Origin: Paramacrobiotus metropolitanus
Taxonomy: Eukaryota > Tardigrada > Eutardigrada > Parachela > Macrobiotidae
Direction: 5' to 3'
Assembly: GCF_019649055.1 (NCBI RefSeq)
Contig: NW_026570231.1
Coordinates: forward strand, 186,001 to 250,000
DNA length: 64,000 nt
Made by a program: the position numbers and the translations under genes. Each line of letters opens with the position of its first letter. Positions within the stretch are counted from its first letter, which is position 1. Of the stretch, positions 1 through 64,000 are shown in pieces. The notes under the pieces were generated by a model. That model searched no databases, had not been told where the DNA came from, and saw nothing but the letters and a program-made list of their open reading frames with translations.

Positions 1-210
1 ACAGATACATATATAAATATGGACTTACTTATAATTACTTATGATACATACAATCTACGGGTCACGAAAATCACAATGTAATACAGGTATGCATCTACAC
101 TTGTTACTTTATTCATTGCCGCAACGTGTCTTTACTGCTTACTGGCTGGGAGCTGCCGCATTAGTTCCATGCAATTTGAAATAATTTGCACTAGTTAGAT
201 TTTTTTCCAT

Positions 211-256
211 CTTGTTGCGTCCAGCTTATTGATCTTGTTGCGTCCAGCTTTTTGAT
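211..256. repeat. 23-bp tandem duplication
   Basis: Two adjacent 23-bp copies (211-233 and 234-256) start with CTTGTTGCGTCCAGCTT and differ at one base. They lie in the intron upstream of the first visible p23 exon. No function is apparent. Confidence 0.8.
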
Positions 257-388
257 GGGGCCAAATATAGTACTGGAAAAGCAATTGACTCTATACAGAA
301 TACATTCCAAAAAATCATAGAATTCGCCTGTGTCTGCTACCTTTAAACTCCGGTTAAAATGCCGGCTCGCATATGGCTTATTTCCCAG

Positions 389-938
389 GCTCCATGAAAC
401 CCGGTTGGCTGAAGACAGATTTTAGTCGATGGCGAGATGAAGAAGACGAAGCTGGTGGCGACGACGATGATGAAAATGGTGCAGACTTTCAAAACGTAAG
501 TGTATGTGGCCGAATACCACAAAGGAATATAAAATATATGACCCGCATAAGTACCTTCCGCTTTTCATGTCCAGTCATACCTGGGAAATGTACGTGGCCG
601 TAATTCCATCGCTTGCATAAGATGCGCTAGTATGGCTGGTAAAAGCCAGCATACCGATTCCGTATAAGCCGTAACAGAAGCATTTTTCCGTCGTATTAAA
701 TAAACTTTGTAAGCGGTGAAGCGTGCGAAATACTGTATACATATAGTGCAAAAATTTGTGATTGCATTCTTATAAATCCAATGAAAATTGCTTGAATTGT
801 CGTTTTCAGCTTTTACACAAAATGGGTGGGAATGCGCAACCAGACACCGGAGCTGGAGATGCAAGTACCGAAAACGCTCACGCCGTTGTGGATTCGGATG
901 ACGACATCGAAGAAGAAATGCCGAAGCTTGAAGGATAG
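389..938 (+). CDS. HSP90 co-chaperone p23 (prostaglandin E synthase 3 family), C-terminal exons
   Basis: Last two exons of a p23/Sba1-type HSP90 co-chaperone; the CS-domain exons lie upstream of the window. Exons are 389-495 (acceptor AG at 387-388, donor GTAAGT at 496) and 810-938, stop TAG at 936. The first exon encodes WLKTDFSRWRDEEDE, which matches the signature at the end of the p23 CS domain (human form WLSVDFNNWKDWEDD). The second encodes a short Met/Gly segment and a very acidic tail ending in DDDIEEEMPKLEG, like other p23 proteins, whose unstructured acidic tail supports passive chaperoning. Family members act in the cytosol, stabilising ATP-bound HSP90 on clients. An ATG at 373 lies inside the intron and should not be taken as the start. 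The 5' part is missing because of the window edge, not because the gene is broken. Confidence 0.85.
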
Positions 939-2011
939 CAGTCAAATTGTGTCTGACAATAGCTCTTGCACACGAAAGGCGGGCTTGCAGTTCTGGGCAA
1001 AGAAAATAAGTAATGCCTTCGTTTTTTCTGCACTTGGCACTCATTACAGTGGTCAAATAAGCCGCATTATGATCTTTTTTTGGTGTGGTTTGTGAGAAAT
1101 TTTTCTTTTTCCTTTTTGTTTTTTTTTCATCTTCCAGTACGGTATAGTAGATCGACAGTTTTCGGATACAAGGAGAAAGACATCTGTCAAAGCGGAATGA
1201 GCATTATAATCATTTTTTAAAAGTAACTGCAAGTAATATTTCCAAACGACAAAGCCAAACAGCGCTGAGCAGGTCTCCTACGAAGGTTTAGGTGGTGTTT
1301 ATGCAAACTTGATCTCAACAAATATTCCTAATTGTAAACGTCTTAAAAAGTCTGCAGGGAAGCTAAAAGTCCGCCGAAAACACGAACCTCAACAGCAGCA
1401 AGGATCGCTTCAGACCATCGCACCACGGAGGACGCTTGGTTTTTTGAACCGGCCCGAATTAAGGCTGGACCATATTACGGAAGTACGAGTAAATTGTACT
1501 CTATATAATACAACGGCCTAATTACACCTCTTTCAACGTACATATGCGATAATGTACAGATAGTTACGAGTATTTAGCCATACTTATAACGCGTGCATCA
1601 GTATTAATGTCACCACGGACGTTTGAATAAAAACCGATCCACCCTACATTTAACGATTTCAATAACGCCTTCCTTGATCGCCCACTTGAAATGAACCAAA
1701 ATAACTGCCAAAAATGCGGCACGAGATGTCTGAGACCACCGAAGTTCTGCCTATAAAAATTGATCTTTGTACAAAAGGTCATCCGGTTTGCTCGCTTGTG
1801 CCAGTTCGGCCTTATCGCGTTTTCCTGATCCAACGCGCGGTCATTATATATTAGTTGCGGATTTCGTACTGGAATAATACTTGCATTCTCCTTTAGCTAA
1901 TTTATGTTCGTTCTTCTTCATTACCGTTGAGTTAGAGCTGTAAATAGGAGATATTTGCAGGAAGCTGGGAGAAGCCGCTACATTTTTAGCGAGTCCTTTA
2001 ATTAATTAAAG
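939..2011. other. Intergenic, p23 to secreted-protein gene
   Basis: I see no supported gene here. Short ORFs on both strands (for example 1309-1521) lack recognisable domains and consistent splice structure. The stretch should hold the p23 3' UTR and the promoter of the next gene. Confidence 0.5.
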
Positions 2012-3619
2012 ATGGATTATTTCTTCGTGGGCTTACTGATAAGCGCTGCATGTGTGACCTTCTCCACATTTAGTAACGCTTATACCGATCAATATGTGCG
2101 CTTGGAAGCCAAGATTATTCGTTTAGAAAATCCTCAAGGTCTAACGGCTACCGGCATGCCGTGCGGCGGGCCCCTGGCTCCCCGACAATGCAACACCGTG
2201 ATTAATGCGAAAATCGATATGTAAGATTTCTCTTCTGTAAGAACATTTAGCTTGGCAATAGTTTGGGTTAACTGCAGATATATTTCCGAATTGTACACTG
2301 CATAGCGGCATAAATGCGTCAGCTTACAATGATTAGTTTTTAATTAGTTTTAGGTAACAAAATTAGGTTCATTGGTACACATTATTATGCTATACAGCTG
2401 TTCGACAATTAACTGAAAACAAAAAATCAGGAAATTGCTCCGCGTTCATGAATTATTTGGGGCTAAGTGATTTTCTTTTAAACATACTGAGATTCATTTA
2501 AAACCTTGAAAAAGCAGTTTTATTCATTACTGGGATAAATAAAGTTATACATCCTCGGCAGAAACGGTTTGAGCGATCCAAAGTATTCTGAATATCATTA
2601 TCACAACGGTGAATCGGACAAAGAATATAAGCAGCTCGTCGCCAGACACGATGATAATGATCCACATATCGACCAGACAATATCCAAAGATATTTGTGGA
2701 CTGCCCTTAGAAGTAAGAATGATCTGCTCGAATATAAACTTTTGTATTTTATGTTATCCAATATTTGCACTCAAGTTTTTTAAAAATTTCCGAGATCGAT
2801 ATGTCGGGGGTTTAAGAATTTTTAAATTGTAGGATAAAGCTGCCCGGTACCAGAATTTTATTTGATGTTGGTGTTGCAGAAAGCGCTTGTTCGAGTGCGG
2901 ATCCACGAAGAAGGTCAGTAAAACTGTTGAGTGTGAATATATCCCCCCTTCACGATTTTGTTAAGCTGGTAGCTTCATAACGTGCTTAAGGTTTATTTGA
3001 CACGCACACTCAAGTCTAGCTTCATAACTAAATTTATTTTCGGCATGTCCTCCCAAATGTTTCCAAAGTTTTGACGTAGTATTACATGTTCAAGGTATTT
3101 TAACGGATCATCCATTGTTAATTATGACACTCACTACTATGCGGTATCCCATATGGCATCGACAATATAACAAAAAGCTAATCCGGTATTTTGACTTTTT
3201 TGTCAACAAGCAATATTTTTCAGATGCAAGAAGAGGACACAAACGAATCAACGACTTTGTTTGTGAAACGTTCCTCCATCTATTACCAATCCATTCAGTA
3301 TGGTCACCCCTTCAGGTAACCGAAACAGATTGATTAAATTGTACCCAATACTCATGATCAGACATTACAAAGCCAAGCGACTTTGCAAATAGCGTTTTCA
3401 TTTTGATATCCATGTAGATGACCTGTCTAACATTGCAGCTTTGTGAACCTGAATTCCAAAAGAAGAAAATGAGGTACGAATAAATTGAAGTCGGCATGTC
3501 ATTTTATCGTTTGCGGTGTGTTTATGAATTCAGACTTATCCCATTGCCTTTCATATAGGTTATACTTCCGGTATCGTGTTACACGATTAGATCACGATCA
3601 ATGCCAAAAAGAGTATTGA
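2012..3619 (+). CDS. Predicted secreted protein resembling the MNNL/C2 module of Notch ligands
   Basis: Five exons, 2012-2220, 2562-2712, 2880-2913, 3231-3315 and 3559-3619 (stop TGA 3617-3619), join in phase to give 179 aa. Exon 4 could alternatively start at 3224, but only 3231 keeps the following exons in the frame that makes sense. Residues 1-24 are a signal peptide. The mature N-terminus has a strand followed by GMPCGGPL.PRQCNT, which resembles the CCGG...C segment of the Jagged/Delta MNNL domain. Later there is LVRVRIHEE, then acidic DTNES, and finally LYFRYRVTRLDHDQCQKEY just before the stop. In DSL ligands the C2-like domain ends in a similar F-Y-RVTC string leading into the DSL domain. 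Here the chain stops there, so no DSL or EGF repeats are encoded. The family assignment is pattern matching by eye. The gene itself is supported by the consistent phases. Confidence 0.5.
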
Positions 3620-5490
3620 TGCCAGAAAATACGTTCTCAAAAACCGCAATGCAATTCTCAGATATATTATAATCCCGGCTTTCTGTTTTAGTCGCTTATA
3701 TGTCGCGGGAAACCATCGAAACACGTGTTCTGTGATATATTCGTAATTGTATCTGTTAAAACCACTGCCTGCCTTAATTTTATTGTGTTCATATGTGCCC
3801 AAATACATAGACGTGCTAGAGCGTCGCTTGTATTTATTATGTAATGCGCATCCAACTTACTGCATTAAAATTTATTGCATTATTCCACGATCCGATCGAA
3901 GGTGCACGTTTTGATCCGAAGCAGATTCTTAATTTTGATATACTCAACAGGTATCTACATTGTTAATAAGCCAGACAAATGTAAAACAACTTATTGCACT
4001 TCATAAGACCAACACTTTTCGAAAGCGTCTTAGTCATCAACTTTTAACAGCTTATAATACATTGGTTTCATAAATTAAACCAGTTTATAATAATCTTATA
4101 CAATATATTGATGGAAACGTCGTTCTTTTTCGTGATGACCTTTAGGTTTATAATGCATTTCTCTCTCGAAAGCCACTATTTGTAGTCCAGATTTAAAGCC
4201 TTACGAAACAAAAATGTGACCTCCATCATTTGTACGGTGGTCCATGCTGTCAATGACCGTAAACCGGGCGAATGCGCCCACGCAATGCTGCCAAAAAATA
4301 CTTCGGGGACTGCCGTTTCGGCTGCGGTATTTCTTGTTGAATATTTAATAAAATGAGTGCTGACTGGAACACGACTCATGAACGGCAGTAACCTGTCCAT
4401 AAATGTATTGTGAAACAGTATAAAATGGAAAAATATTTGTGACGGGACCAGAAAAATTGTGCATGCTAGGCCGATCGCTATTTCCTGGATTACGAGTTTA
4501 CTTGTACGTGGCCCGGGAACCGTACATCGCGATGTTTGTTGCCATTAGCTTTTGCCTACAAGGTCAAACTTGTGAGTACCTGTTAAACTTAGGAAATTAC
4601 ATATGAAGATTAACTGTCTCGCACCTGATACCGGGCGAGTATTCCTTTGCGGATTATATATTGACGAAGTTATTAATTATGAAATCCTTGCGGTATGGGA
4701 AATTTAATCAAAATTTTTTGTAGAAAAGACCCGGCTTCCGATTAGCAGTATAGTTGAGCCAGAGCTGATGCGTACTAGACATCGCGTTCAACTGATTGGC
4801 GTATAAGCTATCCCGTACTTAGGCTTCTTTTAAGCCATTTACAGCGGAAGAACGGGATGTCTTGGGATGAATGTTAGCTTATACGCTCGCCCACCCAATG
4901 TAATCCGTCTTTTTCATTAAGTCCGTACGCTAGTTAGAGCATCTCTGACGACAGCTAAAGAGGAATTCAAGTAATGCCGTACAGATACGTAATACGAAAA
5001 CATTTCTCTGAGAGAGCTTAATAAAACAGGCTGAAACGATCAAGATGGCTTCTCGGCAAAGGTGCGTGCATTTCTGTTTGAACCTATGCAGATACCTGTT
5101 AAATACCAAATGTAATAACTCATATTGTAAGCATTACATTAGAAATGCACAGAATTTTGATGCACTTGCTGCAACTTGTTAGCTGCTAAAATTAATATGT
5201 ATACATATCTATATATGTAGTATTGATGCAACCGGACGTTCGGATCGCTGGATCTCAATTGCACGGTAATGGCATTAATTAATGATACTCGTAATCCGAT
5301 CATGAACTTGCGTTCGCCATTCGTGGATTCTGGACGAATGCTCTGATCAGAAGGCTGACAAAATCTGGGTTCTACTGGATGGACGCTAGTTAGATTGCGA
5401 CGCGTATAGCGATGGTAAACCACTTTATTGCTGAGTGCTTTGGTCCAGCCTAAAACGATTTTTATTTACAATGACAGCATGGAATTACAG
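3620..5490. other. Intergenic / 5' region of guanylate cyclase gene
   Basis: No supported exon. The first coding exon of the guanylate cyclase (expected to be a few codons beginning Met-Tyr-Gly) must lie here or be non-obvious. A candidate at 4531-4572 (ATG to donor GTGAGT) has the right phase but encodes a hydrophobic stretch unlike H-NOX starts, so I do not call it. Inverted repeats occur at 4799-4886. Confidence 0.4.
4799..4886. repeat. Imperfect inverted repeat (12-bp perfect outer arms)
   Basis: GCGTATAAGCTA at 4799-4810 is the reverse complement of 4875-4886. A second short pair, TCCCGT at 4811-4816 and ACGGGA at 4852-4857, lies inside it. It could form a stem of about 88 nt or be the trace of a small inverted-repeat element. 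Confidence 0.6.
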
Positions 5491-8400
5491 TTCGAGCGGT
5501 GGAACTGCTGGTGTGCCAGAAATTTGGCGAAGATGCATGGGAAAGAATGAAGTAAGTTGTAATAAAAAAATCAACTACGAGTAGCTAGAATTAGCGCTCA
5601 CACACTGCGCTCTTGTAGTTTCGCTCTGCATACGAAAAAAAGATATATTTGTATGTATGTAGGTGTCATCAACAACAAACTTATTTGACTATGAATGCGA
5701 TAAGTTTAAAATTTGTGCGTTTTCTGTTTTCCCCAGTTGACGTGTTTTACCTTCATTTAAAAGATTGTATCTAGAGTGTCTGTGGCGAATAACTAATTAT
5801 AGTATTAGTATGAAAATCGCGCATTGATGTTAACTACGAGTAGCATGCTTTAGCAAGTGACCATCTATGTATTCTTTAGTACGTATGTCGTATACGTATA
5901 TCGTATTTTACAGAGTGGCAGCGGGACTAAAAATTTCCGGAAATTTTCTTGTGACCGAATATTATTCGGACATCGTTACGTACAGGTACAGCGCGATCAT
6001 TATCAGTTGTAAACTTCTACAAATATTATAATTATAGCATGATAAATATACCTTTGCGTGTTATGGTAGATTATGTACGCATGATCACTAAAAGAATAGG
6101 GCGCACGAACACGCAAGTACTGTATTGTACAGAATGTATTCTTGTGTTATGCATCTTCAGCCAGTGCATCGAATTGTTCAGCATTATGGTAATTATGAAA
6201 TGATTTCAGACTAGTGGATGCTGCAGAGGAGATTTTAGGTAAGAAAGTTTTAAGTCAAAGCTCAGCCCTGTTAAGAAAAACTAGTGAAAAGCATGGTTTA
6301 TAATGACATTTCACTTTTAGTATATTTCAGTATAACAACATGTATAAAATGTTTGCAATATCGTTTATTCTGTATTATTATATATATGTAGCTATATTAA
6401 AGCTTTGGATACCTTCACAACGTTAAATACGTAACTTTCAGTAAGAGTTAGAAACACACCTATCGATTTACATATTATTAAAGTAAGTACACATGATCTA
6501 CTGTATAATTAAAATCTGCCCTTGTATAGGCGTTTCATCCGAGCAGTTTTGGGAAGTTCTGGGGGAATATTTCTTCGACTACGTTGTCGAATATGGCTAC
6601 AGCCGCTTATTGTCCGTCCTTGGCGGTAAGTTCAAGCAAGTGCGCTGCGCGTACTGACGCACAACATTTTCTTCCGTTTTCCTTTCCGGAGAGAATTGTT
6701 ATTTCCGACTGATCTGCATATGTGATGGTTCTGTGGTTAGAAACGCCAGTGGAATTTTTGGAAAATCTCGATACGCTCCATTGTGCCTTAGGAAGGGTTT
6801 ATCCCATCCGACCACCGTAAGATCCACTTGAAATTTTCTATGATAGAATGTTAATCAAGCAAATTTTTAAACAATTTTTTTTTTAATTTTTTTAATTTTT
6901 TTAATTATTTTTTAAAATTAATGGTAACCTTAAGCATCATACTCGCGGGCGATCTAATAATTTGTAAGACACATGTTTTAAATAAAAATTACCAGTGTCA
7001 GCACTGCTATACGATACATAGACATAATTTTGCCGTTTGGGTAGATTATTTCGGTGTGAGACCCGCAAAAATGGCATGTATCTGCTGCATTATTACTCCA
7101 AACGCCGCAACATGGAATATTACATGATGGGCCTGTTACGCCGCACCCTGGACGTCCTTTACAAGACAAAGATCGAGCTGGTCCTCTTGGAGAAGAATGA
7201 GCATGAAGATCACTGCACGTTTTCCATTTCCTTTAGTAAGACCGGAAGTCCCAATCCCGGGAGCATCCAGGAGGCTGTCAGTGCACCGCTGCAGCCACCT
7301 GACAGTCTTATGCCGTCAGCCCGTATTTCTCCTTCCACTTTCGCCGCACTCTGTCCATTCTACCTCATCTTCACCCGTGATCTGGTCATCAAGGAATGCG
7401 GCCGCTCCATCCTGCTGGCACTTCCGGCTCTCGTGGATGCCGCCCATCGGCTGGATCAGACAGCGCGCTTAGTGCGCCCCTGGCTGCCGCTGACGTTCAA
7501 CAACATTGTTGAGCATCAGAATTCCGTGTTTTTGTTGGATTTCGACTGTCAGACGGCGGGCGGCGTCAAAGAGCGATCACTTAAGCTGAACGGGCAAATG
7601 CTGTATCTGCCGGCTAATGACACCATGCTCTTTATATCGTCACCCTATATTACGTCATTGGAGGATCTTAGCGCCAAGGGCTATTCACTAAGCGATGTAC
7701 CGTTGCACGATGCCAAAAGGGAATTTATTTTGGCGTCGGAAAACTTTGCCCTTGAACATAAAATTATTTCCCAGCTTGAGGATTTGACACAGCGACTGCA
7801 GCAGACAACAAAACAAGTGCAGGACGAGAAAAAGAAAACCGATAAGTAAGGAACGCAAGGCCGTAATTAGCTAAATTCTTATGATTTTGAAAAATAAAAT
7901 TAATTTTTATATCGTCGCAGCAAAACAATTCACCATTGGCAGTACTGCATACTCCCACTGCATAACATAATCCAATCACATAATTGCTATATTAAATATA
8001 GCAATAAAACTAATTATTTTGAAAATTAGCATTAATGAAATGCACATGATTAGCCGATTCAAAAATCTTTAAGCACTGTACAATTCCTGGGTACAGAAAT
8101 CTACGTAGAATACAGTACTAACTATTACAACATCATAAGTCTTTCTCAACCTTACACCACTGTACTGACTGCAGGCTGCAGTAAGCATATGGGCGCGTAA
8201 AAATGGTACTAGCAATACTTAATAGTTAATGACACTTAATGTCACCAAATAATTATCCGGGTCACCAAATAATTCAACCTTGCTAAGATCTTCATTCCTG
8301 TTGCTTCAGTTTATAGCTATAAACTGAAGCAACAGGAATGAAGATCTTAGCAAGGACTGAAGTGCTCTATAGAGCACTTAATTAAGTGCTCTATAGAGCA

Positions 8401-10057
8401 CTTCAGTCCTGTTGGTTATCTGCAGGTTAATTTATGCAATTCTACCACCGGCTGTAGCGCAGAGTTTGCGCAGCGGATCGTCTGTGAATTCCCAAAGGTA
8501 TGATTCCGTTACAATCCTCTTCAGCGGCGTTGTGGATTTCGATAAATTTTGCTTATCGAAAACTGGCCAAACGGGAGCCATGGAAGTCGTACGATTGTTA
8601 AACCAACTCTACACGGAATTTGATGCGCTGCTAGACACGAAAAATAATCCAAACTTGTATAAGGTTAGTCGCAGAGACAAATGCAAATAGATCCTATCAT
8701 CCATCATGATCCATGCAGTTATCGAGTTACACTCATAATCATTTTCGTATGCCAAACTGGGTTACTCGTACATTATAGGCGGTATTTAAAACGTGCCCTT
8801 TAATAGTGTGTATATAAAAGGCAAATCGGTCTAAAACGTTTGTGGCAGGTGGAGACTGTCATGGATAAATATATGGTGGTCAGTGGTGCACCAAACGTAC
8901 TTCCGCCAAGTGCTCATGCGGAAGAGATTGTCCTTTTGGCCATGAAAATGCGACGATGTTTGCGGGGTTTGACTATTGATTCGAAAGGAACAACCGTCCG
9001 TGTATGTAGACAAACAGTAAAAGTACATAATTATGATAGCCGTTATTCATTTAACATATTAATCACCTATCTAATGTTTCAAGTCTATGCAAAGCAGTTA
9101 TAAAAACCATAATTTCACTGCCAAAATGTTCTACATAATCTAGGAGCCTTAACGGAAGTCTAGTGCAGGTGGCATAATAAGCAGAGTGGTGTTGCAGGTT
9201 ACGATTGGTATACATTCTGGGGAAATTGTAACAGGTAAATACTCAGTACATGCAAGTGATGCAATAAATGTTGGTAAATTTGGTAAATATGGTAAATAAA
9301 TAAATCTGGGAAATATGGTTTTCGGAAACATTACTCGTACGGTAGATAAAAATACACATAACTTTGATGCAATATTTTTTGACTCAGGTGTTATTGGAAA
9401 TCGGATGCCAAGATACTGTCTCTTCGGTACAATTTTATGGGATAGTTGAGCCCACCTAAATGAATCAGTTTTTCGCTATTTTGTGTTAGGATTGTTGTTT
9501 TTACAGGAGACACCGTTAACATGGCTAGTCGCTTTCAAACTACCGGGAAAGAAGGCATGATCAATATTTCTCAAGAGACTGTGAAGTGCGTACGTGTCGA
9601 ATTTGCAGTGTGCTTCCGTAAAACAGCGTTTTGAAAACTACAGATATACTAAACTATATTGCTCATGTAATGCAAATAGGTCAGGAATGGTAAATACATA
9701 AACAAAATACCGGTTATTGGCGGTTAACAACTCTTTTCATTGTAACCTGATTCCAAGTTAATTATGTTCATGTGGCAGCAAATTGGCATTTACTAAAAAA
9801 TATTGAAACTGCATAGAGGATTATTGTTGTGTACATGCAGCTTAATGCAGAAAGACATTTTAAATCGCTTACATCTTCTGGGTAGATGTCTGGACGATGG
9901 TTCTGGCCGTTTGGGATACGCTCGATTAGAAGCTGCTGGCAAAGTTTACTTAAAAGGAAAGAAGGAGCCCGTAAAACTATGGATCCTCCATGAAAGTCTG
10001 ACTTCCGCTGCAGTGGATCGTATAAGAAAAAGATCAATGTTCTGCGAACTGTTGTGA
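5491..10057 (+). CDS. Soluble guanylate cyclase, beta-type subunit (H-NOX / HNOBA / coiled coil / class III cyclase); first exon not found
   Basis: Haem-dependent cyclase making cGMP from GTP in response to NO or O2. Exons: 5491-5551, 5914-5985, 6210-6238, 6530-6625, 6741-6816, 7045-7845, 8426-8663, 8849-9001, 9198-9234, 9388-9426, 9507-9585, 9841-10057; all phases agree and give about 632 aa without the first few residues. H-NOX: exons 1-5, with the proximal haem histidine conserved in LDTLHCAL. The large 801-nt exon carries the HNOBA/PAS-like domain and a signalling helix ending in a Gln/Lys-rich coiled coil. The cyclase domain has TILFSGVVDF (SG where alpha subunits have the metal-binding Asp, so beta-like), guanine-specificity residues Glu in VETV and Cys in RYCLFG, and VNMASR. 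VETVMDKYM has Met where nearly all relatives have Gly. It would need an alpha partner or homodimerise atypically. Only the initiating exon is missing. Confidence 0.9.
8241..8274. repeat. 20-bp-period direct repeat beside the palindromes
   Basis: GTCACCAAATAATT occurs at 8241-8254 and again at 8261-8274, ending three bases before the large palindrome at 8278. The arrangement suggests one small duplicated or mobile unit together with the palindromes. Confidence 0.8.
8278..8355. repeat. 78-bp perfect palindrome
   Basis: Both halves are exact reverse complements with no spacer; the axis is between 8316 and 8317 (TTATAG/CTATAA). It lies in the guanylate cyclase intron 7846-8425. It can extrude as a cruciform in DNA or fold as a 39-bp hairpin in the pre-mRNA, about 70 nt before the 3' splice site. 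Confidence 0.95.
8353..8410. repeat. 58-bp perfect palindrome with internal 20-bp palindromes, overlapping the previous one
   Basis: Exact palindrome with the axis between 8381 and 8382 (CTTAA/TTAAG). It shares AGG (8353-8355) with the 78-bp palindrome. Each arm contains the self-complementary AAGTGCTCTATAGAGCACTT, so smaller hairpins nest in the larger one. It ends 15 nt before the exon at 8426. Confidence 0.95.
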
Positions 10058-11518
10058 AGTCGTTATGACGTACCTACGATGTGTATGGCTTCGCATTGCT
10101 AGTCTCGCTTACTTTCAATTTATTCGCGTCCAAGAGATGCAGAAATCTAGATTTGTGTATCTAGAACATTGCGCTGAATTTTTTGGACAAAAGATGTATT
10201 TTTCCATAAACTCCTACCAAACTCATGTCAACTTGTTTCTTGTTTAGCCCCAAAAAAGTTTTAAAACTTAAGCTTATGTTACAAATTAACACACACATAG
10301 CCACATAGCCGATTGATAGGTCACTGAGTCACTCTATGCATCAGTAATAAATGCGTGTAGTCAACAGCTTCCTGCAACTATAAGAATCTTATGTATAAGT
10401 ACTAATTTTTGTACTCGAAGCATCGCATACTTGTTTAAAATAATTTAAACTGTGAGAGGGGCTAATCATTTTTATAGTACAGTAAGCTAGAACAAGCTGA
10501 ACAAGTAACGGAATAACGGAATTCGGACAGAAAATACGTCAGGAAACCGGCGAAAAACGAGCCACGGAATATCTTCGCCAACGGATCAGTATCGAAATAC
10601 AGCGAGGAAATGCGGCATCGATCATGGGGACGGCGCCGATGGGAGCGAATTTAGACCAAATTTTCTCTGTGATTAGGCCGCCGCTGCCGATTGATGCTTA
10701 ATGAGTGATAGTTTCCGAAGCTTTTGTTAAAAGTACTCGTGTTGTAATTTGTAATAGTGAAACATGCAGAATTATAAAGCTGAACAGCGGTAACAATTAT
10801 TTTTAGTTAAATAAAATTTTTGTGGTTGGGAACGGCAGAGTACAGATTTGCTTTTGGTTTCTCAGCCATGGACCCTAGAAAAATATAACTCGCCTCGTGG
10901 TCAGCTAGAGTAAACAAAAACTTGTACATGTATACAAGATTACAAGTAGTAAGGACTTCGCAAATTTGAGTTATAGTACCGGTACTATGATGCCTCTTTA
11001 TGTGTCATAATTTTACCGCTCACGCGGCTCGAGAATCCTTAGTAGACAAATTCCAGAATACTTATTGTTAGTTAGATCAACAACCGCTTTGCTATAAAAA
11101 CGTTTTGATACTTAATATGTTAATGTGATATATTGGCATGGCAAAGTTTAAAATCGATACAGTTGTACCGCTCGTGAATGTGATTTAATTGATTTATAAT
11201 TTACAATCATTAGCTTATCAGTCAATCCGACGAAATCGTTATCACTTTTAAGCTGCACTGATTCCAGTTATAACATATTTAATTACGAACCACGATCAAA
11301 CATTATGAAGTGATTGCGATTAGACTGTTGGGTATGCCGGTTAGCCAAGAAAAGCTGTGTATCCGTTTTATCGTGGAGCCAAATGGAAAAGTTTGAAATG
11401 ACGGTATACAATGCAGAGTAAGTGTTTACACGCAGCTGTTGATATATTTTTTTGCGAAAACGTGCTCTGCTACATGTACATTTTGTTTGCGCTGCGTTAA
11501 CAATCCTGTTATTTCACC
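10058..11518. other. Intergenic, guanylate cyclase to aquaglyceroporin
   Basis: AT-rich, and no exon I can support. It presumably holds the cyclase 3' UTR and the aquaporin promoter. Confidence 0.5.
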
Positions 11519-13075
11519 ATGAATGTGGAGCGTGCGGAAGAATGTAAATGTTTTTTAAGGAAACGTCCCTCTATTGCGTACGAATATGCGGAGAAAACTT
11601 GGAGAAGTCGGCTAGCCGATAAACTGCGCATAAACAATCCATTGTTGCGGGGATCCGTAGCAGAATTCTTTTCCACTTTTATATTGATGGTGAGCGATTC
11701 CGCTGTTATGCTTTATTGAATACCGTACGCGCAATTACATTCTGCAGCGATTTCTTGTGCTATTGTTTTTGGAACTTCTTAAAAAAATTAACAATTTTAC
11801 CACTTCATCCACGAAATAATGACTTAGGTTTCGTCCACCTACATTAGCCCAGAAATTGTCCAGCTATATAACATGGAGCTCTAGAGTAGTAAATCTGATT
11901 TGCAGATTTTTGTTCAAGGCACAGTAGCCTCGCAAATATTCTCCGGCCAGCAACGCGATGTTTTGCTTATATCCATCGGTCAAGGAATGTCCGTAGCATT
12001 AGCGGTGTTTGTTTCCGGTGGTGTTTCCGGCGCTATGCTGAACCCCGCGGTCAACTTTGCTTTTCTTGTGGTTGGCAAAGTAACATGGCCGGTGGCCATT
12101 TTTTACTCCATTGCCGAATATATGGGAGCATTTGTCGCATCGATGGTCATATATGCCGTCAATGTCGGTAAGAGTACTTGGACCCTTTTATTGTTATACC
12201 ATGCAACCGGCTACGGGCATACGCAGATAGTCCAAAATAATTGCTTAGCACAATATTTAATGCCGTCCTTTTACTTGCATACGTGCGACCTTTCGTTTTT
12301 GCATGAATCGTGTTCGGATGACATGTTACCATATTTCAGAGAATTTCGACAAATACGACGGGGGTTTACGTTACACATACGGTCCAAACGCAACAGCAGG
12401 CGTTTTCTCAACTTTCCCCGGTGAGCAGCGTTCAGTCGGGGGAGCATTTTTTCACGAAGCGTTCTGCACTGTTACGCTCCTCGTTGGCGTCTTGGCTATT
12501 GTGGACGAGCGCAACTGGAAGCCGGAAAAGGGACTTATCCCTTTTGCCATTGGAGGGCTGATATGCTTAATAAACTTGGCATTCTCATACGGTGAAGGAA
12601 TGGCTATGAATCCAGCTCGCGATTTAGCACCTCGGCTATTCACATTGGTCACACACGGAACTGAACCATTCAGGTGCGAACTAAAGTAAAAGTATCAGAT
12701 GAAATGTTTACGAAAAACGCGATACGACTAGACTAGTCGGACTAGTCCTTATTTACTAACAATATTAATTCCCATACCTGGATTTACTTAATTTACCATG
12801 TTTGACGTATGCTGCCCAATCGCTATATCGGCTTAATAACACTGCGTGGCACGTGCGGCACCAAACTTTTTTGTTAACCGTAACTCTCTCTTAGTACGCG
12901 AAGATAAATATTGTCACAGCAAATCAGTGACAAATTGTGACCTTTTAGTTTCTGGGAATACAACTACTTTTGGATCCCCGTTGTTGGGTCACATCTTGGA
13001 GCCGTTGTAGGTGCCCTGCTGTACGTCATATTCATCGAAATCCATCATCCGCCACAAGAATACGTAAAAAAGTAA
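11519..13075 (+). CDS. Aquaglyceroporin (MIP family channel)
   Basis: Four exons, 11519-11689, 11906-12167, 12340-12673 and 12949-13075, give a 297-aa protein; the start ATG has a CACC context. This is a six-helix MIP channel of the plasma membrane passing water and small solutes such as glycerol. The first pore motif is intact in SGAMLNPAVNF (about residue 104). The second is MAMNPARDLAPRLF, where the Asp after NPAR is the hallmark of glycerol-conducting members rather than strict water channels. The N-terminus (about 45 residues, Arg/Lys-rich) is cytosolic. The extracellular loop before helix 4 carries YGPNATAG with a potential N-glycosylation site. Length matches the family. Substrate range beyond the glyceroporin class cannot be read from sequence alone. 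Confidence 0.9.
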
Positions 13076-13516
13076 TTCATCAAGGAACCACAAAGGGCAC
13101 AAACTACAAAACCTGCATTCTGTCTTCTCAGTTTGTGCTTGTATTGTACTGTTTCATATCGAGTATTGCTATTACCAAAAATACTGATTCTCGCACATGT
13201 TTGCTTAGTTTTTGCCATTAAAAGCTTATACTATGTATTACTTTCTTCGTTCACTATGACCGCGGCGTCATCAGTGGATTGTCGGCAAAAGGCGGAATAC
13301 AATACGAGATAAATAACAACACAGCATAAATCAAATCAGTATCTTGACAGATTTATCATTTTCGATAATTCTTGTCCGTAGATCCCGTGTCCTACACAGA
13401 GAAACTGAATGCAAACAAGAATTTTCCATTCTTACAAAAATGGTTGACAAGCGATAGAAGTGAGAAGAAATCACCATTACTGATATCACATTACGGAACT
13501 TTCTTTTGCAACAGCG

Positions 13517-16150
13517 CTACGTAAAGGGCAGCCACAACGACAGCTTTGAATAAGCACTAGCTATGAGCATATTCGAAGGAGCAAACTGGACCCGGACAAC
13601 TGGTTCTTTCTGCTTGTGTTGCAGTATTCCCACTGAACGTCCTGTTCTCAGGCTCCAAATATGAATTTTTCCGTCACTCGATCCTATTATAACGTATTTG
13701 CTGTCCGGCGTGAAAGATGCTTCCAAATTTAAGCCGCGATTTGTATGACCCTTAACAAGTAAAAACCAAATAATGCGAAGCAAACACTAGCGTTACGTAT
13801 CTGCGCATTTAATTACCGATAAGTAAGCAAAACGCTAGTAACGCTACTAACGCTACGCTAGCATGACACGTTGACAACGTTTATTTGAAAACCATTAAAT
13901 AATATTCATATTTCTACATACGAGCATCAATCTGCAAAACATACAAAAATTACGATATTGGTAATGCACAAGGAAGCGATGAGTAATTAAGAAGGAAATG
14001 GCTACTGCCACCCCTCTACATCCCCTTTTGACTGTCACTCCCTTTTCATCCCCTTCGGCTATTGTCGCTCGATTTTTAAAAATTGAGGCCAACACCCCTT
14101 TTGGCTACTGCGATGGGATCGAAATTTTGTTTCCGCGCGTGCAGAAAGAGAAAGATTGTCCCAGTTGCAGTCCTCTCAAAAGGGTCGCAAAAGCACTGGA
14201 AACAAAATAATTAAAAAAACATCCTAAAGATGTTAAATTTAATACTAAAAAACGAGGTCCAATGTAAGCTCTGCCTGGCATCTTTCGGCTTTTTCTCCCG
14301 ATGGTGGCCGTCTAGCCGGAACCGAATGGAAAAAGAGCCGCTGATGGCACAATTAAGAGCAAGGTGGTGGCAACAGCCAAAAGGTGGTGTGGAAGGGAAT
14401 GACGATAGTCAAAGGGGGTGTGCGTTTTAATTTTACAAAAGCGAGTGGCAACAGCCGAAGAGAGACGACAGTCAAAAGGAGTTGTAGGGGGTGACAACAG
14501 TCACACCCAATTAAGAATCGAATATACAACTACACTTTTCGAATCCCAGTCTTTATCAATACTGAGGTGATGACAGATGGGTACTACAGAGGGTCTGACC
14601 GTCTACTGCCAGCACTACGCAATAAATACCTTGAGAATAAGCAGACAAACTCCCGTGAACGAATCCATAACGTACACATTGAGACCGTTTGTGCAAATTA
14701 ACATGTAGCGTCCGTTGGGACTGATCTTCATTATGCTCCAATCACAGTCTCTGTCCTCCGGGTATCGGAATATATTGAAAGGTCCCTGTAAACACATATT
14801 CAACACCAGCATTTTCCAGCGAAAGCCGCTAATTACTTACTTCGTGATAGTTGCGCATATCGTACAGCATCACACGCTGCTCATGCTCCACAGAGGCTCC
14901 GGCAGCAAAGACCAGACCTTCTGGATCAAATGCTACAATGGGAGAAGCACTGAGATTCTGCAATACACCGGCGCAGCCCACACGGTGATCCCAGATCCGA
15001 ATGGTGCGATCCATGCTGGATGATATAAATTTGTCATCGACAGGCGACAATGCCAACTGAACAACCCTATTTAAGAAAAAATTTGGCTACCACCGTCGAC
15101 CAAAAACAACAACAAGAATTTAGCTTCCAAAATATTAAATTTCGTCTGCACGAGCACACTGACGCAAAGCTGCAGACATTAATCAAATATACGACTATTT
15201 AGTAGCGGTGTCTTCTGGGTAATAATTGTGCAATCAGCGCAATTCGGTAACTCCAGCTTATGGAGACAATTAATTTCATAGATTACATAAATTTATCGAG
15301 ACTAGGATTACAGTTTTACTTGTATGAAAAACTTGCGGTTCTTTGTTGACTGCATTTGCTAAAGCAGCAAAATCCTCATCATAAATTCCGGGCAATACTA
15401 TAACTTACTTGTTTGTGTGCCCTGTAAACGCTGTAATATATTTATTTTCTGGCAAGTTCAGGTAACGAATACTGTCTGCAGAATAAAAGAGGTTGGTCAT
15501 TTAAAAATGGCTCAAAACAAAGCGCCCATGATCCATCACAAACATTAAAATCTGTTATTGTACGGCATGGCAACAATAATCGCTACTTACGGTCCACTTT
15601 GGTGCAGGAATGCAGCGCGGCCGACGGAGAATGGGAATACATAATGTTATCCGCCCCATACTTTTTACTGTTAATTATCCTTTGAACACTATAATAGCAA
15701 ACCACTCGAGTAATGAAATCAGCAATACATCTACTCGCTATCACGAATACTCGCAAAAACAAGACAATCGTCAGTCACAAAAATCACAGCTACTCACCTT
15801 CCTTTCCCGCAGTCGTACTGCACAATAACATCATCATCAGCGGATGTAAGAAGATGCTCTCCCGAAGGGGAGAAATCCAAATGGTTAACCGGGCGGGAAT
15901 TTTCGGAAAATGTGCGTGACACACGAAAGGTTCGGAGGGTCGGTTCGTCGATAGCATATTCTTTAGCTGCATCTGGCGGGGGTGCAGTACTGGGTACCGT
16001 CGGCGCTAACGGCGCAGATTGTGCAGTTGGGGGATATCCGCTCGAAGACGCATTAGCTGGAAACGGAGGGCGAGGATTATAGTAAGGAGTTCCCGAGGAA
16101 GATGCTCCGGGATACTGAGGTGTCGAGGGGAAGGGAGCTCGCCAGGACAT
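13517..16150 (-). CDS. WDR82/Swd2-like WD40 protein with a Pro-rich N-terminal extension
   Basis: Six exons (5' to 3' on the minus strand): 16150-15798, 15667-15591, 15475-15409, 15066-14841, 14785-14630, 13750-13517; phases agree, 370 aa. WDR82 is a seven-bladed propeller that recruits SET1/COMPASS to RNA polymerase II phosphorylated on Ser5 and also joins PNUTS-PP1 termination complexes in the nucleus. Recognisable strings include DFSPSGEHLLTSADDD, SPVDDKFISSSMDRTIRIWD, FDPEGLVFAAG, SPNGRYMLICTNG and EASFTPDSKYVIIGSSDGKI. Usual WDR82 proteins (about 313 aa) start just before the segment aligned here to LRTFRVSRTF. This protein has about 65 extra residues in front, rich in Pro, Ser, Ala, Gly and Tyr, in the same exon. 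ATG at 16150 is chosen; a non-ATG extension to 16165 is unlikely. Confidence 0.88.
13995..14515. mobile_element. Inverted-repeat element in the last WDR82 intron (MITE-like, degenerate)
   Basis: About 120 bp at 13995-14120 (with GGCTACTGCCACCCC, CCTTTTGACTGTC, CTTCGGCTATTGTCGCTCG) reappears as a diverged reverse complement at about 14340-14515 (GACGACAGTCAAAAGG, GTGGCAACAGCCGAAG). Inside, GAAATTTTGTTTCC and GGAAACAAAA form a smaller pair. Ends and target duplication are unclear, so boundaries are approximate. Confidence 0.55.
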
Positions 16151-16785
16151 ATTGGCGTGAAACACGAAAAGTTAAATCGTAGTGTCCGAAAATGCAGTAC
16201 CAGCTGTCACATCCCAACCGAAGCATACATTTCAACTAACAGTACACTGTCAGCGACAAATTTCACCAATTTTTGGACAAGAATGAAAAGACAGACACTA
16301 CAAAGTAACAAAGTTCAACAAAAATAAATGAATGCAAAGTTACCATGTAAATTTTTGAAAACACTTCATAACATGATAACAGTAAGCCCAGAGTCATCTT
16401 CAAATCTGCTGAGATAGCTGCCGTTTGGTAGCGGGTGTGATTGCTACCAGCCTACACTGGTAACAAGCTGACTTTAGAAATCGTATGTACGACAGTCAGT
16501 TTTCTTTCTTAAAAGTTAAGGTGTCCTCTTTTTGATGTCATCCTTTTTATTTTTTCGGTGGTGAACCGTAGTCGTTATTCACCACTCGTTATTATACATT
16601 TTAAATCAAATTCCAAAGGATTTTGTGTTTTGTTTCTGAAATCCGACGGGCTACCCTTTGCACTTCAGTCAGTTTAGTGTTGAACAGTTTTTGGTCAGCA
16701 ACTTACAACTATAACAAGTGCTTCGTACGTAGTTCGTACACTTCGTTTTCTGTTGGCGTTTGGTTTGATTCCTTTCTCTGGTGCC

Positions 16786-18790
16786 ATGGCTGGACGAATG
16801 GTGGATTCTACGCGAATTTCGGAAATGAATGTCGATATGCCACCCGCGTACTCGAGCAGCGTTGAGGGGGAGATGAATTTGGCTCCATCCACAGTGAAGT
16901 CACAGTGGGAAGACTTGAACACGTTGGATGAACCCATCCGAACCACTATAGTAATCCGAACCCTAGCGTATTTCTTTCCCTTGATTATTTGATGAATTCT
17001 CCTCTACATTTTCAGTTTCGCGATCTCAAAGCCATTGCCCAGAAATTTTTCCATGTATTGATTCCACGGAAGAGCAAAGCTTTGCTGCGAGATTGTAAGA
17101 CACCTTATCTGTTTCACATGAAATTTTATTGTTGCATTTTTCTTGTATGGCCTTCGAATTCCTGATTCTAAACGCAGGCTCTCACGAGTCACGTAAAAAG
17201 CTGAATGACGACGCAATTTTTTTTGTAGGGGATTTATGGGGACCTTTGATGCTGACGACTTTCATTGCGATGTGAGTAGTAGAGGATGAAATTCTCCGAC
17301 TGCACTGTGCATAGACTTACATATTATTCTTTTACATTTTTATGGTTGCCCATTTCAGCATTTTTAAAGTTGCTTATAACAGGCATATCATTATTCATTG
17401 TGTTGTTCACGAAAGTTCTGTTAATTCCAAATGTTTTTTTTACTTATTTGAATGACTTCAGTTCATCTTCAATCGTCTCTACGTCTGCGTATGCTTTAAT
17501 AATCTAACTTTCGGCATATTTTGTCGTGAATTAACAAATACCTTGTTGTCCTGTAAAGTTTGTGCGTTGCTAGAAATGTACTACAAACCCTGAAATATTA
17601 TTGTGTGATTTCAGAATGCTGCAAGGCAAAGAAGTGGACGATAAACACACTACTGGTCCCGAGTTCGCGCAAGTTTTCCTCATCGTAACATGTGGTGCGG
17701 TGATCGTGACATTAAACTCCAAATTGCTTGGTGGAAGCATGTAAGTTCTTTTATCGTTGGTGTCTCATCAATTTTACTGGCTTTTTTCTTTATCTGTAAT
17801 TAGTGCTGGTGCTATCTGTTGTGAAGGATGACAGAATGAAGCTTGTGGTTTTTACTTTGCTTGCCGCGAATGCTTTTTTGGCACTTGCTTTGGCGGCGAA
17901 TAATAACTACCTATTTGTCTTAAAAAGCATGATGTAGCTGTTTGTTCATTAACATATAGTATTTATCTGCACCGGCTACATCTTTATTTACGTTTCATTT
18001 CAGATCGTTTTTCCAAAGCGTCTGCATTCTGGGATATTGTTTACTGCCACCAGCTATGGCGCTGATTACTTGCAGGATATTAGCTGTATCTCTGCAGCAT
18101 CACGATACGGTTTTGTTTTTGCTCAGAATCATTTTCACTACAGTGGGATTCCTGTGGGCTACTTTAGGTATGCAATAACTATTACGTAGCCAAAAAGTTT
18201 CAGTTAACTGGATAGATTGCAAGAGAACGGAAATTTGTTTGTTTAGTCAGATTGGTTAAATAAAACTGGTTACAGCATGTGTTAATTTTTTGCGTACTCG
18301 TTCGAATTTTCGGATACTGGAAATTTCATTGTAAATGATTTCGTAAAAAAGGCCAGTATTTGATCTGGTGTCAAGTAAAATGAGTGGTGTTCTATATTGC
18401 CGAGAGGCAGATTTCAAAAGTACCATTTTTGCAGCCTTTTAATTTTTTATCCTAAAGTAGAAATCAACACGAAATCCATTATGTCTTTCTGAAACCATAC
18501 AATAATGGCCCACTATCAAGGTATTGAATTTCCAAAATGCTTTTCAATTGTATCAAGTGGCTATGCTTTTCTTGAGTATTTCCGTGGCAGTTGTATTGAA
18601 AAGTCAGTTTGATGAGGTAAATTTGTGTGACCTACTTTTTTCTAACGGGTACTGTTCCCTTTTCTCCCCAACAGCATCACTGGCCTTCTTGGGCGATACA
18701 CAACTTCCCAACAGGAAAGCCTTAGCCGTGTATCCCATTTTCCTGTTTTACCTAGTTATCAGTTGGTTAATCGTCTCGCAGACCGGGTGA
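16786..18790 (+). CDS. YIPF6: YIPF6 homologue (Yip1-domain Golgi membrane protein)
   Basis: Six exons, 16786-16950, 17016-17094, 17229-17271, 17615-17740, 18004-18167 and 18675-18790, all in phase, encode 230 aa (human YIPF6 236). The start ATG at 16786 has a perfect GCCATGG context. After a cytosolic N-terminal tail of about 70 residues comes LIPRKSKALLRDWDLWGPL, then five predicted membrane helices. Family-specific strings include TLNSKLLGGSISFFQS, LGYCLLPPAMAL and NRKALAVYPIFLFYLVISW. YIPF proteins sit in ER-Golgi membranes and help organise Golgi structure and Rab-dependent transport; YIPF6 pairs with YIPF1/2 in animals. The next gene, on the opposite strand, is a second family member (YIPF5/7). 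Confidence 0.93.
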
Positions 18791-20447
18791 AGGATGCAGC
18801 AGTACATAACGCGCTACACGTGAGAAATTCCCCTTTGACCGACATATGGATGTTCATCGAATGCGGGAGGGACGTGTATGTCAAATTTTAATGTGTGATG
18901 ATCAAAATGATGATCTGCCGAATGAGGCTGCGTAAGAACTACTTGATGGCATGCTTAAATTATTTGCTAACACTGACTGTACTTGTGTTGCGGAAGAGAT
19001 TTTAGATGGATTGTGTCCATTTTGCGGTCAATAAATTCTTTATGCAGACGTAATTGCATTTTTATAATGGACAGCACTGAAGGGGCGTCTATCAACAAAA
19101 ATACACAGACCCACACTGTAAGAAGTGTGCAGTGTCCTTTTATATGGCGGTTTTGTCCGCTTTTGATGCGGTTTTACACTTCGGTGACGCAAGTTCGCAA
19201 ATGTAGAAAGCTGTAAAATTAAATTAGGGACCCACTGTTCGTTTGGGTTTAATTTTTCTGCTTACGTTATGGAAACCTACGGATGTAAGAGTGCTGCCCA
19301 CTACCGAGATATGTCGTGCTGTGATGTTTCCGACATGAGAAACCGATGCCGACAACCGTGGCAATTTTTGTGGAATGATCGGCAAGCAGTACGAGTATGG
19401 TTCATACTCGTATGTATTTTCCTATCATCTAAGTTGTGTTTACTCTAACTTATTCTGGAGCAGTAATAATTTGGGAGTAATACTGTAAAGCGCCAGGACA
19501 CCTATATTGTCAGATGGACCAATATCCATATATGAATATAGATATGTAATATGAAATGCGAATTTGTTGTTGTTGTCACATTAGACTGCGGCATACAAGG
19601 TACTGTCGGTACGCCATCCGAATAATAATAAATTTTCAGCTCTCTCTACAGTATTAAATGTTTCTCTACAGCATTGCCATCATTCCAAGAATAAAAAATA
19701 AGTGGTTATATTTGTATTTGTACATGCTGTGCATAAATTGGTATGAGTACGTGTCGCAAATTATTAATAATACTTTAAAATTCGGCATAAGTACTCTGTA
19801 ATTCCATACATCTGGTATATGTAGTCCGTCAAATAACTGATTATTTTCGAAGCTGAAAAAAATGCGTTTTGTGCTGGCCAGACGATCGCAGACCTCCATA
19901 GTTGAAAATTAAAAGTGCGCTTGTAAACTTCCCGTTACTGTCAATCAGCCGCACTTTGGAACAGCGTGACAGTTCGTATTTGCATCAGCTGGCGGAAAAG
20001 GGTCCATGTTTTGGAGCACGGAAATTTAATGGTTAGTACATAATCACAACTTGCTTAATCGTGTAATTACAGTTCCCGCTTGCAGCCATCCATTAAGCGG
20101 TCCATTCACAAAATGCCTGATCCACATAGGCACATACTCACGTTTGTCCATTAACCGGCTCATTCTGACAAAAAGTCATGATGAATCGCCCAACAATTCG
20201 TCAAAAACTACAGACCATGCTCTCTATCAGCGCCAAAATATGGAGCAGCTCCGCAGCATCAATTTTACCCAGTCGAGTCCTCTCGGTAAAATCTGTATAT
20301 TTAATGGCACACAGCCGCCCATCATTCCTCAAAAACTTTAATCTCTAACGGACCAACCCCGAAAACACCCAACTAAATTTAGCACAAAATTAACAGCCGG
20401 GAAGTGCGATAACATAAACATTTTCAATAAAAACATTTTTTCGTAAA
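18791..20447. other. Intergenic between the 3' ends of YIPF6 and YIPF5
   Basis: Tail-to-tail intergenic DNA. It contains a short hairpin near 19395-19413 (CGAGTATGGTTCATACTCG) and no supported exons. Confidence 0.5.
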
Positions 20448-31304
<10,857 letters not shown>

Positions 31305-31836
31305 CCTGGGGAATCACAACCAGATCAGCAGATCCAAACAGAAATACGTAGAACCGAACACTCGACGGGATCAGCAGTCTCACGCACTGCTCGGGGAAAC
31401 TTCTAGACGGGGTAAGACGCACAAAGGAACACCTGGGCTTCTGTAGAGTAGAAAAAAACCAAATGTTTTCAGCACTGAGGCAAGCGTATCGACATTACAC
31501 GTGGACGTACCAAACGGCGATCAAAAGACCGTCTCGAAATAAATGGCGAAAAAGGCTGTGCTTGAGCTCCAAGTCCAGTCACACAATTCTCCGAATGCCT
31601 CGCAGCATATGCCAACTGAACTCGCTCACCAGTCTGACAGTCCTGCGATACTTCCAGACGCAAAGGATTCGTCGTGCTGTTTTCTTCCACCGCTGACTAT
31701 GAAACCCTCAATTAGGACCGCCAATTCGCAAACGAAAACATCACAACTCGATTCACAGTTCAAATAAGCAAACCGCAGCAAACGACAATTTGCCAACTTC
31801 AGCACGTTGCCAACTAGTAATTCGCCGTTACTAGAA

Positions 31837-31871
31837 AACTAGAAAACGTTAACGCTTAACGTTTTCTAGTT
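31837..31871. repeat. Perfect hairpin, 16-bp arms and 3-nt loop
   Basis: AACTAGAAAACGTTAA (31837-31852), loop CGC, and its exact reverse complement (31856-31871). It lies about 530 bp upstream of the YIPF5 start and 220 bp before the foldback transposon. No U-tract follows, so it is not a Pol III terminator-type gene end. Confidence 0.9.
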
Positions 31872-32629
31872 CAGTGTTTCTCTAATTGTAACGCTGCATT
31901 ACAAAAACAAACCACAAACCGACAAACGCAGCAATAACTGTAATTACGAGTATCATAAAAATTTGGAATTAATCAGTATCCTAAGATTCCTAACCAAACA
32001 CTTTGGTACGGTTCTAGCACTGTTCTACGTCAATTCTGTCCTAGAACCGCCTACCAAGGGTGGTCCCGGATAAAGTACAGTGAAGTACAACACGCGTTCC
32101 TAACGCGAAAAGAGCTCCTCGTAGACCTAACGCTATAACGAACCCCACCCACAGCCAATGAGCAGGGCTTTACCCATCGAATCCTAATTGCGTATAAGAC
32201 TTACACAATTTCGTCCGTTTCGATTGCAACCATATATTATATTATTGCTGCTATTAGCCACTGTAACTGTACATGCATGTGATATTGGATTTTTTGAATC
32301 AAAATGTCGTTTTTTCTTTCATGAAACAATTTTGATATGTTGTATTTGCTGATCACTTTTCCGCTGAATTTCACTCACTTATCACCTTTTCGATTTAGAA
32401 ATTAAAGACACGTTGCCGAAAGTCATGTTGGCAGTTGGTACAGTCCACAGAACGTTTCTTACCGTGCGTTTTTTTAAGCGATATAAAAATCAGAGTTCAT
32501 ACAAGTCATACTGCATCGATTTTTAAAATTTATTATTGCTGTATAACAAAAAAATCTCCAGTGTAAAAATAAAATTGTTTCCAAAAAAGTGGCAAAATAC
32601 CAAAACTTTTTAGCTCTTTTCTTACAACG

Positions 32630-32760
32630 GCGCCCCTTTTGTTGTGCGACCGGCTGCATTACGCGATGTACTGTAGGATATACATCAGGTAGTTGTGCTA
32701 CAGGATGAACATTAGGTTGTACTACAGGCTGCACTTCAGATTGCGCTTCACGTTGTATTC
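32630..32760 (-). repeat. 18-bp-period repeat block, left arm of the foldback (encodes Val-Gln-Pro-x-Val-His)
   Basis: Degenerate 18-bp units built on GTACATCCTGTAGTACAAC-like sequence. Read on the minus strand within ORF 32474-32734 they encode repeated VQPxVHPV units. The matching block in the other arm is read on the plus strand. Confidence 0.6.
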
Positions 32761-33764
32761 AATATATTTTAAAGGCAATCAATATTATAAGCATTAAAGA
32801 TTAATACAAAACATCTCTTGCGCTTAATTTACTTTTTAACGTGAACTGCACATTAAGCAGCTTCCGCTGAAAAATGTAATAAATTCTTTTTAAACTTTGA
32901 TTTGGACAAATTTTTTACCATAATGAATTGGATACGTAGGATTATCATTTTGTTTTATCAAACTGTAGAGGAACCCTTTAAAAATTTACATCCTAAAAAT
33001 AATGTTAATTTCATAAGGGTTTACAATAAATTGCACAATATGTGGTAATGGCGAGTAAAAACGTATAATTGTGGTAAGCTAATTTGGACTTGCCAAATCC
33101 TAAGTTTACTAACTGAGTGCCAAAATATTGGATCAGCAAAACAGAATTGATGTATAACCCAGCTATTGAATTTTTTTTTTGAAGATGATTTTCAAAAAAT
33201 TGGAAAATGACAAAATGATGAGCCTTCTCGTACAGCACCGCCCGTCAGGTTTCATTACAATAACCGGAATGTTGTACAACAGGTTCCACTACACATTGTA
33301 CTATAAGATATACATCAGGGCGTACTACAGGATGTACTTTCTGGGTGTGACGCTGTTCTAATGACTCAATTACTTGGTTTTCAGTTAAAGTAAACTATAT
33401 TTTTTGCCTGATGAAATTAACTTTCCATAAACACGGTTTAACTCACCCGTACTCGTATTGTATTTTATTGAAGGCCCTTATAAAAATAACGTCATTTCTA
33501 GGATGCAATTATTAAAGGGCCTCCCTGTAAACTTGATAAATCAAAATGATAAGTCTACGCATCCAATTCCTAATAGTAAAAAATTTGTCCAAATCAAATT
33601 TAAAAAATATTTCGTTTTCCAACGGAAGCTAGTAGCTACTTAATCTTTTGTTAACGTTAAAAAGCCAATAAATCGCAAAAGGTTTTCCATAACAATTTTT
33701 TTGATGTTTATAATAATTATGGTCTTTTAAAATATATTAAAAACAACTCAAAGCGCAATCTGAT

Positions 33765-33905
33765 TTGCAGCCTGTGTTACAACCTAAGGTTCATCATGTA
33801 GTACAACCTGAAGTGCATACTGTAGTACAACCTTATGTACATCCTACAGTACATCGCGCAGTGCAGTTGGTAGTACAACAAACATACGCCGCCATAAAAA
33901 AACAG
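33765..33905 (+). repeat. 18-bp-period repeat block, right arm of the foldback
   Basis: Plus-strand counterpart of the left-arm block. It is open in the same frame (ORF 33765-33959) with PKVHHVVQPEVHTVVQPYVH-type units. A third, partial set of such units is near 33270-33340 at the centre of the element. Confidence 0.6.
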
Positions 33906-34412
33906 CTAAACAGTCTCGGTATTTTGCAACTATTTTTTGGAAACCATTTTATTTTGTAGTGGTGATTTTATTGTACAGCAATAACAAATTTTAAAAAATT
34001 GATGCAGGACGACTTGTATGAATTCTGTTACTAGTATTTATATCGCTTATAAAGAAAGCGCACGGTAAGAAACGTTCTGTGCCAGCATGACTTTCTTGTT
34101 TCTAAATTGAAAAGGTGATTAATGAAATTCAGCGGAAAGTGATCAGCAAAAACAAATTATCAAAATTTGTTTTATGAAAGAAGAAACGAATTCTGACATC
34201 GTTATTCAAAAAATCCAATATCACATGCATGTACAGTTACAGTGGTTAATAGCAGCAATAATATAATAATGGTTGCAATCGAAACTAAGGAAATTGTGTA
34301 AGTCTTATATGCAATTAGGGTTCGATGGATAAAGTCCTGCTCATTGGCTGTGGGTGGGAGTTCGTTATAGCGTTAGGTCTACGAGGAGCTGTTTTCGCGT
34401 TAGGAACGCGTG

Positions 34413-35609
34413 AAGCACAACTTGGCAGTTTTCCTCTGATGGTGAAGTCAAAGTGCAACTTGGAGCAGAGTCAGACTGCGGAGCGTTCCGGAAAGACTCC
34501 AAGTGTCAGATGGAAAAAGTGGCGATCAGTCAACCACCAAACCAGGGCTATCATTGCTAAAACATTATCAGCGGGCCTTTTTTGTGTAATGAAAGAACTA
34601 GCGGATGGACTCGTTATTAACACGCTGCGGCTGCATCAGATTGGTTCGAACTGGACTAGTAAGTACTCATGCTGTTTCGGTTCTGGAAACTGAACCTGGA
34701 GGTTTAAAGACTTGCGCGGTTCTGCTGCTTTAAGATTAGATAAATTAGGGCTAAATGAGTAAGATCAGATGAGTAAGACAGATGTAAAAGTCTGGATTTA
34801 AACAAAAAATATCTGTATACAGTACTGTACTTATCTGTACCTAGCTGGACTAAATAAGCTAACCCGTGGCGTGTGTTGCATAACTGTACCGATCATGGAT
34901 TTTGGTAGGTAAATCCCGGCAAGGGGCATACTGTTAAACTCACATCGCTCATAAATCATAAGCACTTTATTAAATTAAAACTTTCTCAGTTAAGGAAAAA
35001 ATTATTCTCACACATTAATGGTTAAAAATTCTTCGCTTGTTACGTAAACGCTTTAAAATTTGCGAAATATGAGATTAGTGGCATTTACAAAGTAGTTGGT
35101 GTTTCTCACAGATACCCAGTGATTAAACACCTGTACGTAGGTATCTTCCTGCATCTTCAGCTTTTTCACACACAAGGAACTGTCAGTTGTTACGGCGGAT
35201 GTCTCCATTTTTAGTACAAAATAATTTTTTTTTATTTTCCAGCTGCAGCATCTCCGCTAGGACGTATCAATCATGTGCAACAATGCTATAGCGTTAAACA
35301 ACGGTAGAATTAAAACTTCATTAAATTTTCAGTATTTTGTAACAGAGAGTGCCTTACTATCGTGTACACAGTACAGATACAGCAAACTGCACCATTAATG
35401 CAGAAATGTGAGCATAAGACAGCACAGTAAAACAACGCGTTTTCAAAAATTGTGCGTTTAAGGCTCGTGAGGCATCAACCAACCTAAACGTACTAATCAA
35501 ACTATCACAAAAATGCTTTTCCAGAAAAAATGTACCGAAAAACAATTCAAAAACATGGACGGAGGGCTTGACTGTCATGACTGTTTTTCGTGCAATCATA
35601 CAAAAAGTG
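34413..35609. other. Intergenic, foldback element to GPCR 3' end
   Basis: No supported gene. An ORF at 34325-34693 begins inside the transposon arm and is not credible. Confidence 0.45.
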
Positions 35610-37914
35610 TCAGATTTTACTGTCTTGCCAATTGCCGGTTCCGTCTCGTAATTGGCCATTTGGCGGATGGGCATGGTTAGGTGGTTTCAGCAGTCCGGTG
35701 TCAAGTGCATCCTGCGAATCTGTGTCGGCATCTGCAGAGGGTTTCTTCTGCCTGTTAGGGAATAATTTGGAGTTGCGTGACGTCCCATTAGTTGTGGGAC
35801 TTCCGGTTAACGGCGTTAATATCGTGCTATCCAGATGAACTTTAGTTTGCCTGGTCAAGTACGGCGAGGAAGCGGAAGCGCTTATTCGACGATCTGTTCC
35901 ACCGCTTCCACGCAACGCTTCCCTCTGAAGAGCATGCCGCCTGAGAGCGGTTTTGATTGCCGCTTGCACCTACGGAATCAATAAGCGAGAGTTATATGTA
36001 CAAGTACAGCTGCAAATGGTACCGCAAAATTCAATACTCTACAATTTTTACATATCAGTTTGCCCAAAAACCTAAGAAGTATCACGAAATGTTCACGTAT
36101 CTAAGACGTGATTAATCAAATTCATCGAGCGATTAAATAAATTATGGTCACCGGTGATATTAAATGTCTGGCAGTTGTTAGTCTTACTGATTTCTGCATA
36201 TGGATGCATGCATGACGCCTGTATCAATTTAATACGCTCATTTTCTATACATCGTCAGCCTACTACGTTTGAACTTACGATTAGTGCACAATAGTTTGTT
36301 ACGAATTGATATACGTATATACGCGCAAGGGCGCACAAAAATTAAATGGGTTTTGCTTACCTCTCCGTTCATGAAACAATAAACCAATGCCACAAAAAAT
36401 CCTTCAAACGCTCGCAAAAAATGCGAAACATATAAAAACGTGGCATATAGCTCAAACTGTTTTTTATTTGGAGGAATCGCCCAGATCAAATGAGTGATAC
36501 CAAGTAGTGGTGCTAAGACGATTGTGGCCTTTATGGCTTTCCTAAACATGAAACAGACATCCGTTACCGCATGCAAAAGCAAGGGCACATTGGGTGAATT
36601 TTACGTTTCACTACAAATCAAGCACACGATTTAATTTTAAATTTTTTGTTTCTTTAACTCTTATTGAGTTCAGATCATATTCACTTGAAAACGAGACAAA
36701 ATTTTCGTCTTGATTCAAAAAAAGATGGAAGATAAGTTTGCTAATGCTTGAGACACAGCACGCAATTAATTATACGTACGAGTCGTTAAAGCTAATAATA
36801 GCATCATATGTTCGGTTAGACGTTGGTGAGATGAAAAGAAGCAAAAGGTTTTTGTTTTTTTGGCAATATGAGGACATTAATTTCACAAAGTGAAGCGACG
36901 CACGCACCGGCACCCCGAGCTCCAGTGCATTATGTAATGCCTTATGCAACACGCAGTTTTCCAGCATGCGTCGGTTAGGCAATTACCTTATTTGCACCGT
37001 ATCTGATTGACGGGAATCCCGAAGTTTCGTTAACAACACCCGGATTATATTGACAAGGAAAATCAGGTTGATGGCAATTACAAATAGGCGGGGGACTTCC
37101 AGAATGTAGTAAAATTCACTATGATTATGGTCGAACCAACAATTGTCCGCGTAACTGCCATTTCTCTGCGAAATTCGATCCGGTAGCCAGACAAATTCTA
37201 TTATCGGAGCCCAAATTGCAGTTAACAGCGCAGGAATTCCTACAAATGCATGCAAAGAGGATAATTAAATTAAATCGGTAATCGGCTTTAAATCTGGTTA
37301 TCATTAACAACCAGTACTTACCCCAACCTGTTGCACAGTAGAGTATAAAATTTGGTTGCGAGGATTCGAATACTTTCCAGGCCACAACGTTATGCATATA
37401 CAACCCTTCCTGCAAAGAGTAAATGGAACAAATTACGCACACATACATTATTATTATGTGGATTTGTGCAACATTACCAAAAACATCCAAAAAAACATGG
37501 CGGTCTGCAAAAGAGAAGGACGTTTCTTAACGCTCATTTTGGCAATCAAATGCGGCTTGTACGTGCACGGTGCACCGTAGATACCTTTACCTTGATATTA
37601 AATTAACAACATTCTCTTTAACTTAAAAAGTGTACAATATTCCGTGTTTTAATGGCTTATAACAAAGGTTCAATGGCTTTAATGGCGTATGGATGGTTTT
37701 GCGGAAAGTCGTTTTTTAAATTTTATTAAATTTTCTAGAAAAACGATAAAAATTAATGTAAACAACAACTGCTTGGAAACTTACTCTAAATCTCTAATAA
37801 AAACACAGAAATCAAAATTGTGTATTTGCTTGTCTCGATAAATTTATTACTAGAAGTCTCGATTTTAGCGAAAAATTTTTTTTTCGTTTTTATAGAGTGT
37901 TTTTATTTTTGCGA

Positions 37915-37967
<53 letters not shown>

Positions 37968-40656
37968 GCAACTACAGTAGCCAAACTCCATTAAAGGAGA
38001 CTTTATGCATGTGCGACTTTGATACCCTTTTTCTAATTTCTTTTATGCGCAGTTTTTTACGACATGGGAAGTACTGCGGTAAATGTAAGGTCTATTTTCG
38101 TTTCGGCCGTGTTAGACACCAAATGCATGGCTTCACGCTGCCGTATCGGAAGCGCGCCGTCTAAATATACATTTTTCATCATTTGTCAATATAGCTTGCG
38201 TGAAAACATGGCCTGCAGTGTTCTTCATTCAGTAAAATGTCGATAATTTATAATTAATGTTCATTTCCTGTCGATCGTTTCACGTCTGCCCTCCTGTCAG
38301 CTCCGTTTCTGTGTTAGTTCTTACAATCTGATAGTTTCTGCATCTTAACTTTCTTAAAATCACTGGCAAACTCACCCTGCCGTATTCGATTAAAACCACC
38401 AAAATTTCACACAATGGGCGCTGAAATAAAAAATGTGTAAGTCGTGTAGAAATGATTGCTTATAATATGACCATGCAACCATGTTTAAATAACGAAAACA
38501 ACGTTATAATTTATGATATGATTATTATTTTAATAACATCATAAATTCATGAAATATGGCGGTTAACTTACCAGCTTTCGGATACTCGCGCCTTGTACAG
38601 CTTTACCAACATATCCCGACTGAAACTGATCACTGATTTCGATGACCTTGCATAAATTCATCAGCGCAATGGCGATGAAAAGATGCATATGAATCGTTGT
38701 CCTCGAGCATCTTAATGTCCTGTACAAAACAACAAAATACAGGCTAGATCTAACAAATTTTTTTTTAAAAAACGGAATAACTAATTTACGATAATAATAT
38801 CGAGTTTACCGAAAGTAACGAAATATTAGCAGCGATATTATAACGCAAATTAGCGAGAGTGGAAATCCAACTATCTCAATGGTTCTGGATTGGGTTAGTA
38901 CGGCTGCTCTGGCAGGACCATCCGTGCCGTTGCCATAAAATTCGTCTATTTGTCGCATGACATCTTCGTAAATGCATGGTTCATAATCCGTATAACCTTC
39001 CGCTCCCTCTGTTCCCTTCTCCATATTCTTTCCGGCCCACGTCCCATCCCAATCGCATGTTTTTCGCGCGTAATCTGTAAAAGCATATAAAAAATAACAA
39101 CTAAGTAAAAGTTCTTATATACTTAAATAATCAGCCTTAATTTGCTGCAGCTGCCGCAATTTTTCTTGCTTCCATACGTTGTTACTTTTTTAACAAGTTC
39201 AGTAATACGGTATGCACCACATGCATGGCCAGCTTCTCAAATCTGATAATTAAAAAAAGCAACGGTGGCGTCTTTATCGACATACTTAATGGATTTACTC
39301 CTTGCACGGGTGGGCATAGCTGAACAATGGTTTCGCCAGGAGGGGCTGCAAAGCAATGAAAAAGTTGAAAACGTCACGTAGTGTTGTGCTACTAAATAAA
39401 ATTAAATAACGGCCTTTTACTTAGTAAAAGTCCGCCTAATATTAAAAGTCTAGTAAATAGTAAGGTTTTGGAAACAAAGTTAGTAAAAGTAAGTAAATGT
39501 GCTGCCGGAATAGTAAAAAGTAAGTAAATATTAAGGTTCAGTGTTGAATAAATAAAAATCAATTACTAAATTATTTACTAATTCGTTTTATCAACGTTAC
39601 GGAAAATTGGCGTGTCAGCCGCCGCCACTCGCAGGTAAAGTGGGTGTGCGCAGTAGTCGGCTGCCAGCCTGCCGTCCTCAAAAGCAGCAGTATTTACTTT
39701 TCAGTATGCACCTGTATAGCTCGATTAATGCATAAGAAATTTATCTGCATTATTTTCAGTAGTCTGTTGCGCTCTGAAACTAGCGAAATTCGAAACTGTC
39801 AATGCTAAATTACATTTATTTAGTAAATTTACTTTAATTTAGTAAGTAAATGTCCCTGCGAAAATTGAAATAAAAAGTAAAAGTAAGTAAAAGTCCCGAA
39901 AAATTTTGAATAGTAAGTAAAAATAAGTAAACTTTCCAAAGCAGATAGTAAAAATAAGTATATTGGCAAGGACTTTTACTACCCAACACTAAAAACGTGC
40001 TGCTCAAGCAGTCGAGAATTTTCAGTGCCGGAAATCAGTGTGCACACCTTGTACGAGTTCTGGTTATTGCTGCTTATAATATTATTGTTATCTTACTTGC
40101 ATATTTTATGAAAAGTAGTTATGCAAAAACAGTGAGTATTTTAGTTAGTTGATAGCACATATCGCGTAGTCTGATGATTTGTTAGCGAACTTGCTTAGTA
40201 AATTTTTATATGATGTTGCTTTCATATTATATTATGTTTTAACCTTTTTTAATTTGGTCAATCTTTTATTCTACTACTCAATTTGGATTTGATGCTCTCA
40301 CGCAAAATGAACAACTTAGTGCGGCTCAGAATAGGTAATGATATCCACTAGATTATCATGAAGTGTTAACGTAATTGTTGTTACCTGCAGGCCAGCACAG
40401 AAATCCATCGGTTGTACCCTTGCACCATCCTATCATCAATACATGTAACGACAAGCTTAATGACAGGATCATTTCGCGTGAATTAAAAGCCGGATCATGG
40501 TGAACCGTTATGTGTATGTTATGAACGTTGCTCACCGGCTTCGCCTAAGTACTGGTTTACTTTCTCCAGAAAGGCCTTGCAGGCGGTCTGGGTACCAAAT
40601 AACCACGGCTCTGGAGGAAGTACTGACGACGAGCTGGAGGCTGCCGAATGCTCCAT
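35610..40656 (-). CDS. Class B (secretin-type) GPCR, most like the PDF receptor
   Basis: Eleven minus-strand exons: 40656-40536, 40429-40385, 39345-39286, 39074-38810, 38719-38572, 38420-38376, 37504-37478 (27 nt), 37409-37322, 37239-36987, 36541-36361, 35969-35610; phases agree, 530 aa. The N-terminal hormone-receptor domain has the six expected cysteines, e.g. DGFLCWPAAPPGE, QLCPP and KTCDWDGTW. Seven helices follow with class B signatures: IHMHLFIAIAL, CEILVVLIEYGRTAMFFWM, EGLYMHN, GWGIPALLTAIW, IIRVLLTKLRDSRQSD, KAIKATIVLAPLLGIT and GFFVALVYCFMNGEV. TAMFxWMFxEGLYxHN and IIRVL..KLR.S..SD are what I associate with pigment-dispersing factor receptors, which signal through Gs/cAMP in clock neurons and muscle. 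Closeness to DH31/calcitonin-type receptors is the main alternative. The start at 40656 gives no signal peptide, so an extra upstream exon is possible. Confidence 0.82.
37918..37966. repeat. (TTA)n microsatellite
   Basis: About 16 uninterrupted TTA units in flanking non-coding DNA of the GPCR intron 37505-38375. It produces a spurious poly-Tyr reading frame. Confidence 0.97.
39379..39991. mobile_element. hAT-like MITE with AGTAAA-rich subterminal repeats, in a GPCR intron
   Basis: The left end TAGTGTTGTGCTACTAAA and the reverse complement of the right end TAGTGTTGGGTAGTAAA match at 15 of 17 positions. Many AGTAAAAGTAAGTAAA-type units fill both subterminal zones around a GC-rich core. AAAACGT occurs at 39368-39374 and 39992-39998, a possible imperfect target duplication offset by four bases on the left. 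No transposase. Lies in the GPCR intron 39346-40384. Confidence 0.65.
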
Positions 40657-43600
40657 ATGGCGGCAAGACCAGAATTTTCGCTGAGGAATGTCTTAAGTCT
40701 CTTTAATAGAAGAACCTAAGAAATCAAAACAGTGTATTGCAATCAACACGCATTGAAATTTCAAGCAAATACTTCGGCTAACTTTTTAAAGCTTTTTACG
40801 AAACAAAAACAGCACGCGTTTGTACAGTGCAAACGTAAGGCCGCCATTCATTAATTGATGCTCTTGTGGTGATTATAATTGCTAAAAAAATTACAGTTTG
40901 CTTGTAGCAGAAATCTGGATTGAAAAATGTTTCAGAGCCACGACGCAATAATATCTTTGTATAGTATTATTTGGCTATGATTCAGCATAGCTAATACTGC
41001 TACGGCGCTGCCGATTACAATTCGCATTCAAAATATAGTTCGTTATGTTAAGCTCCCGATGATTTATTATCGAAAGTCGTTTATTAAAAAGCCGATGTAA
41101 TGGACCACCTTCTGGATCCATTAGTGTGTTTAGCCATAAGGTCATGGCAGATATATGTATTACTGTACTTTCGAAAATAGTTTGAACTTACAGCTTGCGC
41201 TATGACCAGACCATCGCCTTGCACCAGATATTAATGTATACCGCTTGGAAGAAACGTTGCTCTCTGCGCAAGTGTTACCGTATAGGTATTCATCAGTTCA
41301 ATAAATATACTGTACTATTACACGCAAATCAAAACATTTGAAAGTACTCCTTTGGCACTGCGATCTACGCGTCTACTGTCGAACCGGAAACGAAAGATGA
41401 AATGTGTGTTTGCGTTCTGCCGGACTTGCATTTGGACATTTTCAGTCCGGAAACCAGCGCTGTCTATTTTTCGATGAAAAGAATTGAAAATCTAAATAAT
41501 AAAGCAAACCGGTGCACTAGTCCAAACAGATTCGAAAAGCAATCACGAATGATTGGTTCAGACTGTTAGTCGATCAACCCTGTTGTTTGTGAAGTGGAAC
41601 AAATCCTCTGTCAAAATACGATGTTGAATAAAACTGGACATATGTACTGCAACAATAAACCTTACTCACTAATACTGCGATAAAAGGTCACCTGTTAGAT
41701 TTGCAGTTGATTACGGGTTTGGATTTTAAAAATTATACAACTATATCAAATATTAGTCGAGGTTGCGAACTATGAGATTCGCTGAAATTACTATCACCAC
41801 GATGTAGTGCAAGATAAAAAAATTGTAAAAATCCAATGAAGAAAACCGAGAAGCCGCGATATCTGCATTCATAAAAACTTGTGCGGTCTACATTGATTTA
41901 AAATATACCAACACGTACTGGTGATTTTAGCGTAAAGAGACAAAACTTGGATCTCATAATCCCGATTTGACCCGTAAACAACTGCATGGATTATAAACAT
42001 GTCTTTCTTCGCTTCGGTAACTAAACTCAAAAAGCTCATCTGCGCATACATCAGTCTACTACCGGCGCTCAGTCTGTTAAGGCGCATCATGCTGCAACAT
42101 TTTATAGCAAAAGTTTGTGTCAAAATTTTCAATACTTTTATACACGTTTTTTAAACAATCACCCATAATTAGTGGTATAGCGGAAGCAGTGGCAAAATGC
42201 AGAATGCACTTTAAGTTTTCGCTCTGTGGAAATGCACAAAGAAGCTTCAGAATCCCAATATATATGGCACCCAGGATACGCTGATAACACCGACATGCGT
42301 TATTTATTCGGGGTACAATAATGCTGTGGGTACAAAGTTTTTCTAATGCCCACTAAAATAGTTTAAATCTGTGCTTTGTTCAGCGGCATTCATTAGCTTA
42401 ACAGCAGGATGCATGTGCCGTTTCCCTCGATCCTTTGAGAGCAGCGTTCTACGCGTTAGCTGTGTGTCGGCAACATACCGATATTGCTGTAGATAGATCT
42501 TCCCACGCTCTTAACAACGTCAGTGCGATCTGCAACTCCAAAACGATTCCTATTGGGAATACGACAGCTAATTTGTCGACAACCGGGCCAGTTTTCTTAC
42601 TGTGCACAATTGTCGAAATTCTGTAATCCTATGCTAACCAGTTCATGATTTGATACTCTTTCTTTCTTGCTTGAGATGACATGCATATAGGCATAATATA
42701 ACCGGTTTCCAATCGTTTGAAAAACTGTGCGGTACCAAGAAAAATTTAAAAAGTTCAGTTTCTTTACTGCTTCGCTTCGATACATCCTTCAAAATTTTCG
42801 AATGTATAATTCTATTGCATTAATACGGTAATGTTTGGCAATCTGGATAGATCGCCAAAATTCATATCAATCACCACACAGCGCACGCATCTCGTGAGAG
42901 TCATCACGAAATACACAATTCTGTACTTAGTGGTTATTACAATACCTATGTGCGTACACCATTACCAGCATTAACACACGAGCACGAGCATCGCGATAAT
43001 TTTTCTCTCAGCTTAATACGATAGTTTACTGCAGCTTAATAATAAAACATTTGGTGATGCAAGCGTTTACGTCTTTCTATACCGTAAACTAGCAATAGCA
43101 ATGCAGACGTTCATAGTAAGTAAAATTTTTGGGAAAAATAAAAGTGTCTAAAGCATGAGCTGGACAAGAACATTCTTTTTATACTTTATAGAACATGGAA
43201 AACGTTTTATAAACTGTTACTGCACTTATTATTAACTTTGTGAGCATATGTCATGCGTTTGCTGTCAGTAACTGTCCATATACTTTCAAAAACTTGCTTG
43301 TAAACTGCGATGCGATAATACGGGTGTAATTATTATCGTGTAATCTTATAATATAGCAGAGGTAGAATCCAAAAGTGCACGCAACCACAACCAAGACCAT
43401 ATGTACACCGAAAACCCGGCCATGTAGTGCGCCTGAGATTTCCACACAGATAAATAAGAAATCGATGCTTTCTAGTATCTAGCCAGAGTATACTAGCATT
43501 TCTTAAGTGCAGAATGATAATCCCAGTTATTCCAATTAATAAATCAGAGGATGCGTTGTCTAATTCATTATTTAACTAGCTAGCGGAAATAGATGGGGCT

Positions 43601-46600
43601 GGCCGTAATATCAGGCACCAATAAAATTAATTTCCTTGCATGATCTTCAGTTTGTTAAGGTTTTGCCAGGACAAAGCTAGAGGCACATCACTGTCATTAG
43701 CTTTGACACCATAATCTACTCATTTGCTGCCTATGCTTAAACTGGGCTTAGAGGTACGCGAAAGTGCATCGCGATTTTTTATCCGGAGAAAGATCGTGAC
43801 GCATTTGTGCACAAGAGGCGCCGCTATAATTTCAAGTATATGTTTTCAACTGTAGAATTCATTTGGAGCGAAGAAACGTAATGGTATGCTATGTCTTGTA
43901 TGGGATATTACTGATAATCGATCCAGTACGTAACATGATACAGTAAGCTGCCAGATCAAGAGGGCAATTGTTTTAATAACAGAAACCTCGGATGTTTACA
44001 CTGTCTCACGTATCTCACATACCTAAGGAAAAACGGGATCTCACTGCACCTGCTTAATATGTCCACAATGAGGAAAAACGTACATACGTTCATATCCGGC
44101 ATTTCGCACATTCAGGAACATTGAGCGCATCGCATATGTAACAACTGATCACCAAAAAGGGTGTCGAAGCAAAATCACACCAGCACTGGAGGCGATCAAG
44201 ATTAAACTGTTTACTATAACTTGCCTAAGAACACACGATGCGCATGGCGTACATTGACGGCAGCCTGATTGTCCCGCAGCCGATAGTGATATGCTGTATA
44301 ATCAAACGTGTACCATCAGTGAAGTGTCTCCAGAGAAATTACTAAACTGACCGAAATTCCTCGTGCATTGACGGTCATGTCAGAGTTTCCACTTATTTTT
44401 TGGATCAAGATTTTCTATCGCCACAGATATGCACATATATCGCCGGCAATATGTACAAGCATTATTCGTGAATGTTAGCAATAATACGTATATAAGAAAA
44501 TTATGTAGGACCGTGTCATATGGCTACGGCTTCTTTTCTGACGATGTGCTTTACATATCACGCATTATAAACTCTACATTCTGACAGCCGGAAGCTCAAA
44601 TTGGCGCACACATCACTGTCATACTTCATCTCGGAGAAAGAGCGACCCAAAGCGGCACTGGCTGGGATAAGAAAAGAAACTGGGGATACTCTCGCAAATG
44701 GTAGAAAGGCCGGCACTAGGAAACACGGGGTCTTCTTGATGGGTAATCAATTAAGTATTTGTGCGCGGGAAAGCATGCAAAGCCCTATATTCAAAATAGT
44801 TTGCCAGAAAAACAGTCAGCCTTGTCGTCGGGTTGGTCTCTGTTCTTGCCAACACCACCGTACATGCACGGCATCTGCACAAATCGGGATATGGTGATAT
44901 GACTTGGTTTCATGCACACCACCAGCTCGTGTGTATGTATACAGAAAATGTATACTTCATTAGGCAGTGTGACGACAGGCGCACTGTGCGGATTCGCTGG
45001 TCGGAACGAAATTGTTCGCCCTGTGCTCCTGCTGCATTTCCCGCCAATAATCCTGTTCCACATGATCAGTAAAAAGATCGGCTAAGTATGCAAACCAACT
45101 TTCATTCCCAATCGCTGGGAGTTTTCAGTGCGTTACTTACCCGGCACATTAGGGATAATGGTTATCGTAATAATCCTCAGTTGATCCCGAAAAGTAAATT
45201 AACGCTGGTTTGTTCCGAATTGCTAATAGGAAACCGCACTGCAACGCAGGCCAGTGCAAAACTTGGGTGCTCGTATAAAGCACCACCGTGAAAAGATGCG
45301 GCATGGTCATGTTGAACGTTGCGCTTTCGTCTGTTTGAAACAATTTCACCAATGTTAATGACAGTTAGCCGAAAATTGCAATTGTTATACATTTCCTGCA
45401 GGCTATCGGCAGCGTGGGTTAAAAGGTAATACTGGAACTGCTTCGTAAAATTTGTAGGTGACAACTAAATGCAAACAACTACATTTCAAAATTAGGTGAC
45501 ACTGCCAATTACTGTGTTATGAATATATACAGAGTACATGAACACATACACATCTGTATACTCGTATGTCGCATTTACCATAGAATAGTAGTTCTGTACC
45601 GAATAGAATATTTAATCTAGATGCATGGTGTCACATACCATCGCTTTTTGCTTTTGCATTTGCCAACACTTATTTCTTTGTTAATTGTATAACTTTTGTG
45701 CAAAGTGTAACTTACGGTTAGACGTACAACAGCAGTAGCTTAGCAGCTGTTGTGCTGTTTAGTGTTGCGTATCAATGGACTGCGAACGAATGTTATATCG
45801 TTAATTCGTTAATAGACACCTGCAGTCAGCTCAAAAACAAAATTTATTGGGATCAAAAATTAAACAAGATGATGTGTCTGAAAAGCAGTACAGTATCTCT
45901 AACATAAATCAGAACCATAACGGCTACTGCATAAAAGAAATATTACAAGGTGAAAAAATTTTGGTTTTGACCTTTAAAAAATAAGGTAACCGAACGGCTG
46001 CATAGCATACAATTGGCGAGCAAGGTTGCGAGCTTATAGAAAATTCTTGCACTAGCAATTCGGGTATCAGCGGTTTATTTAACTTTAAGTTAGCAATGGA
46101 ATTTCATATTTCATGATCAACTTTTGAGTGATGTGGAACAAGAATATATGCATCTACACATTTTCAAAATCGTAAAGAACAATTTTTCAATGAGAAACTT
46201 TAATTGAGTGTCCACCGGTAGCTGCACGGGTATTGGGTACTGGCATAATGTTACTAAACTAAATTATGGTATTATGATACTAAACTAAATTGCAGTATTT
46301 AGTAATATTATGGTATAGGATATTGAGCATCATATGCTCATCATGTTGTAGCAGAGCTGTTGACAACACGAAACTCATATTGTTATAATATGTAGTAGCT
46401 TTTTCAGTCTGCGAAAAATTGTTCTGCTACAACAAATATACAATACATAAAAGACCGCTATGCTTCCAAATGTTTAAACAGATGGGACTTCTCGCAATTT
46501 TTAAAAGCAATAATTAAAATAATCGATATATAAAGCAGTAAACAAAGAGCAGTCCCAGCAGTAGTACGATATCAATATGTAACTGGTATTGTTACGGTTA

Positions 46601-46936
46601 TCGGCGACCATAGATAGAACCCGTTAGCGATGTGCCACTTAAAGTTCAGTTTTGAAGTATCAAGTGTGGAATGGTACCAAATCTGACTAAATGTGTATGA
46701 TGATGACAAGAAAAGCAAGATGGGATGTTGACAAATTTTCGTCCGAAGCGGCGGTTTTTCGGCGTTCGCATAAATTTGTTTCGTGTTCTAACTTGCTCGC
46801 TTTCCTCGGGTGGCACTTTACACTCTTCAGTAGATGATCTGATTTTGCTTTTAAAATTTAATTATTACTGATTTGGAATGCTCATTTTAGTTGGCCGTGC
46901 GTCAGTGCGTCGTAGTCCTGTACAGTAATGTACCGC

Positions 46937-46938
<2 letters not shown>
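40657..46938. other. Gene-poor region
   Basis: More than 6 kb with only short ORFs on both strands and no exon chain I could support. This may include the GPCR promoter and any missing 5' exon near 40.7-41.5 kb. A minus-strand ORF with WNRIIGGKC near 45060 is not a serine protease exon, because no catalytic His/Asp/Ser context follows. Confidence 0.45.

Positions 46939-47002
<64 letters not shown>
46939..47002. repeat. (AT)n microsatellite
   Basis: About 32 uninterrupted AT dinucleotides. Confidence 0.98.
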
Positions 47003-47008
<6 letters not shown>

Positions 47009-48044
47009 GTGATACGTAGGTAGCACTGGTTACACCTGACAAGCGCAGATTTGAGATCTTTAGGAGATGGTGCTTTTCGACTTATAACGTATAACGCACA
47101 AAGATACCTGAAGGTTCTGCCTTGCTGACCTGCCTTGCTGACCACCTCAGATGTTACGAAAGCGAACATATCGTGCGATGGTAACACATGTAAATTGCAT
47201 TTTTTAAAGTTATTTGAGTACAATATTTTTTTGTCAGTGTTATTTGTAACAGATTAACAGATCGCTAAAATATTTTTTGATATTAATACCAGTAAACTGG
47301 CCAGATTAAAGGAGTTTTATTTATCTAATTCGGCAATTCGCTTTACCGTCAGTGTGGACATAACCTTTCTGAATTGGACACAGCCATATGTATTCCCCTT
47401 GCTATACGCTGTAGTGCAGTGCCAATAGTTTGATTCGTTTGCACAGAAAATGAACATGTTTTTTTACTGTACTTTCACATCCAGTTATTTAGAATTATTT
47501 CCACTTATTTTTTGATCGATAGACCCGTAATGCTGCGTGGACTGCAGATACTTGCAAACGATTTTCGGGTGTTTAATTTCTGTTTTTCTTATGATGGATG
47601 GTGCGCTTTAAAATTCAGCCCTGGACTATTATCAAGATTCAGATCTATATTGCCACGAATGGGATACACCAGAGCCGGCAAACCAGAAAAGACTGACCAA
47701 AACCAATATTATATTCTGAAAGCCCGTAGTCGAAAACCCGGCCAGATAGTATTAATTTTTTTTAAAAGCTCTCCCGCTTCGAGCGCCACAGCGGAAGAAT
47801 TTTGACTACCTTCACCAAATGTAACTAAATTATTATAACAATAACTATCATCGTGGCATTTTTAACCAGGCAATGTTGCCACGTAAACCAAATAAAATAT
47901 AGTTAAAAAATGAAAGTATTTTCCACTAATTAAAATATCAGAATCAGTTTAATTAGCAGACCGTTGGCGTTATTGCGACAAGAACGACTACATATCCAAC
48001 GTTGTCGTCCAGGACAATTTCTAAAAAAGTGCCTGCCAAGCAGC

Positions 48045-49040
48045 GATAGACAGAACTACCGCCACTGTTCAGTGCACAAGCCCGTTAGTTGACCGAAATA
48101 CCACTACATTCTGGTTAAAATAGCCCGCTAAGCCAGTGAGTGACCGAACTGCCACTATGGATAGCTATGTGAGCGGTTAACCGAGCTGTCATTACTGTCC
48201 GATGCCGAGTGACCGAGCTGTCACTACTTTTCAGTGTACAAAGCCCGTTAGGGAACGAGTGACCGAGTTACCACTACGGCCCGGTGCCCAGAGTCCAGTA
48301 GGAGAGCGGGTGATCGCGCTGTCACTAATGTCCGGCGCAGAAAGTCCGTTAGCGCAGCGGGTGACCGGGTTACCAATGCTGTCCGGCGCAAAATGCCCGT
48401 TCGGTGAAGGAGTGCTGAGCTGCCACTACTGTCCGTGCACAGATCCCGGAAATTGAGCGGTGTACTACTGCACTACTGTCCAGTGTACAAAGTCTGTTAG
48501 GTGAGCGGGTGACCGAGCTACCACATCTGTCCGGCGCAAAAAGCCCGGGTGGTGAGCGTGTCACCGAGCTGTCACTACTGTCCAGTGTACAAAGTCTGTT
48601 AGGTGAGCGGGTGACCGAGCTACCACATCTGTCCGGCGCAAAAAGCCCGGGAGGTGAGCGTGTCACCGAGCTGTCACTACTGTCCAGCTCACCTAACGGA
48701 CTTTGTACACAAAGTCCGTTAGGTGAGCGGGTGACCGAGCTGACACTGCTGTCCAGTGTACAAAGCAGGTTAGGGAACCAGTGACCGAGTTACCACTACT
48801 GCCCGGTGCAGAGACCCCGGTAGGTGAACGAGTGACCAAGCTGTCATTATTGTACAGTGTACATGAGTGACCGAGCTACCACTACTGTCCGGCGAACGGA
48901 ACCGGTTAGCTAAGCAAGTAATCGAGCCACCACATTTGACCGGACATACAGTACACCACTGCGCACATACCAACTTCCAGTGAAAAGAGCCAGTGAAGTA
49001 AGGAGTTACCGAACTAGTGATCCAGTGCACTATCACTGTT
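48045..49040. repeat. 51-bp minisatellite, about 1 kb
   Basis: Roughly 18-20 diverged copies of a unit like GTGACCGAGCTGTCACTACT-GTCC..GCGCAAAAAGCCCGTTAGGTGAGCGG. The modal unit is 51 bp, i.e. 17 codons, so long stretches stay open (48202-48456 and 48509-48784 on plus, 48370-48666 on minus). Units alternate between a TGTACAAAGTC and a GCGCAAAAAGCC type in the centre, showing a 102-bp higher-order repeat. GC-rich compared with its surroundings. Confidence 0.9.
48687..48728. repeat. Hairpin inside the minisatellite, 20-bp perfect arms
   Basis: GCTCACCTAACGGACTTTGT, 2-nt spacer, then its exact reverse complement (48709-48728). One minisatellite unit has been inverted head to head against the next. 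Confidence 0.93.
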
Positions 49041-51019
49041 TCGAATTTCACACCTTATAGACTGATATTTCGGCTTTCTTTTCGGGTAGGGGATATCGTA
49101 GAATTATCTGTATGTACAGCGGAAGGGAATGCTTTAAAGGTTGAGAGAATCATGAACTGATTTTCATAGAAAATTCATGTTTGCCCAATTGCATGTACCG
49201 ATCATGTTTCGAACAGACTGATGTTAATCTAATAAATATTCATTCAAATTCAAATAAAATGGCCATGGACCACAAGAAACGCGGAGGCGAAGCCGAGGCT
49301 GTTTCTTGTATACATATATGTTAGTGCTGCTTATAGATTATGCCAGGATATTATAATTGTTCGAACTTTGCATTTACCTACGTATCTGCAGACTGTAGGT
49401 AATTACGTGCTGAGGTGCTTCAATTGAAAAGAGTCATTCAGTCGTTTATGGGCAGCAAAATTTTAATTTTAATTTACAGAACAGAACAAAGATACATAAC
49501 AGCAGCTTAAAGCTAGCGCTAGGTTGGCTGGCAGATTAGACAAGCCTAAAATAGAAAAAAGCTTAAAATTTGCAAATATCATCGCCTAATTGTTACTCCA
49601 AATTTTCCGGCTGTATTTGTTTGTATTTTGGCACCATCGAAGATTAAGAAACATAAGAATACTTGAAGAAGACTAAAAAACTTAACAAAACCTTAGATCT
49701 GTTATTATGTCATGCTTTTTCTTCTTCATTTATGAAGCTTGCTGCCTTGGACCGGGTAGGAGCCCAGATTGTGTGCGGACGTAAAAACATGTTAACCTTT
49801 ATTAATTAAACTTCTTAATTAATTAGAATGTTTTTATTAAAATGTTAGTGAACCGAGATATTCTTTTCCTTAGGACGATTCTAGTCATTGTGCTATTCTC
49901 TTTTTAATTTCTTCATTATAGCAGCACACCAGATAGCAAACCGTACTTGCCTCTGCTGATTTACTCGTAAATACATATTTAGGTGAGTGTTTTTTATCAT
50001 TAAGAAAAGCAGGACCATTAAGCGGTTACAACCAAATAAAACCTTACAGACAGATTAGTCACTGTCCGTGCACTTTGCGAAGCAAAGTTCGAATAAGTAC
50101 TGTAATGTAAATTTTACCGTTGCGGTGACGCAGTGCATGTGGCTACGTACGGTGGGCAATCGAAAAAGAAATAAGTACACCTTAATCGTAACCTTAATAA
50201 ATGCTTTTAATGTGCAAACTTATTAACTTTGCAGTCACTGATTGTACTCGTAATATGTAATTTTGATAGTAAACATGAAGTCACTCGGTTCGATATGACA
50301 GTACAGCTCATCCCGATTTACGATGGAGATAGATTCTTTCCAAAGGTTCCGCTCGGCCGTAAGACGGATGAATAAAGCTATAAATTGATTTTTTATGATG
50401 CAGATTAGTCTGCATCATAAAGATAGACTGAATCATAGCGGAATTTTGTCTTCTCTTATGTACATTTGCAGTAAATGCTTGAATCATCTAAGCAGACGAG
50501 TACTCGTACAACATTAACCCAGAATTCTCTGAATCCCATCCTTTTTTGCGGATGTATACCGCTAAGCCAGCAGACATAACAGTGACGCGTACGGTATGTG
50601 GAAGTTGTATGCAAATTCATTCATAAAATATTGATTTATATAGGGTCCTTTCAGGAAATAGCACGAAAGTTCCACATGACCGGCTTCCTAAAACGCGGAT
50701 GATATCACACATACGCGCACGTTAACCGCGTCATTATGGGACATTGCTTTACATTTTCTGTGTGCTAATCAAACATTTCGACAGAGGGGAGAGACGGGTA
50801 CTAACGCGATTAATGAAAATGCAATTTGTTTACCTTTGCAGTATCGTATCGCTTCCTAGTGCGGCACACACTGGTGAAGTGGTCCTTCCAAGTACGGCGA
50901 CGATGGGCTGGCGTCGGCGTGTGTACGGGTGCGGTACGCTGCTTCCGCACTGTGCTTTACAATACTGGCCTATGTTGGGAACCGTTAATAACCTTCGTAC
51001 GCAATTCCATAAAGCAGCA
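49041..51019. other. Intergenic upstream of the MITE and small-ORF gene
   Basis: No supported gene. It holds a perfect 13-bp-arm hairpin at 50392-50421 and another inverted pair ACAAGAAAC/GTTTCTTGT near 49270-49310. Confidence 0.45.
50392..50421. repeat. Perfect hairpin, 13-bp arms, 4-nt loop
   Basis: TTTATGATGCAGA, loop TTAG, TCTGCATCATAAA. Function unknown. Confidence 0.9.
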
Positions 51020-51027
51020 CCGCCGGC

Positions 51028-51875
51028 TAGAGCCCTGCACGAGCAGCAAAAGTGCTGCTCAACTCGCTCGTTTCTGCTTTTTTAAACTTCCTGCTCGCTC
51101 AGCTCGCTCGCGCCCAAACCACCGCTCGCTCAACTCGCTCGTTTTCCAATTTTTATTTGCTTCTGCTCGCTCAACTCGCTCGTAATTTTATTTTGGTAAA
51201 TCGGCTCGCTCGTAAGATCGGCAAAAATTTACGTATCAATTTTTTTGCACGAATTAATTATACCAAACTTTTCACCAACACAAAACTCAGTACATAACTA
51301 ACATAAGTGTAATTGGATGTTCAGAGACAATCACTTATATCTCCATACTGGTAGTCCGTATCATTAGCTTTTCATTTTTTTGCTAATCCATTTCTCTAAT
51401 TTTCAACTGGATGTAGTTTTCTTAATTTGGCCTGAAATAAATACGTATAATAGAATGCTCAAAAATTAAAATGCACCTTTCTTAGGAATCATTCAACTGA
51501 TTCATAAACCCGTCAAATAATGTTTTTGTTGGCTACGAGTACAAAATATCAAAATTTAGTCGTGCGTCCCAACCGGTCTAGGAAAGTTAGTAAATAAATC
51601 AATTCGCGCGAAGCGCGAGGTGACGGTGGTTTAAGATCGTTTTCAGGTCGGTCAATGTAATTTTGTACTAGAAACTTCTCCAGTTCGCACAATGTCAGCC
51701 TGTAGGCTCGCGATCGCTCGCACCCGACCATCCCGCTCGCTCGGCTCGCTCGCAATTTTTTTCTATTGCTCAGCTCGTTCGCAAATTCGCAAAACGACGC
51801 CTGCTCGCTCGAAGTGCTCGCGAGCGCCGAGCGCTCGTGAGCCGAGCCGAGCAGCTCGGCTCGTGCAGGGCTCTA
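51028..51875. mobile_element. Non-autonomous hAT element (848 bp) with intact 8-bp TSD
   Basis: Terminal inverted repeats TAGAGCCCTGCACGAGC (51028-51044) and its exact reverse complement (51859-51875). Target duplication CCGCCGGC at 51020-51027 and 51876-51883 is perfect. Subterminal zones carry many GCTCGCTC / AACTCGCTCG units on both sides. No transposase ORF. Perfect ends and TSD imply a recent insertion. It sits about 90 bp upstream of the TATA box of the small-ORF gene. Confidence 0.93.
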
Positions 51876-51964
51876 CCGCCGGCCGACGCCATAGTACTGC
51901 TGAGTCATGGATTGTGTAATAGGCAGTGGCTTTTGCGAAATGCACGCCGAACGCCGCAATCCAG

Positions 51965-52004
51965 TATAAAAGGCGGGTCTGTCTTGTTGGCAAACCAGTC
52001 AGTC
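51965..52004 (+). promoter_or_regulatory. Core promoter: TATA box and initiator of the small-ORF gene
   Basis: TATAAAAGG at 51965-51973, followed by overlapping initiator matches CCAGTC (A at 51997) and TCAGTC (A at 52001), 32-36 bp downstream of the first T. This is correct spacing for a Pol II TATA-Inr promoter. The first ATG after it is the first small ORF at 52103, about 100 nt into the predicted transcript. Confidence 0.6.
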
Positions 52005-52102
52005 TCCCAAAGTGATCTCTCGTGACACAGTTCTGCTAGATCTGCTAATCGGTCTTCTTCTGCCATTATTTTGATACTTGAGTTTTGTTCCTTTCTTTAA
52101 CC

Positions 52103-52138
52103 ATGGATCTCGATGAACGTTGGGGCATCTTTTTCTAA
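52103..52138 (+). CDS. Small ORF 1 of polycistronic peptide gene (11 aa, MDLDERWGIFF)
   Basis: First ATG of the predicted transcript, context TTAACCATGG (A at -3, G at +4). It encodes an 11-residue peptide ending WGIFF then TAA. The ending recurs in the next two ORFs with different codons (GGC ATC TTT TTC here), so the peptide, not the DNA, appears conserved. There is no signal peptide and no room for one, so if translated the product is a cytosolic micropeptide like Tal/Pri. An alternative is a set of regulatory uORFs with a C-terminal stalling motif. Translation is inferred, not shown. Confidence 0.6.
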   Translation: MDLDERWGIFF

Positions 52139-52205
52139 GTGATACTACACCAATCGCTCCTTCGTTCGAATTTACTGCTGTTTAGTCTGACTTAACGATC
52201 TGAAG

Positions 52206-52244
52206 ATGCCGATCGATCAAGAGATGTGGGGGATTTTTTTCTGA
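52206..52244 (+). CDS. Small ORF 2 of polycistronic peptide gene (12 aa, MPIDQEMWGIFF)
   Basis: Starts 67 nt after ORF 1 ends; A at -3. It ends WGIFF with codons TGG GGG ATT TTT TTC, stop TGA. It has one extra residue (Met) before the shared Trp and Pro-Ile in place of Asp-Leu; the acidic third position is kept as Asp. A different stop codon from ORFs 1 and 3 argues against a very recent tandem duplication. Confidence 0.6.
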   Translation: MPIDQEMWGIFF

Positions 52245-52277
52245 AGTTTTCACCTCCGTAAAACCAATCCGATAGAA

Positions 52278-52313
52278 ATGGACCTTGAAGAGAAGTGGGG
52301 GATTTTCTTTTAA
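52278..52313 (+). CDS. Small ORF 3 of polycistronic peptide gene (11 aa, MDLEEKWGIFF)
   Basis: Starts 33 nt after ORF 2; context AGAAATGG (G at -3, G at +4). Compared with ORF 1 it has conservative changes only (Asp to Glu, Arg to Lys), and the WGIFF tail uses TGG GGG ATT TTC TTT. The consensus of the three is M-[DP]-[LI]-[DE]-[EQ]-x-(x)-W-G-I-F-F-stop. Confidence 0.6.
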   Translation: MDLEEKWGIFF

Positions 52314-52342
52314 CCTATTCCTATAGTTACCGCACCGGAACC

Positions 52343-52471
52343 ATGCCGCATTCCGGAATCTACATAACCCTGACCAACCCCGGGCGGCCGTCGGGTCATC
52401 AGGCCGGAATAACACCACCCGGCCAATTCCCTTATTGCGAACCAGCAGCGACACCGGCATTTTTATACTAG
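52343..52471 (+). CDS. Small ORF 4 of the same transcript (42 aa)
   Basis: ATG with A at -3, 29 nt after ORF 3. It encodes 42 residues rich in Pro, Gly, Thr and Tyr (ITPPGQFPYCEP...FLY) with no WGIFF motif and no recognised domain. The stop TAG at 52469-52471 is immediately followed by GTAAGA, a strong 5' splice site, so the exon probably ends with the stop codon. In tarsal-less the short A-type ORFs are also followed by a longer unrelated ORF (B). Similarity to that ORF was not seen. Confidence 0.4.
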   Translation: MPHSGIYITLTNPGRPSGHQAGITPPGQFPYCEPAATPAFLY

Positions 52472-52586
52472 GTAAGAGTCGTTATAATCCTAAATTACGC
52501 TGCCATAATTCTTAGAAAACATAATTAACCTACCGAGAATTTACTGTAGAAATGGCGCTAATGACAGTTGTTCTGCAGGTGTGCTT

Positions 52587-52757
52587 ATGAATGACGACGT
52601 CATTTCCGACCTTTCCGCTTTTACATTCGACGATCATGCTGCCAGCCACCAACACCGGCAAACCGCACTACTGCGATCTGACCTTTGCTTTACCAAGCAA
52701 GATTTGATCGGAGTAGTCGGAAGCGGACCACCACCTGAAAGCCATGCAGCGGCGTGA
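52587..52757 (+). CDS. Possible downstream ORF in the second exon of the small-ORF gene (56 aa)
   Basis: The acceptor TTCTGCAG at 52571-52578 would follow the donor at 52472. The first ATG of the second exon (52587) opens a 56-codon frame (MNDDVISDLSAFTFDDH...). No domain is recognised. The same DNA is also open on the other strand (52690-52959), so only one of the two may be real. Confidence 0.25.
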   Translation: MNDDVISDLSAFTFDDHAASHQHRQTALLRSDLCFTKQDLIGVVGSGPPPESHAAA

Positions 52758-52959
52758 TAATGCCATCCGATTCACCTTCGCTCACTTTAGCCTTGATCTG
52801 ATAATTATTCGCCGGTTGGTACAAAGCCGAAATTCCTGGTGATGGGCCCGCTATTGCCAAGGAAGATTCCTCGGCTTGACTGACCACTTTTGTTGCCAAA
52901 GTCAGTGTATTGTGTACTGTGTGTAACCCTTTGTTGAGCCGGTACAATAGATATGCCAC
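52690..52959 (-). CDS. Unassigned 89-codon ORF, antisense to the 3' part of the small-ORF gene
   Basis: It begins MAYLLYRLNKGLHTVHNT and has codon choice typical of the genes around it. A possible donor (TTG/GTAAAG) lies at its end, which could make it an exon rather than a whole gene. No domain recognised. It overlaps the plus-strand ORF 52587-52757. Confidence 0.3.
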   Translation of the reverse strand: MAYLLYRLNKGLHTVHNTLTLATKVVSQAEESSLAIAGPSPGISALYQPANNYQIKAKVSEGESDGIITPLHGFQVVVRFRLLRSNLAW

Positions 52960-54424
52960 AAGCTAAACCAAAACGCACTAACCGCTGCTGTTGGTACTAC
53001 GCTTAATTTATTTTGCTCTGCTGGTTTTATATACTGGATGGCCGACGTTTATTTAAGTTGCAATAGTCATTGTTTTTTCTGGTTCAGCCATTCTGATGCG
53101 ATATGCGGCAATAAAAGAAACCCGTTAGATTAGCTAATTTCTGGGGAATTTCATCTGTACCATAGAAGAATATGACAAAGGTGAAAAACAAAAAAGCACA
53201 AAACAAAAAAGCAGATGGCTTGTCCAACAATAAAAGTATTAAACCTATTCTTCTGAACTTAATTTGACAGCAAAAACACACACTTTATAATATCATCAGT
53301 CAGACAAAAGTCTGAATGTTACATAATTCACACGATACCGGCATACGGCCGGGCCGATTACTTAACTTTGTAGGACAAACTAAGGCGGGTCTAAGAACAC
53401 AATCAGAGGAACCCAGCATTATGCTCGTAGTAAAGTAAACAGTACAAAACATGCCGGCAGCCAAGCAATATTCGCAGTCAATAATTTGGGATGCTAGAGG
53501 TCATCAAAAGTTTTTTAACAGTTTTTACCACTTATCAGTTATGTGAAGGGTCACTCATTCCATCGAAAAAATTTTATTTTTTCGTTAAGTACCAAAATTA
53601 CCAAAACCGTTACTAAAATTAGAAATAATTTTACATTTTTATTAGCCATACGAAAAAATTTGAGAACTTTTTCACAGACGAGATTTCCCTTTAAAACACT
53701 CCAGCGTCAGCAAATGTCGGCCATAAATGGATGTCCCGGCGCAGCGTCAACCTACCATAGTTTAGTCACCACAGGCCTCCAGCAGGGCAAAAAATCTAAT
53801 GAATTCAATAACACCTGAATTATCGGCCATGAATGAGTAAACTTCCAGTCTGAGGTGATACTTATTCTATTACTTCGCCCCGTCGCAATGCAATTTCGAA
53901 CTATTCGAATGACCTACAAAACACAGGGCTTTGACCGTCAGCACGCGTTTACCATGCAGGAATAGTCGCGGTTCACGGGGGCGACCGATGCTCGAAGAAT
54001 CCTTCTTCGGGCGGATATTGTCACCGCATTTTAGTCATCGTGACGTAAATTCTTCGCTCTATCGGCCGAACATTTACCATCTGCCGACAAGAATGCTGTC
54101 TAGACAGCTTCGACTCTAGCCACGCTTGGAATGTCCTCTACTTGTCCTAAAGTAGGAACGATAGTACCGGTACCGGCAAGACCACAGCGGACAAAAATCA
54201 AATTACAAGTTGTTAATAATAACAGTTCAGATCGTGCACTGATCGGTTTGAGCCAACTTGCTGATGCTGCATTGCCTTCAACATTCTTAAGCAAAATTAT
54301 AAACCCTGAATAGCGGTCCAATTTCAAACCCGAAAATTTTCAATATCAGGCAAACTAAATACAACAATCATAGAGTACCAAGATCAAGCCAAGCAGGAAC
54401 TATGAGAGAAGACCAACCGCGAAG
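52960..54424. other. Intergenic / 3' flank of the XMAP215 gene
   Basis: No supported gene. Reading frames at 53931-54327 on both strands have no recognised content and may be 3' UTR. Confidence 0.4.
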
Positions 54425-63400
<8,976 letters not shown>

Positions 63401-63802
63401 ATTTCCTGCTCTGGACGATGCAGCTCGCGATATCAGGGATTACATCCAGTCGAAACCATTGAGGCTGTCCTATCAAGCAAGAGTCTGGAAGACCTAGAAG
63501 GCTAGAATCGATATTTTAAAATATGAAAACGGTAACCGATAGACGTATGCTTTTTGCCAGTATCAAATTGGTCAACTCTCGACACGGAAAAAATGTAACA
63601 TTAACAGTAACACCTTTGATTTTCTCCAGTAAATGTTAATGCAACCTAAACAGTCCCAGAAGAAACAACATCCAGAAGGAAGAAAACACAACGCCAAACG
63701 TCACGGTTTCAAAAGCTCCTGAAGGAGGCGGGCTCAGATGAGTCAAACCTCATGGCATTCGAGGCAAGCACGGAGGCCACGGCTTTAGCACCACCTAGCG
63801 AC
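63401..63802. other. XMAP215 5' flank
   Basis: Probable promoter/5' UTR of the minus-strand gene. A plus-strand frame around 63660-63813 (RFQKLLKEAGSDESNLMAF...) has coding-like composition but no start or neighbouring exons, so I do not call it. Confidence 0.35.
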
Positions 63803-64000
63803 ACGCGCGGCTAACGGGAAAATTGCTCCTCGTAGACCTAACGGTATGTATAACGAAAGTAAGAACTTTTTAATCAAAGCGTCAGTACTTTTTTTATAAA
63901 ATAATTCCGACGTTATGGTTTTTGCTAATTATATTTTCGCTAATTTAACCTAAAGTCGTGTTGTTATAAACTGATGATTGTTGTGCTTTTCATGTAAATA
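63803..64000. mobile_element. Second copy of the foldback family, start only
   Basis: CACGCG..CTAACGGGAAAATTGCTCCTCGTAGACCTAACG from 63803 matches the terminal 45 bp of the element at 32091, including the stretch GCTCCTCGTAGACCTAACG. After about 63850 the two diverge. The window ends before the other arm. Confidence 0.6.

Follow-up and report, generated by a model that had tools for sequence, protein, structure and literature searches.

Within the 64,000 nucleotides analysed here (the window, bases 186001-250000 of its contig in an assembly of 169.8 Mb and 533 contigs), three ATG-initiated open reading frames (ORFs) of 11, 12 and 11 codons follow one another over 211 nt of the + strand, each ending in Trp-Gly-Ile-Phe-Phe (WGIFF) and a stop codon: ORF1 at 52103..52138 (MDLDERWGIFF, stop TAA), ORF2 at 52206..52244 (MPIDQEMWGIFF, stop TGA) and ORF3 at 52278..52313 (MDLEEKWGIFF, stop TAA). 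A fourth + strand frame, ORF4, has 42 codons and no WGIFF, occupies 52343..52471 and ends in TAG next to a likely splice donor. These ORFs and their order are plain in the DNA, and the lengths, endings and the stops TAA, TGA and TAA agree with the original prediction, as do the good start contexts, the base at -3 being a purine in all four ORFs (A in ORF1, ORF2 and ORF4, G in ORF3). The third-position differences that had been reported against fixed amino acids are also there, the codons for Gly, Ile, Phe and Phe in ORF1/ORF2/ORF3 reading GGC/GGG/GGG, ATC/ATT/ATT, TTT/TTT/TTC and TTC/TTC/TTT. Ahead of this common ending, the consensus M-D-L-[DE]-E-[RK], proposed for all three peptides, describes ORF1 and ORF3 but not ORF2. 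Each of the three peptides has a net charge of about -2.5, and their masses are about 1429, 1514 and 1415 Da. ORF2 and ORF3 lie in one frame with a single TGA between them (52206-52313, +), so that readthrough would yield one peptide with two copies of WGIFF.

Six ATGs occur between position 52001 and the splice donor, and four of them start ORF1 to ORF4. The claim that no other ORF overlaps the trio has to be dropped, as one of the remaining two opens a 9-codon ORF in another frame that overlaps ORF1 (52113-52142) and the other lies in frame within ORF2. The leader (102 nt, counted from 52001) and the spacers of 67, 33 and 29 nt, 231 nt together, contain no ATG against 4.1 expected, and four random segments of the same lengths were free of ATG in 2.2% of draws (P 0.022).

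A putative TATA box (TATAAAAG, 51965..51972, +) lies 138 nt before ORF1 and is followed by an initiator-like element (CCAGTCAGT, 51995..52003, +), which would place the start of transcription at about 51997-52001, 32-36 nt past the first T of the TATA box and 102-106 nt 5' of ORF1, matching the TATA-initiator promoter predicted about 100 nt upstream. With this likely start site, the ATG of ORF1 would be the first in the mRNA. A degenerate GCTCG-rich repeat lies 5' of the promoter at 51723-51821. A second TATA-like site (ATCCAGTATATAAA) lies on the - strand at 53039-53026, and a 16-nt stretch at this site is able to pair with promoter bases 51956-51971 (88%).

At the other end of the predicted first exon, ORF4 stops exactly at a candidate splice donor, as had been noticed: its TAG is directly followed by GTAAGA, and this arrangement, together with a CTAAT branch-like site and the acceptor TTCTGCAG, makes an intron at 52472..52578 (+) likely, promoter and splice signals alike being identified here by consensus matches. 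The probable second exon holds ORF5, a 56-codon frame of uncertain status (52587..52757, +), and an AATAAA at 53110..53115 (+) may serve as a polyadenylation signal, another such sequence lying at 53229. In the predicted spliced mRNA to position 53130, the longest downstream ORF has 56 codons with either of two acceptors. Protein searches returned no homologue of ORF4 or ORF5, negatives that are uninformative for short, diverged peptides because the searches needed three shared 5-residue words; neither ORF has a Pfam match at E 0.1, and neither has a paralogue, each giving one match in the genome. The codon score of ORF4 lies near that of its shuffles (z 0.29) and that of ORF5 above (z 2.03). 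Nothing about ORF4 itself thus suggests that it codes for protein, and neither frame qualifies as a gene product. Antizyme-like frameshifting from ORF4 was considered and rejected, since ORF4 ends in TAG and since, on inspection by eye, no ATG occurs in the frame that would join the 56-codon ORF after splicing.

The window also carries neighbouring genes. To the left, on the + strand, lie a gene with HNOB/HNOBA domains, soluble guanylate cyclase like (7037-7849), an aquaporin of the MIP family (11900-12424) and an intact LRR-Ig gene (26605-28296), whose best relatives are a match at 66% identity, followed by Ramazzottius varieornatus at 49% and Hypsibius exemplaris at 47%; judged by sequence, the source organism is very probably about equally distant from these two species. 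To the right, a gene on the - strand appears to extend over about 54.5-64 kb, its frames assigned by eye. One of its exons (61376-61672, -) matches a Drosophila PDB chain, 2qk2, a TOG domain of Mini spindles, at E 1.7e-14, and a second exon has no match in PDB. Repetitive DNA occurs in several places: a minisatellite with a 51-base unit at 48209-48687, overlapped by rows with 102 and with 148 bases and open in stop-free frames along much of its length, and a perfect AT dinucleotide run of 32.5 copies at 46939-47003. In the neighbouring 20 kb to the right of the window (contig 250001-270000, loci L044 and L045), there are tandem DNA repeats with look-alike short ORFs, as well as a 249-codon frame that, by eye, looks like the terminal part of a non-LTR retroelement.

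The WGIFF trio is rare in the window and in the genome. Of 618 short + strand ORFs in the window, the members of the trio alone form pairs within 400 nt that share their last four or five residues; no such pair occurs among the 634 short ORFs of the - strand, and none arose in 40 Markov-simulated + strands. Across the 169.8 Mb of the genome, the WGIFF-stop pattern has seven matches, three of them at the locus within 193 nt, and its reversed control has none. None of the other four is an ATG ORF of up to 20 codons: two are copies of one repeat with TGG where the stop would be, one ends a 102-codon ATG frame and one has no in-frame ATG. A looser pattern, W-G-[FLIMV]-[FY]-[FY]-TRR, gave 25 genome matches against 12 for its reversed control, and a stop closes 18 of the 25. 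Fifteen of these 18 lie elsewhere than the locus; an in-frame ATG is present within 20 codons in three of the 15, and none of the 15 belongs to a tandem set. Two of those three are an identical 12-codon ORF, MIFLTRLWGLFF, on two contigs (L020, contig C14, and L024, contig C53), probably a dispersed repeat; the third, the 11-codon ORF MFASYKWGMFF (L022:1483-1518, contig C36), stands outside any tandem array and is probably due to chance. When the N-terminal half plus WG was searched with up to two mismatches, five matches were found in the genome, ORF1 and ORF3 exactly and three others with two mismatches and without WGIFF. The DNA of the locus matches the genome once, at itself, in a search that skips simple repeats, and a pattern of two WGIFF-stop copies had no match in viral and prokaryote contigs, collections not expected to contain tardigrades. 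Chance was rejected as the source of the trio on the counts in the window, the simulations and the genome-wide WGIFF-stop count, and a multicopy family or transposon on the single DNA match obtained for the locus, for ORF4 and for ORF5.

Short ORFs with identical endings can also be produced by duplicated DNA, and we compared the trio with a control set of 41 loci (140,861 bases, in which overlaps may occur), fetched for other reasons and not a random sample. Short ORFs that lie within 400 nt of each other and agree in their last five residues form eight pairs in this set. All come from the neighbouring 20 kb (L044-L045), and every pair is a DNA repeat, with ORF identities of 0.93-1.0 and both flanks scoring above 100 of 100 shuffles. 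The WGIFF pairs have ORF identities of 0.74-0.75 and flanks that align no better than shuffles, with which local alignment agrees; the closest flanks, those upstream of ORF1 and ORF2, reach a score attained by 11 of 100 shuffles. A partial exception is a 33-nt direct repeat of 79% identity, which takes in the ends of ORF2 and ORF3 and continues for 7 nt after the stop codon. Given these otherwise unrelated flanks, a simple DNA repeat was rejected.

The differences that remain between the ORFs are concentrated at silent positions. Between ORF1 and ORF3, 11 of 33 nt are different, with seven codons altered silently and two residues exchanged (D/E and R/K). When 11 changes are placed at random, two or fewer residues change in about 1e-5 of draws, and WGIFF survives four random changes in its 15 bases in about 3e-5 of draws, figures that overstate the case because the copies were chosen for being alike. 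Of the five residues between ATG and WGIFF, with its extra codon left out, ORF2 has four that differ from ORF1 and five that differ from ORF3, so that what can be said of the N-terminal half derives from ORF1 and ORF3. The silent-only differences within WGIFF, the mostly silent differences between ORF1 and ORF3, and spacers that are unrelated, unlike those of the eight control pairs, point to selection acting on the peptides, the case being built on three copies in one genome. The selection on peptide sequence claimed at the outset is in this way supported for WGIFF, and outside WGIFF by ORF1 and ORF3 only. Codon scores exceed those of base shuffles in all three ORFs (z 2.33, 1.73 and 1.37 for ORF1, ORF2 and ORF3), in a test whose training exons were picked partly by eye, but all three reverse-strand frames of each ORF outscore the forward frame. 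Codon usage therefore does not settle the strand, which the aligned starts and stops do; on reading, these align on the + strand, and coding on the opposite strand was rejected as the source of the repeat. Selection on RNA structure was likewise rejected, since the RNA of exon 1 is not unusually folded (z +1.71, with 97 of 100 shuffles folding at least as well) and Rfam, at gathering thresholds, has no match in the window.

Tarsal-less, also called polished rice (pri) or mille-pattes (mlpt), serves as the model for animal mRNAs with repeated micropeptide ORFs. In Drosophila, the gene is described as encoding three 11-residue peptides and one of 32 residues, all with LDPTGQ(T)Y (PMC3136413), and tal genes more generally as having a variable number of such ORFs and a further C-terminal peptide (PMC6124123). 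Pri is reported to be conserved across arthropods (PMC6428570), and is described from insects and crustaceans, where it acts through Ubr3 (PMC11475943). The layout of the locus resembles that of tarsal-less in Drosophila and Tribolium, with several ORFs of 10-12 residues, a common C-terminal motif and a longer ORF: ORF1 to ORF3 are consecutive, of about 10-12 codons and alike at their C-termini, and the ATG layout and splice signals fit one polycistronic mRNA, a transcript that is predicted here. The two differ in that the motif of the locus is WGIFF and that of tarsal-less LDPTGxY, in that the longer ORF of Drosophila carries the motif whereas ORF4 and ORF5 have neither WGIFF nor LDPTGxY, in that ORF4 and ORF5 lack the C-terminal consensus reported for tal genes (PMC6124123), and in that tarsal-less belongs to arthropods and the WGIFF locus to a tardigrade. 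A shortened form of that consensus had no match in the six frames of the window. A bicistronic small-ORF gene, sloth1/sloth2, also places more than one small ORF on a single animal mRNA, as predicted for the locus, but its two peptides are described as functionally non-redundant (PMC11475943), whereas the WGIFF peptides all have the same ending. In the open-licence part of PubMed Central, none of the papers containing the string WGIFF is related by its title, the one paper that has both tardigrade and mlpt concerns, to judge by its title, vertebrate and insect segmentation, and the word tardigrade was absent among the matches listed for tardigrades and small ORFs.

The absence of LDPTGxY, asserted from the locus, extends to the assembly: the motif is in none of the ORFs of the locus, and LDPTGxY-stop has no match in the genome. 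None of four genome matches to DPTGx[FY] falls in a short ATG ORF, and none of 18 matches to [LF]DP[TSC]GxY is one. A hidden LDPTGxY gene was thus not found in the assembly, in a search that would miss a motif split by an intron or a gene in a gap. Tarsal-less acts with Ubr3 on Svb; in the genome, UBR-box exons gave three matches on two contigs, which are not assigned to Ubr3. The locus is on the best reading analogous to tarsal-less, like it in layout and departing from the family in its motif, its longer ORF and its C-terminal peptide.

That the locus is instead the tardigrade orthologue of tarsal-less/mille-pattes, its LDPTGxY diverged to [LI][DE]x(2-3)WGIFF, draws on the similar succession of 11, 12 and 11 codons followed by a longer ORF, on an order of L/I, D/E and then G-x-aromatic towards the C-terminus, and on the lack of a canonical LDPTGxY gene in the genome to occupy the place. 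Of 578 ORFs in the window with 8-20 codons, the pattern [LI][DE].{1,4}G.[FY].?$ picks out only the trio, and among shuffled peptides it accepts 32 of 115600, but it was drawn after the peptides had been seen and loses ORF2 if tightened to {1,3}. The P and T of LDPTGxY are missing, one or two residues would have to be inserted, and the missing motif in ORF4 and missing tal consensus in ORF4 and ORF5 count against descent as well. As the shared pattern was made after the fact, we regard orthology as distinctly unlikely. Short upstream ORFs (uORFs) whose encoded peptide matters are also known, the MAGDIS uORF being an example, and the trio could consist of three cis-acting uORFs, the WGIFF end of each arresting the ribosome at termination and thereby regulating a downstream ORF, be it ORF4, the 56-codon ORF or a distant main ORF past a long intron. 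Invariance up to the stop codon would suit a sensor at the terminating ribosome, and more exons may follow, given the good splice donor at the end of the exon. MAGDIS-type uORFs are very short ORFs whose peptide matters to the ribosome, as might be the case at the locus; the locus differs in its three same-ended copies and in having no long main ORF in the predicted mRNA. This last point weakens the proposal, as no ORF in that mRNA exceeds 56 codons, and the right-hand neighbour gene appears to lie on the opposite strand. The acidic N-terminal part is moreover kept between ORF1 and ORF3, and three arrest uORFs with the same ending in a row would be unusual; we consider this main rival unlikely.

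That the trio results from DNA duplicated recently, or is a functionless array due to chance, would find some footing in the 33-nt stretch common to ORF2 and ORF3 and in the tandem repeats with look-alike short ORFs to the right of the window, but is highly improbable in view of the otherwise unrelated flanks, the silent-biased differences, the differing stops, the ATG-free spacers and the single DNA match in the genome. Of the two readings first offered, a micropeptide family or a set of stalling uORFs, the former is the better supported, by the signs of selection at the level of the peptide, by the single-copy locus and by the lack of any LDPTGxY short ORF in the genome. We consider it probable that the locus is a polycistronic micropeptide gene and that its three peptides have a C-terminal recognition element in common and act in trans.

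Such a micropeptide gene would be small and single-copy, and its TATA/initiator promoter would give rise to an mRNA of about 1 kb. Ribosomes would translate the three ORFs in turn, beginning at the first ATG and continuing by reinitiation or leaky scanning across the ATG-free spacers. The products set free would be three near-equivalent peptides, acidic in their N-terminal part and all closing with the invariant WGIFF. Repetition of the same ending in several ORFs may multiply the dose of one ligand. The peptides would most likely act in trans and within the cell, as none has a signal sequence by eye, the free carboxyl end of WGIFF docking on a partner protein in a manner that may be likened to the action of Pri/Tal peptides on an E3 ligase. 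A free I-F-F end would, at a guess, suit a class II PDZ pocket.

It is quite possible, and we propose it tentatively, that the gene evolved independently of tarsal-less, no LDPTGxY gene having been found, and that it is the second animal gene to encode one micropeptide ligand in several ORFs, with WGIFF as a new C-terminal pharmacophore. Peptides of eleven residues are within reach of synthesis and could serve as bait for a partner. If the locus were orthologous to tarsal-less after all, the family would be older than the arthropods and its motif replaceable. If the proposed micropeptide gene is real, it would suggest that genes made up of very short ORFs alone have been missed in tardigrade annotation; as a second gene of this kind, with an unrelated peptide and from another panarthropod phylum, the Tardigrada, it would mark the repeated-ORF layout as a recurrent solution.
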